Shown piece by piece: positions 1 to 64,000 of a stretch of DNA of 64,000 nucleotides (the first letter of the stretch is position 1; every line of letters starts with the position of its first letter). Where the stretch lies: assembly GCF_014201655.1 (NCBI RefSeq), contig NZ_JACHEX010000005.1, positions 1-64,000 on the forward strand, written 5' to 3'. This stretch comes from Thermosipho japonicus. GTDB lineage: Bacteria > Thermotogota > Thermotogae > Thermotogales > Fervidobacteriaceae. Under the pieces are notes generated by a model. It was not told where the DNA came from, made no database searches, and worked only from the letters and a program-made list of their open reading frames with translations. The translations under genes and the position numbers were made by a program.

Positions 1-1
1 A

Positions 2-184
2 GAAGTAAGTGCAGCGATAGATAGAGTAACAAGAACAATACAAGACGTAGAAGATGAAATAAAGAAAATGGCTCTTGATGTAGAAGAACAAGCAAAACAG
101 GCAACTGAAGTAAAAACCTACTCTGATGACTTAAATGTCGCTGTATCTTCTTTGAACGAATATCTTTCTAAGTTTAAAATATAA
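2..184 (+). CDS. Methyl-accepting chemotaxis protein, C-terminal fragment (5' end outside window)
   Basis: An open frame enters from the left edge and ends with TAA at 182-184, giving about 60 visible residues. The sequence is a charged amphipathic helix with heptad-like spacing that ends in LNEYLSKFKI. This matches the far C-terminal part of chemoreceptor signalling domains, where the helical bundle ends with a short L..(x)..KFKI tail. No ligand-binding part is visible. A CheB gene lies 1.4 kb away on the opposite strand, which fits a chemotaxis neighbourhood. A strong terminator follows at 211-252. Family assignment rests only on this tail; another long coiled-coil protein is possible. Confidence 0.6.
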   Translation, partial: EVSAAIDRVTRTIQDVEDEIKKMALDVEEQAKQATEVKTYSDDLNVAVSSLNEYLSKFKI

Positions 185-210
185 CTTAAATTAATTGTTC
201 TTGCTTTATA

Positions 211-252
211 CCCCCTGATTAATATTAATTTATTCAGGGGGTTTTTGTTTTT
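211..252 (+). terminator. Rho-independent terminator of the chemoreceptor-like gene
   Basis: An 8-bp perfect stem (CCCCCTGA at 211-218 with TCAGGGGG at 234-241) and an AT-rich loop are followed by a T-rich run from 242. It lies 27 bases after the stop codon of the upstream frame. Confidence 0.9.
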
Positions 253-374
253 ATAAGATCTAATAGTTTCTTCTAAATAAAGTTAAGTAAAATTTATTTA
301 ACATAGCATAAATTTAATTTTTTTATGAAATTATTTCTTTGATATTTTTCTGATGATAATTCATATATTAAATT

Positions 375-413
375 AAAAACTCCACCCCTAAACTTTAATG
401 GGTGGAGTTTTTA
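375..413 (-). terminator. Terminator of the minus-strand operon ending in the SLH protein (bidirectional)
   Basis: The arms at 375-387 and 400-412 form a 13-bp stem whose core is CTCCACCC/GGGTGGAG, flanked by A5 on the left and T5 on the right. It can therefore terminate in both directions. It lies 22 bases past the stop of the SLH gene. The 251-base gap between the chemoreceptor fragment and the SLH gene holds this hairpin and the one at 211-252; I see no gene there. Confidence 0.85.
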
Positions 414-435
414 TCTTTTAAAATCAAAACATTAT

Positions 436-1533
436 TTACTTACTTAAAATTAAATAAATTGCAACTCCTGAAACTGCTGCAGAAATTACAGAAAGAATCA
501 TTGAAAAAGCGCTTAATGTAGAATTTGAAGAATTTTCTAAATTTTCAACCCTTTGTGTTAATTTTTCTACTGTATTGTTTGTATCATCTTTAAATTGATT
601 AAAATCGTTCTCAAATGTTTCAATTTTAGCAACTGTTTGCTCCATACTATTTACCTTTTCATTTAATGAATTAATTTGCTTTTCGAATTGGCTAATTTTT
701 ACGTCATTTTGTGAAGTATAAGTTTGGAAATCTACTTTTAATTGTGTAATATCACCAGATAATGCTGATATTCTAGTATCCCAAGCTTTAGTTTTTGCAT
801 TAATATATTCTTCTAAACCTGTAACTTTATCATTTATACTATCTATCACTGCTATTTTTTCTTTCAATGATCCAAGATCTGTTTTTAAAACTGATATTTC
901 TCCTTCAAATCCTGAAATTTTATTTTCCATTGTCGTTTGAAAATTATTAAATTTAGAGTTTATACTATCCTTAAATGCATTGTATTCGTTAAAACTAACT
1001 TTGCTGTCTAATATTGTTTTTAAATTGTTACCTGACAATGCAGCTTCTAAATCTTCTAATTTTCTTGAGTTATCAGCAACTGAATTTTTAATCGATGATA
1101 AATCGATTGAAAGACTTTTTACATCATTCTTTGTGTTAACTATTGAAGTTTTTAACTCACTTAAATCTGAAGAAAGAACTTGTACTGTATCTTTAATAGT
1201 TGCTAAATCTTCAATTTTATTCATTGCTGTACTTACAATATCTGAAAGTGTTAAGATTTGCTCTCTCAAACTACTAATATTTGAAGAATTTGAAACAGCT
1301 TTATCTATTTTTTCCTGTAAATAGTTCATAGTTCTATAAATTGCAACTGCCACTTGATACCTTGTCATTGCTTGATTTCCTTGAAACGTTCCATCAGGCA
1401 TTCCACTAATTATGCCTAATTTACTTAACTCATTTACAGCATCGTATGCCCAATGATTAACTGGAACATCTTTAAAACTTGCAAAAGTTAAAAATGATAA
1501 AAGTAAAGTAATGACAATCAAAACTTTTTTCAT
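436..1533 (-). CDS. SLH-domain coiled-coil envelope protein, Omp-alpha-like toga anchor
   Basis: This 365-residue protein has a signal peptide (about residues 1-19, after MKK), one SLH domain (about 20-80, with FKDVPVNHWAYDAV and the MPDGTFQGN-type turn) and a long helical rod of about 250 residues rich in S, N, D, K and heptad hydrophobics. A hydrophobic C-terminal segment (ILSVISAAVSGVAIYLIL) ends it. This is the architecture of Thermotoga Omp-alpha: SLH binding at the cell wall, a rod across the wide periplasm, and a C-terminal anchor in the toga. A GTG nine bases upstream overlaps the Shine-Dalgarno sequence GGGAGGTG, so the ATG at 1531-1533 is the better start. It is the last gene of a minus-strand run, 24 bases after cheB. 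Its role is inferred from architecture. Confidence 0.8.
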   Translation of the reverse strand: MKKVLIVITLLLSFLTFASFKDVPVNHWAYDAVNELSKLGIISGMPDGTFQGNQAMTRYQVAVAIYRTMNYLQEKIDKAVSNSSNISSLREQILTLSDIVSTAMNKIEDLATIKDTVQVLSSDLSELKTSIVNTKNDVKSLSIDLSSIKNSVADNSRKLEDLEAALSGNNLKTILDSKVSFNEYNAFKDSINSKFNNFQTTMENKISGFEGEISVLKTDLGSLKEKIAVIDSINDKVTGLEEYINAKTKAWDTRISALSGDITQLKVDFQTYTSQNDVKISQFEKQINSLNEKVNSMEQTVAKIETFENDFNQFKDDTNNTVEKLTQRVENLENSSNSTLSAFSMILSVISAAVSGVAIYLILSK

Positions 1534-1557
1534 ATTCTGCACCTCCCAAATTTATTT

Positions 1558-2595
1558 TTATACAATTTCTACCAATTTCTCTGGTATTTTGTATGCTGGA
1601 AGCTCAAAATCCGCATATCCTTCCTCAACAACAGATTTTGGCATACCGTAGACAACACAAGTTTCTTTTGATTCCGCAATAACTATTCCTTTATAATATT
1701 TTACCTTGAATGCTCCTTTAGTTCCATCTTTTCCCATTCCAGTTAATATAACTGCTATTGTTTTATCTTTATAAATTTCTGCAACTTTATCGAGAGTAAA
1801 ATCTACTGCAGGTCTAACATTATTAATTTTTTCACTCTTTTCAAGATAAACCACGCTCTTTTTATCATGTTGCTTAATTCCAAGATGATAATCTCCTGGA
1901 GCAATATAAACTTTTCCAGGCTCTAAAACATCACCTTCTTCAGCTTCTTTAACATAAAGATTAGAAATTTTATTTAGCCTTTGTGCAAGAGATTTTGTAA
2001 ACCCAGCCGGCATATGCTGAACAATTATTATAGGTGCTGGATAATTTTCTGGTAGTGGGGGAATAACCATGTCTAATGATTTTGGACCGCCGGTTGAAGA
2101 TCCAATTACTACAATCTTACTTGAAACCAAACTCCTTAAATTTAATTTTTTAGATGTATAAGTAGCTTTTCTTACTAAAGACTTAACATCAACTTTCATC
2201 GCTGCTCTTATCTTTTGAATTAAATCTCCTGCAATTTTTCTAAAATTCATTGAAATACTTCCCGCAGGTTTTGTAATAAAATCCACTGCTCCAAGTTCCA
2301 AAGCAGTAATAGTAATATCAGCACCTTCTTCTGTAAGACTACTTACCATAATTACTCTTGTAGGTGCTCTTTTCATTATTTCTTTTAATGCTTCAATACC
2401 ATTTAATTTAGGCATTTCCACATCTAAAGTAATAATATCAGGTTTTGTTTTTATTGCAAGCTCTATCGCTTCCATACCATCTTTTGCAATTCCAACAACT
2501 TGCATATCTTTTTCTTTTTCCAATACATCCTTTAAAACCATTCTCATGAATGCTGAATCATCAACAATCAATATCCTTATCTTTTTTTCTTCCAC
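1558..2595 (-). CDS. cheB: Chemotaxis protein-glutamate methylesterase CheB
   Basis: CheB removes methyl groups from, and deamidates, chemoreceptors to adapt the chemotaxis response. The 345-residue protein has an N-terminal receiver domain (acidic pair D12-D13, phospho-acceptor D58 in LDVEMP, a conserved lysine near residue 109) and a C-terminal methylesterase domain. The latter shows the catalytic-triad motifs GSSTGGP, QHMPAGFT and GMGKDGTKGA. Translation starts at a GTG preceded by AGGAG. The start overlaps the end of the upstream kinase gene by 19 bases, suggesting translational coupling. It is unusual that no cheA, cheW or cheR is next to it; instead it sits between a lipid kinase and the toga-anchor-like gene. 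Confidence 0.95.
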   Translation of the reverse strand: MEEKKIRILIVDDSAFMRMVLKDVLEKEKDMQVVGIAKDGMEAIELAIKTKPDIITLDVEMPKLNGIEALKEIMKRAPTRVIMVSSLTEEGADITITALELGAVDFITKPAGSISMNFRKIAGDLIQKIRAAMKVDVKSLVRKATYTSKKLNLRSLVSSKIVVIGSSTGGPKSLDMVIPPLPENYPAPIIIVQHMPAGFTKSLAQRLNKISNLYVKEAEEGDVLEPGKVYIAPGDYHLGIKQHDKKSVVYLEKSEKINNVRPAVDFTLDKVAEIYKDKTIAVILTGMGKDGTKGAFKVKYYKGIVIAESKETCVVYGMPKSVVEEGYADFELPAYKIPEKLVEIV

Positions 2596-3095
2596 TTTCT
2601 CACTCCTAAAATTAAATATATTAATGGAAAAGCTGTCACAAAAACAAATCCAACAACTTTAGCTATTAATACATTCCAATTAAATAAATAATTTCCAATA
2701 ATTGCAATACCTACTACTACAGAAAAAAGAGCTGCCCATAAAACTACACCAGAACTTATATCCTTTATTACTTTAACTATTGGATGATATTCTGGAACAA
2801 ACAAATCTAAAATTTTTTCTATTAATGTATTAATCAATTCTGAAATAATAACAAAAAAAACTGCAAAAAAAATCCATATATAGTTATTTTTATCTATCGG
2901 TAAAAACAATGTTATTAAAAGAATTACAAAACCAACAAAAAAATGTATTCTTAAATTTCTTTCACTTGATAACGCATATATAATACCTTCAATTGCATGC
3001 TCAAAAGATTCTTTTAAATTATTCGAAGCCAATCGTCCGTTTAATTTTTCTTTCAATTCTTGGTTTGTATACCTTTTCTGTGAGGGTTGTTCCAT
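2577..3095 (-). CDS. dgkA: Undecaprenol/diacylglycerol kinase, DgkA family
   Basis: Members of this small membrane kinase family phosphorylate undecaprenol or diacylglycerol, recycling lipid carriers for cell-wall synthesis. The core shows the family motifs: FEHAIEGI..A near residue 32, ERNLRIH, ELINTLIEKILDL (catalytic E and NT), and KDISSGVVL. Three core membrane helices follow the usual plan, with a fourth hydrophobic segment near the C-terminus, so the protein is longer (172 residues) than the roughly 125 of compact DgkA. The ATG at 3093-3095 has a GAGGCGGTG site and lies 77 bases inside the upstream ferredoxin oxidoreductase gene. A TTG at 3030-3032 with a weaker site is an alternative start. 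Substrate choice cannot be read from sequence. Confidence 0.85.
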   Translation of the reverse strand: MEQPSQKRYTNQELKEKLNGRLASNNLKESFEHAIEGIIYALSSERNLRIHFFVGFVILLITLFLPIDKNNYIWIFFAVFFVIISELINTLIEKILDLFVPEYHPIVKVIKDISSGVVLWAALFSVVVGIAIIGNYLFNWNVLIAKVVGFVFVTAFPLIYLILGVRKWKKKR

Positions 3096-3621
3096 ACTTC
3101 ACCGCCTCAATATTTTTTTCAACATATTTTGGATTCATATTTTCTCTAATTGACTCAATCAAACTGTCAATATCTACCAAAGAAGTTGCCTTTAAAACTA
3201 CACCTAACATTATCATATTTGCAAACATCTCGTTTCCAAACTTTTCTAAGGCCATTTTTGAAACAGGCAGTGCAATCTTTCTTTTAGTCATTCTAAACAT
3301 ATCAGCCGGTAATTCACTAATATGAGTATTATCTATAATAATTATACCATTATTTCTTACATTTTTACACTGCGAAATCATAGAAGGGTGTAAGATCATT
3401 AAAATATCAAACAAAGTTGCTTTAGGAAAATCTATCGGTTGATTTGAAACAAGTAGATCACAATAACTTGGTCCACCCCTAACTTGTGCGGTATAATTCT
3501 GAGTCTGAACAACATACTTTCCTGACTTTACAAGTGCCTTTGCCAATATCAAACCAGAAACTAAATTCCCCTGTCCTCCAATTCCAGCAATTCTAATAGA
3601 AAATGGTCTGCTTATTTCCAT
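3019..3621 (-). CDS. korC: 2-oxoacid:ferredoxin oxidoreductase, gamma subunit
   Basis: This is the gamma subunit of a 2-oxoacid (probably 2-oxoglutarate-type) ferredoxin oxidoreductase, which decarboxylates 2-oxoacids to acyl-CoA and reduces ferredoxin. The 200-residue protein has the typical start IRIAGIGGQGNLVSGLIL, then QTQNYTAQVRGGPSYCDL, both hallmarks of the gamma domain. It follows the beta subunit with only three bases between them and has its own GGAGGTG site. No alpha or delta (ferredoxin-like) subunit gene lies next to it, so the rest of the enzyme must be encoded elsewhere. A few unrelated oxidoreductases share this domain, so the exact substrate is uncertain. Confidence 0.85.
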   Translation of the reverse strand: MEISRPFSIRIAGIGGQGNLVSGLILAKALVKSGKYVVQTQNYTAQVRGGPSYCDLLVSNQPIDFPKATLFDILMILHPSMISQCKNVRNNGIIIIDNTHISELPADMFRMTKRKIALPVSKMALEKFGNEMFANMIMLGVVLKATSLVDIDSLIESIRENMNPKYVEKNIEAVKYGTTLTEKVYKPRIERKIKRTIGFE

Positions 3622-3624
3622 TAA

Positions 3625-4449
3625 TTACACCTCCGAATTTTTCACAATTGAAAATATTTTTTTGTAATTTTCATAAAAATCCGGTTTCTCTTCTTTTTTA
3701 AACTGACCAATTATTATTTTCCCATCTAGTTCTTCTTTTGATAATTTTTCCGCTTTTTCTTTCATAACTGTATTGTTTTTAAAATATTCATGTAAATCCC
3801 ATGCATTTCTCATTCCATTGTATCTTCCATAATAAGTATGACAATTTGTTAAGACTTCTATAACACTCATTCCTCTATGACTTATACCTTCCTTTATATA
3901 TTTTACAGTTAAAGGATAATGATAAACAGTGCTTCTTGCAACATAAGTTGCTCCTGAAGTTAAAGCTAACTCAACTATATCGAAAGAATTCTCTATATTC
4001 CCATATGGCATCGTACTTGCTATCTTTTCATGTGGAGTAGTAGGTGAGTGCTGCCCTCCAGTCATTCCATAAATCATATTGTTAAAAATAATAACTGTAA
4101 TATCTAAATTTCTTCTACATGCATGTATAAAATGATTCCCTCCAATTGCAGTAATATCACCATCACCGCCCATAACTACTACCTTAAAATCAGGTCTTGC
4201 AAGTTTTACACCTGTAGCAAAAGCTATTGCTCTTCCATGAAGGGTGTGCATTGTATTAAAATCTAGATAACCAGTTGCCCTTGAAGAACAACCAATTCCT
4301 GAAACAACGGCTACTCTATCCTTTTCTAATTTTAATTCATTAACCGCATCAATAAAAGATTTTAAAATTATTCCATTTCCACAACCTGGGCACCAGACTG
4401 TGGGCCACCTGTCAATCCTTAAATAATTTATTAAATCATCCCTTTTCAT
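3625..4449 (-). CDS. korB: 2-oxoacid:ferredoxin oxidoreductase, beta (TPP-binding) subunit
   Basis: The beta subunit binds thiamine diphosphate and a 4Fe-4S cluster. Visible motifs are WCPGCGNGIILKSF near the N-terminus (cluster and TPP site), GIGCSSR, the TPP motif GGDGDITAIGGNHF and the Mg/TPP-associated NNMIYGMTGGQ. At 274 residues it matches KorB-type rather than PorB-type proteins. The chosen ATG (4447-4449) has GGAGGTG at 4456-4462; a longer frame reaching 4473 would start upstream of that site. The start lies inside the last codons of the dCMP deaminase gene (14-base overlap). It pairs with the gamma subunit immediately downstream. Confidence 0.88.
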   Translation of the reverse strand: MKRDDLINYLRIDRWPTVWCPGCGNGIILKSFIDAVNELKLEKDRVAVVSGIGCSSRATGYLDFNTMHTLHGRAIAFATGVKLARPDFKVVVMGGDGDITAIGGNHFIHACRRNLDITVIIFNNMIYGMTGGQHSPTTPHEKIASTMPYGNIENSFDIVELALTSGATYVARSTVYHYPLTVKYIKEGISHRGMSVIEVLTNCHTYYGRYNGMRNAWDLHEYFKNNTVMKEKAEKLSKEELDGKIIIGQFKKEEKPDFYENYKKIFSIVKNSEV

Positions 4450-4948
4450 GAATAACACCTCCATGTTTTTCAACAGAAATTTTAGATGTCTTAAACAAAA
4501 AATCTGTCAGTGAATCTGGATAATCATTTAAATACACTACCCTTTTTATACCCGCATTAATTATAAGCCTTGCACAAACTGAACATGGTTTATGAGTTAC
4601 ATATATTGTGGCATCATCAGTTGATATGCCAAATTTTGCTGCCTGCATCAAAGCATTTTGCTCTGCATGAAGAGCATAACACACTTCTTGATTTTCCCCA
4701 GATTTAATATTTAAATCATCCCTAATACAACCTATGTCATCACAATGAGGAAAACCAGAAGGAGGTTGGTTATAACCTGTCGCTAAAATTCTCTTATCTT
4801 TAACAATAACAGCTCCAACTTTTCTATGAAAACAAGTAGAACGGGTAGCTATAATTTCAGCAATTTTCAAAAAGTAGCTATCCCAACTTTCACGTTTATC
4901 CCCCGATTTAGTTATTTTTAAATTTTTTAAATAAGAATCTAAATTCAT
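4436..4948 (-). CDS. dCMP deaminase (ComEB-like cytidine/deoxycytidylate deaminase)
   Basis: Zinc-dependent deamination of dCMP to dUMP supplies the dTMP pathway. The 170-residue protein shows the zinc-ligand set of the family: HAEQNAL (H and catalytic E) and PCSVC (two cysteines). An extra H/C-rich segment (CFHRKVG ... FPHCDDIGC) is typical of dCMP deaminases. The start is the ATG at 4946-4948, preceded by GGAGGG. An in-frame ATG at 5018-5020 would add 24 residues with no homology to the family, and it lies upstream of the promoter proposed at 4986-5013. It is the first gene of the minus-strand run that ends at 436. Confidence 0.9.
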   Translation of the reverse strand: MNLDSYLKNLKITKSGDKRESWDSYFLKIAEIIATRSTCFHRKVGAVIVKDKRILATGYNQPPSGFPHCDDIGCIRDDLNIKSGENQEVCYALHAEQNALMQAAKFGISTDDATIYVTHKPCSVCARLIINAGIKRVVYLNDYPDSLTDFLFKTSKISVEKHGGVIHEKG

Positions 4949-4985
4949 TTTATAGCTCCCTCCAAAATAACTTGTTCCATAAAAG

Positions 4986-5013
4986 ATTTTAATATATATA
5001 AAATTAAAAGCAA
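4986..5013 (-). promoter_or_regulatory. Candidate promoter of the dCMP deaminase-korBC-dgkA-cheB-SLH operon
   Basis: On the minus strand, TTGCTT (5008-5013) and TAAAAT (4986-4991) are separated by 16 bases. Transcription would begin near 4979, leaving a leader of about 30 bases before the ATG at 4948. A second -35-like TTGACT upstream has no convincing partner. Confidence 0.45.
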
Positions 5014-5082
5014 GTCCCAAATATTTGAAATAGATTGTATTAACTATTTGTATCTACAAAAAATACCTATTTAGTCAATTAA

Positions 5083-5093
5083 TATGATAAAAT
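5083..5093 (+). promoter_or_regulatory. Candidate extended -10 promoter of the ahcY operon
   Basis: TGATAAAAT at 5085-5093 (TGn plus a -10 hexamer, overlapping TATGAT at 5083-5088) lies about 40 bases before the ahcY start. No good -35 is visible. The same TATGATAAAAT string occurs upstream of the ROK gene at 21219. Confidence 0.35.
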
Positions 5094-5133
5094 ATCTTTG
5101 TAATGACAAAACAGATACATAGGAGGCGATGAA

Positions 5134-6336
5134 ATGGAAAGTGGTAGAAAAAAAATCGAATGGGTTTCAAACTTTATGCCCTTATTAAATTACCTAAAAA
5201 AAGAATATAAAGGAGTTTTTAATGGTACTAAAATTGGGATGGCAATCCATTTGGAAGCAAAAACTGCTTATTTAGCAATTACTTTAAAAGAACTTGGAGC
5301 TGATGTTTTCGTTACAGGGTGTAATCCATTATCAACACAAGATGATGTAGCAGCTGCATTATCTGAATATGGTATAACTGTTCATGCAAAAAGAACTCAT
5401 GACGAAAAAATTTATTTTAACAATCTAAACAAAGTTCTTGATCATGAACCTGAACTAATTTTAGATGATGGTGCAGATCTAAGTGTGATTTTGCATACTG
5501 AAAGAACAGAGCTTTTAAAAAATGTTAAAGGAATTTCAGAAGAAACAACTACCGGAGTTAGAAGACTTTTAAACCTTCAAGAAAAGGGACTTTTAAAAGT
5601 TCCTGTTATAGCCGTTAATAATGCAAAAATGAAACATTTTTTTGACAATAGATATGGAACTGGACAATCCACTTGGGATTCAATAATGAGAAATACAAAT
5701 ACATTGATTGCTGGGAAAAATGTAGTTATTGCCGGATATGGCTGGTGTGGTAGAGGTATTGCTATGAGAGCAAAAGGATTGGGAGCAAATGTTATTGTTA
5801 CTGAGGTAGATCCTATAAAAGCTATAGAGGCACTTATGGATGGGTTTAATGTTATGAAAATGTCGGAAGCAGCTAAAATTGCAGATATAGTGGTAACATC
5901 TACAGGTGTAAAAGATGTGGTAAAATATGAAGATATACTAAACATGAAAAATGGTGTTATACTTGCAAACGCTGGTCATTTCAATGTTGAAATTCCAATA
6001 GAGAAAATAGAAAAAAATGCTGAAAAAACTTTTGAAGCGAGAGAAAATGTAAAAGGATATATAATAAATGGTAAAAAAATATTCGTTATTGGTGAAGGAA
6101 GACTCGTAAACCTTGCAGCTGGAGATGGTCATCCAATTGAAATTATGGATCTTTCATTTGCACTTCAAACATTGTCGTTAATTTATATTCATAAAAATTA
6201 TAAAAATCTTGAAAACAAAGTTTATCAATACCCTGAAGAATTAGATGAAAAGGTTGCAACATTAAAACTTAAATCCCTAGGGATAGAAATTGATAAGTTA
6301 TCAGAAGAACAAAAGGAGTACCTGAAAGGATATTGA
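5134..6336 (+). CDS. ahcY: S-adenosylhomocysteine hydrolase
   Basis: The enzyme splits S-adenosylhomocysteine into adenosine and homocysteine with NAD as tightly bound cofactor, regenerating the methyl cycle. Motifs in order: DDGADL and SEETTTGV in the substrate domain, NNAKMKHFFDN (catalytic lysine region), the Rossmann motif GYGWCGRG around residue 205, and NAGHFNVEI. At 400 residues it is the shorter archaeal/Thermotogales form, lacking the insert found in many bacterial enzymes. The site AGGAGG precedes the ATG. It heads a 10-kb run of genes that also contains metK, so two steps of the methyl cycle may be co-transcribed. Confidence 0.96.
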   Translation: MESGRKKIEWVSNFMPLLNYLKKEYKGVFNGTKIGMAIHLEAKTAYLAITLKELGADVFVTGCNPLSTQDDVAAALSEYGITVHAKRTHDEKIYFNNLNKVLDHEPELILDDGADLSVILHTERTELLKNVKGISEETTTGVRRLLNLQEKGLLKVPVIAVNNAKMKHFFDNRYGTGQSTWDSIMRNTNTLIAGKNVVIAGYGWCGRGIAMRAKGLGANVIVTEVDPIKAIEALMDGFNVMKMSEAAKIADIVVTSTGVKDVVKYEDILNMKNGVILANAGHFNVEIPIEKIEKNAEKTFEARENVKGYIINGKKIFVIGEGRLVNLAAGDGHPIEIMDLSFALQTLSLIYIHKNYKNLENKVYQYPEELDEKVATLKLKSLGIEIDKLSEEQKEYLKGY

Positions 6337-6340
6337 TACT

Positions 6341-7738
6341 ATGGAAAAAATTCTAGTATTAAATTCAATTGAAGATAACTTACATTATGCTATAATCGAA
6401 AACAATAAATTAGTAGAACTATTTTCAGATGAAGAAAAAAAACTAACTGGAAATATTTATCTTGGAAAAGTTGAAAAAGTTGTTAATGCGCTTGATGCAA
6501 TTTTTGTCAACATAGGTGAAAAAAAGAATGGATTTTTGAGAATTAAAGATATACCTGAAAAATACTATGATTATTTTTCATTGAAAGAAATCAAAGAAGG
6601 TTCTAAAATACTTGTCCAAGTTAAAAAAGATCCAACAGGCACAAAGGGTCCTCAATTAACCGCTAACATAAGTATTGCTGGAAGATATTTAGTAGTTTTT
6701 CCTTTTTCAAATGTTAACGGAGTATCTAAAAAGATAGAATCAGAAGACGAAAGACAAAGATTATACAAAATTGCAAATGAAATATCAAATAACAATGGAT
6801 TTGGTGTAGTAATAAGAACTGCGGCTGAAGGATTAGATGAAAAATATATTTACTCTGAAGCAATAACTTTAAAAGAAAAACTTGACGATTTATTATTAAA
6901 TTTTAAAAGAAAAAGGAAAATACAAATATTATATACCGAGGAAAGTTTAATAGATTATATACTTCGTGAAAGATTAACAAAAGAAATCACCCAGGTAATC
7001 ACGAACAACATAAAACATATAGAAGTTATAAGAAAATATTTAAAAATATTCTCAAAAAGACCTAAAATAGAAATAATAGATGGAGATAGTTTTGAATACA
7101 CAAACGTGAACAAATATTTTAAAGAACTAATTAAGAGAACTATAACCTTACCTTCTGGCGGGGAAATAATAATTGACAAAACGGAAGCATTAACAGTAAT
7201 TGATGTAAACTCAAAACATTTTACAAAAAGTCTAAATCAACAAGAAACTGCATTTAAAACAAATTACGAAGCTGTTGAAGAAATATTTAGACAACTTCGA
7301 TTAAGGAATATTGGAGGTATAGTAATTATAGATTTTATTGATATGAACAGTGAAGAAAATAAAAACAAAATACTCGAAAAAGTAAATGAAGAAATAAAAA
7401 AAGACAAAAGTAAAATTGAAATTTTTGGATTTACAAAACTTGGTCTCTTGGAATTATCACGCAAGAGAACAATCAAATCATTTTTCGAAAATTATGTATC
7501 TATATGTCCTGTCTGTGGTGGTTCTGGTTTTATACAATCACCACGGTTTCTTTTAAAAGAAATTTTTACTAAAATTGAAAACGCTCCAAAAGAAGCAAAA
7601 GAAGCAATTATTAAACTTCATCCATATATGAAAAATTATATAGATAAAAGTGAATTAAAAAAAAGAAAAGATTTAATCTATCACATTCATTTTACACATA
7701 CTGATCCTAAAACATTTGAAATTACTTGGAAAATATAA
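6341..7738 (+). CDS. rng: Ribonuclease G/E family endoribonuclease
   Basis: This single-strand-specific endoribonuclease takes part in rRNA maturation and mRNA decay. An S1-type RNA-binding domain (about residues 35-115, with IYLGKVEKVV and AIFVNIGEKKNGFL) is followed by the catalytic domain. The catalytic acidic residues lie in TVIDVNSK and IIDFIDMNS, and the zinc-link motif is CPVCGGSGF near residue 390. At 465 residues it resembles RNase G and lacks the long C-terminal scaffold of RNase E. It starts four bases after ahcY, with AAGGA about ten bases before the ATG. Hfq lies downstream in the same run, giving an RNA-metabolism flavour to this cluster. Confidence 0.93.
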   Translation: MEKILVLNSIEDNLHYAIIENNKLVELFSDEEKKLTGNIYLGKVEKVVNALDAIFVNIGEKKNGFLRIKDIPEKYYDYFSLKEIKEGSKILVQVKKDPTGTKGPQLTANISIAGRYLVVFPFSNVNGVSKKIESEDERQRLYKIANEISNNNGFGVVIRTAAEGLDEKYIYSEAITLKEKLDDLLLNFKRKRKIQILYTEESLIDYILRERLTKEITQVITNNIKHIEVIRKYLKIFSKRPKIEIIDGDSFEYTNVNKYFKELIKRTITLPSGGEIIIDKTEALTVIDVNSKHFTKSLNQQETAFKTNYEAVEEIFRQLRLRNIGGIVIIDFIDMNSEENKNKILEKVNEEIKKDKSKIEIFGFTKLGLLELSRKRTIKSFFENYVSICPVCGGSGFIQSPRFLLKEIFTKIENAPKEAKEAIIKLHPYMKNYIDKSELKKRKDLIYHIHFTHTDPKTFEITWKI

Positions 7739-7753
7739 AAAGGGGGAAAAGAT

Positions 7754-9430
7754 ATGGAAAGAATTGAATTAACATTTAAAGATGATGGCAAAAAAATTAC
7801 TGTTGAAAAAGGAATAACTTTAGAAAAATTTGTAGATGAATATGAAAAATACTATGAATCTCCAATAGTTGCAGCAAAGCTTAACAATTCTATAGTTGAA
7901 TTGTTTAGGCCTATTATTAGGTCTGGCGAAGTTGAATTCTTAGATATAAACTCAACAGATGGCTTTAGAATATATCAAAGAGGATTGCTGTTCATTTTAA
8001 AACACACCTTAAAAAAACTATACCCTGATTATACTCTAAAAGTATCGCATAGCGTAGGAAAAGCTATATATTGCGAATTAAAGTCAAAAAATAATAAAAA
8101 GATACTCTCTGAGAGCGAAATTAAAAAAGTAAAAGACGAAATGATGAAACTAATAAATGAAAACAAAAAATTTATTAAGCTTGAACTTTTAAAATCAGAA
8201 GCTTTAAAATTATTTGAAGAACTTGGATTTAATGACAAAGTAAGTTTATTAAAATATAGAAAGAAAAAAACAGTAAAAGTATATAAAATTGACGATAATT
8301 TTGATTACTTCTATGGCTATATGCCTTTAAGTACTGGAATACTAAAATACTTTGATCTTGCAAAATATGAAGAAGGATTTGTTTTGATTTTACCAACATT
8401 TAAAAACAAAAAACCGATAATCGAATTTAAACCTCTACCCAAACTTTCAGCAGTATTTTTAGAATATGAAAAATGGTTAGAAATTATGAATATAGATAGT
8501 GTAGGAGATTTAAATGATTTAATTGCAAAAGGAGAAAGAAGTGTAACCGATTTAATAATAATGTCAGAAGCATTGCATGAAAAAAGAATAGCCTTCATTG
8601 CCGAAGAAATAAAAAAGAGAAAAAATGTAAGATTAATCTTGATTGCTGGACCATCTTCAAGTGGAAAAACTACCTTTTCAAAAAGACTCATGGTTCAATT
8701 ACGTGCAAGTGGGCTAAGACCAGTTACAATTTCCTTAGATGATTATTTTGTAGATAGGGAAAAAACTCCACTTGATGAAAATGGAAAACCTGACTTTGAA
8801 GCTTTGGAAGCAATAGATATTGAATTATTTAATAAAAACCTCCTTGATTTATTCGAAGGAAAAACTGTTGAAATACCAAAATTCGACTTTACTAAGGGTA
8901 AAAGAAAAGAAAAAGGTACTCTAATGAAAATATCTAAAGATCAACCAATAATTGTTGAAGGTATACATGGCTTAAATCCAAAATTAACAAACTTAATACC
9001 AGAAGAATTAAAATTTAAAATTTATGCAAGCGCTCTAACACAGTTAAATTTAGATAATACAAATAGAATCCATACTACTGATACCAGACTTCTTAGAAGA
9101 ATAGTTAGAGATAGCAAATTTAGAGCTCATGATGCTCTTGCAACTCTAAAAATGTGGCCAAGCGTTAGAAGAGGCGAAGATAGAAATATCTTTCCACATC
9201 AAGAAAATGCGGATATAATGTTTAACAGTGCTCTTGTATATGAGATAGCTGTATTAAAGATATTTGCTGAACCTTTACTTATAGCGGTTCCTGATGACGT
9301 TCCAGAAAGTACTGAAGCAACAAGACTTTTAAAAATTCTTGATTACTTCTTGCCAATTACAAATATTGAAGATATTCCAAGAACTTCTCTTATAAGAGAA
9401 TTTATTGGAAGGAGTGTGTTTAAATATTGA
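7754..9430 (+). CDS. Uridine kinase-like nucleoside kinase with N-terminal TGS/ThrRS-like domains
   Basis: The N-terminal part (about 1-70) resembles a TGS domain, and the next 150 residues resemble the editing-associated second domain of threonyl-tRNA synthetase, without clear catalytic motifs. The C-terminal half is a uridine-kinase-type P-loop kinase: AGPSSSGKTTFSKRL near residue 296, SLDDYFVDR, VEGIHGLNP and a DTRLLRRIVRD segment. Proteins of this architecture and size (558 residues here) are known from Thermotogales and Firmicutes as uridine-kinase-related. Phosphorylation of a nucleoside is expected, but the substrate is not established by sequence. The site GGGGG precedes the ATG. Its last codons overlap the next gene by four bases. 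Confidence 0.85.
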   Translation: MERIELTFKDDGKKITVEKGITLEKFVDEYEKYYESPIVAAKLNNSIVELFRPIIRSGEVEFLDINSTDGFRIYQRGLLFILKHTLKKLYPDYTLKVSHSVGKAIYCELKSKNNKKILSESEIKKVKDEMMKLINENKKFIKLELLKSEALKLFEELGFNDKVSLLKYRKKKTVKVYKIDDNFDYFYGYMPLSTGILKYFDLAKYEEGFVLILPTFKNKKPIIEFKPLPKLSAVFLEYEKWLEIMNIDSVGDLNDLIAKGERSVTDLIIMSEALHEKRIAFIAEEIKKRKNVRLILIAGPSSSGKTTFSKRLMVQLRASGLRPVTISLDDYFVDREKTPLDENGKPDFEALEAIDIELFNKNLLDLFEGKTVEIPKFDFTKGKRKEKGTLMKISKDQPIIVEGIHGLNPKLTNLIPEELKFKIYASALTQLNLDNTNRIHTTDTRLLRRIVRDSKFRAHDALATLKMWPSVRRGEDRNIFPHQENADIMFNSALVYEIAVLKIFAEPLLIAVPDDVPESTEATRLLKILDYFLPITNIEDIPRTSLIREFIGRSVFKY

Positions 9431-10329
9431 AAAAATTTATTGTTGCTATAGTAATCTTTCTTCTAGCTTTAAATAGCTTTTCTGAAATTATAAAATTTGA
9501 TAATTATACAATAAATGCAACAAATCTAAATTTTGAAACGGTTGAAGAAATTTTAGAAAAATATTCTAAGTTTCTTTCAACAAGCGAAATTTCAACCGGA
9601 ACAATTGGCTCATTCAATTACATTGAGTGGGAAGATAAAATCATCTATTTTTCTAAAAACGTAATTGTCTTAGGAGAAAATGCGTTAGATAATCCAAATT
9701 TTGATGACATTTTCAATTTTTTTAATATAAAATACTTAAAACAAGAAAATGATTATAACTTTGCTGAAATGGTAATAACAAAAGTAGAAGATTTTGGAAG
9801 TTATTTACAGTTTGATTATCTCGGCAAAAATCTTATTGATATTGAAGCAACTGATAATGTTATTAATATAATTTCAAAAGGATTAATTTATTTCAACAAT
9901 AATCTATATGAACCTGGAAGTATATTACTGACCAAAAATATTGATTCTTCATACAAAACTGAATTAAATATTTTACCTAAACGAACAATCGTGCAATTTA
10001 TTAAAGAATACAATATTAAAAATATTATTGTAAATCTTTTTGGTGAAAAAATTGAAAAGTACGATTCTAAAAGTTTTGCTATAATATTCAAAGATAGTAA
10101 TATAAATGCTGTATTTGTACCAAACTACTCCCCGGATTTTTCCGGAAATGATTGGAAAGTTTTTTCAATATCGGACAAATTTGGAAAACTTGTTTCAAAA
10201 AAATTTAATCTAAAACTCTTTTATGTCCCATTTGTTCAAATCCCAAAAGATCTTCCAGCTATTGTAATCTTTACTTCACAGAATAGCTGGAAACAAATTT
10301 CTGAATTTGTTGAAGGTGAGTTACAATGA
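9427..10329 (+). CDS. Exported protein of unknown function
   Basis: I do not recognise this 300-residue protein with confidence. It begins at a TTG overlapping the stop of the kinase gene (GGAGTG site upstream) and has a clear signal peptide: KK, then FIVAIVIFLLALNSF. The rest alternates beta-strand-like segments rich in I, F, N and K, with no cysteines in conserved patterns. Its last third (a FVPNYSP segment, an SDKFGKLVSKKF segment, then LPAIVIFTS) has a loose resemblance in order to Amidase_3 peptidoglycan amidases, but the zinc-binding histidines and glutamate are missing. It sits directly before a GerMN protein and upstream of an M23 peptidase, which suggests a cell-envelope role. Confidence 0.7.
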   Translation: MKKFIVAIVIFLLALNSFSEIIKFDNYTINATNLNFETVEEILEKYSKFLSTSEISTGTIGSFNYIEWEDKIIYFSKNVIVLGENALDNPNFDDIFNFFNIKYLKQENDYNFAEMVITKVEDFGSYLQFDYLGKNLIDIEATDNVINIISKGLIYFNNNLYEPGSILLTKNIDSSYKTELNILPKRTIVQFIKEYNIKNIIVNLFGEKIEKYDSKSFAIIFKDSNINAVFVPNYSPDFSGNDWKVFSISDKFGKLVSKKFNLKLFYVPFVQIPKDLPAIVIFTSQNSWKQISEFVEGELQ

Positions 10330-10784
10330 AAAGGATAATTACATTACTTTTTATACTTATAGTTTCTTTTACACTAGTTGCTTCAAAAATTGCTTTTATT
10401 GAAAATAATGGTATAATTCTTTTAGAAGTAGGCGAATTTTCTTCAAATAAGGTTGTAGCTGTACAAGAAATTTTTGAAAAATTTTCAAAAGTTAAATTAA
10501 GTGACAGTCAAAAAAACTTTGTACCTCAAGGCATTTTAAATGCTTATTATTTTGTTGATACAGCATTAATAATTGATTTAAATTCTAAAAATATACAAAA
10601 TTACAGTAGTGAAGAAGAAATTTTTCTACTATTACAAATTCTATATTCACTTTTTGAAAACATAAATGGTATTGATAGAATTTATATATTAGTTGATGGA
10701 AAACAAAGTGAAATTTTTATTAGGAGCGTTAATATACACTTTTCTTTTCCAAAAGATTTATATAAAATTAAAAAGGGGGATTAA
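10326..10784 (+). CDS. Exported GerMN-domain protein
   Basis: This 152-residue protein has an N-terminal signal peptide ([19 protein letters not shown]) followed by one GerMN-like domain. The diagnostic pattern is a valine/isoleucine strand ending [10 protein letters not shown], then [20 protein letters not shown] and RIYILVDGK. GerMN domains occur in sporulation protein GerM and in lipoproteins of other envelope systems, and are thought to bind partners or peptidoglycan outside the cell. No lipobox cysteine is visible. The gene overlaps the previous exported protein by four bases, so the two are probably made together. Thermotogales do not sporulate, so the role must be a general envelope one. 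Confidence 0.65.
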
Positions 10785-10788
10785 AGGT

Positions 10789-11043
10789 ATGGCAGAAAAA
10801 TTTAATTTACAAGACAGATTTTTAAACATTCTAAGAACTAACAAAATACCAGTGAAAGTTTACTTAGTTAATGGTTTTCAAACTAAAGGAATTATAAGAT
10901 CCTTTGATAATTTTACAATGCTTCTGGAAAACGGTAGTCAACAAAATTTAATTTATAAACATGCAGTTAGCACAATCATGCCAGAAAGTTTCGTTAAACT
11001 AACTAAGCAACAAAACGAAGAATCGGAAAATGAGGAAAAGTAA
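10789..11043 (+). CDS. hfq: RNA chaperone Hfq
   Basis: Hfq forms a hexameric ring that helps small RNAs pair with mRNAs. The 84-residue protein has the Sm1 region ([24 protein letters not shown]) and the Sm2 signature YKHAVSTI, with a short acidic tail. The ATG at 10789 is four bases after the stop of the GerMN gene and has a purine-rich site (AGGGGGA). An upstream frame beginning at 10693 only extends into the GerMN gene and is not the start. The order hfq-hflX is the same as in many proteobacteria. Confidence 0.95.
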
Positions 11044-12106
11044 AGCACTAATTATAGGTTTATATAAACCTTCATTTGCTGAATCTTTTCTAGAGTTAGA
11101 AGAGTTGTGTGAAACTATAGGGATAAAAGTTATAGATAAAATCTTTCAGAAAAGGAACAAGCCTAACCCTGCATTTTATATAGGAAAAGGGCTATTAGAA
11201 AAAGTAAAAGAATTTTTTATACGCGAAGATATTGATTACTTGGTTATTGATGATAATATATCACACATTCAAAGAAGAAATATAGAAAAATACCTTGAAA
11301 AAAAAGTTTATGATAGAACCGAAATTATATTGGAAATCTTTGCAAAACATGCAAAAACAAATGAAGGAAGGTTGCAAGTTGAAATTGCAAGATTGAAGTA
11401 TTTATTGCCATACCTTATTGGACAGGGCAAGGAACTTTCAAGATTAGGTGGAGGCATAGGAACAAGAGGGCCAGGAGAAAAAAGACTAGAATATTCAAAG
11501 AGGTATATTAAAAATAGGATTAAAAAGTTAGAAAGCAAGTTAAAAAAACTTGAATCTATTAGGCAAGTCCAAAGAAAAAAAAGAAATCAAAACAATATTT
11601 ACAAAGTTTCTATAGTCGGTTATACTAATGCTGGAAAAACTACATTATTATCAAATTTGGCCAAAGAAACTTTGTTTTCAAAAAATGAAATGTTTACAAC
11701 TCTTTCGCCCGTTTCACGAAGAGTATTACTTCCAAGTGGTAGATATGCAATTTTTTCTGACACAGTTGGTTTCATAAGAAATCTACACCCTTTAATAATT
11801 GAAGCCTTTCATTCAACTTTAGAAGAAATAAATTTTTCAGACTTGATAATAATTTTAGTTGATGTAGCCGACAAAAACTTTGAAGAAAAAATAAAAATAA
11901 TTCATAAAACGCTTGAATCAATAAATATGGCTAAGATAAAGACCTTACTGGTATTTAACAAAATTGATTTATGCCATAAAGATTATATTAAAAACTTGCA
12001 AAGAAGATTTTCAAATGCAGTTTTTATATCTGCAAAAAACAAAGAAAACATATCAACACTCTTACATCAAGTAGAAAATTTACTACAGAAGGAGGTCAAA
12101 ATTTAA
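11030..12106 (+). CDS. hflX: Ribosome-associated GTPase HflX
   Basis: HflX binds the 50S subunit and rescues or splits stalled ribosomes after stress, including heat. The N-terminal HflX domain contains NPAFYIGKG and the signature [15 protein letters not shown], then a basic coiled-coil linker of about 35 residues. The G domain has G1 [12 protein letters not shown]3 DTVGFI and G4 NKID. At 358 residues it is a compact version without the extended C-terminal domain. The start overlaps hfq by 14 bases. Confidence 0.95.
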
Positions 12107-13072
12107 ATGAAAAAAACAGTCGTTTTTATTCTTTTAATATTAATCACTTTATCATTTTCAAATTTCATTCCACCGGTAGATGATAGTTATATTACTTCGT
12201 CCTTTGCTGAATTCAGAAGTACAGGTAATTTACCACATTTTCATGGGGGAATTGATTTCAGCACATTTTCGAAAGAAGGTATACCAATTAAAGCAATTTA
12301 TGAAGGTTATGTTGTTAGAGTTGAATTAAATGACCCTATTTATGGAAACGTTATCGTTTTACAACATCCTAACGGTTATAGATCTTTATATGCACATCTC
12401 AGCAGTTTTAACTATACAATCGAAAATATTATAAAAAGCTTACAAGAAGAATTTCAAAATCAAAAAATTGTTATTAATTTCCCAGATAATGAAATTAAAT
12501 TTTCCCAAGGTGATATTATTGCATATTCTGGAAAAACTGGTGAAGCTGTAAAACCTCATTGTCATCTTGAAATAAGAAATAGTGATGAAACGTTAATGTT
12601 TGATCCTATAGATTTTTTGAATGTTCCAGCTCCAAATGGTGGAATAATTTTAAAAGAACTAATTATAAACGGAAAAAGTTATAACTACATTGAAGGCGAA
12701 ACCTATTCCTTTAAAGGGGATTATCCTAAAATTGAAATAAATTCTTATTTATTTGTTAACAATAATTTGCTTGGTCTTAAAGAAATAAAGCTTTACATTG
12801 CAAACAAACTAGTGTATGATATATTACTTGATGAAGTATCAAAAGATGAATTTTATAAACCATACATTGTTTATTCAAAAGATTCAATTGCAGCAGGGTA
12901 CATATACAAAACATATTATAAACTTTATCCAGAGATGCTTGGTGGACCAATTAAAGTTAATAATTTTCCAACTCTAAATACAAATACAGACTTTTTCCAA
13001 GTAAGAATTGAAGCATATGATCCATGGAAAAGGGTTAAAGAATTTACTTTTAACCTTAAGCGGGAGAGATAG
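12107..13072 (+). CDS. Secreted M23 (LytM-type) peptidoglycan metallopeptidase
   Basis: A signal peptide (KKTVVFILLILITLSFS) precedes a LytM/M23 domain with all zinc and catalytic residues: HFHGGIDFS (H and D), YAHLSS, and the HxH motif in KPHCHLEIRN. It should cut peptide cross-links in peptidoglycan. About 120 residues after the catalytic domain form a beta-rich C-terminal extension that I cannot assign. The site AAGGAGG precedes the ATG, which starts one base after the hflX stop. The presence of a GerMN protein and another exported protein in the same run suggests a wall-remodelling function. Confidence 0.88.
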   Translation: MKKTVVFILLILITLSFSNFIPPVDDSYITSSFAEFRSTGNLPHFHGGIDFSTFSKEGIPIKAIYEGYVVRVELNDPIYGNVIVLQHPNGYRSLYAHLSSFNYTIENIIKSLQEEFQNQKIVINFPDNEIKFSQGDIIAYSGKTGEAVKPHCHLEIRNSDETLMFDPIDFLNVPAPNGGIILKELIINGKSYNYIEGETYSFKGDYPKIEINSYLFVNNNLLGLKEIKLYIANKLVYDILLDEVSKDEFYKPYIVYSKDSIAAGYIYKTYYKLYPEMLGGPIKVNNFPTLNTNTDFFQVRIEAYDPWKRVKEFTFNLKRER

Positions 13073-13074
13073 AT

Positions 13075-13395
13075 ATGTTTGGTTTTTTCAAGAAGAAAAA
13101 GAATATAGAGAAAAATCCATTTTATAACGAAAAAGATTCTTTGGTTATATATTTAAAATGTGATAAATGTGGAGAAGTTTTTAGAAGCCATTTAAGAAAG
13201 GGTTATGATTTTTTAAATGAATACGATAACCCAAATGTCAGGTACAAAATAGAAAAATTATACGTTGGTTCAAAATGCCCAAACAAAATTGAAGTTAGAG
13301 CACAATTTACTGGTTCATATAAACCAGTAAGTTTTGATATATCTGGAGGTAAATTTATCTCAAAAGAAGAGTATGAAAAGGAGGTTGAGGGATGA
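13075..13395 (+). CDS. Small conserved-type protein with cysteine pair (possible zinc site)
   Basis: This 106-residue protein begins with a basic stretch ([10 protein letters not shown]) and contains CDKCGEVF and a third cysteine in SKCPN, resembling a partial zinc ribbon. The remainder is beta-strand-like. I do not recognise a named family. Its ATG has a GGGAGAG site, and it overlaps metK by four bases, so it is translationally coupled to metK. No membrane segment or signal peptide is present, so it is expected in the cytoplasm. Confidence 0.7.
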
Positions 13396-14579
13396 AAAGA
13401 CTATTCACAAGTGAAAGTGTTACTGAAGGTCATCCAGACAAGGTAGCAGATCAAATTAGTGATGCTATCTTGGACGCGATGTTAGAACAAGACCCAAAGT
13501 CTAGGGTTGCTGTAGAAACACTAGTTACAACAGGTATTGCAATAGTTTCTGGTGAGGTAACAACAAGGGCATATGTTGATATTCAAGACATAGTAAGAAA
13601 AACTATTTTAGATATTGGTTATACTAGAGCAAAGTATGGTTTCGATGGTGAAACATGTGCAGTATTGTCCTCAATTCACAGTCAATCCCCAGATATTGCA
13701 CTAGGTGTTGACAAAGCTCTTGAAGCAAAAGAAGGCGAATTAAAATCAGAAGATGAGCTTGAACAAGTCGGAGCAGGAGACCAAGGAATGATGTTTGGTT
13801 ACGCTACAAATGAAACAAAAGAATATATGCCACTCCCAATAATGCTTTCTCATAAGCTTGCTATGAAACTCTCTGAAGTAAGAAAAAATGGTACGCTTTC
13901 ATTTTTAAGACCTGATGGAAAAACTCAAGTAACAATTGAATACGACGAAAACGACAAACCAATAAGAGTCGATACTGTTTTAATTTCTACACAACATGAG
14001 CCTGATGTTACAATTCCAGAAATAAAAGAAGCATTAATTAAGCACGTAATTGATCCTATAATTCCAGAAGAACTTAGGGATGACAAAATGAAAATTTTAG
14101 TAAATCCTACTGGAAGATTTGTCTTAGGCGGTCCATCAGCAGATACAGGACTAACTGGAAGAAAAATTATCGTTGATACCTACGGTGGTGCAGTACCTCA
14201 CGGTGGAGGTGCCTTTAGTGGAAAAGATCCAACAAAGGTAGATAGATCTGCACACTATTTTGCAAGATACGTTGCTAAAAATGTTGTCGCAGCAGGTCTT
14301 GCAGACAAATTTATGATTCAAGTTGCTTATGCAATTGGAAAAGCACATCCAGTATCAGTAATGATCAATACCTTCGGAACTGCTAAAACTGATGAAGATA
14401 AAATCTTAAAAGCAATTCTCGAAATTTTTGATTTTAGACCAGGTGCAATAATCAAAAAATTAAATCTTTTAAGACCAATATACAAGAAAACCGCAGCTTA
14501 TGGCCACTTTGGAAGAGAATTTGAGGAATTTACTTGGGAAAAATTAGATATGGTTGATGAACTTAAGAAAATTTTATAA
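13392..14579 (+). CDS. metK: S-adenosylmethionine synthetase
   Basis: MetK makes S-adenosylmethionine from methionine and ATP. The 395-residue protein shows all family signatures: [24 protein letters not shown] at the start, [12 protein letters not shown], the [15 protein letters not shown] phosphate loop and [11 protein letters not shown]. The length is normal. It lies in the same run as ahcY, which disposes of the by-product of methyl transfer. No SAM riboswitch is visible upstream; the gene overlaps its upstream neighbour by four bases, so control must act on the whole operon. Confidence 0.97.
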
Positions 14580-14600
14580 TAAACGGGAGGTATGAGATTT

Positions 14601-14879
14601 ATGCCAAACATAAAATCAGCAAAAAAAAGAGTTAAAGTTTCAGAAAGAAACAGATTAATCAATAAAGCATATAAAACAAGAATGAAAAATTCCATAAAAA
14701 AAGTTTTATTAGCACTTCAAGAAGGAAAATCACGTGAAGAAGTTGAACAATTGTATAAAGTAGCTCAAAGTGCAATTGATAAAGCTGCTAAAATAGGTGC
14801 AATACACAAAAACCAAGCATCAAGAAGAAAATCAAGATTAATTGCAAAAATAAACAAACATTTTGCAAGTAAAGAATAA
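14601..14879 (+). CDS. rpsT: 30S ribosomal protein S20
   Basis: A small, highly basic helical protein (92 residues) that binds 16S rRNA. It starts MPNIKSAKKRVK and has the typical NKAYKTRMKN and GAIHKNQASRRKSRL segments. An ATG at 14592 lies only one base after the GGGAGG site, so the ATG at 14601 (spacing ten) is preferred; homologues also begin MPNIKSA. It is separated from metK by 21 bases. Confidence 0.96.
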   Translation: MPNIKSAKKRVKVSERNRLINKAYKTRMKNSIKKVLLALQEGKSREEVEQLYKVAQSAIDKAAKIGAIHKNQASRRKSRLIAKINKHFASKE

Positions 14880-14894
14880 TTTTGGAGGTGCAGC

Positions 14895-15203
14895 ATGCCG
14901 TTTCATTATACAATAGAAATGCTAGTAAATGAACTAAAAGCTAAATCAATTCTCCAAAATGAAGAAATAATTAACTTAGCAGAAAAAAATGAAACCAAAA
15001 TCGAATATCAAAACGGAAATCTTATTTTGACTTGTGCTGAAAATCAAGACCTTGACGAAGAGTTAGTTAAAAAAATTTTAAGTACTATAAGTGGAAGTGT
15101 TACAGCAAAGGCTTATCTAATAGACGGAAAATCAAAAATTGAAATTTTTAACGGAAAACTTGATCCTAAAAACCCATTTGGAAACTCTCAAGATGATATT
15201 TAG
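14895..15203 (+). CDS. Small protein of unknown function, possibly truncated by an in-frame TAG
   Basis: This 102-residue protein starts at an ATG with GGAGGTG and reads as a folded alpha/beta domain (an EMLVNELKAKS helix, a KKILSTISGSVTAKAY segment). I do not recognise it. It stops at TAG (15201-15203), but the same frame continues without interruption for 32 more codons to TAA at 15300-15302. That extension is strongly acidic and ends DLEDFLDYDEEE. This looks like one ancestral frame cut by a nonsense mutation, or a natural end followed by a decayed tail. It is the last gene before the terminator of the 10-kb run. Confidence 0.7.
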   Translation: MPFHYTIEMLVNELKAKSILQNEEIINLAEKNETKIEYQNGNLILTCAENQDLDEELVKKILSTISGSVTAKAYLIDGKSKIEIFNGKLDPKNPFGNSQDDI

Positions 15204-15302
15204 GAAAGAACTATTGAAAGCATAGAAGAAGAAATGGATGATAGCGGAATAGTAATCGACGAAGATTTAGAAGACTTTTTAGATTATGATGAAGAAGAAT
15301 AA
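15204..15302 (+). other. In-frame acidic coding extension after TAG
   Basis: Thirty-two sense codons in the frame of the upstream gene follow its TAG, then TAA. The encoded tail is very rich in E and D. An internal ATG at 15234 lacks a good ribosome-binding site, so independent translation is unlikely. Either translation reads through the TAG, or this is the remains of the original C-terminus. Confidence 0.55.
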
Positions 15303-15311
15303 AATCAAATT

Positions 15312-15350
15312 AACATGGCTTTGAGTTAAAACTCAAAGCCATGTTTTTAT
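15312..15350 (+). terminator. Strong bidirectional terminator
   Basis: A 15-bp perfect stem (arms 15312-15326 and 15331-15345) with a four-base loop is followed by T5. It closes the ahcY-rpsT run on the plus strand. The opposite face ends the minus-strand gene at 15347, whose last codons overlap it. Confidence 0.93.
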
Positions 15351-16159
15351 TTTACAAAACTTGATAAAATTTTAGAAAGAACATTTGCAAAACTGATATA
15401 CTCATTATTTTCAAAAGTAATTTCACTTTCAAAGCTATAAAGTGAGAGGAATCCAATACATTCTTTATCTTTAAATATTGGGATTGATAGTGATGAAGTT
15501 AGCCTTAATAAATTTCCATGTATTACCAATTCATTAACTTTTTCCATTCTTTCACTATCTACTTCCAAATAGTATTCATCTAAAATCTCATCCAATTTTA
15601 CTACCATAGGTTTTTTAAATCTTTCAGCATAAATCTCATTCTCATAGAATAACAATTTTTTCATAAATTCATCATTATCAAATCCATATGACGATTTAAT
15701 TTTAAAATAGTTATTAATCTTTTTTGATAATAATGCAGCATCAACTTCGACTAAATTTTTTACAATTAACTCTAAAAAATCATCTAAACTATTACTTGAA
15801 AATAATCCTTCCCTTTCCCACTTTTGATAAAATTTGGTATAAATTATTCCTATCAACTCAAAAAATTTTGCTTTCAAATTATTCTTTAATAATTCATTTG
15901 CATTTCTAAAAGCTATAATAAATTTTAATCCATCTTTTACTACACTTACTTCAAATATACCATGATCAGAATCAAACAAAAAATTATTTGCATTATCTAA
16001 CATTTTTATTCGATACTGACTTAAGAAAATTTCTATAATATCCTGAGTTGTATCTAAATTAAATTTTGAATAATAAACTTTGTAGTTATTAACGCTAAAT
16101 TCTATAACTATATCAAATAATCTACTTAACATTAAATCGCTAATAAAAATCACCTCCAT
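15347..16159 (-). CDS. GAF-like domain protein of unknown function (start uncertain)
   Basis: This protein of up to 270 residues ends in a segment that reads like a GAF sensor domain (SIPIFKDKECIGFLSLYSF, then a helix ISFANVLSKIL). The N-terminal half is mostly helical and unassigned. No catalytic or DNA-binding motif is visible. The frame's first ATG (16157-16159) is part of the Shine-Dalgarno sequence GGAGGTG (16151-16157), so it cannot be used efficiently. Six bases after that site is an ATT codon (16142-16144), and the next ATG is 16130-16132. The real start is probably one of these two. It is transcribed alone, from a promoter that overlaps that of the divergent HAD gene. Confidence 0.65.
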   Translation of the reverse strand: MEVIFISDLMLSRLFDIVIEFSVNNYKVYYSKFNLDTTQDIIEIFLSQYRIKMLDNANNFLFDSDHGIFEVSVVKDGLKFIIAFRNANELLKNNLKAKFFELIGIIYTKFYQKWEREGLFSSNSLDDFLELIVKNLVEVDAALLSKKINNYFKIKSSYGFDNDEFMKKLLFYENEIYAERFKKPMVVKLDEILDEYYLEVDSERMEKVNELVIHGNLLRLTSSLSIPIFKDKECIGFLSLYSFESEITFENNEYISFANVLSKILSSFVK

Positions 16160-16176
16160 TTTCTTCTATTTATATT

Positions 16177-16204
16177 ATTTTACCATGAAAACTTTATGAT
16201 ACAA
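16177..16204 (-). promoter_or_regulatory. Promoter of the GAF-like gene, overlapping the divergent promoter
   Basis: On the minus strand, TTGTAT (16199-16204) and TAAAAT (16177-16182) are separated by 16 bases, with TGG just before the -10 (extended -10). Its -35 occupies the -10 of the opposite promoter. Confidence 0.5.
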
Positions 16205-16205
16205 T
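16178..16205 (+). promoter_or_regulatory. Promoter of the HAD phosphatase gene, overlapping the divergent promoter
   Basis: TTTACC (16178-16183) and TACAAT (16200-16205), spacing 16, with TGA before the -10 (extended -10). It lies 36 bases before the HAD start codon. Confidence 0.45.
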
Positions 16206-16240
16206 CAATTTAGACTAACTTAAAATGAAGGGGGTATAAA

Positions 16241-16873
16241 ATGTATATCTTTGTAGATTATGATGGAACATTAGTTAAAAACAGTGAAGAAGAATTTATG
16301 AAAGTATATTTTTCAATTCTTTCAAGAAAAGTAAAATTACCTGTTGAAAAAATTTTTAACCTAGTAATGCACAGTATTTACGAAATTACAAAAATCGAAG
16401 ATTCTTCAAAAAATCTTTTTGAAAGATTTTTGGAATCAATTTCCAAAAAAACTGGTAAAGACAAAAATTATTGGTATAACATTTTTCTAGAATTTTACAA
16501 AAATGAATTTGATGAATTAAGAAAATTTATAATCATAAACGAAAAACTAACCAACTTTATAAAATACTCTAATTATAAATTTATATTTGCATCAAATCCA
16601 TTATTTCCTGAAATTGCTGTTAAAAAAAGAATAGAGTTTGTAAATTTATCTCTAAACAACTTTTTCTACATTGCTACAATGGAAAATTCACATTATGCAA
16701 AACCAAATCCAAAATTTTTTGCTGAAATTTTAGAAAAGCTTGGTATTGCTGCTGATAAATGTTTAATGATAGGAGATACTGAAAATGATAAAGCCTCTGA
16801 AAAAGTTGGTATTAAATTTATAAATGTGAATAATTTTGAACCAGAATTAATTAAAATATATTTCGAAAAGTAA
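16241..16873 (+). CDS. HAD-superfamily hydrolase
   Basis: Phosphatase-type HAD fold of 210 residues. Motif I is FVDYDGTLV (nucleophile D6 and D8), motif II is the serine in FASNP, the motif III lysine is in YAKPNPKFF, and motif IV is IGDTENDKASE. All catalytic residues are present, with a helical cap between motifs I and II, so it belongs to the phosphoglycolate phosphatase/beta-phosphoglucomutase type. The substrate cannot be told. GGGGG precedes the ATG. Reverse gyrase starts 23 bases downstream. Confidence 0.85.
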   Translation: MYIFVDYDGTLVKNSEEEFMKVYFSILSRKVKLPVEKIFNLVMHSIYEITKIEDSSKNLFERFLESISKKTGKDKNYWYNIFLEFYKNEFDELRKFIIINEKLTNFIKYSNYKFIFASNPLFPEIAVKKRIEFVNLSLNNFFYIATMENSHYAKPNPKFFAEILEKLGIAADKCLMIGDTENDKASEKVGIKFINVNNFEPELIKIYFEK

Positions 16874-16896
16874 TTTAGCTGACTAGGGGGAAAAAT

Positions 16897-19800
16897 ATGC
16901 CTGTAAATCTTAAATTTGATCACTCATGCATTAACTGCGAGAAAATAAACACGGATGACAGAAATTTAAAAGGGTTTCCCTGCATTGAATGTCTTCCGAA
17001 TGAAACTAATGATTATATTAATAGTTTAATAACGACTAATAAACTATACAAATTAGAAAAATATATTAGATTTGAAAATGAATTCAAAGACTTTTTTAAT
17101 TTTTTTGTGGAAAAAACAGGATTAAAACTAAATGGATATCAAAAACTATGGGCAAAGAGAGTTTTACTATCAAAAAGCTTTACAATGATAGCACCAACTG
17201 GCCTTGGGAAAACTACCTTTGGAATTTTAATAGCTATTTGGCTTGCCAAAAAAGAAAAAAAATCCATATTAATATTTCCAACAATTGCAATTGTAAAACA
17301 AGTTGTTGAAAAAATCGAAAAACTAGATAAAACAATAAAAATATTATACTACAATTCAAATATGAAAAAGTCTGAAAAAGAAGATTTCGAAAAGCGATTC
17401 AAAAAAGATGACTATAAAATACTTATAGTCTCAACTCAATTTATTTCAAAACGTAAAGAAGAATTAAAAAACAAATTCTTTGATTTTGTATTTATTGACG
17501 ATGTTGATTCAGTGCTAAAGTCATCAAAAAACATTGAAACAATAATTATGTTAACTGGTGTACCAGAAAATGTAATAAATGAAACATTAAAAAAGTTAAA
17601 AATCGGACAAAAGCCGGAAATTAAAGATATTAATAAAGGAATATTAGTTGTATCTTCTGCAACTGCAAGGCCTAAGGGAATAAGACCTTTATTATTTAGA
17701 TACATCTTTAACTTTAATTTGGGAAAACCAAGTTTTTTTTCCAGAAATATAATCCACATTAGATATAAAACCAAAGAAATTAACCAACTAATTGAATTAT
17801 TAAAAATATTAAATGATGGAATAGTAATCTACGCCGAAAATGAAAATGAAGCAAAAAAACTAAAAGAAATACTTAAAAAAAATAATATTGAAGCTGGAAC
17901 AAGCTGGGAAAATTTTGAAGAGTCTTTTGAAAAATTCAAAAATGGAAAATTAAACATTTTAATTGGAATTTCTTCCTATTATGGAAAACTTGTTAGAGGA
18001 ATAGACTTGCCTGAGAAAATAAAAGCTGTTATCTTTTGGGGAATTCCAAAGTTCAGAATCGAAAAAGAAGATTTAATTTTACCTGACATTTACACCTACG
18101 TACAAGCAACTGGAAGAACTTCAAGATTATTTAAAGGGAATCTATTAAAAGGTGCAAGTTTTGTTTTTGAAGAAAATGATGAAATATTCGAAAAACTTTC
18201 TTCTAGACTTTTTTGGATTACTGACGAAGAATTTTACAATTCCAGTGATATAGACATAAAAAAATTAGTTAACGAATTAAATGAATCAAGAAAAAATATA
18301 GAAAATAAAGACTTAAAATTTTCTTCTAAACTCATAATAGTTGAATCTCCAACAAAAGCTGAAACACTATCAAAATTTTTTGGTATTTCTTCTATAAGAA
18401 GTTTAAACGGGTTAATTTCTTTTGAGTCGATAACAAAAGAAGGTTTAATAACAATAACTGCAACAAGAGGTCACACATATGACTTAATCACAAAAGAAGG
18501 TTATCATGGTGTAGAATTTTCAAATAATACCTTTATTCCAATTTATAACACAATTAAAAAATGCAAAGAATGCGGTTATCAATTCGTAGATAATTACGAT
18601 AAATGCCCAAAATGTAATTCAAAAAATATTGATGATAAATTAAATATTTTAAAAGCCCTAAGAGAACTAGCCCTTGAAGTTGACGAAATTTTGATAGCAT
18701 CGGATCCAGACGTTGAAGGTGAAAAAATTGCATATGACATTCTACAATATATTTACCCTGTAAATAGTAATATTAAAAGAATAGAACTTCATGAGATAAC
18801 TCGTAACGCATTTCTAAAAGGAATCGATGAAAAAAGGGAAATTAAAGAAAATTTGGTGAAATCTCAAATTGTAAGACGAATTGAAGACAGATGGATAGGG
18901 TTTGAACTAAGTCAAAAACTACAAACCAATTTTAAAAGAACACTTTCTGCCGGAAGAGTTCAAAGTACCGTGTTAGGTTGGATTATTCAACGAGAAAAAG
19001 AGTACAAAAATAGTATTAAAAAATTCACATCATTTACATTTGAAAATGGATTAAAAGTAGAATTTGAAGGAATACATGAAAATGCTACCTTAAAAATTGA
19101 AAATATTTATGAAGATACAATAGCACCACCTGCACCTTTTAATACTTCAACTATTTTATCTGAAATTTCAAAAAAATATAAATTATCAGTAAATGAAATT
19201 ATGTCCATTCTGCAAAATCTTTTTGAAAATGGATTTATAACTTACCACAGAACCGATTCAACTAGAATTTCAAAAACAGGCCAGGCAGTTGCAGAAAAAT
19301 ACTTTAAATTAATTAATAAAACTCATTTATATAAGCCAAAAAGTTTTGGAAATGAAGGTGCTCATGAAGGAATTAGGCCAGTAAAGCCTATTTCGCCAGA
19401 AGAACTTAAAGATATGATAAAAGAAAAAATAATAAATCTTGATAAAAAACATTTACTAATCTACAAAGAAATATTTAATAGATTTCTTGCAAGTCAATCC
19501 AAAAAAATTAAAGTAAAAAAAGCAAGACTAAACATAATTACTGAAAATTCAGAAAAAAGTGAAGAAATAATAACTGAAATTTTAGAAGATGGTTGGAACA
19601 TTTTTATGCCAATAAAAGTCATACAGTTAATGAATGAGAATAAAGTAACTGATAGAAAAGTTTACGATAAACATACGGTTCCGCTTTTTACACAAGCAAC
19701 TATAATTGAAGAAATGAAGTCAAAAAATATAGGAAGGCCTTCAACATACGCTAAAATAATCTCAGTTTTATTTGAAAGAAAATATATATTTGAAAATAAA

Positions 19801-19992
19801 TATAAACGAATAATCCCAACAAAGCTTGGAAAATTTGTATACAACTTTTTAAATTCAAAATACAATAAATTCATAAATGAAGAAACAACCAGAATATTAG
19901 AAAAAATAATGGACGAAGTTGAAAAAGGTAAAAAAGAATTTCAACAAACACTTCATGAAATATACAATGAAATAAAAGGGGGGATTAAATGA
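16897..19992 (+). CDS. rgy: Reverse gyrase
   Basis: This enzyme introduces positive supercoils using ATP and is the hallmark of organisms growing at very high temperature. The order is: N-terminal zinc finger (C11, C14, C29, C32); a helicase-like half with Walker [10 protein letters not shown] (about 98-106), the reverse-gyrase variant DDVD (about 200) and a QATGRTSR motif VI; then a type IA topoisomerase half from [12 protein letters not shown] (about 480). The second half has a second zinc finger (CKECGYQ/CPKC, about 556-575), the Toprim motif [10 protein letters not shown] (about 600) and the active-site tyrosine in [10 protein letters not shown] (about 780). At 1031 residues it is shorter than the roughly 1100 usual for the family. 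It overlaps the KaiC-like gene by four bases. Confidence 0.97.
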
Positions 19993-20693
19993 AAAAAGTA
20001 AGTACTGGAATTATGGGTTTAGATGAAATACTCAATGGCGGTATTCCAGAAAAAAATGTTGTCCTACTTAGTGGTGGACCTGGAACTGGTAAATCAATAT
20101 TCTCCCAGCAATTTCTATGGCACGGGCTTCAAAATAACGAACCTGGGATTTACGTATCACTTGAGGAACATCCAATCCAAGTTAGACAAAATATGTCTCA
20201 ATTTGGATGGAACACAAAAACATTTGAAGAAAAAGGATTATTTGCACTTATAGATGCATTTACTACTGGATTTGGAAAATCAAAAGAATTTGAAAAGTAC
20301 ATAGTTAGAGATCTAAACGATTTACACGATTTCATAGATGTATTAAGACAAGCAATAAAAGATATAAATGCTAAAAGAGTTGTTATAGATTCTGTAACAA
20401 CATTATATTTAAACAAGCCAACCTATGCTAGAAGCATAATTCTTCAACTCAAAAGAGTACTTGCAGGTACAGGTTGCACTTCTTTATTAGTTAGCCAAGT
20501 TAGTATTGATGAAAGAGGCTTTGGTGGTCCAGGTGTGGAGCATGGTGTAGATGGAATTATAAGACTTGATCTAGATGAAATCAAAGGTGAACTTAAAAGA
20601 TCATTACTAATATGGAAAATGCGCGGAACATCGCATTCTCTAAAAAGACATTACTTTGAAATAACACAAAGCGGTATAAAAATAACAAGCTAA
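19989..20693 (+). CDS. KaiC-like RecA-family ATPase (single domain)
   Basis: This 234-residue RecA-fold ATPase has the KaiC-family opening [16 protein letters not shown], Walker A GGPGTGKS (29-36), YVSLEEHP (catalytic glutamates), Walker [11 protein letters not shown] and a Q-loop LLVSQVS. Only one KaiC domain is present. Such single-domain proteins are widespread in Archaea, where they are thought to act in signal transduction or DNA-linked regulation; no clock function is implied. GGGGGG precedes the ATG, which lies inside the end of the reverse gyrase gene. It is followed after 14 bases by an HTH protein, a pairing suggesting that the two work together. Confidence 0.88.
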
Positions 20694-20707
20694 GGAGGTG
20701 AGACATT

Positions 20708-21142
20708 ATGATACCACTAACTCCTCTGGGGAAACAAGAAATTCACAAACTTGAAAGTATATTACTTTATGCAACATTATTTAGAAAAGATGTTTTAGAT
20801 CTAATAAAAGATCCGTCTGAAAGACTCACATGGGTTGACAGTTTAGCAGTTGCCTCAAGTGCAATAGCAAGAGAAAAAGCTGGCATGAGAATTCCTGAAA
20901 TAGCTGAAGAACTTGGTAGAACAGAACAAACAATTAGAAAACATTTAAAAGGAGAAAGTAAAGCGGGTCAAATTGTTAGAGAAACATACGATTTACTAAA
21001 ACAAGGTCAAATTGATGAATCACAAATCTCCATTAGTTCAATTCTTGAAGAAAATGAGAAACTAAAACAAGAAAATAATATTTTAAAAAATTCCATAAAA
21101 GAATTCTATAACAAAGTTAAGGATTATCTTCCAAAAGATTAA
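20708..21142 (+). CDS. Archaeal-type helix-turn-helix regulator with coiled-coil tail
   Basis: This 144-residue protein has a central HTH (AREKAGMRIPEIAEELGRTEQTIRKHLKG, about 58-86 in total, with EIAEELGRTEQTIRKHL as the recognition unit). A C-terminal coiled coil (ILEENEKLKQENNIL) probably makes it a dimer. The N-terminal segment before the HTH resembles predicted archaeal regulators found next to KaiC-like genes. A site AGGAGGTGAG precedes the ATG. The partnership with the KaiC-like ATPase is inferred from adjacency. Its targets are unknown. The family name is uncertain, but DNA binding is likely. Confidence 0.75.
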   Translation: MIPLTPLGKQEIHKLESILLYATLFRKDVLDLIKDPSERLTWVDSLAVASSAIAREKAGMRIPEIAEELGRTEQTIRKHLKGESKAGQIVRETYDLLKQGQIDESQISISSILEENEKLKQENNILKNSIKEFYNKVKDYLPKD

Positions 21143-21182
21143 TCTTTTTGATTTACTTTTTACTCATTTCTCGTTAATTAGT

Positions 21183-21206
21183 TTTAAAGTTAAATTTAAC
21201 TTTAAA
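21183..21206. promoter_or_regulatory. 24-bp perfect palindrome, probable operator of the ROK regulator
   Basis: The 24 bases are their own reverse complement, with half-site TTTAAAGTTAAA and the centre between 21194 and 21195. The palindrome covers the proposed -35 element (TTAACT, 21196-21201) of the ROK gene. There is no T-run after it, so it is not a terminator. Autorepression is the simple reading. Confidence 0.6.
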
Positions 21207-21224
21207 TAAATTAAGATATATGAT
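21196..21224 (+). promoter_or_regulatory. Promoter of the ROK regulator gene
   Basis: TTAACT (21196-21201) and TATGAT (21219-21224) are separated by exactly 17 bases, 45 bases before the start codon. The -35 lies inside the palindrome at 21183-21206. Confidence 0.55.
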
Positions 21225-21269
21225 AAAATTAAAGTGTATAATATAAAGCAAATTAAAGAGGTGAATTAA

Positions 21270-22385
21270 ATGGAAATATCTACATCACAGAAAATCCTCA
21301 ATGAATTGTTAATCAACGATAAAGTAAGTAGATCAGAACTTGAAAAAAAATTAAATATTACTCCTTCTACGTTGTCTTATACTATAAAAAAAATTAAAAA
21401 CCTTATTGAAATATATAAAGAACCATCATTTGGGCAAGGTAGACCTAAGCAGTACTTATCATTAAATAAAGATTATTGGATTTCACTGGGAGTCAAAATT
21501 GGAAGAGATTATGTAAATATTACAAAATTAAATGGACACTTTGAAATTCTTGAACGCTATACTTTTAAACTTAGTAAAAAAAATATTGGAAATGAAAACC
21601 TCTCAAAATTTTTAAATGATGCTTTTGAAAAAATTTCTGAAAAAGAAAATATCAAAGCTGTTGGAATGGCTTTTTCCGGAGAAGTTGTAGGTCAAAAAGT
21701 AAATTCAAAAATTCTAAAACTTGAAAACTTTTCTCCTGAAAAAATTATTAAAATTCACTTTAAAAATTCTGTGCACTCCATATTAAATGATGTTGAAGCA
21801 ATTGCAACCGAAGAATATATTAAATACAATGGAGAAGACATTTTAGTTATTAATTATGGTACTGGAATTGGTGCATGCTACTATGGAAATGGTGAACTCA
21901 AAAATAAGAAAAATAGAAAAATAATAGAAATAGGACATTTTTTTGCTGGAGGACATGAAAAGTGTTATTGTGGAAGTACAGGTTGTCTTGAAACTCTTGC
22001 TTCTGATTACGCTGTTTTGAAAAAGTATAAATACAGTGACCTTAAAATTATAGATTTTATAGAAAATGAAGAAAATTTTGAAAATGATCTAAACGAAGTA
22101 AGAACACTTTATAAAACCTTTAAAAAAAAGGCCGAGAATATTTATGAAGACACTTTTAACTATCTAACAATATTTATTTCAACAATTTTTAAAATTTTAG
22201 AGCCAAAAAAAGTTATTTTAACAGGTGAAGGTGTAACACCATGGTTTTCACAGATGTTACAAAAAAAGCTTATTAATTCAAATAAAATACCAATACCTAT
22301 AATTTTCCGCGGACTTGAAAATAACATTGAATTAGGCGCATCAATTAATGCCTTACAAAAATATATAATAACTAAAATTGAATAA
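21270..22385 (+). CDS. ROK-family transcriptional regulator (XylR/NagC type)
   Basis: An N-terminal winged HTH (about 1-60, SRSELEKKLNITPSTLSYTI) is joined to a ROK sugar-kinase-like domain. The latter has the NYGTGIGACYYG phosphate-binding loop, EIGHFF and the zinc motif CYCGSTGCLE. Such proteins repress sugar-use genes and bind a sugar or sugar phosphate. In the first part of the ROK fold the usual kinase motif DxGGT is replaced, so it is a regulator rather than an enzyme. No sugar transport genes lie next to it. The gene overlaps the convergent kinase gene phoR by 14 bases at the 3' end. Confidence 0.88.
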   Translation: MEISTSQKILNELLINDKVSRSELEKKLNITPSTLSYTIKKIKNLIEIYKEPSFGQGRPKQYLSLNKDYWISLGVKIGRDYVNITKLNGHFEILERYTFKLSKKNIGNENLSKFLNDAFEKISEKENIKAVGMAFSGEVVGQKVNSKILKLENFSPEKIIKIHFKNSVHSILNDVEAIATEEYIKYNGEDILVINYGTGIGACYYGNGELKNKKNRKIIEIGHFFAGGHEKCYCGSTGCLETLASDYAVLKKYKYSDLKIIDFIENEENFENDLNEVRTLYKTFKKKAENIYEDTFNYLTIFISTIFKILEPKKVILTGEGVTPWFSQMLQKKLINSNKIPIPIIFRGLENNIELGASINALQKYIITKIE

Positions 22386-23322
22386 TAACCCTTGTACCAA
22401 TTAAATAATTTGATTCAATAATCAACTTATAATTTAAAATATTACAAATATGTTTTACAATCGAAAGTCCCAACCCTGACCCTGTTGCCATTTTGGTGGC
22501 TTCTTTGCTTCTATAAAATCTTTGTGTAACTTTTTCTAAATCTTCTTTTTTTATACCAATTCCACTATCACTAATTATTATTTTATCTTTATATGCTTCA
22601 ATGAAAATTGTGGAATTATTGTATGAATATTTTATAGAATTAGAAAGCAAATTTTTAATTATTGTATAAAGCATAAAACCATCACTTTTATACTCTTTAT
22701 TTAAAATTTTTAAATCGAGCGTTAAATTTTTACTTTTCAATTTCTGTGAAAGTTCATCAATAACCTCATTTAATATTTTTTCAAAATCTACTATATCAAT
22801 CTTAGGTTTATACATTCCAAGTTCTAACATCGCAAGTACTTTCAACTGCTTTATAATTCTTTCCATTCTCTTTGAAGATTTTTCAATATCTTCAAGGGTT
22901 TCCAAAATATCTTTATTATTTTCATTAAGAGTATCCTTTAGGTAAATTGTATTAGCCTTAATAATTGAAAGTGGATTAAATAATTCATGGGATATTGCCG
23001 TAGTAAAATTAACTTTTGCCTCTTTAATTTTTATATATTCAGTTAGATCAGATAAGTAAAGTAAATTATCAAAAAATTTAATTTTTACATATCTCCAATC
23101 TGAAAACTCAAAAAAGTAAAGCCTTTCTTCAAGTTCAAAATTTTTTCTCTCTATTAAAAACTCAATTATTACATCAATATTTTTTGATGTAAATACATCC
23201 AAAATTTCAAAATTTTCTTTAAAACCATATTCCAATGCTTTATTATTTGCCTTTATTATTTTTAAACCATCAAGCATTATAATAGGTTCATCAAAATTTT
23301 GAAAAATTTCAAAATCAAACAT
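22372..23322 (-). CDS. phoR: Phosphate-regulon sensor histidine kinase without membrane segments
   Basis: This kinase sits at the end of a pst-phoU-phoB operon and is therefore the likely PhoR. It has a PAS-like N-terminal part (about 1-110), a HisKA domain with H in AISHELFNPLSI, and a HATPase domain with N in NLLSNSIKYS, SDSGIGIKKED and GSGLGLSIVK. No transmembrane helix is visible, unlike many PhoR proteins, so it is probably soluble and senses through Pst/PhoU. The H-box has FN where most kinases have RT. The second of two adjacent ATGs (23320-23322) has the better distance to GAGGGG. The start overlaps phoB by eight bases. Confidence 0.85.
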   Translation of the reverse strand: MFDFEIFQNFDEPIIMLDGLKIIKANNKALEYGFKENFEILDVFTSKNIDVIIEFLIERKNFELEERLYFFEFSDWRYVKIKFFDNLLYLSDLTEYIKIKEAKVNFTTAISHELFNPLSIIKANTIYLKDTLNENNKDILETLEDIEKSSKRMERIIKQLKVLAMLELGMYKPKIDIVDFEKILNEVIDELSQKLKSKNLTLDLKILNKEYKSDGFMLYTIIKNLLSNSIKYSYNNSTIFIEAYKDKIIISDSGIGIKKEDLEKVTQRFYRSKEATKMATGSGLGLSIVKHICNILNYKLIIESNYLIGTRVIIQF

Positions 23323-23983
23323 CATATCCCCTCGGATTAAATTTGTATCCTGCTCCTCTTATTGTTTTTATCCATGATTTTCCTATCTTATTCCTTATAT
23401 TACTTATATGAACATCAACAACTCTATCTGAAATAAATTCATCTCCCCAAACAGTATCTAAAATTTTTTCCCTTGAAAAAACATAATTTGGATTTTTTGC
23501 AAGTAAACATAAAACTTCAAATTCTTTAGCAGTCATCTCAACTTCATTATTGTCTAATTTAACAACATAATTTTCACAAAATATTTCTAATGGTCCATAT
23601 TTTATATATTCATTATTTTTTGAAACCCTTCTAAAATACGATTTTATCCTTGCAATAACTTCGCGTGGATTAAATGGCTTTGCAATATAATCATCGGCAC
23701 CAATTTCAAGACCATATATTTTATCATTATCGCTATCTCTTGCGGAAATAATAATTACTCCAAGATCTGGAAAATTAACCTTTATATCAGGTAATTCATT
23801 TATCGAAAAACCATCAGGAAGCATTATATCAAGCAAAACTAGATCAAATTTATCATTATATAACTTTTTACGAAAATTCACTATACTTCCTGCTTCGTCA
23901 ACTTCATATCCATGAGATTTTAAATATTTTTTCAAAATATTTCTTATTGATAAATCATCCTCAACTATTAGAATCCTTTCCAT
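23315..23983 (-). CDS. phoB: Phosphate-regulon response regulator, PhoB/PhoP type
   Basis: This 222-residue OmpR-family regulator has a receiver domain (ILIVEDD, phospho-acceptor in LVLLDIMLPDG, lysine in IAKPFNP) and a winged-helix output domain (EVEMTAKEFEVLCLLAKNPNYVFSR, and RVVDVHISNIRNKIG). It is placed between phoU and the kinase gene. It probably binds the repeats upstream of pstS proposed at 27961-27976. Its ATG has AAAGGAG and lies 23 bases inside phoU. Confidence 0.92.
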   Translation of the reverse strand: MERILIVEDDLSIRNILKKYLKSHGYEVDEAGSIVNFRKKLYNDKFDLVLLDIMLPDGFSINELPDIKVNFPDLGVIIISARDSDNDKIYGLEIGADDYIAKPFNPREVIARIKSYFRRVSKNNEYIKYGPLEIFCENYVVKLDNNEVEMTAKEFEVLCLLAKNPNYVFSREKILDTVWGDEFISDRVVDVHISNIRNKIGKSWIKTIRGAGYKFNPRGYDV

Positions 23984-24629
23984 AATTTATTATCTCCTTT
24001 ATTTCCTTTCCAGTTTCTATATAAATTATTTCTTCACATAAATTTGTTAAATGATCGCCTATTCTTTCTAAATCACGTGCTATTAGAATATTGTATATAA
24101 TAGATTCTTTATTATCAAGATCTTGTGATTTGTTTCTTATCAACTTTTCTAAATCATCTAAATTTTTGTCATCAAACCATATTTTTTTGGATAATTCAAT
24201 ATCTTTTTTTGAAAAAGCCAAAAATGTATCATGCAGCATTTTTAATACTATTCCAAACATTTCTTTTACTTCCCTTATCATCTTGTAATCAATTTTGTTC
24301 TTTTCAAAATAAATGACTTTTTCTGCACTATTGCAAGATAAATCAGCAATTCTTTCTAAATTATTCGAAAACTTAATCATCGTAATTATATATCTCAAAT
24401 CCTTCCCAATAGGATTATAGCGAGCTATAATATCGTAAACCTTCTCTTCTATTTGTCTATTTAATAAATCTATCTCATCGTCGCTATTAATAACATCTTT
24501 TGCAAGAGAAACGTCAAAAAATTCTAATGCCTCAATAGCATTTTCAAAAGATTGAGATACTAATGAAAGCATTTTAGAAATATAAGCTCTTAACATTGAA
24601 TATTCTTTTTCAAAATGTATAGTATCCAT
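23961..24629 (-). CDS. phoU: Phosphate transport regulator PhoU
   Basis: PhoU links the phosphate transporter to the two-component system and prevents activation when phosphate is plentiful. The 222-residue all-helical protein shows both three-helix PhoU repeats, each with a metal-binding E/D-rich motif: NLERIADLSCN (about 102) and DLERIGDHLTN (about 195). It lies between pstB and phoB. A good GGAGG precedes the ATG. Confidence 0.93.
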   Translation of the reverse strand: MDTIHFEKEYSMLRAYISKMLSLVSQSFENAIEALEFFDVSLAKDVINSDDEIDLLNRQIEEKVYDIIARYNPIGKDLRYIITMIKFSNNLERIADLSCNSAEKVIYFEKNKIDYKMIREVKEMFGIVLKMLHDTFLAFSKKDIELSKKIWFDDKNLDDLEKLIRNKSQDLDNKESIIYNILIARDLERIGDHLTNLCEEIIYIETGKEIKEIINYGKDSNS

Positions 24630-24643
24630 ATTTTATTCCTCCT

Positions 24644-25396
24644 CTAACCTATTTTACCATTTAAGTATTCTTCTGTTAATTTATTTTTTGGATTTCTTAC
24701 AACTTCAGATGTTTCTCCAAATTCAATAAGTTCTCCTTTATACATAAATGCAATGTAATCTGATATTCTAATTGCTTGTGCTATATTATGTGTCACTATA
24801 ACAATTGTATATTTTTCTGATAATCTTTCCAAAAGCGATTCTATTCTTTGAGTTGCTATTGGATCAAGTGCAGATGTTGGCTCATCTAAAAGTAAAACTT
24901 CTGGCTCAATAGCTAAAGATCTTGCAATACACAACCTTTGTTGTTGCCCTCCAGAAAGTGAATAAGCATTTTTATCAAGTTCATGCTTCACCTCATCCCA
25001 TAGTGCTGCTTTTTTTAAAGTTTTTTCAACAATTTTATTTATTTTACTTTTATCTTTAACTCCATGTATTTTTAATCCAAAAGCTATGTTTTCATAAATG
25101 CTCATTGGAAATGGAACAGGCCTTTGAAAGACCATTCCAACTTTCTTTCTCAAAACTGTTAAATCATCCACATCTGTATAAACGTCTTTTCCGTCAATTA
25201 AAAGTAATCCTTCAACTTTAAATCCTGGAATTTCATCATTTATCCTATTTATACTTCTTAAAAGAGTTGATTTTCCACAACCTGAAGGTCCTATTATTGC
25301 AGTAATTTTATTTTTATACACTGGAAAAGTCACATTATTAACAACCTTTTTTTCTCCATAATATGCTCCAAAATTTTTAAATTCAATTATTTCCAT
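24644..25396 (-). CDS. pstB: Phosphate ABC transporter ATPase PstB
   Basis: This ABC ATPase of 250 residues powers phosphate uptake. Visible motifs are Walker A GPSGCGKST, Q-loop FQRPVPFPMSIYENI (the FPMSIYENI form is typical of PstB), signature LSGGQQQRLCIARSLA, Walker B VLLLDEPTSALDP and the H-loop VTHN. It overlaps pstA by 14 bases and has a TAGGAGGT site. Confidence 0.96.
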   Translation of the reverse strand: MEIIEFKNFGAYYGEKKVVNNVTFPVYKNKITAIIGPSGCGKSTLLRSINRINDEIPGFKVEGLLLIDGKDVYTDVDDLTVLRKKVGMVFQRPVPFPMSIYENIAFGLKIHGVKDKSKINKIVEKTLKKAALWDEVKHELDKNAYSLSGGQQQRLCIARSLAIEPEVLLLDEPTSALDPIATQRIESLLERLSEKYTIVIVTHNIAQAIRISDYIAFMYKGELIEFGETSEVVRNPKNKLTEEYLNGKIG

Positions 25397-26204
25397 TACT
25401 AATACCTCCTATTTTATAAGCAATCAAGTAAATAACCAAAATCAAAATTAGAAGAAATGCTGCCGTTCCACTTGTCATCCACATTGATTCTTTCCCATAT
25501 GCAGAAATTAGATAGTATATATGAGTTGGCAATGTCATTACTGGAGAAAAAATATTCTTTGGCATACTAGTAGCATAAAAAACAGATCCTGTTACCAATA
25601 CTGGTGCAGTTTCTCCTAAAGTTCGCCCAAGTCCTAATAAAACACCCGTAGTAATTCTTGATTTTGATGCTTTTAATAACACTTTAAAAATAGTTTCGTT
25701 TCTTTTTGCCCCTAATGCATATGCTGATTCTTTAAGTTCTTTTGGTAAACTTGACATAGCTTCTTTTGTTGAATTTGAAATTATTGGTAAAGTCATTATA
25801 GAAAGTGTGAGAGATGCTGACAATATTGAAGTCCCAAATCCCAAAGCAATTGAAAACATAGCATATCCAAATAAACCATAAACTATAGATGGCATTCCAC
25901 TTAGTCCAGTAACTGCTAATTCTACTATTTTTGATATCTTCTTATCTTTATACTCTGCTAAAAATATTCCAGTAAATATTCCTAATGGAACTGAAAAAAT
26001 AACACTTGTAATAATAATATAAATACTGCCAACTATTGCTGGAAATATTCCACCTTGTCTCATCCCATTTTCTGGATACTTTGTAAAGAAATCTAAAGAA
26101 AAATATTTTACCCCATTTGCTAAAACTTCTATAATTACAAATACAACGAAAATTACCACAATATACGACAAAATCTTTAAGATAATTTTTGCAAATTTAT
26201 CCAT
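25383..26204 (-). CDS. pstA: Phosphate ABC transporter permease PstA
   Basis: This 273-residue permease has six predicted membrane helices. It includes the EAA-type motif KELKESAYALGAKRNETIFKV in full, which contacts the PstB ATPase, and the PstA-typical GMRQGGIFPAIVGSIYI. It overlaps pstC by eight bases and pstB by 14 bases, as expected for subunits made in fixed ratio. Confidence 0.94.
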   Translation of the reverse strand: MDKFAKIILKILSYIVVIFVVFVIIEVLANGVKYFSLDFFTKYPENGMRQGGIFPAIVGSIYIIITSVIFSVPLGIFTGIFLAEYKDKKISKIVELAVTGLSGMPSIVYGLFGYAMFSIALGFGTSILSASLTLSIMTLPIISNSTKEAMSSLPKELKESAYALGAKRNETIFKVLLKASKSRITTGVLLGLGRTLGETAPVLVTGSVFYATSMPKNIFSPVMTLPTHIYYLISAYGKESMWMTSGTAAFLLILILVIYLIAYKIGGISNGNN

Positions 26205-27057
26205 ATGTTTTCCAGCTCCTTAACTTTGATATATAAGTTAAGCACAAAGAAATTACTAATAGAATTAAACCAGCTAGGAATAATGAATGATAATGCATAC
26301 TTCCAACCCCTGCCTCGCCAATTTCACTAGCTATAGCTGCCGTTAAAGGTTTTATAGGATCAAAAAATGAAGTAGGAATCATTGCAGCTCCTCCTCCAAC
26401 CAATAAAACTACCATTGTTTCTCCTATTATCCTATTAATTGTTAAAATCGTTGAGTTAATTAATCCAGAACGTGATGCCAAAGTTGTAATTTTTAATGTT
26501 GTAATAAATTTAGAAACTCCTAAAGAAAGTGAACTTTCAATCAATTCTTTCGGAACACTGTCTAAAGAATCTGTCATAAGTGAAACGGAATAAGGAAGTG
26601 AAAGCAAAGAAAGGCCAATAACTGCAAGGAGAAAATTCTCAGTAGACCACACACCAAAATTCAAAAATATTGGTGAAATGTAAAATACCAAAAACATCCC
26701 AATTATAACAGATGGAATCCCAGACAAAATACTAATAATAAATTTAATGAATCTCTTTTCAAAACCACTTGAATAAGTATGAAGATAGAATGATATAAAA
26801 TAACCAATTGGAATAGTAATAATTGATGAAACTAATGTTACAAGTAAAGTATCAACAATTAGAGCTAACATACCAAATTCAGGAGGATCATACGTTGGAT
26901 ACCAATAAATGCTCATCAACGGTTTTAACCTTAGTTCAACAATTGCTGGCAATGCTTCTTTAAATATAAATACTATTAAGAGAAAAAGCGCTGTGATGGA
27001 CAACAGCGCAAAAAAGTATATTAAAAACATCTGAAAATAATACTTAAAAGCCCTCAT
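26197..27057 (-). CDS. pstC: Phosphate ABC transporter permease PstC
   Basis: The partner permease of PstA, 286 residues with six membrane helices and the coupling motif PKELIESSLSLGVSKF. The extracellular loop MSIYWYPTYDPPEFGML and IPSVIIGMFLVFYI are typical of PstC. It starts 11 bases after pstS and has an AGGGGGT site. Confidence 0.94.
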   Translation of the reverse strand: MRAFKYYFQMFLIYFFALLSITALFLLIVFIFKEALPAIVELRLKPLMSIYWYPTYDPPEFGMLALIVDTLLVTLVSSIITIPIGYFISFYLHTYSSGFEKRFIKFIISILSGIPSVIIGMFLVFYISPIFLNFGVWSTENFLLAVIGLSLLSLPYSVSLMTDSLDSVPKELIESSLSLGVSKFITTLKITTLASRSGLINSTILTINRIIGETMVVLLVGGGAAMIPTSFFDPIKPLTAAIASEIGEAGVGSMHYHSLFLAGLILLVISLCLTYISKLRSWKTYG

Positions 27058-27068
27058 TTATTTACCCC

Positions 27069-27890
27069 CTAAAATCCATATGCAGAAACATATCCTGCTT
27101 TTTCTACTAAATCTTGTCCTTTTTTAGAAACTGCAAAATTAACATATTTTTTAATGAGATCATCAACTAGGTATCCATTTGATGCATCAACAAACATGTA
27201 CAATGGTCTTGAAATTGGATAGGTTCCTTCTAAAATATTTCTTTTAGTCGGTAAAACACCATCTACTTTTAAAACTTTAACATCTTCTGTAACATACCCA
27301 ATTCCAGTATAGGCAATTGCATATGGATTATTTTTTACAGATTCAATTTCAAATTGAGTACTTTCAACCATTCTAACCCATGGAGCCATTTTTTCTTTAT
27401 TCAAAACTTTATTTTCAAATGTTTCAAAAGTTCCAGATGCCGTATTTCTTGAATAAATTACTATCTGCTTTTTAGGTAAATTTGGATCAACTTGACTCCA
27501 GTATCTTATTTTTCCAGTGTATATATCTTTCAAAGTATCTATTGATATATTTTCTATTCCAAGATTTTTACTTACAATTACTGCTATACCATCATAACCA
27601 ACAATAATAGGTACAAAATATTTTTTTATATTATGCATTTTTTCAATTTCACTTTCTTTTAACCACCTACTTGAATTTGCAATATCTGCTGTCCCGTTAA
27701 ATAAGGCTGCAATACCAGTCGATGAACCTGCTCCTTCAAGCGTTATCTCCATATCTGGATACATCTTTTTTAACTCTTCTATCCAAAGTTGAGCAACTGG
27801 GAAAATAGTGTTTGAACCCTTAATTACCAAAGTTCTTGAAAATGCAAAAAACACCAACAACAATGCAAAAATGACAAAAATCTTTCTCAT
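27069..27890 (-). CDS. pstS: Phosphate ABC transporter substrate-binding protein PstS
   Basis: This periplasmic phosphate-binding protein, 273 residues, has a signal peptide (RKIFVIFALLLVFFAFS) and phosphate-contact motifs: KGSNTIFP, EGAGSSTGIAALFNGTADIANSSR (first 20 residues define the site), and SRNTASGTFETF. The true start is the ATG at 27888-27890; a GTG nine bases upstream lies inside the ribosome-binding site AGGAGGTG. That site is in turn part of a hairpin (27900-27923), so translation may be controlled by RNA folding. It is the first gene of the pst-pho operon. Confidence 0.95.
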   Translation of the reverse strand: MRKIFVIFALLLVFFAFSRTLVIKGSNTIFPVAQLWIEELKKMYPDMEITLEGAGSSTGIAALFNGTADIANSSRWLKESEIEKMHNIKKYFVPIIVGYDGIAVIVSKNLGIENISIDTLKDIYTGKIRYWSQVDPNLPKKQIVIYSRNTASGTFETFENKVLNKEKMAPWVRMVESTQFEIESVKNNPYAIAYTGIGYVTEDVKVLKVDGVLPTKRNILEGTYPISRPLYMFVDASNGYLVDDLIKKYVNFAVSKKGQDLVEKAGYVSAYGF

Positions 27891-27899
27891 AAGAAACAC

Positions 27900-27923
27900 C
27901 TCCTGGTTTTTGGTCTCCAGGAG
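27900..27923 (-). promoter_or_regulatory. Hairpin masking the pstS ribosome-binding site
   Basis: In the minus-strand RNA, CTCCTGG (27923-27917) can pair with CCAGGAG (27906-27900) around a ten-base A-rich loop. The right arm contains the Shine-Dalgarno core of pstS, ten bases before the ATG. A GC-rich seven-pair stem here would hide the site. Its function depends on where transcription begins, which I can only guess. Confidence 0.45.
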
Positions 27924-27960
27924 TATTATCTAAAATATACATTTTACTTTTTTTTAGAAA

Positions 27961-27976
27961 TATTAAGAAATGTTAA
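27961..27976 (-). promoter_or_regulatory. Candidate Pho box upstream of pstS
   Basis: On the minus strand, TTAACA (27976-27971) and TTAATA (27966-27961) are direct repeats with a ten-base period. They resemble the TT(A/T/C)ACA repeats bound by PhoP in Firmicutes. They lie 71 to 86 bases before the pstS start. Weak -10 candidates (TATATT near 27934-27939, GATAAT at 27925-27930) follow, with no -35 consensus, as is usual for an activated promoter. Confidence 0.4.
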
Positions 27977-28161
27977 GAGATAAAGGAGTGCTATATTAAG
28001 GCTGGTATGAAAATTATAATGAAAGCCTAAAAATACTGATGAACTTTCATAAAGTAAAAATGCAAATAAATACTAAAAGTATAAATTACTCATACATAAG
28101 CAGTCTTTCTGTATTTGCAGATAAAACTGTTAGCAATGTAAATTACTTAAAAAAATGAAAA

Positions 28162-29499
28162 TCATAGGTACCACTTTTTTAAAATTTTTTGAATTTTTTC
28201 AAAACCATTATATGGGGGATATTTTACGTTAATTTCAAACTTTCCTCTAAAAAATACCGGTTTTAAGTGTGAAAATGTTTCAAAACTATATCTACCATGA
28301 TACCTTCCTATTCCGCTTGTTTTTATTCCTCCAAAAGGAAAATTTTCAGGAACAAAATGAGAAATTGTGTCATTTACACTTATCCCACCAGCTTGAATTT
28401 TATTAATAACATTATTAACAAAAGCTTGGTTATTCGAAAATACATAAAGAGACAAAGGATATGGATTTTTACTAATTATTTCAAATATATCTTTTTCATC
28501 TTTAAATGTAATTATAGGCAAAATGGGACCAAATATTTCTTCACTCATTAATGAATCGTTTATTTTCACATCATCTACAATGGTAGGTTCAAACCTTCTT
28601 TCGTATGCTTTCCCTCCAAAAATTATTCTTCCATTTGTATTATTTAATAAATTTTTTAGCCTTTTTACATGCCTATCATTAATTATATAAGCCATCTTAC
28701 TTTGAAAATCTTCAAAATATTTAATTAACCTTTCAACTAGTTGCTCCTTAATACTTTCTTCAACAATTAAGTAATCAGGAGAAATACATGTTTGCCCTGC
28801 ATTTAATAATTTTCCCCAAGCGATTCTTTTAGCTGAAAGTTCTAAATCACAAGTTGAATCTACAATAGTTGGGTTTTTTCCTCCAAGCTCAAGTGTTACT
28901 GGAATTAGTCTTTCAGATGCTTTTTTCATCACATATTTTCCTACACCTGGACTTCCTGTAAAAAATATATAGTCAAAATCTTGATCTAAAAGTTTTTTAG
29001 AAATTTCTGCATCTCCTGTAACTACTTTTATATAATCTTCTGAAAAATACTTTGTAATCATTTTTTCTAAAACTTTAGTAACATTTTCTGAATATTCAGA
29101 AGGTTTTAAAACAACACAATTTCCAGATGCAATAGCTCCAACTAAAGGAGTTAGTGTTAAATTTACAGGATAATTCCAAGGCGAAATTATTAAAGTTACA
29201 CCATAGGGTTCAGGAATTAAAAAACCTTTTCCAGATTGGTTCTCAATACCAACTTTTACTCTTTTAGGCTTTGAAAGTTTTTTTAAATTCTTAATAAAAT
29301 ATTTTATTTCTCTATAAACAATAAATATTTCTGTCAAAAAAGCTTCTTCTTTTGATTTATTTAAATCAAGAAAAAGAGCACTATATAAATCTTCTTCAAA
29401 TTCTTCCAATGCATGTTTTAAAATTTTTAATTGATTAATCCTAAACTCTAAATTGTATGTTTTTCCAGTACTGAACAATTCTTTTAAAGAATTTATCAA
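28162..29499 (-). CDS. NAD(P)-dependent aldehyde dehydrogenase (class 3-like)
   Basis: A 445-residue aldehyde dehydrogenase. Visible sites are the cofactor motif SPWNYPVNLTL, FFTGSPGVGK, the catalytic glutamate in LELGGKNP and the catalytic cysteine in NAGQTCISPDYLI. The C-terminal NFPFGGIKTSGIGRYHG is typical. The short N-terminus and absence of the usual extra 40 residues place it with the class 3/YwdH/fatty-aldehyde group. Start is a TTG with GGGAGTGG. It overlaps the acetyltransferase gene by four bases. The substrate is unknown. The 260 bases between it and pstS contain the pst leader and nothing else that I can identify. Confidence 0.92.
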   Translation of the reverse strand: MINSLKELFSTGKTYNLEFRINQLKILKHALEEFEEDLYSALFLDLNKSKEEAFLTEIFIVYREIKYFIKNLKKLSKPKRVKVGIENQSGKGFLIPEPYGVTLIISPWNYPVNLTLTPLVGAIASGNCVVLKPSEYSENVTKVLEKMITKYFSEDYIKVVTGDAEISKKLLDQDFDYIFFTGSPGVGKYVMKKASERLIPVTLELGGKNPTIVDSTCDLELSAKRIAWGKLLNAGQTCISPDYLIVEESIKEQLVERLIKYFEDFQSKMAYIINDRHVKRLKNLLNNTNGRIIFGGKAYERRFEPTIVDDVKINDSLMSEEIFGPILPIITFKDEKDIFEIISKNPYPLSLYVFSNNQAFVNNVINKIQAGGISVNDTISHFVPENFPFGGIKTSGIGRYHGRYSFETFSHLKPVFFRGKFEINVKYPPYNGFEKIQKILKKWYL

Positions 29500-30026
29500 C
29501 TATTCCACTCCCTTCTTAGTAACCCCATAACAATTACATTGTAATATTTACCATTTCTAAATATCTCCTCTCTTAGAACTCCTTCTCTTTTAAATCCTAC
29601 TTTTTCATAACTTCTTATTGCTCTTTCATTGAAAGAAAATACCTCTAACTTTACTTTATTAACATTCATTTCGTTAAAAACAAAATTGACTAATACTCTC
29701 ATAGCATCTGTTCCATATCCTTTATTCCAATATGGTTTTCCCAAAAAAATACCAACTTCAGCAACTGAGTTTTTCCAATCGACCTTGTTTATACCACAAC
29801 CTCCAATGTATTTTCCATCTTCAATCCTTTCAATAGCAAAAGAATATTCCCCTTTTCCAAATGGGTTTAAACTGTTATACCACTTTTCTTCATCATCACC
29901 CCTTAATGGAAACGGAATTCCAGGAATCAAATATTTTTTAACCTCAGGATCATTTACAAATTTTCTTGCTATTTCCAAATCCCCTTTTTCATACGCCCTT
30001 AACCTAACCAATTTTCCATTGTACAT
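29496..30026 (-). CDS. GNAT-family acetyltransferase (RimJ/RimL-like)
   Basis: A 176-residue acetyl-CoA-dependent N-acetyltransferase. It opens LVRLRAYEKGDLEIARKFVN, as in the RimJ/RimL group, and has the acetyl-CoA loop LGKPYWNKGYGTDAMRVLV and the C-terminal FSFNERAIRSYEKVGF. The acceptor could be a protein N-terminus, a small molecule or an antibiotic. It precedes the aldehyde dehydrogenase in an apparent two-gene operon. Confidence 0.87.
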   Translation of the reverse strand: MYNGKLVRLRAYEKGDLEIARKFVNDPEVKKYLIPGIPFPLRGDDEEKWYNSLNPFGKGEYSFAIERIEDGKYIGGCGINKVDWKNSVAEVGIFLGKPYWNKGYGTDAMRVLVNFVFNEMNVNKVKLEVFSFNERAIRSYEKVGFKREGVLREEIFRNGKYYNVIVMGLLRREWNS

Positions 30027-30131
30027 TTTAATCCCCCCTTCTTTCTTAGCTAAATTATATCAAAAATAAAGAATAAAAAAGATAATTAATTATAAATCGC
30101 TTTCAAAGAGCTACAAACAATTTAATCTAAT

Positions 30132-30160
30132 TTTAGTTCATGATTTAAATTGTTTATAAT
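30132..30160 (+). promoter_or_regulatory. Promoter of the marR-epimerase operon
   Basis: TATAAT at 30155-30160 with a poor -35 (TTTAGT, 30132-30137) 17 bases upstream. Transcription would begin near 30167, inside the inverted repeat at 30165-30185. Confidence 0.45.
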
Positions 30161-30164
30161 ATAA

Positions 30165-30185
30165 ATAGTTTATAAATTAAACTAT
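30165..30185. promoter_or_regulatory. Inverted repeat over the start site, probable MarR operator
   Basis: ATAGTTTA (30165-30172) and its complement TAAACTAT (30178-30185) are separated by five bases. The size and position, next to a marR gene and over the expected transcription start, fit an autoregulatory MarR operator. Confidence 0.5.
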
Positions 30186-30201
30186 ATTAAGGGGTGCTAT
30201 T

Positions 30202-30630
30202 TTGAATAAAGAAGATATCCTAAAAACAATCTTCTCACTAGTAGTAAATTTTGTCAATTTTTTTCAAACAAACAAAGTTTTTTCAAAAATGACTACAAAT
30301 GAGTTTTATGTATTTCTTTTTATTGCTTTAAATAAAGACGTTACAATGAAAGAATGTTCTCAAAAACTAAATCTTTCAAAAAGTACTGTAACAGTCATTA
30401 TTGACAAATTGGAACATGAAAATCTTGTCAAAAGAAAAAGGTCTAGCAAAGACAGGAGAAAAATATTCTTAATTTTAACAAAAAAAGGAGAAAACATTTT
30501 TCATAAATTTTTGGAAGATTTTAATAAAATTGTTGACTATACTATTTCTAAAATTCCTGATAATGAACTTCAAATTATTAACAAAGGTTTTGAATACTTT
30601 ATTAAAAATTTAGGAGGTGAGAAAAAATGA
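30202..30630 (+). CDS. MarR-family transcriptional regulator
   Basis: This 142-residue winged-helix regulator has the MarR core: TMKECSQKLNLSKSTVTVIIDKLEHENLVKR in three helices, then the wing RRKIFLILTKKGENIF (a basic SSKDRRK precedes it). It starts with TTG, with GGGGTG seven bases upstream. It overlaps the downstream epimerase gene by four bases and probably controls both from the inverted repeat at 30165-30185. The ligand is unknown. Confidence 0.9.
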   Translation: MNKEDILKTIFSLVVNFVNFFQTNKVFSKMTTNEFYVFLFIALNKDVTMKECSQKLNLSKSTVTVIIDKLEHENLVKRKRSSKDRRKIFLILTKKGENIFHKFLEDFNKIVDYTISKIPDNELQIINKGFEYFIKNLGGEKK

Positions 30631-31643
30631 TATTTATTACTGGTGGTTCAGGGCATTTAGGAAATGTTCTTATCCGAAAGCTTTTAAAAATGGGGGAACA
30701 AGTTGTTACACTTGTTCATCCAAGTGACAAATGTGAAAGTTTGAGAGGGTTAAATGTAAAGATCGTAAAAGGTGATGTAAGAATTTATACACTAGTTGAA
30801 AAACTATCAAAAGATGCTGACATAATTATTCATCTTGCTGCACTTATATCAATACTTCCCTGGAAGAAAAAAGCTGTTTACTCAGTAAATATAAACGGGA
30901 CTAAAAACATACTTAAAGTTTGTAAAAAGTTAAATAAAAAACTAATTTACATTAGCTCAGTTCACGCATTCGAAGAGCCAAAGCCTGGAACTGTTATAGA
31001 TGAAAACACTAATATCGATCCCTCAAAAACTTCTGGAGTATACGGCAAATCAAAAGCATTTGCAGCACTTGCAGTTCTTAATGCAATAAAATCAGGCTTA
31101 GATATTACCACCGTATGCCCAACTGGTATTATTGGCCCATTTGATTTTAAACCATCTGAAATGGGGATAATGTTTTTAAAATATTTAACCAACAAACTCA
31201 AATACACTATCGATGGAAGTTTTGATTTTGTAGATGTAAGAGACGTTGCAGATGGAATTATTAAACTTATTTACCTTGATAAAAGAGCTAATTTTTATAT
31301 ACTTTCAAACAAAACTTTTAAAACAACTGAGCTTATACATCTATTAAATGAAATTACAGGAAAAAACACAAAACCAAAAGTTATAAATACACATTTTGCA
31401 TATTTTCTATCATTATTTTCAACAAGTTTTGGATATCTTGTAAATAAAAAACCACTATTTACTCCTTACTCAATACATACATTAACAAGAAACTATACAT
31501 TTTCACATGAAAAAGCTACTAAAGAAATAAATTATAATCCAAGAGATATAAAAATAACTCTTTATGATACATTGAAATGGCTTTCAAACTACTTTTTAAA
31601 AGAGAAATTAATAAATCCTCTCAATTTGAACTCTATCAAGTAA
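30627..31643 (+). CDS. NAD(P)-dependent epimerase/dihydroflavonol-4-reductase-like protein
   Basis: An extended short-chain dehydrogenase of 338 residues. The cofactor motif is ITGGSGHLGNVL, followed by GDVRIY, HLAAL, the active-site serine in YISSVHAF, and YGKSKA (catalytic Y and K). PTGIIGPFDF and a C-terminal substrate domain follow. It belongs to the dihydroflavonol-reductase/sugar-epimerase group; the substrate is unknown. It has AGGAGGTGAG upstream and is coupled to marR. Its last 36 bases overlap the convergent PfkB kinase gene. Confidence 0.85.
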   Translation: MIFITGGSGHLGNVLIRKLLKMGEQVVTLVHPSDKCESLRGLNVKIVKGDVRIYTLVEKLSKDADIIIHLAALISILPWKKKAVYSVNINGTKNILKVCKKLNKKLIYISSVHAFEEPKPGTVIDENTNIDPSKTSGVYGKSKAFAALAVLNAIKSGLDITTVCPTGIIGPFDFKPSEMGIMFLKYLTNKLKYTIDGSFDFVDVRDVADGIIKLIYLDKRANFYILSNKTFKTTELIHLLNEITGKNTKPKVINTHFAYFLSLFSTSFGYLVNKKPLFTPYSIHTLTRNYTFSHEKATKEINYNPRDIKITLYDTLKWLSNYFLKEKLINPLNLNSIK

Positions 31644-32531
31644 ATTTAAAACATCGTCCTTTTTACATAACTCGGTTCCAGGAGTCATAACTGCTGCATT
31701 TCCTGCTGCATTTGCCCACTTAAAGGCTTCATATCTACCTTTTTCTCTCATTAAAACATAAGCTGCTAAAAATGAATCGCCAGCTCCTACTGCGCTTTTT
31801 ACTGGAACATCAATAGGTTTAGCAAAATATCCTTCATCATTTGCCAATAATAAAGCCCCTTTTGAGCCTAAAGTTAATAATATTTCTTTAAGATTATACT
31901 CCAAAATCAATTTTTTACCTTGTTCTATAAAATCTTCAAACTTTTCTATTTTTTTACCAACAAGCCTTTCAAATTCATGTTGATTAGGTTTTATTACATC
32001 AGGACCACCTAATAATCCTGATTTTAACTTTTCACCATCTGCATCAAAATAAACATATACTCCCCATTGTTTTAAAGCAAAAATTATTCCGGTATAAAAA
32101 TCAGGAGAAACTCCAGTTGGAAGACTTCCAGAAATTACAATTATGTCTCCTTTTCTAACTATAGCATTTAAAACTTCTAAAACTGTTTCTAGCTTTTTTC
32201 TTGAAACTTCTTTAGTTGGAACGCTTATTCTAAATTGTCCACTATTTGTTTCTAAAATAATATTTGTTCTTGTTTCTACACTAACCCTTATCGTGGTATA
32301 TATAACACCTTCCATATCAAGCATTTCTTCAATTTTTCTCCCAGTATCACCACCTAAAAGAGAAATAGCTACTGAAATTCCACCAAGCTCTTTAATAACC
32401 CTTGATACATCTATTCCTTTTCCGGCAGGATAATCCATTACTTTTTTTGCTCTGATTGTGTCATCAAGCTTTAAATCGTCTACATAAATATACCTATCAA
32501 GGCACGGATTCATTGTGAGTGTAAATATCAT
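31608..32531 (-). CDS. PfkB-family sugar kinase, 1-phosphofructokinase-like
   Basis: The 307-residue protein opens TLTMNPCLDRYIYVDDL and has PAGKGIDVSRVIKELGG, the signature of 1-phosphofructokinase/tagatose-6-phosphate kinase. The C-terminal PfkB motif is SAVGAGDSFLAAYVL with the catalytic aspartate. GTLGSKGALL is also present. It phosphorylates a sugar phosphate, probably fructose-1-phosphate. There is no PTS or sugar transporter beside it, so fruK is only a likely name. GGGAGGT precedes the ATG. A possible extended -10 (TGTTAAAAT) lies upstream, between the start and the fabG terminator. Confidence 0.85.
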   Translation of the reverse strand: MIFTLTMNPCLDRYIYVDDLKLDDTIRAKKVMDYPAGKGIDVSRVIKELGGISVAISLLGGDTGRKIEEMLDMEGVIYTTIRVSVETRTNIILETNSGQFRISVPTKEVSRKKLETVLEVLNAIVRKGDIIVISGSLPTGVSPDFYTGIIFALKQWGVYVYFDADGEKLKSGLLGGPDVIKPNQHEFERLVGKKIEKFEDFIEQGKKLILEYNLKEILLTLGSKGALLLANDEGYFAKPIDVPVKSAVGAGDSFLAAYVLMREKGRYEAFKWANAAGNAAVMTPGTELCKKDDVLNLLDRVQIERIY

Positions 32532-32567
32532 TTTATTACCTCCCTTAATCTTTTAATTAATTTTAAC

Positions 32568-32607
32568 ATAAAAAATAAAAAAAGGTGCCTGGCATTTTAC
32601 AGGCACC
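32568..32607 (-). terminator. Terminator of fabG
   Basis: An 8-bp GC-rich stem (GGTGCCTG 32584-32591 with CAGGCACC 32600-32607) is extended by A/T pairs. On the minus strand a long T-rich run follows it. It lies 20 bases past the fabG stop and separates fabG from the kinase gene. Confidence 0.9.
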
Positions 32608-32626
32608 TTTTCAATATATACACTCT

Positions 32627-33370
32627 TTAAATTACCAATCCACCATCTATCCCAATTACTTGCCCTGTAATATATGAAGATTCGTCTGAAGCTAAGAATA
32701 AATAGAGATTTGCAACTTCTTCAGGTTCACCCATTCTCTTTAATGGAATTTTTTCATTCAAAGCGTTAATTATTTTTTCAGGAACTTTTTCAGTCATAGG
32801 AGTTTTTATAAATCCAGGTGCAACGGCATTCACTCTAATTTGGGCACCTTTTCTTGCAAGCTCTTTTGCCCAAGTTTTAGTCATACCAATTACACCTGCT
32901 TTTGTTGCTGAATAATTTGTCTGACCTATATTACCAAAAACTCCAACAATTGAAGATGTATTAATAATACTTCCTTTACCTGCTTTAATCATAAAAGGTG
33001 CAACTGCTTGTGTCATGTTAAATACACCTTTTAAATTTACATTAATTACTGCATCCCAATCTTCTTCCTTCATTTTTAACAAAAGAGCATCCCTCGTTAT
33101 TCCTGCATTATTTACTAAAACGTCAATTTTACCATATTTACTAGCAACTTCTTCAACAACCTCATTTATTCTCTTTCTATCTGTAACATCCAAAACATAA
33201 GTATCAATAACTCCGGGACCAGGATTTTCTTCTTTTAATACTTTTAAATTTTCTTCGGACATATCACATGCAATAACTGTAGCACCTTCTTTTGAAAATA
33301 ACAATGCAGCTGCTTTCCCTATCCCACTTGCTGCTCCGGTTATAATACAAACTTTATCTTTCAATCTCAT
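32627..33370 (-). CDS. fabG: 3-oxoacyl-[acyl-carrier-protein] reductase FabG
   Basis: This NADPH-dependent short-chain dehydrogenase of 247 residues carries out the first reduction of the fatty acid cycle. Motifs: TGAASGIGKA (cofactor), NNAGIT, the catalytic serine in INTSSIVG, YSATKAGV (Y and K), and the C-terminal YITGQVIGIDGG. The start is the ATG at 33368-33370 with AAAGGGGG; the longer frame to 33409 adds 13 residues lacking homology. It is transcribed alone, with its own promoter and terminator. A different short-chain reductase role is possible because no other fab genes are near. Confidence 0.9.
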   Translation of the reverse strand: MRLKDKVCIITGAASGIGKAAALLFSKEGATVIACDMSEENLKVLKEENPGPGVIDTYVLDVTDRKRINEVVEEVASKYGKIDVLVNNAGITRDALLLKMKEEDWDAVINVNLKGVFNMTQAVAPFMIKAGKGSIINTSSIVGVFGNIGQTNYSATKAGVIGMTKTWAKELARKGAQIRVNAVAPGFIKTPMTEKVPEKIINALNEKIPLKRMGEPEEVANLYLFLASDESSYITGQVIGIDGGLVI

Positions 33371-33427
33371 ATAAAAACCCCCTTTTTTTGTAGATAAAAT
33401 TAGATTCATTTAACTTTTACAATTACA

Positions 33428-33456
33428 ATTATACTATTATTATTGCATTTTAACAA
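33428..33456 (-). promoter_or_regulatory. Promoter of fabG
   Basis: On the minus strand, TTGTTA (33451-33456) and TATAAT (33428-33433) are separated by exactly 17 bases. The start codon is 57 bases downstream. Confidence 0.7.
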
Positions 33457-33462
33457 CCTTTA

Positions 33463-34206
33463 TTAAAAAATAATTTTTAAAATAAAAAGAAATAAAAAAA
33501 CAAATATTGAAAATGTAAAAAAATATGTATCAATTTTCTTCCATTTTAAAACATAATAACTACTTCTTTCAAAAACCCCATATTTTCTAGCTTGAAGTGC
33601 TATCGAAATTTCTTCTGCTTTCCTGATTGCAGAGATCAGCAATGGTATAATTATAGCCACAATGCCCTGAACTTTATACCTTATTCCAGGTTGGTCAAAC
33701 TTTGCACCTCTTGCAATTTGAGCTTTTATAATTCTATCAACTTCATCGAATAGAATTGGTATAAATCTAAAAGAAATAGTCATGATCATACTAAAGTCTT
33801 CTCTATATTTTTTTTTCACACCAAAGTATTTCAACAAATCAGCTAAACCTCTGGCAATAAGTAGCGGAGAAGTTGTGTATGTAAGAAACGATGCAAACAA
33901 AACAACAAAAATTAATCTCAATGCAATGAAAGCTGCGGTTTCAATTCCACTTACAAAATACTGTATAACAGTTGCAAAAGCAATTAAAAACCACATATTC
34001 TTAACTGATCTAAGATATATCTTTATTGAAATTTTTGACATCTTTACTATTACCATAAACAAAGAAAATAACCAAATATAATCATATAAACTATTAACTG
34101 ACAAAACTGTTGCTATAAAAAGAAATGAAGATACAATTTTTGATCTTGGATCTAGAGAATGAATAACTGAGTCTGTAGGAACATATCTTCCAAAAGCAAA
34201 TTTCAT
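33463..34206 (-). CDS. Energy-coupling factor transporter T subunit (EcfT)
   Basis: EcfT is the scaffold membrane subunit that joins two ABC ATPases to small vitamin- or metal-binding S subunits. The 247-residue protein opens YVPTDSVIHSLDPRSKI (the DPR/K motif of CbiQ/EcfT proteins), has about five membrane helices, and carries the two coupling motifs: AQIARGAKFD and ALQARKYGVF. The second motif has ARK where ARG is usual. No EcfA ATPase or S subunit lies next to it. It follows the pyrophosphatase gene by 13 bases and may be co-transcribed with it. Confidence 0.87.
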   Translation of the reverse strand: MKFAFGRYVPTDSVIHSLDPRSKIVSSFLFIATVLSVNSLYDYIWLFSLFMVIVKMSKISIKIYLRSVKNMWFLIAFATVIQYFVSGIETAAFIALRLIFVVLFASFLTYTTSPLLIARGLADLLKYFGVKKKYREDFSMIMTISFRFIPILFDEVDRIIKAQIARGAKFDQPGIRYKVQGIVAIIIPLLISAIRKAEEISIALQARKYGVFERSSYYVLKWKKIDTYFFTFSIFVFLFLFILKIIF

Positions 34207-34219
34207 AACTTACCTCCTG

Positions 34220-36361
34220 CTAAAAAATGTGGAATTTCAAAAATAATGGAGCCAAAATCAAAGAAATCACAGACATAATTTTTATAAGTATATCCAAACT
34301 TGGTCCTACTGTATCTTTTAAAGGATCTCCTACTGTATCACCTATGACCAATGCACTATGTTCATTACTACCTTTTCTAGCTCCAGGAATTTTACCTTGC
34401 TCAAGGTGTTTTTTTGCATTATCCCAAGCACCACCAGCATTTGCAGTAAATAACGCTAACATTATACCACTTAAAGTAGTCCCTACCAACACTCCTCCAA
34501 CAAATTCTGTACCTAAGAAAAACCCTGAAACTATTGGTGTAAATACTGCAATAAAAACCGGCTTTGACATCTGTTTTATAGCACCTGATGCACTAATTCT
34601 TATACATTTTTCATAATCAGGTTTTTGAGTTCCTTTTAAAATTCCTGGGTTTTCTTTAACTTGATTCCTAATTTCATCAACCATTAAAGCAGCCGTCTTT
34701 ACTACGGATTCTATTAAAATCCCACTAAACATATATGGAAGTGCAGCACCTATTATTGCTCCAGATAGTGTTTTCGCATTTATAATATTCAAATTAAGAA
34801 AATCAAATATATTTTTCACTGACATTCCTGGTGAAGTCTGTGAAAAAACATAAGATGCAAATAAAGATAAAGCGGCAAGTGCTGCAGAACCAATTGCAAA
34901 ACCTTTTCCAATTGCAGCAGTAGTATTACCAACCATATCAAGTTTATCAGTTATTTCCCTAACTTCTGGTTCAAGTTTTGCCATTTCACTAATTCCACCT
35001 GCATTATCTGCAATAGGACCATATGAATCAACAGAAACAGACGTTGCAACAAATGACAACATACCAATTGAAGCCATTGCTACTCCATATAAACCTGAGA
35101 AATAATCAGCTAATAAGATTGAAACAAACAAAAATATAGAAGGAATAAAGACACTTTTCATTCCTAATGCCATGCCACTACTAATTACTATTGCTGTTCC
35201 TTCTTTTGATTTATAACTTAACTCTCTAGTTGGTCTAAATTCATCAGATGTATAATATTCTGCAAGAAGCCCAATAATAATACCTGAAAAGATCCCCAAA
35301 ATTGAAGAAACATAGGGTGAAAATTTTCCAAATCTAAATCCAAATTTTTCAAGACCATCTACATTTTCAAAAAATATATTTGTCATTAAAAAATTTCCAC
35401 CCAGACTTAAAAAAGCTGATAGGATAAGTGCAGTATTCAAATCTTTGTGTGGCTTTCCAGAACCTTTTTTAAATATTACATAATAGATACCTATAATACT
35501 TCCTATTAAACCTATTATTGTATACAAAAAAGGATAAAAAATTAACTTTTTTGCAGTCTCATAATATATCCCACCAGAAAGTGCAAAAATATATGAAGCT
35601 AAAACTATTGCTGAAAGTATAGACCCCACATAACTTTCAAGTAAATCTGCACCAAGTCCTGCAACATCTCCAACGTTATCTCCTACGTTATCTGCAATTG
35701 TTGCAGGGTTTCTCGGATCATCTTCTGGAAGTTTTAATTCGGTTTTTCCAACTAAGTCTGCTGCCATATCTGCCGCCTTTGTATACACACCTCCACCAAC
35801 CCTATCAAACATTGCAATTATTGAGCAGCCCAAAGAATACCCAGAAACTGTCATTGCAAATGGAATAAAATTTATACCAAGATAATTTTCTACAATTACT
35901 AAATATTCTTTTTTTAACTGATATCCAAAAATTAAAAAAACTAATCCCAAACCAAGGAGAGCAAATGAACTTACAGAAAGTCCCATAACTGATCCACCAT
36001 GGAAAGCTACCTTTAATGTCTTATCTATGTCTTTTGTTACACGAGCAGTGTTTGAAACTCTTACATTTGCACGCGTTGCTATTTTCATACCAATATAACC
36101 AGCTATTGAACTCATTAGAGCACCTATTAAGAATGAAATTGAAACATACCATTCAGTCAATAATCCAAGGATTATTGCAATTGGAACAGATATTTTAAAA
36201 ACAACTTTGTATTCATGAGAAATAAATGCATCAGCACCTTCTCTAATAGCTTTTGCTATTTCTATCATTTTCTCTGTACCCTCAGGCTTTTTTGTTACAC
36301 TCCAAAAGTTTAACAAAGCAAGAAATACACCGACAAAAGGTAATAATAAATATATAAGCAT
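34220..36361 (-). CDS. hppA: Membrane-bound ion-pumping pyrophosphatase
   Basis: This 713-residue, multi-helix protein couples pyrophosphate hydrolysis to export of sodium or protons. The active-site motif DRVGGGVYTKAADMAADLVGK (first 20 residues diagnostic) is followed by DNVGDNVGDVAGLGADLLES and, near the C-terminus, GDTVGDPLKDTVGPS. The segment GNTTAA has alanine at the position that is lysine in potassium-independent enzymes, so it is probably potassium-dependent. The ADLLESYVGS segment resembles the sodium-pumping group, to which the Thermotoga maritima enzyme belongs. The pumped ion is an inference. Confidence 0.94.
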   Translation of the reverse strand: MLIYLLLPFVGVFLALLNFWSVTKKPEGTEKMIEIAKAIREGADAFISHEYKVVFKISVPIAIILGLLTEWYVSISFLIGALMSSIAGYIGMKIATRANVRVSNTARVTKDIDKTLKVAFHGGSVMGLSVSSFALLGLGLVFLIFGYQLKKEYLVIVENYLGINFIPFAMTVSGYSLGCSIIAMFDRVGGGVYTKAADMAADLVGKTELKLPEDDPRNPATIADNVGDNVGDVAGLGADLLESYVGSILSAIVLASYIFALSGGIYYETAKKLIFYPFLYTIIGLIGSIIGIYYVIFKKGSGKPHKDLNTALILSAFLSLGGNFLMTNIFFENVDGLEKFGFRFGKFSPYVSSILGIFSGIIIGLLAEYYTSDEFRPTRELSYKSKEGTAIVISSGMALGMKSVFIPSIFLFVSILLADYFSGLYGVAMASIGMLSFVATSVSVDSYGPIADNAGGISEMAKLEPEVREITDKLDMVGNTTAAIGKGFAIGSAALAALSLFASYVFSQTSPGMSVKNIFDFLNLNIINAKTLSGAIIGAALPYMFSGILIESVVKTAALMVDEIRNQVKENPGILKGTQKPDYEKCIRISASGAIKQMSKPVFIAVFTPIVSGFFLGTEFVGGVLVGTTLSGIMLALFTANAGGAWDNAKKHLEQGKIPGARKGSNEHSALVIGDTVGDPLKDTVGPSLDILIKIMSVISLILAPLFLKFHIF

Positions 36362-36453
36362 ATCATCACCCCCTCAATTTTTGTGAAAATTCTAACTTAA
36401 ATTTATAATGTAAAAGTTCTTTAAAGATTTTATTATCACCTTTTGTTAACAGA

Positions 36454-36462
36454 ATTATAACA
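36454..36462 (-). promoter_or_regulatory. Extended -10 promoter of hppA
   Basis: The minus strand reads TGTTATAAT, an extended -10 element, 93 bases before the hppA start codon. No clear -35 is present. Confidence 0.4.
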
Positions 36463-36491
36463 TTTTTTTGTTCCAAAAACATGCAAAAGTA

Positions 36492-36521
36492 TTTCCATTT
36501 TGTTAAAAAATATGATATAAT
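36492..36521 (+). promoter_or_regulatory. Promoter of the DrrA/HpkA-like operon
   Basis: TTTCCA (36492-36497) and TATAAT (36516-36521) are separated by 18 bases. The start codon is 50 bases downstream. Confidence 0.5.
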
Positions 36522-36571
36522 GTTTCAAGAAGATATCAATTAACATTTAAAATCGAGAGGAGGTTAATTTT

Positions 36572-37291
36572 ATGGGAAAGAGAAGGATCATGGTTATTGA
36601 TGATCAACCTGAGATATTAGAACTTATTAGTTTTACGCTTGAAAAAGAGGGGTACGAGGTTGTTCCAGTTGAAGATGCCGAAAAAGCCTTAGAAGAAATA
36701 AAAGACAAAGAAATTGATATGTTTTTAGTTGATATTATGTTACCTGGAATGGACGGATTTGAATTTGTCAGAAATATTAGAAGTCAAGAAAAATATAAAT
36801 CTACACCTGTGATTTTTCTAAGTGCTAAAGGTGAAGAATTCGACAAAGTATTAGGCTTGGAACTTGGCGCAGATGATTATATAACTAAACCATTCAGTAT
36901 AAGAGAATTACTTGCCCGTATAAAAGCAGTTTTTAGAAGAATGCAACTTTCCACTCAAGTTAAAGAAGAAAAACCTAAAAAAATTGTTGCCAAAGATCTC
37001 GAAATAGATGTAGACAAATACGAAGTTAAAATCAAAGGTAAAAAAGTAAACCTTACTCCTCTTGAATTTGATCTTTTAAGATTTTTAGCTGAAAATGAGG
37101 GGAAAGTTTTCTCAAGAAATGTACTACTTGATAAATTATGGGGATATGACTACTTTGGTGACACAAGAACAGTCGATGTCCATATAAGAAGACTTAGAAC
37201 AAAAATAGAAGAAGATCCTTCTAATCCAAAATATATTGTAACTGTTAGAGGAAAGGGCTACAAGTTTAGAGATCCTGGAAAGGAAGAATAA
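36572..37291 (+). CDS. OmpR-family response regulator (DrrA-like)
   Basis: A 239-residue regulator with receiver domain (IMVIDDQPE, phospho-acceptor in FLVDIMLPGMDG, conserved lysine in YITKPFS) and winged-helix DNA-binding domain (KVNLTPLEFDLLRFL, TRTVDVHIRRLRTKI, VRGKGYKF). It is paired with the kinase that starts four bases later. The pair resembles DrrA-HpkA of Thermotoga maritima. What it regulates is unknown; the operon continues into a nucleoside phosphorylase gene. Confidence 0.92.
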   Translation: MGKRRIMVIDDQPEILELISFTLEKEGYEVVPVEDAEKALEEIKDKEIDMFLVDIMLPGMDGFEFVRNIRSQEKYKSTPVIFLSAKGEEFDKVLGLELGADDYITKPFSIRELLARIKAVFRRMQLSTQVKEEKPKKIVAKDLEIDVDKYEVKIKGKKVNLTPLEFDLLRFLAENEGKVFSRNVLLDKLWGYDYFGDTRTVDVHIRRLRTKIEEDPSNPKYIVTVRGKGYKFRDPGKEE

Positions 37292-37295
37292 TGAC

Positions 37296-38570
37296 ATGCT
37301 TCTTGAAGTTTCAACAATACTTATAACAATAATCTTATTAATAACAATTGCCTATTTTAGAAAAAAATTATCAAAAATGAAAATTTACAAAGAAGCTTTA
37401 AATAAATTAGCACTGTTAATAGAGGAGGAAAAAGATTCTCCTCCTCTTTATATTGCGGAAAAAATAAGAAAAAAAATTACAAAACTTGAAGAAGAAAATT
37501 ATGATCTTGAACTATCTTTAAAAAATCATTTAACTATCCTCAATAACATAGTTGATCCTATTATAATCACTAAAAAGGATGGAACTATTACTTTCGCTAA
37601 TAATGAAGCACGTAAAATTACTAGACCCGGAATTGAAGAAAGGAAAATTTATGAAGTTTTTGAAGATTATTATGTCAATCAAATGTTTGATGAAACCATT
37701 AATAATAAAAGCTTAACTTCTGGCGAAATAAGTATATTTGTTAATGGTGAAAAAAAATACTATGAAGTGAAAATTGTACCTGTTACCTTAGAACAAAATA
37801 ACGAAAGGTTTATAATAGTATTGCATGATGTAACACAGGAACGTGTCCTTGAAAATGTTAGAAAAGAATTCATATCCAATGTATCACATGAACTTAGAAC
37901 ACCTCTTACTTCTATACATGGTTATGCTGAAGCGTTACTTGAAGATGATCTTGAAGATAAAGAATTAATCAGAAAGTTCCTATCAATTATAGAATCTGAG
38001 GCTGCAAGAATGACCAGACTTATAAACGATCTTTTAGATCTAGAAAAACTTGAATCAGGAAATACACAATTTGTTTTCGAAGAAATAAATTTTACCGAAG
38101 TTTTAGAACATGTTAGAAATATAATTGAGCCGCTTGCAAAAGATTATCAAGTAGAAGTTGAATTTGTTTATCCTGACGAGTTATACTTAGTCGGTGACAA
38201 GGACAGGTTAACTCAAATGACATTAAATTTAGTTGATAATGCAATCAAATATACTTCATTAAAGGAAAAAGGCAAAAAGAAAGTCACTGTTGAAGCTTGG
38301 AAAGAAAATAGCTCAATTAAATTGGTAGTGAAAGACACAGGAGTTGGCATCCCCGAAAAAGCTCAAAAGAAATTATTTGAAAGATTTTATAGAGTTGACA
38401 AAGCAAGGAGTAGAAAAATGGGTGGAACAGGTTTAGGACTTTCAATTGTGAAAACAATAGTTGAAAAACACAATGGAGTCATTGAATTTACAAGTAAAGA
38501 AGGGATTGGAACAAAATTTGTAGTTACACTACCAATCAACAGGGAGGAAGATAACAATGAGACCGTATGA
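37296..38570 (+). CDS. Sensor histidine kinase (HpkA-like)
   Basis: This 424-residue kinase has a single N-terminal membrane helix (about residues 5-22), a short coiled coil, a PAS domain (LNNIVDPIIITKKDGTI, about 95-190), HisKA with H in SNVSHELRTPLTSI, and HATPase with NLVDNAIKYTS, VKDTGVGIPE and GGTGLGLSIVK. The absence of an extracellular loop suggests sensing through the membrane helix or the PAS domain. It overlaps the nucleoside phosphorylase gene by 14 bases, an unusual coupling of signalling to nucleoside metabolism. Confidence 0.92.
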   Translation: MLLEVSTILITIILLITIAYFRKKLSKMKIYKEALNKLALLIEEEKDSPPLYIAEKIRKKITKLEEENYDLELSLKNHLTILNNIVDPIIITKKDGTITFANNEARKITRPGIEERKIYEVFEDYYVNQMFDETINNKSLTSGEISIFVNGEKKYYEVKIVPVTLEQNNERFIIVLHDVTQERVLENVRKEFISNVSHELRTPLTSIHGYAEALLEDDLEDKELIRKFLSIIESEAARMTRLINDLLDLEKLESGNTQFVFEEINFTEVLEHVRNIIEPLAKDYQVEVEFVYPDELYLVGDKDRLTQMTLNLVDNAIKYTSLKEKGKKKVTVEAWKENSSIKLVVKDTGVGIPEKAQKKLFERFYRVDKARSRKMGGTGLGLSIVKTIVEKHNGVIEFTSKEGIGTKFVVTLPINREEDNNETV

Positions 38571-39861
38571 TGTGATTTTAAAAAAACGTAACGGTGGTAA
38601 ATTAACAAAAGAAGAAATTCAATATATGATAATGGGTTATGTAAATGGAGAAATTCCAGATTATCAAATGTCAGCTTTTTTAATGGCAATTTACTTTAGA
38701 CATCTTGACAAAGACGAAAGAGCTATTTTTACGGAAATAATGGCAAAATCCGGTGATATGCTTGATCTTTCTCCAATAAAAGGAGTTAAAGTTGACAAAC
38801 ATTCAACTGGTGGCGTTGGTGATAAAACAACATTAGTTGTTGCACCTATTGTAGCATCGTTAGGAATTCCTGTTGCAAAAATGTCAGGGAGAGCGTTGGG
38901 CCACACAGGTGGAACTATTGACAAGCTAGAATCAATTCCAGGTTTTAAAACTTCATTAAGTCTTGAAAAATTCTTTGAGAATGTAAATAAATATAAAATT
39001 GCGGTTGTAGGCCAAACAGCAAATTTAGCACCTGCGGATAAGAAAATATATGCACTGCGTGACGCTACTGCAACTGTCGATGAAATATCGTTGATCGCCT
39101 CAAGTATTATGAGCAAAAAACTTGCAGGTGGTGCTGATGCTTTTGTTTTAGATGTAAAAGTAGGCAGTGGAGCTTTCATGAAGGATATTAGTTCAGCAAA
39201 GGAACTTGCAAGTGCAATGGTCGAAATAGCAAAATCTCATAACAAAACCGCTGTTGCAGTTTTAACAAACATGGACGAACCACTTGGAACCTTTGCAGGA
39301 AATTCTCTTGAAGTATTAGAAGCAATTAATACTTTAAAAGGACAAGGCGATGAAAAATTTAGAATTCTTTGCTTAACACTTTCTGCCTGGATGTGCCATT
39401 TAGCCGGCCTTGGATCATATGAGAAATGTTTAGAGCTTTCTAAAGAAGCACTAGATACAGGCAAAGCCCTTGAAAAATTTAGAGAGTTTGTTAAAGCACA
39501 AGAAGGAAATGAAATGGTTGTAGAATCTCCTGAAAAGATATTACCGATCTCCAGCAAAATAGTTGAATTCAAAGCGTCCGAAGATGGATATATTTCAAGT
39601 ATTGATACTGAAAAAGTTGGTATTGCCTGTAATTATTTAGGTGCAGGTAGAGTCAAAAAAGAAGATAATATTGATCATTCTGTTGGATTAGAATTTTTGA
39701 AAAAAATTGGTGACAAAGTAAAAAATGGAGATACACTGGTAAGACTTTATGTAACTGAAAAAAGTAATATTAATGAAGCTATGAACTTACTCAAACAAGC
39801 TTACAATATTTCTTCTTCGAAAACTAATTCTTTGGAAATTATTTTAGACATAGTAAAGTGA
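38557..39861 (+). CDS. pdp: Pyrimidine-nucleoside phosphorylase
   Basis: The enzyme splits uridine and thymidine with phosphate to the base and (deoxy)ribose-1-phosphate. The family signature is complete: KMSGRALGHTGGTIDKLES. KHSTGGVGDKTT (phosphate site) and ASSIMSKKLAGGADAFVLDVK in part are also present. At 434 residues it is of normal length. GGGAGG precedes the ATG. It lies just ahead of an exported glycosidase-like gene and apt, so part of this run concerns nucleotide salvage. Confidence 0.94.
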   Translation: MRPYDVILKKRNGGKLTKEEIQYMIMGYVNGEIPDYQMSAFLMAIYFRHLDKDERAIFTEIMAKSGDMLDLSPIKGVKVDKHSTGGVGDKTTLVVAPIVASLGIPVAKMSGRALGHTGGTIDKLESIPGFKTSLSLEKFFENVNKYKIAVVGQTANLAPADKKIYALRDATATVDEISLIASSIMSKKLAGGADAFVLDVKVGSGAFMKDISSAKELASAMVEIAKSHNKTAVAVLTNMDEPLGTFAGNSLEVLEAINTLKGQGDEKFRILCLTLSAWMCHLAGLGSYEKCLELSKEALDTGKALEKFREFVKAQEGNEMVVESPEKILPISSKIVEFKASEDGYISSIDTEKVGIACNYLGAGRVKKEDNIDHSVGLEFLKKIGDKVKNGDTLVRLYVTEKSNINEAMNLLKQAYNISSSKTNSLEIILDIVK

Positions 39862-39870
39862 GGTGTCTCT

Positions 39871-41478
39871 TTGAAAAAGTTAATTTTGATTCTTCAGATT
39901 TTTATTTTTGGTACGCTAGTTTTCACTAATTCATTGTTGTTTCAAAACAAAGCTTATTTTTTTTCCAACAAATGGATTGATGAAAAAACTTTAAAAGATA
40001 TTGGATTTAAATATGTTAAAAATGAAAAAATCTTTATGGTATTTAATGATGATCTTTTTATTGGAAAAGATGGTACATTTACCATAAATTTTGATGTTGA
40101 GTATAAAAATGCTTATAAAATTGAAAATAATGAACTTTATTTAAATATTAACTTCTTAAAAGAATATCTAAATCTTTCGGTTATTAAAGAGGGCAATATC
40201 TATATATATTATGATACTTTACCATTACTAAAAAGTGTCGAATTTAAAGATAATAATCTAACATTTTTCTTTTCTAAAGAAATAACAAAAGAATTTATTA
40301 ATTTATCGGTTGACAACAGAGATTTGACAATAGAATTAAAACCAATTAAAGGTAATCCTGTGATAATAGGTAATGTTAGTTTTCAAAAAAATGAAAATTC
40401 ATTCTTATTTTTCATTTTAAACAATAGGTTAAAACCTGTACCAATTATTTCTTTTCAAAAAAATATTGTCAAAATTGTTCTTAATTTTACCGAAGAAGAT
40501 AGAAAAACTTTAAAGGATGGGCTCGAATGGGAAAGGAAAATTGAAGTTTTTAATGAAAAAAAATATTTAGTAAATTATCTACACATAGATCCAAAAAAAG
40601 TAGAAATTCTTCCAATTATTTCAAGTAATGGAATAGGCACCAGAGAAGACTTGCGAGAAATGCTCAAAAAAAATAATTGCATTGCAGGTATAAATGCAAA
40701 CTATTTTGATCCATCTACTAATATACCAATTGACTTAGTTATAAAAGATGGTAAACTTTTATCGGACAAATATGGGTTAAGACCTGTATTTATAGTAACA
40801 TATTCAAATGAAGTATTTATAAAAAGAATTAACCTAGAGGTAAATATTTATCTTGATGATTTGCTTTTTCTCGTAAAGGGTGTAAATACAAATGCAAAAG
40901 GTGAAGTTTTGCTATATACAGATGAATATGCATTAAAAGTTCCTAAAGATGATGATAAAAATTATTTTGTAATATCCAATAATCAAATAATTTCAAAAGA
41001 ATACGTTGAAAAAGTCCCAAAAGATTCAATGGTTCTTTTAATTACAAAAAAGTACGATAAATATCTTAAAAATATAGAAGTGGGATCAAAGGTGAATTTA
41101 ACACTTAATTCTGATTTTCCATTCCCTATTAAACATGCAATAGGTGCCGGTCCTTTGCTAATTGAAAATGGAAAAAAATTAATAGACAGTGATGAAGAAA
41201 AATTGAGATACGGTAATGGTCTCGCATTATCAAAGACTAGTAGAACTATTATTGCAATTACAAAAGAAGGTAAAGTTGATTTTATTGTAATTGAAGGATA
41301 TAATGATTCACCTGGAATGAATTATGATATAGCAACAGAATTTTTACTTGAAAAAGGATATTTTTATGCTATGATGCTAGATGGTGGTGGATCAAGTGCT
41401 ATGGTAATACAGGACGAAGTTGTAAATCAAGATGGTACTATTCAACGTGGTATACCAGTTGGATTGGGCGTAAAATAA
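39871..41478 (+). CDS. Exported phosphodiester glycosidase-like (NAGPA domain) protein
   Basis: This 535-residue protein starts with TTG (site GTGAGGTG) and has a signal peptide (KKLILILQIFIFGTLVF). The N-terminal half (about 20-215) is beta-rich and resembles an AMIN or copper-amine-oxidase-N type envelope domain; this part is tentative. The C-terminal half has the NAGPA/phosphodiester-glycosidase motifs AGINANYF, AIGAGPLLI, SKTSRTIIAI and MLDGGGSSAMVI. Human NAGPA removes an N-acetylglucosamine cap from a phosphodiester; bacterial members are linked to cell-wall or exopolysaccharide trimming. It acts outside the cytoplasmic membrane. The substrate is unknown. Confidence 0.85.
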   Translation: MKKLILILQIFIFGTLVFTNSLLFQNKAYFFSNKWIDEKTLKDIGFKYVKNEKIFMVFNDDLFIGKDGTFTINFDVEYKNAYKIENNELYLNINFLKEYLNLSVIKEGNIYIYYDTLPLLKSVEFKDNNLTFFFSKEITKEFINLSVDNRDLTIELKPIKGNPVIIGNVSFQKNENSFLFFILNNRLKPVPIISFQKNIVKIVLNFTEEDRKTLKDGLEWERKIEVFNEKKYLVNYLHIDPKKVEILPIISSNGIGTREDLREMLKKNNCIAGINANYFDPSTNIPIDLVIKDGKLLSDKYGLRPVFIVTYSNEVFIKRINLEVNIYLDDLLFLVKGVNTNAKGEVLLYTDEYALKVPKDDDKNYFVISNNQIISKEYVEKVPKDSMVLLITKKYDKYLKNIEVGSKVNLTLNSDFPFPIKHAIGAGPLLIENGKKLIDSDEEKLRYGNGLALSKTSRTIIAITKEGKVDFIVIEGYNDSPGMNYDIATEFLLEKGYFYAMMLDGGGSSAMVIQDEVVNQDGTIQRGIPVGLGVK

Positions 41479-41498
41479 AAAATTTGGAGGTGCCTGTT

Positions 41499-42011
41499 GT
41501 GGATTTAAGAACTTTTATCAGAGATATTCCTGATTTTCCAGAAAAGGGGATTATATTTAGAGATATTACACCGTTACTCAAAGATAAAGGGGCTTTTAAA
41601 CATGCTATTGATATGCTTGCTGAAAAATTATCCGAAATCGATTTTGACTTAATAGTTGCCCCAGAAGCTCGCGGATTTATTTTTGGTGGTGCGTTATCTT
41701 ACAAATTAAATAAGGGGTTTATTCCTGTAAGAAAACCTGGAAAATTACCATATGAAGTAATATCAGAAAAATATACCCTTGAATATGGAGAAGCAGAACT
41801 TCAAATGCACGTTGATAGCATAAATAAAGGACAGAAAGTTATAATCTTCGACGATGTTCTTGCAACAGGTGGAACAGCAAAAGCGTTAAAAAAACTTGTT
41901 GAAAAAGCAGGTGGAGAATTAGTTGCAATGTCATTTTTAATTGAACTTAGTTATCTCAACCCCAGAAATATATTAAAAGATGAAAATATTATATCATTAA
42001 TAATCCTTTAA
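41499..42011 (+). CDS. apt: Adenine phosphoribosyltransferase
   Basis: Apt converts adenine and PRPP to AMP. The 170-residue protein shows IPDFPEKGIIFRDITPLL, APEARGFIFG, RKPGKLPYE and the PRPP-binding loop VIIFDDVLATGGTAKAL. The start is the GTG at 41499-41501, six bases after GGAGGTG; the frame could begin at a TTG (41484) but that lies upstream of the site. It also salvages adenine that arises downstream of S-adenosylhomocysteine hydrolysis. Confidence 0.95.
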   Translation: MDLRTFIRDIPDFPEKGIIFRDITPLLKDKGAFKHAIDMLAEKLSEIDFDLIVAPEARGFIFGGALSYKLNKGFIPVRKPGKLPYEVISEKYTLEYGEAELQMHVDSINKGQKVIIFDDVLATGGTAKALKKLVEKAGGELVAMSFLIELSYLNPRNILKDENIISLIIL

Positions 42012-42042
42012 ATAAAATTGTTAAAATAAAGGGGTGTGTATA

Positions 42043-43392
42043 ATGCTTAAATTTGACTTTACAAATTTATTTAGCAATAAAGTTCCAAATAATATTACAC
42101 TTAATGAAGTAAAATCATACGAAAATAAAATAAATCAAATCATAAAGGAAATTGATACTAACCGCCCTGGATTTGTTGAAACTATTTTTTCAAGAAAATG
42201 GATAGATTCTGTTTTAGATTTAAAAGATACTATTTTTCAGTTTGATAATTTAGTAGTTCTTGGTATTGGAGGTTCAGCCTTAGGAAATATTGCTCTTCAA
42301 AATACATTGAAACCACTTAACTGGAACTTTCTTTCTAAAGATGAAAGAAACAGAAAGTTAAGAATTTTTGTTATAGATAATGTTGATCCAGATTTTGTTG
42401 CTTCCATTTTAGATACAATCGATATAAGAAAAACATTGTTTAATGTCATTTCAAAATCTGGGAGTACAGCTGAAGCAATGTCAAACTATCTAATTGCTCG
42501 TGGAATTATCGAATCATATGGTCTCGATCCAAAAAAACATCTTATCTTTACTACCGATCCAGAAAAAGGGGTTTTAAGAAAAATTGCTAATGAAGAAAAC
42601 ATAAAAACTTTAGAAATACCACAAAATGTTGGTGGTCGCTTCAGTGTTTTAACACCAGTTGGCCTTTTATCAGCATACGCAGCAGGTATAAACATAGAAG
42701 CTTTGTACGATGGGGCAAAAATTGCTTATTCAAGGTTCTTAAAACCACTATTTGAAAATCCTGCAGCTTTAATAGCAATAACTCACTATTTATATTACAA
42801 TAAAGGAAGAAATATCTCCGTTATGATGGCTTACTCAAATAGACTCTATTACCTTGCTGATTGGTATAGGCAGCTATGGGCAGAAAGCCTTGGAAAAAAG
42901 CTAGATAAAGATGGAAATATAGTTAATGTAGGACAAACACCAGTTAAAGCACTTGGCGCTGTTGATCAGCATTCACAGGTTCAATTATATAATGAAGGTC
43001 CAGATGATAAAATCATTACTTTCTTAAAAACTGAAAAATTCAATAGGGATATTAAAATACCAAATGTTCATGATGAAGAAGCTCTTTCCTATTTACAAGG
43101 AAAACACCTATCTGAATTATTAAATAACGAACAGCTTGGAACTGAAAGCGCTATTTTGGAACATGGTAAGCCCTCATTAAAAATAACATTCCCTGCTATT
43201 GATGAAGTACATGTTGGCGAATTTTTTATGCATTATGAACTTGCAACTGCAATTGCTGGTGAATTGTTTAATATAAATCCTTACAATCAACCTGGTGTTG
43301 AACTTGGTAAAAAGATAACTTATGCCCTGATGGGAAGACCAGGTTATAATGAATATAAAATAAACATTGAGAAAAAAAGGATTGAATTGTAA
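42043..43392 (+). CDS. pgi: Glucose-6-phosphate isomerase
   Basis: This glycolytic enzyme interconverts glucose-6-phosphate and fructose-6-phosphate. The 449-residue protein has GIGGSALGNIAL, ISKSGSTAEAM (phosphate loop), GGRFSVLTPVG (first signature), the catalytic glutamate in WAESLGKK and QHSQVQLYNEGP. It is the shorter bacterial type. The ATG at 42043 has AAAGGGGTG; a GTG nine bases upstream overlaps that site and is not the start. Confidence 0.95.
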   Translation: MLKFDFTNLFSNKVPNNITLNEVKSYENKINQIIKEIDTNRPGFVETIFSRKWIDSVLDLKDTIFQFDNLVVLGIGGSALGNIALQNTLKPLNWNFLSKDERNRKLRIFVIDNVDPDFVASILDTIDIRKTLFNVISKSGSTAEAMSNYLIARGIIESYGLDPKKHLIFTTDPEKGVLRKIANEENIKTLEIPQNVGGRFSVLTPVGLLSAYAAGINIEALYDGAKIAYSRFLKPLFENPAALIAITHYLYYNKGRNISVMMAYSNRLYYLADWYRQLWAESLGKKLDKDGNIVNVGQTPVKALGAVDQHSQVQLYNEGPDDKIITFLKTEKFNRDIKIPNVHDEEALSYLQGKHLSELLNNEQLGTESAILEHGKPSLKITFPAIDEVHVGEFFMHYELATAIAGELFNINPYNQPGVELGKKITYALMGRPGYNEYKINIEKKRIEL

Positions 43393-43607
43393 TGAATTAT
43401 ATTGAAGTTTTATCAAACATTTTTTCTCCAATAAACATTTACGAATCAGATGACTTTATTACTATCGTAATTGAAAATGGTGAAAATCTTGAAGAAAAAA
43501 TAAAAAAAACTCCTAAAAACATGTTACCAGAAAAAACTCTTAGAATTATTACCAAAGAAGAGTTAGAAAATAATGCAATTAAAGATTTAGGAGTGAAGCT
43601 AATTTGA
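43392..43607 (+). CDS. Small protein of unknown function
   Basis: A 71-residue frame starts at an ATG that shares one base with the pgi stop (TAATG) and ends overlapping the TTG start of coaE. It is acidic/basic mixed, without cysteines, signal peptide or membrane segment, and has strand-helix-strand character (FITIVIENGENLEEKI). I do not recognise it. Coupling on both sides makes real translation likely. Its gene end carries the ribosome-binding site (TTAGGAGTG) of coaE. Confidence 0.6.
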   Translation: MNYIEVLSNIFSPINIYESDDFITIVIENGENLEEKIKKTPKNMLPEKTLRIITKEELENNAIKDLGVKLI

Positions 43608-44143
43608 AATTAATATTATGCGTTACTGGCAAAATTGGAACAGGAAAATCAACTGTATCGAAATTTTTTAAAGAAAAAGGATTTAAGTATATAAATATGG
43701 ATGAGCTTGGGAAAATTGCCTTTGAACATGAAAAAGACAAAATCTTAGAAGATTTTAATACATTAGATAGAAGCAAAATTAGAGATATCGTATTTCAAGA
43801 TCAAAAAATGCTCAAAAAATTAGAACAAATTTTACATCCAAAAATGTTAGAAATTCTTGAAAAAATGACTGCCAAAGAAAATTTCTATGTAATTGAAGCA
43901 GCTATAAAAAGAAGATTAAAAATAAAATGTGATTTTACGATTACAGTAAAATGTAGTTTAGATACAATTTTTAAAAGAGTTTCTGAAAGAAGACTTTCTC
44001 AAAAAGCTATAGAAAACATATTAAAAAACCAAGTGGACATACTTGATGAGGGAATTATTATAAACAATGACGGATCAATCAAAGAACTTTACGAAAAGCT
44101 TGAAAAAATCTATACTTTTATTATGAGAAGTGCCTCTTTTTAA
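43604..44143 (+). CDS. coaE: Dephospho-CoA kinase
   Basis: CoaE catalyses the last step of coenzyme A synthesis. The 179-residue protein has Walker A CVTGKIGTGKSTVSKFF, YINMDELGKIAF (substrate aspartate), ILHPKMLEIL (the HP motif of the family) and the LID region VSERRLSQKAIENIL. It is slightly short for the family. TTG start with TTAGGAGTG. The last codons and the stop lie within the stem of the terminator at 44129-44158. Confidence 0.9.
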   Translation: MKLILCVTGKIGTGKSTVSKFFKEKGFKYINMDELGKIAFEHEKDKILEDFNTLDRSKIRDIVFQDQKMLKKLEQILHPKMLEILEKMTAKENFYVIEAAIKRRLKIKCDFTITVKCSLDTIFKRVSERRLSQKAIENILKNQVDILDEGIIINNDGSIKELYEKLEKIYTFIMRSASF

Positions 44144-44158
44144 AAGAGGCACTTTTTT
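44129..44158 (+). terminator. Terminator overlapping the end of coaE
   Basis: AGTGCCTCTT pairs with AAGAGGCACT (44129-44138 with 44144-44153), followed by a T-run. The coaE stop codon (44141-44143) is inside the hairpin. It also lies just beyond the stop of the convergent GGDEF gene and may serve both. Confidence 0.87.
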
Positions 44159-44966
44159 AATTATTTTTCATCTTTTTTAAAAATTTTTGTTTATACATAA
44201 GCTTATCTGCATATTCAACCGCTTCTAAAATGTCATTAAACCCTTCTGGAATTATGGAAACGCCCCATGAAAACTTCGTTCTGATCAAACTTTCCAATCT
44301 ATTAATTACACTCTTTGCATCTATAGTATTTAAAAACAATACAAACTCGTCACCACCCCATCTAATTATAAAATCACCTTTTCTTATTAACTCTTTAACA
44401 ACTAAAACAAACTCTCTTAGCAATTTATCACCTGCAAAATGTCCAAGTTTATCATTCGTTTCTTTTAAACCATCAATATCTATAAACACGATACTTGCTT
44501 TTTTGTTGCTTCTTTTAATCTCGTAAAATTTTTTTTGTAAAATTTCTATTCCAGCTTTTCTTGTTAAAGCACCTGTTAATTCATCATATAATGAATTTCC
44601 TTTCACCTGCTCAAATTTTATTACATTTCTATAATGAATTTCCGCAATAGCCAAAATATATTTTAAAAGTCTTTCTTCAAACTGACTAATTTTATTAAAA
44701 TATAATCTAAAAATTATATTATTAAGTTTGTAATCTTTATTTTTACCATTAGTTGTTCCAAACGATGCTATTAACTTATTATCAAAAATCTCTACACCAT
44801 TTACTGCTGGTATAATATTAAACAAAGTTCTAGCCATTTTGTAAAAAAATTCTTCTTTTTCTATGGTTCCAATTATATCAATGACAGAAATTGAAAATAA
44901 TGGAAATAATGCTTTCTCCTTCAAAGTTTCACTTGCTTCAAATATAATATCTGAAATTTTTCCCAT
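44157..44966 (-). CDS. Diguanylate cyclase with N-terminal GAF-like domain
   Basis: This enzyme makes cyclic di-GMP. The C-terminal GGDEF domain (about 125-268) has DELTGALTRKAG, IDIDGLKETND and the active motif RWGGDEF (GGDEF 204-208). The inhibitory I-site RKGD is at 195-198, five residues before it, so product feedback is expected. The N-terminal 120 residues look like a GAF-type sensor with no membrane helix, so it is cytoplasmic. It is a single-gene unit. No EAL or HD-GYP phosphodiesterase lies within the window. Confidence 0.9.
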   Translation of the reverse strand: MGKISDIIFEASETLKEKALFPLFSISVIDIIGTIEKEEFFYKMARTLFNIIPAVNGVEIFDNKLIASFGTTNGKNKDYKLNNIIFRLYFNKISQFEERLLKYILAIAEIHYRNVIKFEQVKGNSLYDELTGALTRKAGIEILQKKFYEIKRSNKKASIVFIDIDGLKETNDKLGHFAGDKLLREFVLVVKELIRKGDFIIRWGGDEFVLFLNTIDAKSVINRLESLIRTKFSWGVSIIPEGFNDILEAVEYADKLMYKQKFLKKMKNN

Positions 44967-45016
44967 ACTCTCACCTTATTATACAATTTTTTAATTATTT
45001 TCATCTATATTATCGT

Positions 45017-47002
45017 TCAAAAAGATTTATTCTTTAATTTTTCTCTGATATTAAATAATTCATCTCTTAATCTTGCCGCATCCTCATACCTTAGCTCTGA
45101 TGCTGCCTTATACATTTCTTCTTCAAGCAATGCAATATACTCTTCAATTGATAGAGATTCTTTTAATTCAAATATTGTTTTAATTTCTTCTTTTTCCTCA
45201 TCTTCATCTGTCATAAACTGCTTAAATATTTCTTCATCAAGTGGTTTAATTATAGTTTTTGGAGTAATACCATGCTTCTTGTTATACTCAATCTGAATTT
45301 TCCTTCTTCTATTTGTTTCATCAATTGCCTTTTTCATAGCCGGTGTTATTTTATCAGCATACATTATTACTTTACCATTTATATTTCTTGCAACCCTTCC
45401 AATAATCTGTATTAATGTAGTTTCACTTCTCAAAAATCCCTCAGTATCACTATCCAATATTGCAACCAATGAAACTTCTGGTAAATCCAATCCTTCTCTT
45501 AACAAATTTACACCAACAACTACTTCAACATCTCCTCTTCTAAGTTTTTTTAATACTTCAACACGTTCTATCGTATCAAGCTCAGAATGAATATACAAAG
45601 CTTTAATACCCATTTCTATTAAATATTCTGCTAATTTTTCAGCAGTCTTTTTAGTAAGAACAGTAATTAATGCGCGTTCATTTCTTTTTCTTATTTTAGA
45701 AATTTCATTAACAAGATCATCTATTTGATTTTGAGTAGGTCTTACCTCAACTTCAGGATCAACAAGTCCTGTCGGCCTTATTATTTGTTCTACAACTTGC
45801 TGAGAATTATTAATTTCAAAATCTCCTGGTGTTGCTGAAACAAAAATAACATTTTTAACCTTATTCCAAAATTCCTCAAATTTCAGTGGTCTATTATCAT
45901 AAGCGCATGGAAGTCTAAAACCATAATCTACCAAGTTTTTCTTTCTTGAAAAATCTCCTCTATACATTGCTCTAAGTTGGGGAATAGTTATATGCGACTC
46001 ATCTATAAATACAAGATAATCATCTCCAAAATAATCTAAAAGACTGTATGGTGGGTCTCCAGGATTTCTACCATCAAAATGTCTTGAATAATTTTCTATC
46101 CCTGAACAATATCCAAGTGCTATAAGAAGTTCAATATCATTCATTGTTCTTTGCTTCAATCTTTCAGCCTCTAAATACTTTCCTTGCTTTTTAAAATATT
46201 CTAACTGTTCTTCTAATTCTTTTAAAATTGACTTGACTGCCCTTTGGATTTTTTCTTCTGTCGTAATAAATTCTTTTGTAGGATAGATAACTACCCTGTC
46301 AAGCTTTTCTATAATTTTTCGGTTCAATGGATCAAAAGTATAGATCGAGTCTATTTCATCACCAAAAAGCTCAATTCTTATTCCTTCATCTTGATATCTA
46401 GGATATATTTCTATGACATCGCCTTTAACTCTAAAAGTTCCTCCAAGTGCAACTTCTTCTTTCCTTTCATAACCAATTCTTGCTAAATGTGTTAAAAATC
46501 TTTCTAAATCAATCTCTTGTCCTACAGATAAAACAAAATTTAAATCACTAAAATCTTTAGGATCTCCACAATTGTATATTGCTGAAACACTTGCTACAAC
46601 AATAACATCTTTCCTAGTCATAATTGACTTTATTGCACTGATTCTCATTTTTTCAATTACTTCATTAATATCAGCATTTTTTTCAATATATAAATCTCTA
46701 GTTGGAATATATGCCTCCGGTTGATAATAATCGTAGTAACTTACAAAAAATTCAACTTTATTCTCTGGAAAAAAAGATTTAAATTCAGAGTATAATTGAG
46801 CAGCTAGAGTTTTATTGGGTGAAATTATAAGAGTTGGTTTGCCAACATTCTCAATAACCTTGGCCATTGTAAATGTCTTTCCACTTCCTGTAACACCTAA
46901 TAAAGTTTGTATGCTATATCCTTTTTTTAAACCTTCAACTAATTTTTTAATTGCTTGAGGTTGATCTCCTGACGGTGAAAAATCCGAATAGACCTTAAAC
47001 AT
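45017..47002 (-). CDS. uvrB: Excinuclease ABC subunit B
   Basis: UvrB is the damage-verifying helicase-like subunit of nucleotide excision repair. Motifs: Walker [11 protein letters not shown], the DNA-clamping beta-hairpin [20 protein letters not shown] (20 residues), [28 protein letters not shown] and QIIGRVARN. The C-terminal UVR domain that contacts UvrC is present ([19 protein letters not shown]). Three candidate starts follow GAGGAGG; the ATG at 47000-47002 has the best spacing. It overlaps the NFACT gene by eight bases. Mfd, its transcription-coupled partner, is 7 kb away. Confidence 0.96.
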
Positions 47003-48659
47003 CATCAATCCTCCTCGGTCTTACATAAATTGTTCTATAATTACTGTACAGTACAAGGCCAGGTTTTAAACCTTTAGTTTTTCTAACATATTTTACCTTT
47101 GTATAGTCAACTGGAACCTTTCCTGAATTTTTACCCTTACTATACCCAGCTGCAAGCTCCGCAGCAAATCTTATAACTTCTTCGTTTATAACCTTTCCAT
47201 TGTTTTTTAATATAACATGTGATCCAGGCATTTCATGAACATGAAACCATAAATCTTCATCATTTGCCTTACGAACAAGTTCATCATTTTGTTTGTTATT
47301 TTTCCCAATATATATTACAAACCCATTATGCTCTACTTTTCTTGGCTCTGATTTGATAACTTTTTTACTTCTACCTTTCTTCTCTTTTATTAGCCCCATA
47401 TTTTGCATTTCAAACTTTATCTCTTCTATTTCTTCTTCATTTTCAGCATCTTCAATTGTGTACCAAATTTGATATAGATAGTCTAATTCATCTTCTAATA
47501 CTTTCTTTCTTTCCAGAAGACCTTTCAACTTATTTTTCATTTTATTGTATTTTTTAAAGTAATGATTTGCATTTTCAAGTGGTTCTTTATTATAATCTAG
47601 AGGAACCTCGATATTTTCGTCATTTTCCCAATCATACAAAACTACGCTATTCAACTTTTCATCAATTTGATAAAAATAAGCCTTTAAAAGTTCTCCATAT
47701 TTTTTATACAAATCGTAATTTTTATTTTTTTCAATTTCAATATTAATCTTATCTAATGTATTTTCCAACTTGCTTATATATTTTACCAATACATCTTCCA
47801 AAGTCTTTTTCTTTTGATAAATTAAACTCTTTTTTTCATTCCAACTAAAAAACAAATTAATTGCTTCGTCAGGTTTTGAGAATTTTCTAAATTTTTCAGC
47901 TAAATGATTTAAAGAAAATGCAGAAATTTCAAATGGTTTATTATTTTCAAAATAAACATACATATAATTCTCACTAAATTCCTGAATAATTTCCTTCAAA
48001 ATTTTTTCTAATTTATCATCCCATTTAATAACTTCATCTTCATTTATACCTGCTCTATACAACAATTCCCTAGCAGTTACTTTAGAAAATCCCTGAATAT
48101 TTTTGAAAACAAATTCTAAAGCCTTTTTGCTTTCATTAATAGTTTTAAGCTTTTTAATTTGATTTACATCAAGCGGATTAATTTTATTTGAACTGAAAAT
48201 TTTAAATTGTTCTCCTGGAAAAATGTTTCTAAATCTATTTTTTATTCGTTTATATGCATCCAAAATTATCCCATTTTCTACTAAAATTATATTTGAATGT
48301 CTTCCCATTATGTCAACATAAATTTCATAATTATGTTTATTTCCAACATCATCAACTTTATAAACTTCAAACTTATAAGTCCTTTCCAATCCAATTTGCT
48401 CAATATTTTTTATCATACCACCTCTAACTTTACTTCTTAAATACTCAACAAAATAATGACTTTTAGTCTTTAAAGGTAAATTTCTTTTTTCAAAAGTTAT
48501 ATAAGAATAACTTGGATTAAGAGAAATTTTTAAATCAAAATTTTGAAAACTAAAATAGATTATCTTATTAAAGATATAAAAATTTCTAATATGAGCATTA
48601 AGCAAATATGGTTTTGAATATTCTAAAAATTGCCTCATAACAAACCCATCGTATGGCAT
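46995..48659 (-). CDS. rqcH: NFACT/RqcH ribosome quality-control protein
   Basis: RqcH binds stalled 50S subunits and adds alanine tails to trapped peptides. This 554-residue protein, often annotated as fibronectin-binding, shows the NFACT-N motif [11 protein letters not shown], a helix-hairpin-helix-like middle part, a long coiled coil (about 280-410) and the NFACT-R domain with [28 protein letters not shown] and [14 protein letters not shown]. Start ATG with TAGGAGG. It overlaps uvrB. Together with HflX this gives two ribosome-rescue factors in the window. Confidence 0.9.
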
Positions 48660-48690
48660 TTTATCTACCTCCTATACCTAAGTATAACAT

Positions 48691-48717
48691 AAAAAATGCG
48701 GCCCATAATGGGCCGCA
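48691..48717 (-). terminator. Terminator of the oligopeptide-binding protein gene
   Basis: A 9-bp GC-rich perfect stem (48697-48705 with 48709-48717) with a three-base loop, followed on the minus strand by T6. It lies 21 bases beyond the stop codon. Confidence 0.93.
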
Positions 48718-48737
48718 AGAAATTAATTACTTTTTAA

Positions 48738-50582
48738 TTATTCTTTTCCCTCAAACCAGTATGCGTAATAATCATCACCTGGTCTCATTGCATTTGGATA
48801 CCAACCTTTGAGCCATTTTCTGTGAACCCTAACTCCAACAGGTTGATAAAGAGGTACACTAATTGCATATTTTACAACAAATTTTTGAATTTGTGCATAC
48901 AACTCTGCTCTCTTTGCAGCATCTGTTTCTGCTGAAGCTTGCTCGATTAAATCATCCAAGCTCTTTCCACCAAGTTCTTCCATAGGTGTACTTACAAATT
49001 CTCTGAATTTTGCTCCTTGCCTTGAGCTATAATCACCTTTTGAATCATAATATGTAAATATGAAGTTATCTGGGTCTGGGAAGTCTGCAAGCCATCCAAG
49101 TATGAATATTGGAAGTTCTCCACGTTTTGTTGCGTCTAAGAATGTTGGCCATTGCAAACCAACAACATCAACTTTAATCTTTGGTGATAACATTTCAAGA
49201 TACATTTTTACCATTTCTGCTGTTCTTTGTCTTGCTTCATTTCCTAAGTTATATGCAACTGAGAATTTGAATCCTTTTTTCCATGCTTCTCCGTTCCATG
49301 CTTGCATTAATTCTTGTCTTGCTTTAAAGAGATTGAAATCATACAATGGAAGTGAAGGATCGAATCCAAGAAGACCTTCTGGTAATGCTGTTGGAACTCT
49401 CTTAGCAAAACCTTTTAATACTTCACTTATAAGTGCATCATAGTTGATAACATGTGCAATTGCTTTTCTTGCATGAACATCGCTGAAGAAATCCAATGGA
49501 ATTCCATTTCCATCAAGTTTTCCACTACCTACGTATTTGCTTCCTTCTCTAATTGACCAGTTAAAACCAAGAACTGTAACTGATAATGTCGGTATACCTT
49601 CAATTATTTCAAGATCTGGATTTCCTCTTACTTGATCAAGATATTGTGTTGGAATATATGCAATATCAGCATCGCCTTTTTCTAGCATTGCTTTTCTAGT
49701 TGAAAATTCATCAATACCCCATATAATTACTCTCTTAATCTTTGCTGGTTCTCTCCAATAATTTTCATTTGCTTCAAGTATTACCTTTTGTTGTGCTCTA
49801 TCCCATTCTACAAATTTGTATGGTCCTGTTCCCATTGCCGTTTGATAAATTGGAGAATCTTCTTTTGACATTACGTGCTCTTTCCACCATGTAGTTGGTT
49901 GACCATCCCAAAGCCCTTTTTCTATACACCATTCTTTATCAAGAATTGCTCCCCAGTGAGCACTTTGAGCAATTACATTCAAAAATGGACCATATGGTCT
50001 TCTAAGATGGATTATAACATTGTCTCCATCTACTTCTATTGCTTTATCTACTACATCATAAACTTTCTTAAATACTTCTTCAGCCTCTGGAAGTGGATTT
50101 CCATTTTCATCGAATAATTCGTTCCATTTTTTACCGGAAACTTCATAAACCATATCTTCAACATCCCACATTCCAAAGATGGAATACCAAAGCATCCATA
50201 CTGGTCCACCTGCTGGACTATAAAGAAGTGCTCTTTGGAAACTGTATTCAACATCTTCAGGAGTTAAATCATTTCCATTATGGAATTTAACTCCTTTTCT
50301 AATTGGAAATACGTATGTCTTTCCACCGTCTCTTATAAGTCCGTTTTCAACTGTTGGAACTTCTGTCGCAAGCCTTGGTTCAAATTCGTTCAAACTGGAA
50401 CCTTTATATTGTATAAGGTTCTCATATACCTGATACAAAACTTCTCCACTAGCTGTGTCATATGCAAGATGTGGATCAAGAGTATCTGGCTCACCAATAG
50501 TTGCATCTACCAAAGTGTTTGGATCGGCAGCAAATAATACTACCGCAAATACTACCATCAAAAATGCTAAAAGTTTTTTCAC
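48738..50582 (-). CDS. Oligopeptide ABC transporter substrate-binding protein (family 5)
   Basis: A 614-residue periplasmic binding protein with signal peptide (KKLLAFLMVVFAVVLFA). It has the family-5 signature GEPDTLDPHLAYD, KTYVFPIRKGVKFHNG, LTPEDVEYSFQRAL, GTGPYKFVEWDR and the C-terminal LGWLADFPDPDNF. It binds peptides or, as in many Thermotogales, oligosaccharides. The start is the GTG at 50580-50582 with GAGGGGGG; a longer frame adds 18 residues without a signal-peptide pattern. No permease or ATPase gene lies beside it, so it must work with a transporter encoded elsewhere. It has its own strong promoter and terminator, which fits abundant expression. Confidence 0.93.
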   Translation of the reverse strand: MKKLLAFLMVVFAVVLFAADPNTLVDATIGEPDTLDPHLAYDTASGEVLYQVYENLIQYKGSSLNEFEPRLATEVPTVENGLIRDGGKTYVFPIRKGVKFHNGNDLTPEDVEYSFQRALLYSPAGGPVWMLWYSIFGMWDVEDMVYEVSGKKWNELFDENGNPLPEAEEVFKKVYDVVDKAIEVDGDNVIIHLRRPYGPFLNVIAQSAHWGAILDKEWCIEKGLWDGQPTTWWKEHVMSKEDSPIYQTAMGTGPYKFVEWDRAQQKVILEANENYWREPAKIKRVIIWGIDEFSTRKAMLEKGDADIAYIPTQYLDQVRGNPDLEIIEGIPTLSVTVLGFNWSIREGSKYVGSGKLDGNGIPLDFFSDVHARKAIAHVINYDALISEVLKGFAKRVPTALPEGLLGFDPSLPLYDFNLFKARQELMQAWNGEAWKKGFKFSVAYNLGNEARQRTAEMVKMYLEMLSPKIKVDVVGLQWPTFLDATKRGELPIFILGWLADFPDPDNFIFTYYDSKGDYSSRQGAKFREFVSTPMEELGGKSLDDLIEQASAETDAAKRAELYAQIQKFVVKYAISVPLYQPVGVRVHRKWLKGWYPNAMRPGDDYYAYWFEGKE

Positions 50583-50624
50583 AAAAATCCCCCCTCTTCT
50601 GGAGTAGTGTAATGGTTCATAATT

Positions 50625-50654
50625 ATTATACCACATATTTTACAAAAAAATCAA
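50625..50654 (-). promoter_or_regulatory. Strong promoter of the binding-protein gene
   Basis: On the minus strand, TTGATT (50649-50654) and TATAAT (50625-50630) are separated by 18 bases, with TGG just before the -10. The start codon is 43 bases downstream. Confidence 0.75.
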
Positions 50655-50688
50655 CTCTTTTACATTTTATAAAAATATACATTAAATA

Positions 50689-51783
50689 TTATAGCTGTTT
50701 AATAAAAAATTTAGCACTTGGAATGTATATTCTTAACCTTGTCCAAGGAGTAATAATTTCCTTATAATTATTGTAAAATTCCAATTTATCATTTTTAATT
50801 ATATTACAAATTAAACTTCCAATTGGATCAAAACAATTTTCAACTATTTCAACTTCTTTATTTTTGAACATTACATTATTTGGGGCTAATTCCCCAAAAT
50901 TTTTATAAGTATACTTATAGCTTCCAAGTTTAAACATTGCCTCTTCAAATAAAGTTGTTTTTTTATCTATTAAAAATGACATTATCATGTATAAACTACT
51001 TAAGTCAATTGGAATATCATATGCATATCTAAAATCTAAAGTTATATGTTTAATGTTATTATTTTTTGCGATATTTTCAAATTCTTCAAAAATTTCCGAA
51101 AATTTATCTCCTAAAAAATTAAAGGAGAAAATCGTTATATTAGCAAAATCATTTGATTTGTTTTCTACCAAAACTGGATCTTTTCTTATAAACTTTTCAT
51201 AAGGAATCGTTTCAACAATTGTTTTTTTACTCTTTCCTAAAAATTTATACTCAACCTCAATTCTCTTTTTCTTTAAAAATTCTCCTAAAAATGGGAAAAT
51301 ATATCTTGAAAAAAATTGTTTGTTCTCATTAATAACATATTTTTCTGAATAAAAATCCGATAAGTATTCAATCAAATCCCTGTTATTAATTTTACTAACC
51401 ACTGCACCTTCTTCAATATCACATGAAGAATTAATAACCACAAATTCTCCATCAACAAACCTAATTTCAAATGGTAGAACATAGTTAGATTTATTAGATT
51501 CAGGTAATAGCACATACACTCCAGGATACTTTGAAAATTCTTTAACTAGTATCTTATAAAACTCGTATTTATTCATCCATCTATTAATTTTTATATCTTT
51601 AAAATTAATTACTCTCTCATCATCAATATAATGTAATTTAAGTTTGGAATTAATAAACACAATTTCTTTGTTCAAAGTTTTTGGAAAAAATTTTTGATAT
51701 TTAAAAACATAAGGAGAAATAATTATAAAAAACATAACGGTCAAAACAAAAAATAGCGTAAAATTAATAAATTTCTTAACCAT
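50689..51783 (-). CDS. Exported protein, degenerate S41 (tail-specific protease)-like
   Basis: This 364-residue protein has one N-terminal membrane/signal segment (FTLFFVLTVMFFIIISPYVF). A PDZ-like strand (EEGAVVSKINNRDLIEYL, near 130) and then segments ordered as in S41 peptidases follow: ITIFSFNFLGDKFSEIFEE and HITLDFRYAYD. In active S41 enzymes the latter reads DLR-N-GG and a catalytic serine and lysine follow; here the GG and the serine motif are not recognisable. It is therefore likely a non-catalytic relative. GGGGGG lies ahead of the ATG. It is transcribed toward the oligopeptide-binding gene but is separated from it by that gene's own promoter. Confidence 0.6.
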   Translation of the reverse strand: MVKKFINFTLFFVLTVMFFIIISPYVFKYQKFFPKTLNKEIVFINSKLKLHYIDDERVINFKDIKINRWMNKYEFYKILVKEFSKYPGVYVLLPESNKSNYVLPFEIRFVDGEFVVINSSCDIEEGAVVSKINNRDLIEYLSDFYSEKYVINENKQFFSRYIFPFLGEFLKKKRIEVEYKFLGKSKKTIVETIPYEKFIRKDPVLVENKSNDFANITIFSFNFLGDKFSEIFEEFENIAKNNNIKHITLDFRYAYDIPIDLSSLYMIMSFLIDKKTTLFEEAMFKLGSYKYTYKNFGELAPNNVMFKNKEVEIVENCFDPIGSLICNIIKNDKLEFYNNYKEIITPWTRLRIYIPSAKFFIKQL

Positions 51784-51822
51784 TTTTCAATTCGCCCCCT
51801 ATAAAAAATATACACCAAATTC

Positions 51823-51851
51823 TTGATTTTAAAAAATTTTTATGGTATTAT
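51823..51851 (+). promoter_or_regulatory. Promoter of tRNA-Val
   Basis: TTGATT (51823-51828) and TATTAT (51846-51851) are separated by exactly 17 bases. Transcription would start just before the tRNA 5' end at 51862. Confidence 0.7.
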
Positions 51852-51861
51852 TTTTTTGCAT

Positions 51862-51936
51862 GGGTGCGTAGCTCAGTGGGAGAGCGCTTCCTTCACACGG
51901 AAGAGGCCGCAGGTTCAATCCCTGCCGCACCCACCA
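51862..51936 (+). tRNA. tRNA-Val (anticodon CAC)
   Basis: Acceptor stem GGGTGCG (51862-51868) pairs with CGCACCC (51926-51932), followed by an encoded A and CCA. The D arm has GCTC/GAGC, the anticodon stem CTTCC/GGAAG encloses TTCACAC (anticodon CAC), and the T arm is GCAGG-TTCAATC-CCTGC. All stems pair perfectly. CAC reads GUG valine codons. Confidence 0.97.
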
Positions 51937-51948
51937 AAAAATAAATCA

Positions 51949-51972
51949 AGGGCCTTAAAGGCCCTATTTTTG
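51949..51972 (+). terminator. Terminator of tRNA-Val
   Basis: AGGGCC (51949-51954) pairs with GGCCCT (51960-51965) around TTAAA, followed by TATTTTT. It lies 12 bases after the tRNA. Confidence 0.85.
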
Positions 51973-52000
51973 TGGTAAAATATTTAAAGAGGTGTAAAAC

Positions 52001-52450
52001 ATGGAAAAATACTTAATTTATATTTTAGGTACATTGCTTTCAACAATTGGATTAATCTTTTTAAGTTTTTACATAGCTATTTTCTTTTTTTCACCTGTAA
52101 TAGAAAATATTTTTTCTATCGATATGAATATTTCATCAGCATTGCTAATAATAGCAATATCTTTTACACTCAATGGTTTTTTTATAGGTTTCTATTCAAT
52201 TTCCAAAGATTCATGGGAATATGCTAATTTGTGGATAATAATTTCTTTTTTACTATCATTTATATCATTTTTATTTCAACTATACAAATTAGCATCGCTG
52301 GGACCAACTTGGTTAGGTTTAGAATTTTTTGGAATTAACGGTAATAAAATTGAGGCTATGTACATTTGTATGATGCTTTTCCTAATAAATCTTGCTATAT
52401 TAGTTATTTGCGGAATACTTGTTTTCAGAAAATTTAGAGGTGAAGAATGA
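52001..52450 (+). CDS. Small four-helix membrane protein of unknown function
   Basis: A 149-residue, very hydrophobic protein with about four membrane helices (about 5-28, 43-67, 75-95, 122-142) and a short basic end (FRKFRGEE). I do not recognise a family. AAGAGGTG precedes the ATG, and it overlaps tmcAL by four bases, so it is probably co-translated with it. Confidence 0.65.
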   Translation: MEKYLIYILGTLLSTIGLIFLSFYIAIFFFSPVIENIFSIDMNISSALLIIAISFTLNGFFIGFYSISKDSWEYANLWIIISFLLSFISFLFQLYKLASLGPTWLGLEFFGINGNKIEAMYICMMLFLINLAILVICGILVFRKFRGEE

Positions 52451-53718
52451 AAGTTTTAGGAGTTGTAGTTGAATATAATCCTTTCCATAATGGCCATCTC
52501 CATCATTTAAAATCTGCAAAAAAGCTAGTTAACCCTGATTTTACAATTGCGGTTATGAGTGGGAATTTTTGCCAAAGAGGAGAACCTGCTATAGTTAACA
52601 AATTTGCAAGAGCTAAAATGGCTCTTTTAAATGGTATCGATGTAGTATTTGAACTTCCAACTATTTATTCATTACAAGATGCCGGAGGCTTTGCTATTGG
52701 CTCAGTTGGCCTAATGCATAAACTTGGTCTTGTTACAGATATTGTATTTGGAAGTGAAAGTGCTGATATTTCCTTTCTTGAAAAGATATCCAAAATCTTA
52801 TATGAAAATTCAAAAGAGTTTGATTACCTAATAAAAAGAGAACTAAAAAAAGGTTTATCATATCCAAATGCAAGGAAATTTGCACTTCAAAAATTTTTGA
52901 AAACTGATTTAGATACTATTAAAAAGCTAGAAAACTCAAATGATATTCTAGGAATCGAATACATCAAAGCGATTTTAAAATATAACAGCAGCATTAAGTA
53001 TCATGTTATTAAACGTGTTGGTGCAAAATACAATGAGCAAAATTTATCAGGAAAATTTTCTTCAGCTACTGCAATTAGAAATGCTATAAAGTCTGCAAAA
53101 AGTATTAAAGAATATGTTCCCGAAAGTACTTATTTAATTTTAAAAGATGAATTCAAAAAAGGGAGAGGTCCAGTCTTTTTGGAAAATTTAGAACAATTTA
53201 TACTTTCTGAATTTAGATTAAAGACAAGAGAAAATTTAGAAAACATATATGGTTTTAGTGAAGGTTTAGACAAAAGATTTATTGATAGCGCAAATATTTC
53301 AACCAATCTTAAAGAATTCATTGAAAATATAAAAGCAAAAAGATTTACATTCTCAAGAATAAGAAGGTTGATATTCCATGCAATCTTCAATTTTGAAAAA
53401 AACTATATGGAATTTTCAAATAAACTAGGACCTCAATATGTAAGAGTTCTTGGATTTACAAAAAAAGGTCAAGAATTTTTATCATATGCAAAGAAAAAAT
53501 CTAAAATCCCAATCATCACAAATCCTTCACTCAAAAATAAAATACTAAAAGATGTTTTAAAAAACAGTGAAAGAAAATGGGATTTTAACATAAGCTTATA
53601 TAATTGGCAGTTTGAAAAAGATATACTTGCAAGTAATATCTATACTTTATTTTATCCTAACTCTTCTCAAAGAAAATCTGGTATAGATTTTAGAAAGCCA
53701 ATAATAATTGAGGGATAA
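52447..53718 (+). CDS. tmcAL: tRNA(Met) cytidine acetate ligase TmcAL
   Basis: TmcAL (formerly YlbM) uses acetate and ATP to make N4-acetylcytidine at position 34 of elongator tRNA-Met, improving AUG decoding. The 423-residue protein has the nucleotidyltransferase start GVVVEYNPFHNGHLHHL (HxGH), VMSGNFCQRGEPAI and ELPTIYSLQDAGGFA, then GSESAD. The C-terminal domain has FSSATAIRNAI, common to the family. It lies between a membrane protein and mfd. Confidence 0.9.
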   Translation: MKVLGVVVEYNPFHNGHLHHLKSAKKLVNPDFTIAVMSGNFCQRGEPAIVNKFARAKMALLNGIDVVFELPTIYSLQDAGGFAIGSVGLMHKLGLVTDIVFGSESADISFLEKISKILYENSKEFDYLIKRELKKGLSYPNARKFALQKFLKTDLDTIKKLENSNDILGIEYIKAILKYNSSIKYHVIKRVGAKYNEQNLSGKFSSATAIRNAIKSAKSIKEYVPESTYLILKDEFKKGRGPVFLENLEQFILSEFRLKTRENLENIYGFSEGLDKRFIDSANISTNLKEFIENIKAKRFTFSRIRRLIFHAIFNFEKNYMEFSNKLGPQYVRVLGFTKKGQEFLSYAKKKSKIPIITNPSLKNKILKDVLKNSERKWDFNISLYNWQFEKDILASNIYTLFYPNSSQRKSGIDFRKPIIIEG

Positions 53719-53719
53719 T

Positions 53720-56449
53720 ATGAATAAAATTTTAATAGTTCCATCTGAAAAAGATTGCAATATCAAAGGATATTTCTATATTCCCTCCTATGATATTTTC
53801 CCATATGAAAATCTTGAAAATTCATGGTTTGTAAGATCAAAAAGAATATACTCTTTATATCTTGCCCTTAATAATAATCTAAATGGGGTAGCTACGTTGT
53901 ATTCTGTAACAAGATTCGTAATGCCTCCCGCAATTTTAAAAAAATATGTCATTGAATTAAAAGTTGGTGATATATTTGAATCACCTGAAGAATTATTTTC
54001 AAAGCTTGGATATGAAAGAGTATATAATGTTACCGAAGGGGGTCAATTTTCAATACGTGGAGATATAATAGATTTTTATGGACCTAACGAAGTACCAACT
54101 CGTATTGAATTGTTTGACAATTTAATTGAAGATATTAGACATTTTGATCCTTCTACTCAAAAAAGTGTTAGAAAAATTGAAAAAGCCCTTATACTTCCAG
54201 CAAGAGAATATATTGAACCAGTTATTCATGAAACAATGATCGGTGATAAATATAACGGAACTTTTTTAGATTACAATATCGAATTTCAAATTTTTAATAA
54301 ACCTAAAGTAATAGAAAGTTTTTCAAAAAAAGAAAGAGAAATAAGACAACTAATTATAGATCCCAAACTTAGACAAAATTACATAAGATATTCAGGAATA
54401 GACTTTAAAGAAATAATAAAAATTGCAAATGAAATTGATTTAAAAACAGACATACAAAAATTAAAAATCGATAAAAAAAAGAAGGAGAAAATTAATAGCC
54501 TTCCTGTATTATCTGAAGATGAATTTAATATTGGGGACATTGTAGTACACAAAGAATATGGAATTGCTAAATTTGTAGGGACTACCAAAATTACTCAAAA
54601 AGATCTAGAAAGAGAATTCTTAATTTTACAATTTAACGATTCTAAGCTTTTCGTACCTACTGACAGATTAGATTTGGTACAAAAATACATAGGAACAAAT
54701 GAAAATGTAGCTCTGGATAATCTAAAGAAAAACAATTGGTCTAAAAGAGTTAAAAAGGCAAAATCACAAATTGAAAAAATTGTAAAAGAAATACTCAGAA
54801 TAAATGCACTTAGAAAAAATACTAAGGGAATTTCTTTACTTGGTGATAGCGAACTTGAAAAAGAATTTGCTAAGACATTCCCTCACATTGAAACTCAAGA
54901 CCAATTAAAAGCAATCGAGGAAGTCTCAGAAGACCTTTCTTCTGAAAAAAACATGGATAGATTACTCGCAGGAGATGCAGGATATGGCAAAACAGAAGTT
55001 GCAATGCGAGCTGCTTTTAAAGCCGCAATTTCCGGAAAACAGGTAGCTGTTTTAGTACCAACAACAGTACTTGCACGTCAACACTATGAGAACTTCAAAA
55101 AAAGGTTTGAACCATTTGGAATAAATGTTGAATTATATGATAGTTCTCTTACAAAAAAACAAAAAGATGAAGTAAAACAAAAAATTGAAACAGGGATTAC
55201 TGATGTAGTCATTGGAACACACGGCTTATTAAAATCTATAAAATTTTCTGATCTTGGACTTTTAATAATAGATGAAGAACAAAAATTTGGAGTTCAACAA
55301 AAAGAAGCTTTAAAAAAATTAAGGATAAATATTAATATACTTTCGATGAGTGCAACTCCTATTCCAAGAACTTTACACATGGCACTAAGTGGTATAAAAG
55401 ACATGTCTGTTATTAAAACACCGCCTTTTGGAAGAAAAAACATACAGGTTTATGTAAATACTTACGATGAAAAAATAATCAGACAAGCTATAATGAGAGA
55501 AATTAATAGAGGTGGTCAGGTTTTATATGTACATAATAGAGTTAATGATATAGAAGATGTAGCTAAAAAGTTAAAAGAAATAGTTCCAGAAGTATCTATA
55601 GATATAGCAAACGGTCAAATGCCAAAAAAGAAAATGGAAAAAGTAATCGAAGAATTTTATCATGGAAAATTAGATGTTCTTGTGGCAACATCAATTATCG
55701 AGAATGGTGTAGATATTCCTAATGCAAATACACTAATTGTAGATGACGCACATAGATATGGGCTTGCTCAGCTTTATCAATTAAGAGGTAGAGTTGGTCG
55801 TTCAGATAAAAGAGCTTTTGCATATTTCTTCCATCCTTCAAAAATAAATAAAGTAGCCAAAGAACGATTAAAAGCAATTAAAGAAATTATGGGACCAGGT
55901 AGTGGTTTTCAAATAGCATTAAAAGATATGGAAATTAGGGGAATCGGAAATATTCTTGGACTTGAACAGCATGGATTTATAAATGATATTGGTTTTCACT
56001 ATTACTTTGAAATACTAGAAGAAGTACTTAACAAAGAATACGGAAAAATAACCAACGAAATTAAAACAGAAATAATTGGTATAAAAGGTTCAATTATAAT
56101 ACCAGAAGAGTATATTGCAAATCCAATAGAAAGACTTAGAATTTATCGTAGGATATCTTCATTCGAAAATGAACAAATGATTTTTGATCTAATTGATGAA
56201 TTAAATGATCGTTTTGGAAAAGTTCCACAAAGTGTACTAAACTTACTAAAGTATGCAAAAATGCGCATAATTGCTTCTAAATTATCTATTAATAAAATCG
56301 AACTACATGAAGATAACATAGTAGTTTATACCGCCAAAAAAATTAGTTTTAGCCTACCAAATATTTACAATGAAAAAGAGCAGGCATATATTATCTATTC
56401 AACAGAAGAAGAATTTATAAATGAAATTGAAAAATTATCAAAATCATAA
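53720..56449 (+). CDS. mfd: Transcription-repair coupling factor Mfd
   Basis: Mfd removes RNA polymerase stalled at DNA damage and recruits excision repair. The 909-residue protein has a shortened UvrB-like N-terminal part (about 1-230, with GGQFSIRGDIIDFY), the polymerase-binding RID domain (NIGDIVVHKEYGIAKFVG, about 275-345), and the translocase with Walker A GDAGYGKTEVA, DEEQKFG, SMSATPIPRTL and QLRGRVGRSD. A TRCF C-terminal domain (about 770-880) ends it. Full-length proteins in Proteobacteria have about 1150 residues; the short form is typical of Thermotogales. The ATG at 53720 has GAGGGAT; a TTG 12 bases upstream is not preferred. Confidence 0.95.
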   Translation: MNKILIVPSEKDCNIKGYFYIPSYDIFPYENLENSWFVRSKRIYSLYLALNNNLNGVATLYSVTRFVMPPAILKKYVIELKVGDIFESPEELFSKLGYERVYNVTEGGQFSIRGDIIDFYGPNEVPTRIELFDNLIEDIRHFDPSTQKSVRKIEKALILPAREYIEPVIHETMIGDKYNGTFLDYNIEFQIFNKPKVIESFSKKEREIRQLIIDPKLRQNYIRYSGIDFKEIIKIANEIDLKTDIQKLKIDKKKKEKINSLPVLSEDEFNIGDIVVHKEYGIAKFVGTTKITQKDLEREFLILQFNDSKLFVPTDRLDLVQKYIGTNENVALDNLKKNNWSKRVKKAKSQIEKIVKEILRINALRKNTKGISLLGDSELEKEFAKTFPHIETQDQLKAIEEVSEDLSSEKNMDRLLAGDAGYGKTEVAMRAAFKAAISGKQVAVLVPTTVLARQHYENFKKRFEPFGINVELYDSSLTKKQKDEVKQKIETGITDVVIGTHGLLKSIKFSDLGLLIIDEEQKFGVQQKEALKKLRININILSMSATPIPRTLHMALSGIKDMSVIKTPPFGRKNIQVYVNTYDEKIIRQAIMREINRGGQVLYVHNRVNDIEDVAKKLKEIVPEVSIDIANGQMPKKKMEKVIEEFYHGKLDVLVATSIIENGVDIPNANTLIVDDAHRYGLAQLYQLRGRVGRSDKRAFAYFFHPSKINKVAKERLKAIKEIMGPGSGFQIALKDMEIRGIGNILGLEQHGFINDIGFHYYFEILEEVLNKEYGKITNEIKTEIIGIKGSIIIPEEYIANPIERLRIYRRISSFENEQMIFDLIDELNDRFGKVPQSVLNLLKYAKMRIIASKLSINKIELHEDNIVVYTAKKISFSLPNIYNEKEQAYIIYSTEEEFINEIEKLSKS

Positions 56450-56463
56450 ATTATAAACTTTTA

Positions 56464-56472
56464 TGGTATAAT
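56464..56472 (+). promoter_or_regulatory. Extended -10 promoter of the ferritin-like gene
   Basis: TGGTATAAT at 56464-56472 is an extended -10 element 33 bases before the start codon. It lies just after the mfd stop, giving the ferritin-like gene independent transcription. Confidence 0.5.
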
Positions 56473-56504
56473 TGATTTAAATCTAATAAATGGAGGTGAA
56501 TGCT

Positions 56505-56816
56505 ATGCCAGAATTTTCCAATCCATTTTCATCATTAAAAAATGATAGAAAACTTTCACATGAAGAGTTAGTTAGAGCTATTAGATACATGATTGCAGCA
56601 GAATATGAAGCAATTCAGTTATACACTCAACTTGCTGAATCAACAGATAACCAACTTGCAAAAGAAGTTTTATATGACATTGCAAATGAAGAAAAAGTGC
56701 ATGCTGGCGAATTTTTAAGACTTCTAAAAGAATTATCTCCAGATGAAGAACAATTCTATTTGGAGGGTGCTAAAGAAGTTGAAGAAGAAATAAAAAAATT
56801 AAAAGAGAAAAAATAA
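56505..56816 (+). CDS. Small ferritin-like (rubrerythrin-family) protein
   Basis: A 103-residue protein with two helices carrying a diiron-type ExxE/ExxH pattern: AAEYEAIQLYTQLAES and IANEEKVHAGEFL. A single such pair implies that the four-helix site forms by dimerisation, as in the small encapsulated ferritins and related proteins. It should bind iron and protect against oxygen or peroxide. No encapsulin gene is adjacent, and the C-terminus (EEIKKLKEKK) shows no encapsulin-targeting peptide. Start: the ATG at 56505, six bases after GGAGGTG; the ATG at 56490 overlaps that site. Confidence 0.8.
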   Translation: MPEFSNPFSSLKNDRKLSHEELVRAIRYMIAAEYEAIQLYTQLAESTDNQLAKEVLYDIANEEKVHAGEFLRLLKELSPDEEQFYLEGAKEVEEEIKKLKEKK

Positions 56817-56854
56817 AGGGTATCCCACGTCTAACCTTGGGATATCCTTTTTCT
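56816..56854 (+). terminator. Bidirectional terminator between the ferritin-like gene and disA
   Basis: A 12-bp stem with one G-T pair (56816-56827 with 56838-56849) is followed by T-rich sequence on both strands. The last codons and stop of disA lie inside the hairpin on the other strand. Confidence 0.88.
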
Positions 56855-57919
56855 CATTGAATTTATACTATCAATAATTGCACTTGCTCTTTTCTCACCA
56901 ATACCTTCAACTTCCTTTAAAGCCGAAAAATCTGCATTACTCAAAGAGAATACATTTCCAAACGCCTTTACCACATTGTGAGTAATTGCCATTGGAATTT
57001 TTGCAACGTTTCTTAACAATCTATAACCTCTAGATTGAACATGATAATCATTTAATTGGTTTATGTTAGCTATATCTTCATATCCCAAAAGTCTGGCAGT
57101 TGAAATAGGTTTTCTTTCTTTGTACCCTTTTAAGACTTCAAGAATTTGCATTGCTTCCTCCTCTTCATCAATATCTTCTTTAGAATAATCAAGAATTAAA
57201 TTTTTCAAGATGTCCTCCAATTCAACTATTATTTCTAATAATTGCATTGAAGCAAGCCTTCCTTCCACACCAAGTTCAATGACATACGGTTCAACTTCTT
57301 CTTTTATCTTCAAAATTTCAATCCCTTTGTTGATAATTTCTACAACATCAATTAGATTAACCCTATTTTCAATCTCTAAAACATCCAAATTTAAAATCAT
57401 CTTATCAAAATTCTGTCTATACTTTTCTAATGTATTTAAAGCTTGATTAACCCGTGTAATTAAAAAATTAATATCGTTAATAATATATTTATAACTTCCA
57501 TAGTAAAGACTAATAACATTTCTCCTTTTTGAAACTGCTATTGCAAGCTCCCCAAGTTGTTTGGCAACTCTTTCCGCTGTTCTATGCCTGGTTCCTGTTT
57601 CACTAGTTGGTATACTTGGGTCTGGGACAAGATGTACATTTGCTGCTAAGATCTTAGTTACATTATCATCAATTATTATCGCTCCATCCATTTTTGCAAG
57701 TTCATATAACTTTTCTGGTAAAAAGGGAATTTCTAATTTAAATCCCGCTTGAAAAATATCCGAATATTTTTCATATTTCTCCTCTGAAATAAAAACAATT
57801 AGTGCTCCAAAATTTGCTAATACTATGTCATCAAGTGCCTTCCTTAATTTTGTTCCTGGAGCAAGAAGTTTTATTTTTGAAATTAATTCCTGTGGAATAC
57901 TCAATTTATTAACCCCCAT
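56831..57919 (-). CDS. disA: DNA-integrity scanning diadenylate cyclase DisA
   Basis: DisA makes cyclic di-AMP from two ATP and stops at branched DNA. The 362-residue protein has the DAC domain with MDGAIIIDD (DGA at 78-80) and GTRHRTAER (RHR at 111-113), a helical spine (about 150-290) and a C-terminal HhH DNA-binding domain (EVEGIGEKRASAI). The frame starts ATG-GGG-GTT, where the G-run may itself be the ribosome-binding site for a TTG at 57902-57904. Because known Thermotoga DisA also starts MGV, I keep 57919. It is the only cyclic di-AMP gene in the window. Confidence 0.93.
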   Translation of the reverse strand: MGVNKLSIPQELISKIKLLAPGTKLRKALDDIVLANFGALIVFISEEKYEKYSDIFQAGFKLEIPFLPEKLYELAKMDGAIIIDDNVTKILAANVHLVPDPSIPTSETGTRHRTAERVAKQLGELAIAVSKRRNVISLYYGSYKYIINDINFLITRVNQALNTLEKYRQNFDKMILNLDVLEIENRVNLIDVVEIINKGIEILKIKEEVEPYVIELGVEGRLASMQLLEIIVELEDILKNLILDYSKEDIDEEEEAMQILEVLKGYKERKPISTARLLGYEDIANINQLNDYHVQSRGYRLLRNVAKIPMAITHNVVKAFGNVFSLSNADFSALKEVEGIGEKRASAIIDSINSMRKRISQG

Positions 57920-57943
57920 TTAACATTTTCTTATCTAAAAAAT

Positions 57944-57952
57944 ATTATATCA
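57944..57952 (-). promoter_or_regulatory. Extended -10 promoter of disA
   Basis: The minus strand reads TGATATAAT, an extended -10, 25 bases before the disA ATG. Confidence 0.5.
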
Positions 57953-57963
57953 TATCAATAAAC

Positions 57964-57998
57964 GAAAAAAAGGCCCCAATTTATATAATTGGGGCCTT
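57964..57998 (-). terminator. Terminator of the pdxS-pdxT run
   Basis: A 12-bp perfect stem (57970-57981 with 57987-57998) is followed by T7 on the minus strand. It lies 25 bases after the pdxT stop. Confidence 0.93.
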
Positions 57999-58023
57999 AA
58001 AAATTTACTTATTAATCTTCACA

Positions 58024-58590
58024 TTATTTTTTCACCATATTCAAAAAATATTCGTGAATTCTTGTATCTTCAGTCAATTCTGGATGAAATGATGCTACAA
58101 GAACATTATTCTGTCTTAATAGCACTGGACTATCCATATAAGTTGCTAAAACTTCAACGTTCTCATCGTAATCTACTACCTTAGGCGCACGTATAAAAAT
58201 TGCATTAAATGGTTTTTCAAATCCTTTTACCTCAATCTGTTCTTCAAAACTATCAACTTGTCTACCATATGCGTTTCTTTCCACCTTAATATCAATTACC
58301 CCTAGAGAGTCTTGAGGAAAGTTTACAACTTCTTTTGAAAGTAAAATCATTCCAGCACATGTTCCAAATACCGGAAATCCTTCTTTAATTTTTTGTTTAA
58401 GTTTTTCATATAAGTTAACCATTTTCATAATTCTAATCATTGTAGTTGATTCACCGCCAGGAATAACTAAACCATTAACTTCATCTAACTCTTCAGGTTT
58501 TCTTACTACCTTAACATCTATTCCAAGTTTTTCAAGCATAACTTTATGTTCTCTAAAATCTCCTTGGATCCCAGAAACACCTATTTTCAA
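58024..58590 (-). CDS. pdxT: Pyridoxal 5'-phosphate synthase glutaminase subunit PdxT
   Basis: PdxT releases ammonia from glutamine for PdxS. The 188-residue class I amidotransferase has [10 protein letters not shown] (oxyanion region), the nucleophile C78 in GTCAGM, and the His-Glu pair in SFHPEL (about 169-171). [12 protein letters not shown] is typical. Start is a TTG with GAGGGG, three bases after the pdxS stop. It is last in a minus-strand run. Confidence 0.95.
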
Positions 58591-58593
58591 CTT

Positions 58594-59472
58594 TTACCAA
58601 CCCCTCTCTTGGAGTTTTACATCAAGTTCTTCTATCTCTAAACCTTCCATTGGCTGTCCAATATCTCCAGAAATTTTTAACAACATTTCTGGATCATTCC
58701 AATACGTAACAGCCATAACAATTGCTTTTGCCATTTTTGCTGGATCTTTCGATTTAAATATTCCACTTCCAACAAAAACTCCATCAGCACCAAGCATCAT
58801 CATTAATGCCGCATCTGCTGGAGTTGCAACACCACCTGCAGCAAAATTAACAACAGGAAGTCTTCCTAATTCTTTAACTTTTGCTACTAAATTTACGGGA
58901 GCACCAATATTTTTAGCAAAGGTAACCAATTCTTCATCAGGCATATTTTGAACCATTCTTATCTCGTCCATCACAGTTCTCATATGCTTTACAGCTTCAA
59001 CAACGTTTCCTGTACCTGCTTCTCCCTTCGTTCTTATCATCGCAGCACCTTCGGCGATTCTTCTTAATGCTTCTCCCAAATTCCTTGCTCCACAAACAAA
59101 TGGAACTTTAAAATCCCATTTGTTTATATGATACTTATCATCTGCAGGAGTTAAAACTTCAGATTCATCAATAAAGTCTACTCCTAAAGCTTCTAATATC
59201 CTTGCTTCTGCAATATGACCAATCCTAACTTTAGCCATAACAGGAATAGAAACAGCTTCCATAATCTCTTTAATTTTACTAATGCTAGCCATTCTTGCAA
59301 CGCCACCAGCTTTTCTAATATCTGCTGGAACCCTTTCAAGTGCCATAACTGCAACTGCACCAGCTTCTTCTGCTATTTTTGCTTGCTCTGCAGTTGTGAC
59401 ATCCATTATTACTCCACCTTTAAACATTTCAGCAAAACCTTCTTTTACCATCCATGTTCCCTTTTGTGTCAT
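58594..59472 (-). CDS. pdxS: Pyridoxal 5'-phosphate synthase subunit PdxS
   Basis: PdxS builds vitamin B6 from ribose-5-phosphate, glyceraldehyde-3-phosphate and ammonia. The 292-residue TIM barrel has K81 in [10 protein letters not shown] (Schiff base), the second lysine in [10 protein letters not shown], and [18 protein letters not shown]. Length and sequence are typical. ATG with GGAGGTG. It forms the usual pair with PdxT and starts 19 bases after the mutase gene. Confidence 0.97.
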
Positions 59473-59491
59473 TTAAAACACCTCCATATAA

Positions 59492-61171
59492 TTAAATTAT
59501 TATTGTCTCAGTATATTCACCAAATACTTCTCTTAAAGCATTACTTATTTCACCAACAGTAGCATAAGCTTTAACGGCTTCTAAAATATATGGCATTAAG
59601 TTTTCATCACTCGATGCGGCCTTTTTTACATTATTTAAAACCTTTTTAACCTTTTCATTGTCTCTTTTTTCTTTTAATTTCTTTAATTTTTGTTTTTGCT
59701 TTTCTTCTAATTCTGGATCAACCTTTAACACTTCTTTTTGAGAAAGATCCTCTTCAATTTGGAATTTATTTACACCTACGATTATATCCTCTCCATTTTC
59801 AATTGCAAGTTGCGCTTTATATGCACTTTCATGTATTTCTTTTTGTATATAACCCATTTCAATTGCTTTTACCATTCCACCCATCTGGTCAATCTTTTCA
59901 ATATATTCCATTGCTTTTTTCTCGATCTCATTAGTCATTGTTTCAATTGCATAAGAACCTGCAAATGGATCAATTGTATCTGCAACCCCAGATTCGTATG
60001 CAATTATTTGTTGAGTTCTAAGTGCTATTCTAACAGATTCTTCAGTTGGAAGTCCTAATGCTTCATCGTAACTATTTGTATGTAGAGATTGAGTACCACC
60101 TAAAACTGCAGCTAAAGCTTGAATTGTAACCCTTACAATATTATTCATTGGCTGTTGAGCTGTTAACGTCGAACCACCTGTTTGAGTATGGAATCTCAAA
60201 AGCATTGCTTTAGGATTTGTAACGTTAAATCTTTCCTTCATTATTTTTGCCCAAAGTCTTCTTGCTGCTCTAAACTTTGCAATTTCTTCTAAGAAGTTAT
60301 TGTGTGCAGCAAAGAAGAAAGATAGCCTTTGGCCAAAAACATTTGGATCTAATCCTGCCTTTATTGCGGCTTCTACATAAGCTATAGCATCTGCTAAAGT
60401 AAATGCAACTTCCTGAACTGCAGTTGAACCTGCTTCCCTTATATGATATCCACTAATGCTTATTGGATTCCATTTTGGCATGTTTTTAGAACAGAAATCA
60501 AAAATATCAGTAATAATTCTCATTGAAGGTTGTGGTGGGAATATATAAGTTCCTCTTGCAATATATTCTTTTAATATGTCATTTTGTATAGTACCTGAAA
60601 GTTTTTCCATTGGCACACCTTGCTTTTCAGCTACTGCAATATACATAGCAAGTAAAATTGCTGCGGTACTATTAATTGTCATTGAAGTACTAACCTTATC
60701 CAATGGAATTCCATCGAAAAGAACTTCCATATCTTCAAGAGAATCTATTGCAACACCAACTTTTCCAACTTCACCTTCTGCCATTGGATCATCAGAATCG
60801 TATCCAATTTGCGTTGGAAGATCAAATGCAACCGAAAGTCCCATTTGCCCTTGTTCTAAAAGGTATTTATATCTCTTATTTGATTCTTCAGCAGTTCCAA
60901 AACCTGCATATTGCCTCATTGTCCAAAATCTTGCACGATACATTGTCGGTTGAACACCACGCGTATATGGAAACATTCCTGGAAAACCCAAATCTTTTTC
61001 ATAATCAAGATCTGCAATATCTAATGGGGTATACAATCTTTTAATTTCATATCCTGATGTAGAAGTAAATTTTTCCTTTCTTTCTGGGAACCTTTGTACA
61101 GCCTTCTCAACGTTTTGTTGATACTTTTCCATTCCCAGCTTTATCTTCTCCAATTTTTCTTTTTCAAACAT
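59492..61171 (-). CDS. B12-dependent acyl-CoA mutase large subunit (methylmalonyl-CoA mutase type), no B12 domain
   Basis: The 559-residue protein is the substrate-binding TIM barrel of a coenzyme-B12 mutase. Motifs: [30 protein letters not shown] (first part diagnostic), [39 protein letters not shown] and [11 protein letters not shown]. The C-terminal cobalamin domain (DxHxxG) is absent, so a separate small subunit must supply it. The active-site sequence fits methylmalonyl-CoA mutase, but isobutyryl- or 2-hydroxyisobutyryl-CoA mutases have the same split plan. The ATG at 61169-61171 has GAGGGGG. A carboxyltransferase subunit lies upstream in the same run, suggesting succinate/propionate chemistry. 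Confidence 0.88.
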
Positions 61172-61208
61172 CACTTAACCCCCTCATTGCTTATTATTTC
61201 TAACATTA

Positions 61209-61847
61209 TTATCTTACATCTTTCTCAATCTGTCTATAACTATTCAAATACTTATTCCTAAGCATAATCGCGTCCTCTTCACTAAGCGTTGAAAATTTAC
61301 CAATATTCAAAGCATATAAATATATTTCAGCTGTTTTTTCACAAACTAAACTTGCAGTCAAAGCTTCTTTAATATCTACACCTACGGTAATAAGTCCATG
61401 ATTCTTAAGCAAAACAGCATTATTATTTCCAAGTGCTTTTACAACATTTATGGCTAAATCTTCGGTACCAGCAAGTGCATATTCGGCTACCAATATTTTA
61501 GAGCCTAATATCATAACAGAATCTTCTATCAATGGAGGAATATGATCTGCAACCAATGAAACTGTTGTTGAAAAAATGGGGTGCGTATGAACAATTGCAT
61601 TAACATCTTCGCGAGTTCTATATATTTCTAGATGAGTTGGAAGTTCTGATGAAGGATTTAAACCTTCGATATGATTTCCCTTTAAATCTACAACACTTAC
61701 CATATCCTCAGTTAATATATCATAAGGAATACCAGAAGGGGTTATATATATTTTATCTTCATACCTTATAGATATATTACCCCATGTGCCTTTTACTAAA
61801 CCATTTTCAACAATAAATTTCGAAGCTTCTAATATTTTCTTTTTCAT
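61209..61847 (-). CDS. Class II aldolase/adducin-family protein
   Basis: A zinc-dependent aldolase or related lyase of 212 residues. It shows TWGNISIRYED, ITPSGIPYD, the catalytic/zinc segment SSELPTHLEIY, the HTHP zinc ligands in IVHTHPIFS, and the third histidine in LLKNHGLITVG. This is the fuculose-phosphate aldolase/ribulose-phosphate epimerase/methylthioribulose dehydratase superfamily. The substrate is not decided by sequence. The ATG overlaps the stop of the small helical protein gene by four bases. Confidence 0.85.
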   Translation of the reverse strand: MKKKILEASKFIVENGLVKGTWGNISIRYEDKIYITPSGIPYDILTEDMVSVVDLKGNHIEGLNPSSELPTHLEIYRTREDVNAIVHTHPIFSTTVSLVADHIPPLIEDSVMILGSKILVAEYALAGTEDLAINVVKALGNNNAVLLKNHGLITVGVDIKEALTASLVCEKTAEIYLYALNIGKFSTLSEEDAIMLRNKYLNSYRQIEKDVR

Positions 61848-62146
61848 CCTTTTCCTTTAAACCTCCCACCAGTATTATTTAGGCCATCAATACCTCCATA
61901 GCCTTTTAAAGCCTTCTCACCTAATTTTATATTCTTTGCTTGAACTCCAAGTTGTTCCATCATTTCTAAAATCTTATTTTTCCTTTGCTTATCTTTTTTT
62001 AATATCAATTTTGCAAGTTCTTTACTTATACCTTTTTTTAGAAGATTTTCTCTCTTTTCAAGAAGTTCATTTAGCAACTGAAAATTCTCTTCTTCAATAG
62101 CTTTATCAATCATTTCCTCAATCTTTATAATTTCTTCATCTGCCAA
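61844..62146 (-). CDS. Small helical protein of unknown function (FliT/FlgN-like appearance)
   Basis: About 100 residues, almost entirely helical and charged, with a coiled-coil pattern (EEIIKIEEMIDKAIEEENF). A glycine-rich tail (KGYGGIDGLNNTGGRFKGKG) follows. The general appearance is that of flagellar export chaperones of the FliT/FlgN type, but I see no diagnostic motif. The start is a TTG at 62144-62146, six bases after GGGAGGT; an in-frame TTG further upstream lies in that site. It overlaps the AcpS-FolK gene by 22 bases and the aldolase by four. Confidence 0.55.
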   Translation of the reverse strand: MADEEIIKIEEMIDKAIEEENFQLLNELLEKRENLLKKGISKELAKLILKKDKQRKNKILEMMEQLGVQAKNIKLGEKALKGYGGIDGLNNTGGRFKGKG

Positions 62147-62943
62147 TTTATTACCTCCCAATTTTCCTCAAGACTAGAGTAATATTCATTCATACTCATA
62201 TTAAAAATAGGATCCACAAAATCTTTTGCAATTTCGTACATGGGAGCTATGAAAAAATCTCTATTTTTGAAATCATAATGAGGAACCTTAAGATTTTCAT
62301 TTTCTACAACCAAGTTTCCATAAAATAATATATCAATGTCTATATTTCGCGGTCCCCACTTTATTTCTCGTTTTCTCTTCATTATCCTTTCTATTTCCAT
62401 AATTGTATTTAATAATTCAAATGGAGATAAATCAGTGTCAACCTCTATTGCTATATTAAAAAAATCATCCTGCTCAAGATATCCATAAGGTTTTGTTATA
62501 TATATACTTGAAACTCTTAAAATGTTTATTCCAAAATTTTCAATATATTCTAAGGCTTTCTTTAAATTTTCTTCTCTATTTCCTATATTACTACCAAGAC
62601 CTAAAAATATCTTTCCTTTAACTTTCTCAAGAATTACCATGGAACTTGCAAACTTATCGTGAGAAAGTGTAATATGGCAAAAATTAAATCCTTTAAAATC
62701 TTTATGCATAACAAAATAAGGCCTCCCATTTTTGTTACTTAAAAAAGAAATATCTTTAAATGAATTGTTAGATACTCCAGTACCAATTGCTTTAAAAAAT
62801 GATTCCTTTAGAGAAAAACGCCCAGCAAGATATTGGGCGTTTAATTTTTTGTTCTCTTTTTCTATATTTGTTAAAATTCTATCAACAAGTTTTAGATCAA
62901 ATCTATTTATCTCTACAATATCATTTCCCAAACCTACAATCAA
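62125..62943 (-). CDS. Fusion of holo-ACP synthase (AcpS) and HPPK (FolK)
   Basis: One uninterrupted frame of 272 residues encodes two enzymes. Residues 1-108 are AcpS-type phosphopantetheinyl transferase: GLGNDIVEI (D8), RFSLKESFFKAIG (catalytic KE, 46-47), and HITLSHDKFAS. Residues 111-272 are 6-hydroxymethyl-7,8-dihydropterin pyrophosphokinase: FLGLGSNIGNREENL, SSIYITKPYG, GPRNIDIDILFYG and VPHYDFKNRDF. The first activates acyl carrier protein, the second makes a folate precursor. Both active sites look intact and the linker is very short. Start TTG with GGAGG. It overlaps the carboxyltransferase gene by four bases. Confidence 0.92.
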   Translation of the reverse strand: MIVGLGNDIVEINRFDLKLVDRILTNIEKENKKLNAQYLAGRFSLKESFFKAIGTGVSNNSFKDISFLSNKNGRPYFVMHKDFKGFNFCHITLSHDKFASSMVILEKVKGKIFLGLGSNIGNREENLKKALEYIENFGINILRVSSIYITKPYGYLEQDDFFNIAIEVDTDLSPFELLNTIMEIERIMKRKREIKWGPRNIDIDILFYGNLVVENENLKVPHYDFKNRDFFIAPMYEIAKDFVDPIFNMSMNEYYSSLEENWEVINWQMKKL

Positions 62944-64000
62944 ACAGGATAACCTCCCCCAAGTTCATCAACAAGCTGAAGATCAACTTTAATTTTTTCT
63001 TGATACTTATTATATAAATATTTTCTTCCTACTTCTCCAAGTAAAATATAAATTAATAACTCTTCATCAGTTTCTGCTAAAACCCCAATTTCTTTTCTTG
63101 CTCTTTCAACCTCAGGTTCAATTAAATCAGCTGGCCTACAATCTATTGGTTTCTCATCGCCGAGAATTTTTCTCTTGAGTTCTTCGTCAATTGGTGCAGG
63201 TGGTTTTCCATACATTCCTTTAACATAGTTTTTTACTTCATTAGTCACTTTCTTGTACCTTTCACCTGTTAGAACATTTAAAACTGCTTGAACACCTACA
63301 ATTTGACTTGTAGGAGTTACAAGTGGTGGATAACCTAAATCTTTTCTTACTCTTGGAATTTCATTTAAAACATTTTCAAGTTTATTTAGCATTTTTTGTT
63401 CTGAGAGCTGTTTGACAAGATTTGAATACATACCACCAGGAACTTGTGAAACTAAAATTCTATAATCTATGCTTTTCATCATAACATCATAATCTTTATA
63501 CTTTTCTCTAACTGCTTTAAAATGCTCAACTAAAACTGATATTTTCTTCCAATCTATATCAGGTAAATTTCTATATTCCCTTACAGCATAATACATTGCT
63601 TCAAACGGTGGTTGAGATGTTCCAAGAGCAAATGGAGATAGTGCCGTATCTAAATAATCTGCCCCCGCTTCAACCGCAGCTAGATAATTCAAATCACCGA
63701 GCCCTGCTGTACAATGAGTATGTACTTCAACCGGTACATTAAATCTCCTTTTTAACTCACTAACTAGTTCGAACGAAGATTTTGGAGTCAAAAGTCCTGC
63801 CATATCTTTAATACAAAGTGAATTAACGCCTTTTTCAACTAACTGTTGAGCATAACTAAGATAATACTCAAGTGTATGAACAGGACTAATTGTATAAGAA
63901 ATCGCACCTTGAACATGTACACCATTGGCTAAAGCAATTTCAATACTTTTTTCCAAATTTCTAATATCATTCAATGCATCGAAAACCCTAATTTTGTCTA
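62940..64000 (-). CDS. Biotin-dependent carboxyltransferase subunit (PycB/OadA/5S type), 5' end outside window
   Basis: The frame runs off the right edge (complete codons to 63998). The first visible residues DKIRVFDALNDIRN are typical of the carboxyltransferase TIM barrel, so the true start lies beyond the window. GVNSLCIKDMAGLLTP contains the carboxylated lysine, and VEVHTHCTAGLGDLNYLAAV the metal-binding histidines. The C-terminal part (from about 230) is the PYC_OADA domain (VSQVPGGMYSNL). The visible end, GGGYPV, has no biotin-attachment motif, so the biotin carrier is separate. Oxaloacetate decarboxylase alpha, pyruvate carboxylase B and transcarboxylase 5S share this plan. Confidence 0.9.
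   Translation of the reverse strand, partial: DKIRVFDALNDIRNLEKSIEIALANGVHVQGAISYTISPVHTLEYYLSYAQQLVEKGVNSLCIKDMAGLLTPKSSFELVSELKRRFNVPVEVHTHCTAGLGDLNYLAAVEAGADYLDTALSPFALGTSQPPFEAMYYAVREYRNLPDIDWKKISVLVEHFKAVREKYKDYDVMMKSIDYRILVSQVPGGMYSNLVKQLSEQKMLNKLENVLNEIPRVRKDLGYPPLVTPTSQIVGVQAVLNVLTGERYKKVTNEVKNYVKGMYGKPPAPIDEELKRKILGDEKPIDCRPADLIEPEVERARKEIGVLAETDEELLIYILLGEVGRKYLYNKYQEKIKVDLQLVDELGGGYPV

Follow-up and report, generated by a model that had tools for sequence, protein, structure and literature searches.

A putative phosphate-starvation promoter with operator repeats of 10-bp period before the pstS operon of Thermosipho japonicus

What controls the phosphate-uptake operon that begins with pstS in Thermosipho japonicus? 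In the window, by which we mean the whole 64,000-nucleotide stretch of DNA that was analysed, the minus strand upstream of pstS carries TTAACA/TTAATA repeats with a ten-base period, as well as the complementary segments CTCCTGG and CCAGGAG, the latter of which includes the core of the Shine-Dalgarno (SD) sequence; both elements are in the DNA as a preliminary description had claimed. It read them as double control of phosphate uptake, with a PhoP/PhoB-type box acting on transcription and an SD-hiding stem acting on translation. The transcriptional half of this proposal is strongly supported by conservation, by a fixed promoter geometry and by a second site before a ugpB-like gene, while the translational half is not supported. 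We consider it very likely that the pstSCAB-phoU-phoB-phoR operon has its phosphate-starvation promoter here, where a PhoB-type regulator would act on 10-bp repeats and transcription would start at G27918 (Table 1).

Table 1. Features of the pstS promoter region and of the operon behind it, with positions in the window.
Feature	Position	Strand	Remarks
Pho-type repeat unit 1, CTTAACA	27971..27977	-	About -59 to -53; TTAACA at 27976-27971; from sequence and conservation in relatives
Pho-type repeat unit 2, CTTAATA	27961..27967	-	About -49 to -43; TTAATA at 27966-27961; exactly 10 bp from unit 1
Possible degenerate units over the -35 region	27942..27957	-	CTAAAAA at 27957-27951; A27953 is column 25 and A27942 column 36
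-10 hexamer GATAAT	27925..27930	-	Columns 48-53; A49 and T53 in 16/16
5' arm CTCCTGG	27917..27923	-	About -5 to +2; mostly upstream of the predicted start
Predicted transcription start, G	27918	-	Column 60; G60 in 13/16 and 18/19; distance to the -10 is 7 bp, the value mapped in T. maritima
Loop AGACCAAAAA	27907..27916	-	
3' arm CCAGGAG	27900..27906	-	Overlaps the SD sequence
SD sequence AGGAGG	27899..27904	-	
pstS, phosphate-binding protein	27069..27890	-	ATG at 27890; TIGR02136 above cut-off
pstC-like permease	26197..27057	-	Best match TIGR02138, below cut-off
pstA permease	25383..26204	-	TIGR00974 above cut-off
pstB ATPase	24644..25396	-	TIGR00972 above cut-off
phoU	23961..24629	-	TIGR02135 above cut-off
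phoB-like response regulator, presumed repeat binder	23315..23983	-	Receiver and Trans_reg_C; PhoB models score best in NCBIfam, below cut-off
phoR-like sensor kinase	22372..23325	-	HisKA and HATPase_c; best NCBIfam match PhoR, below cut-off

On the minus strand CTTAACATTTCTTAATATTTC starts at 27977, and the repeats CTTAACATTT-CTTAATA (27977-27961) head the operon. Written as the degenerate box CTTAAYATTTCTTAAYA, the pattern has a single perfect match in the window, and a scan of the whole genome (1,917,137 bases) likewise gives just one, at the pstS site. Looser matches occur at chance level, with 7 in the window at three mismatches (6.2 expected) and 17 in the genome at two mismatches (16 for the reversed pattern); since the two-mismatch matches of the genome are as frequent as this reversed control, we rejected them as regulon members. 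The minus-strand repeats are a putative Pho-type operator. The phoB-like protein of the same operon exceeds the cut-offs of PF00072 and PF00486 and misses those of the PhoB equivalogs, and its receiver and winged-helix effector domains are those of the PhoB/OmpR family. Tandem direct repeats before phosphate-uptake genes, together with a linked PhoB/PhoR-type pair, make the region a putative Pho-regulon promoter in the broad sense.

The preliminary description had proposed to check whether the repeats are kept upstream of pstS in relatives, and in many of them they are. Of 61 genomes searched, 45 have a PstS match, and 44 of these supplied the 45 pstS upstream regions compared (G038 was left out, and G060 contributes two). 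A TTAAYA pair at a spacing of exactly 10 is found in 23 of the 44 regions used for counting spacings (the G018 region is short), as compared to a mean of 0.04 in mononucleotide shuffles. At spacings of 7, 8, 9, 11, 12, 13, and 14 the pair occurs in none of the 44, the shuffles giving 0.01-0.05 over the spacings. The box CTTAAYATTTCTTAAYA is present with at most one mismatch in 23/45 regions and has more than one mismatch in 22/45, that is, it is not universal.

The box also stands in a fixed relation to a promoter. In an alignment that was anchored solely on the box and reduced to 16 non-redundant sequences, the columns outside the box that exceed 0.8 bits are A25 (14/16), A36 (16/16), the hexamer columns 48, 49, 51, 52, and 53, and G60. 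The hexamer corresponds to a -10 element (G48 12/16, A49 16/16, A51 15/16, A52 13/16, T53 16/16), and G60 occurs in 13/16, the other three being Thermotoga-type rows with G at column 61. The best column within 41-65 reaches 1.70 bits, and none of 500 jittered anchorings exceeds 1.28. A25 and A36 recur in all 19 pstS sites found later, and A36 is also present in 6/9 unrelated AT-rich sites. In a study of T. maritima, mapped starts lie 7 bp from the -10 and one peak of leader length is at 26-32 nt (PMC3636130); on these grounds we infer that pstS transcription starts at G27918 with a 28-nt leader. On this strand, no promoter with both hexamers was detected by a sigma70 scan covering 27800-28300, as expected if the promoter is activator-dependent.

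In two families, f2 (9 regions) and f8 (3 regions), the units are degenerate, and a 10-base period fits them as well. The f2 regions preserve the -10 poorly, and 6/9 have pyrimidine-G (YG) at columns 59-60; the rows of this comparison were anchored on TTAAA, so the TTAAA columns are conserved by construction. By eye, an apparent response-regulator gene starts divergently from pstS in f2 genomes such as G022, G030, and G034, so that one operator region may serve both genes.

We scanned 103 genomes of the phylum for the box plus the -10, with columns 59-60 left free, and found 56 places in 44 genomes, whereas the reversed pattern gave 16 matches. By position or BLASTP, 43 of these places are followed by pstS, 3 by ugpB-like genes, and 1 by pstC, the other 9 being elsewhere; among the 43, the G021 site is a probable one, its gene being cut by the contig end and without a BLASTP match. 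The 34 places with zero mismatches comprise 32 pstS sites (G021 included) and 2 ugpB-like sites. The free columns provide a test of the predicted start region, as YG is present at 18/19 newly found pstS sites, many of which come from close relatives and are therefore not 19 independent events, versus 0/9 unrelated sites, a class defined by the lack of an ORF in reach matching eight reference proteins and including two pairs of near-duplicates; the upstream background is 3.7%. The dinucleotide is CG at the pstC site of G057 and CA, which is not YG, at the ugpB site of G088. Because the box was defined on pstS, its recurrence before pstS is partly built in, and independent evidence comes from the sites at ugpB-like genes and pstC. 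The pstC site (L116, G057:C335:7057) is a Pho-type promoter of the same geometry directly before the gene; the box in the pstS region of G057 is poorer. Five one-mismatch box matches in relatives (L091, L093, L102, L114, L115) are absent from the box-plus-minus-10 search and, judged by translations, have no pst or ugp gene behind them; they were rejected as regulon sites and treated as chance.

In the genome of the window, the full pattern including YG has two places with zero mismatches (pstS and the ugpB-like gene), none with one mismatch, and 10 with two mismatches; the reversed control has 11. The second full Pho-type promoter (G000:C3:50404-50463; L073, L163) lies about 200 nt upstream of the ugpB-like gene, whose product has UgpB as its best NCBIfam match (242 bits at E 7.4e-72, short of the 411-bit cut-off). 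In E. coli ugp is a Pho operon (PMC4415409). Box matches with at most one mismatch occur at 2/20 other ugpB loci, the remaining 18/20 being above one mismatch; the locus of G088 has a clear Pho box, and that of G007 a degenerate one in which the -10 and TG match. A TATAAT-like element also lies close to the ugpB-like gene of G000, as if there were two promoters.

The PhoP boxes of Bacillus subtilis consist, in consensus, of TTAACA/TTAATA-like hexamers in tandem. The repeats here resemble them, and they also resemble the PhoB-dependent promoters of E. coli, where direct repeats in tandem, each with about 7 conserved bases, precede a -10 at pst and ugp genes and a pst-phoU-phoB-phoR gene set is present. 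The pho box is defined as two 11-nt direct repeats of 7 conserved plus 4 nucleotides, with similar 11-nt units described for B. subtilis (PMC4415409), and in E. coli it usually replaces the -35 (PMC4971064). In contrast, the period here is 10 (23/44 regions, with 11 in none), only two units are strong, and these end about 30 bp before the -10 rather than replacing the -35, with weaker conserved A columns in between. As both 11-nt units and replacement of the -35 are lacking, we do not file the region as an E. coli-type pho box. A Pho box upstream of the -35 is described for the pdtA promoter of P. aeruginosa, in which repeats at -40 to -45 and -50 to -56 were mutated (PMC4971064); pdtA depends on the ECF sigma factor VreI, whereas the -10 here is of the housekeeping type. 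The period of 10 instead of 11 and the position at -59 to -43 point to a lineage variant; the region would work like a pho box, as a Pho-regulon promoter with a lineage-specific operator.

In the mechanism that we propose, at low phosphate the PhoB-type regulator encoded in the same operon, in its phosphorylated form, would bind head-to-tail to the direct repeats CTTAAYA-NNN-CTTAAYA at about -59 to -43 and perhaps extend over the degenerate units across the -35 region. The bound regulator would recruit RNA polymerase to a promoter with the -10 GATAAT and without a recognisable -35, and transcription from G27918 would yield a 28-nt leader that does not contain the 7-bp stem. The departure from the textbook period of 11 bp suggests that the stacking of the DNA-binding domains on DNA may differ.

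What, then, of the stem? When the 47 nt preceding the SD were shuffled by mononucleotide 20,000 times, 0.035% of the shuffles had a perfect stem of at least 7 bp covering at least 4 SD bases. At a single locus such a stem is unusual, but the comparison took in 45 regions. Folded from the 5' arm on at 65 C, the RNA reaches -5.4 kcal/mol with an SD pairing of 0.86, while from the predicted +1 it reaches -0.2 kcal/mol with 0.38 (0.32 at 75 C). A start at G27918 would leave in the mRNA only GG of the 7-nt arm; since the predicted start lies inside the hairpin, the 7-bp stem probably does not form in the normal pstS message. A start downstream of 27917, which the preliminary description had named as incompatible with the stem, is thus closely approached by the predicted one. 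Among the 45 regions, a stem of at least 7 bp over the SD is present in three, namely those of the window genome, a near twin, and another species of the genus (G000, G001, and G002), 4-5 bp are found in four, and the other 38 have none (CCTGG/CCAGG in G012 covers too little of the SD to be counted). The stem is not a conserved leader structure.

One reading gives the stem a role that is compatible with the Pho-type promoter. Transposase genes of IS10 and IS50 are shielded against outside transcription by a hairpin arm that lies upstream of the start and covers the ribosome site in read-through RNA only. Similarly, the promoter arm here could hide the SD only in transcripts entering from the upstream co-directional gene, leaving Pho-started messages translatable; such protection is unlikely in our estimate, and it is an addition to the preferred explanation, not an alternative to the operator. 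The gene concerned is no transposon gene and the read-through is hypothetical. The aldehyde-dehydrogenase-like gene upstream is indeed co-directional, and a terminator between them was not detected. With 25 nt upstream of +1 included, SD pairing rises by at least 0.3 in 4/5 box-bearing genomes in which the ORF is co-directional and no terminator was detected (G000, G001, G002, and G051, not G007) and in 0/5 with a detected terminator. A script took the gene orientation from the ORF ends; the terminator script overlooks a palindrome in front of the G047 box, and only inspection by eye showed terminator-like hairpins ahead of the boxes of G087 and G089. However, the comparison was made post hoc and draws on about three lineages. 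SD pairing also rises in G005 and G017, whose neighbour is divergent, although the effect on energy is weak there; no such rise occurs at any of the 19 pstS sites found later, and at 37 C the +1 message already pairs the SD to 0.68 through another fold. A search for read-through protection of transposase genes found no description in the portions of the literature covered. If real, an anti-Shine-Dalgarno arm at -5 to +2 would let the start site alone decide whether an mRNA is translatable, and a cellular metabolic operon would carry such a device inside its promoter, tending to stand where a terminator is missing.

Less probable still is that the repeats are bound by another OmpR-family regulator and not by the PhoB-type protein of the operon. 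The wider OmpR/PhoB family, for example PmrA, typically has tandem repeats of the CTTAA type, and the regulator of the operon falls below the PhoB cut-offs, both of which fit this possibility. The sites are nevertheless concentrated before phosphate and glycerol-phosphate uptake genes, and the regulator and kinase genes are in the same operon, which argues against another regulator.

Very improbable is a leader that folds CTCCTGG onto CCAGGAG and is opened by ligand or temperature, adding translational control to the Pho operator: the stem exists, is rare in shuffles, is stable if transcribed from the arm, and is retained with 7 bp in a shifted register in G002, but the predicted +1 removes five of the seven arm bases, the stem is confined to three regions, and Rfam at gathering scores finds only a tRNA in the window and no family at the hairpin. 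Together with the weak SD pairing from the predicted +1 at 65-75 C, this led us to reject riboswitch or thermometer control, which the preliminary description had entertained, as unlikely.

We noticed no paper on a Pho box of Thermotogota in the parts of the open literature searched, and the word PhoB occurs 0 times in the main texts of RegPrecise 3.0 (PMC3840689) and of the T. maritima sugar-regulon paper (PMC3750489). The Pho-type promoter proposed here offers a testable, phylum-wide model of the phosphate-starvation promoter of Thermotogota, with an operator of 10-bp period, a fixed distance to the -10, and a conserved predicted start. Further upstream, two other patterns were seen by eye. 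In f1 genomes such as G005, G011, G015, G016, and G017 (L029, L036, L031, L022, and L026), a palindrome TTGGAA-N3/4-TTCCA lies tens of bases upstream of the Pho box, and in the Thermotoga-type genomes G033 and G029 (L009 and L010) several CGTTCT-N-AGAACG inverted repeats lie upstream of the box, perhaps operators of a neighbouring gene.
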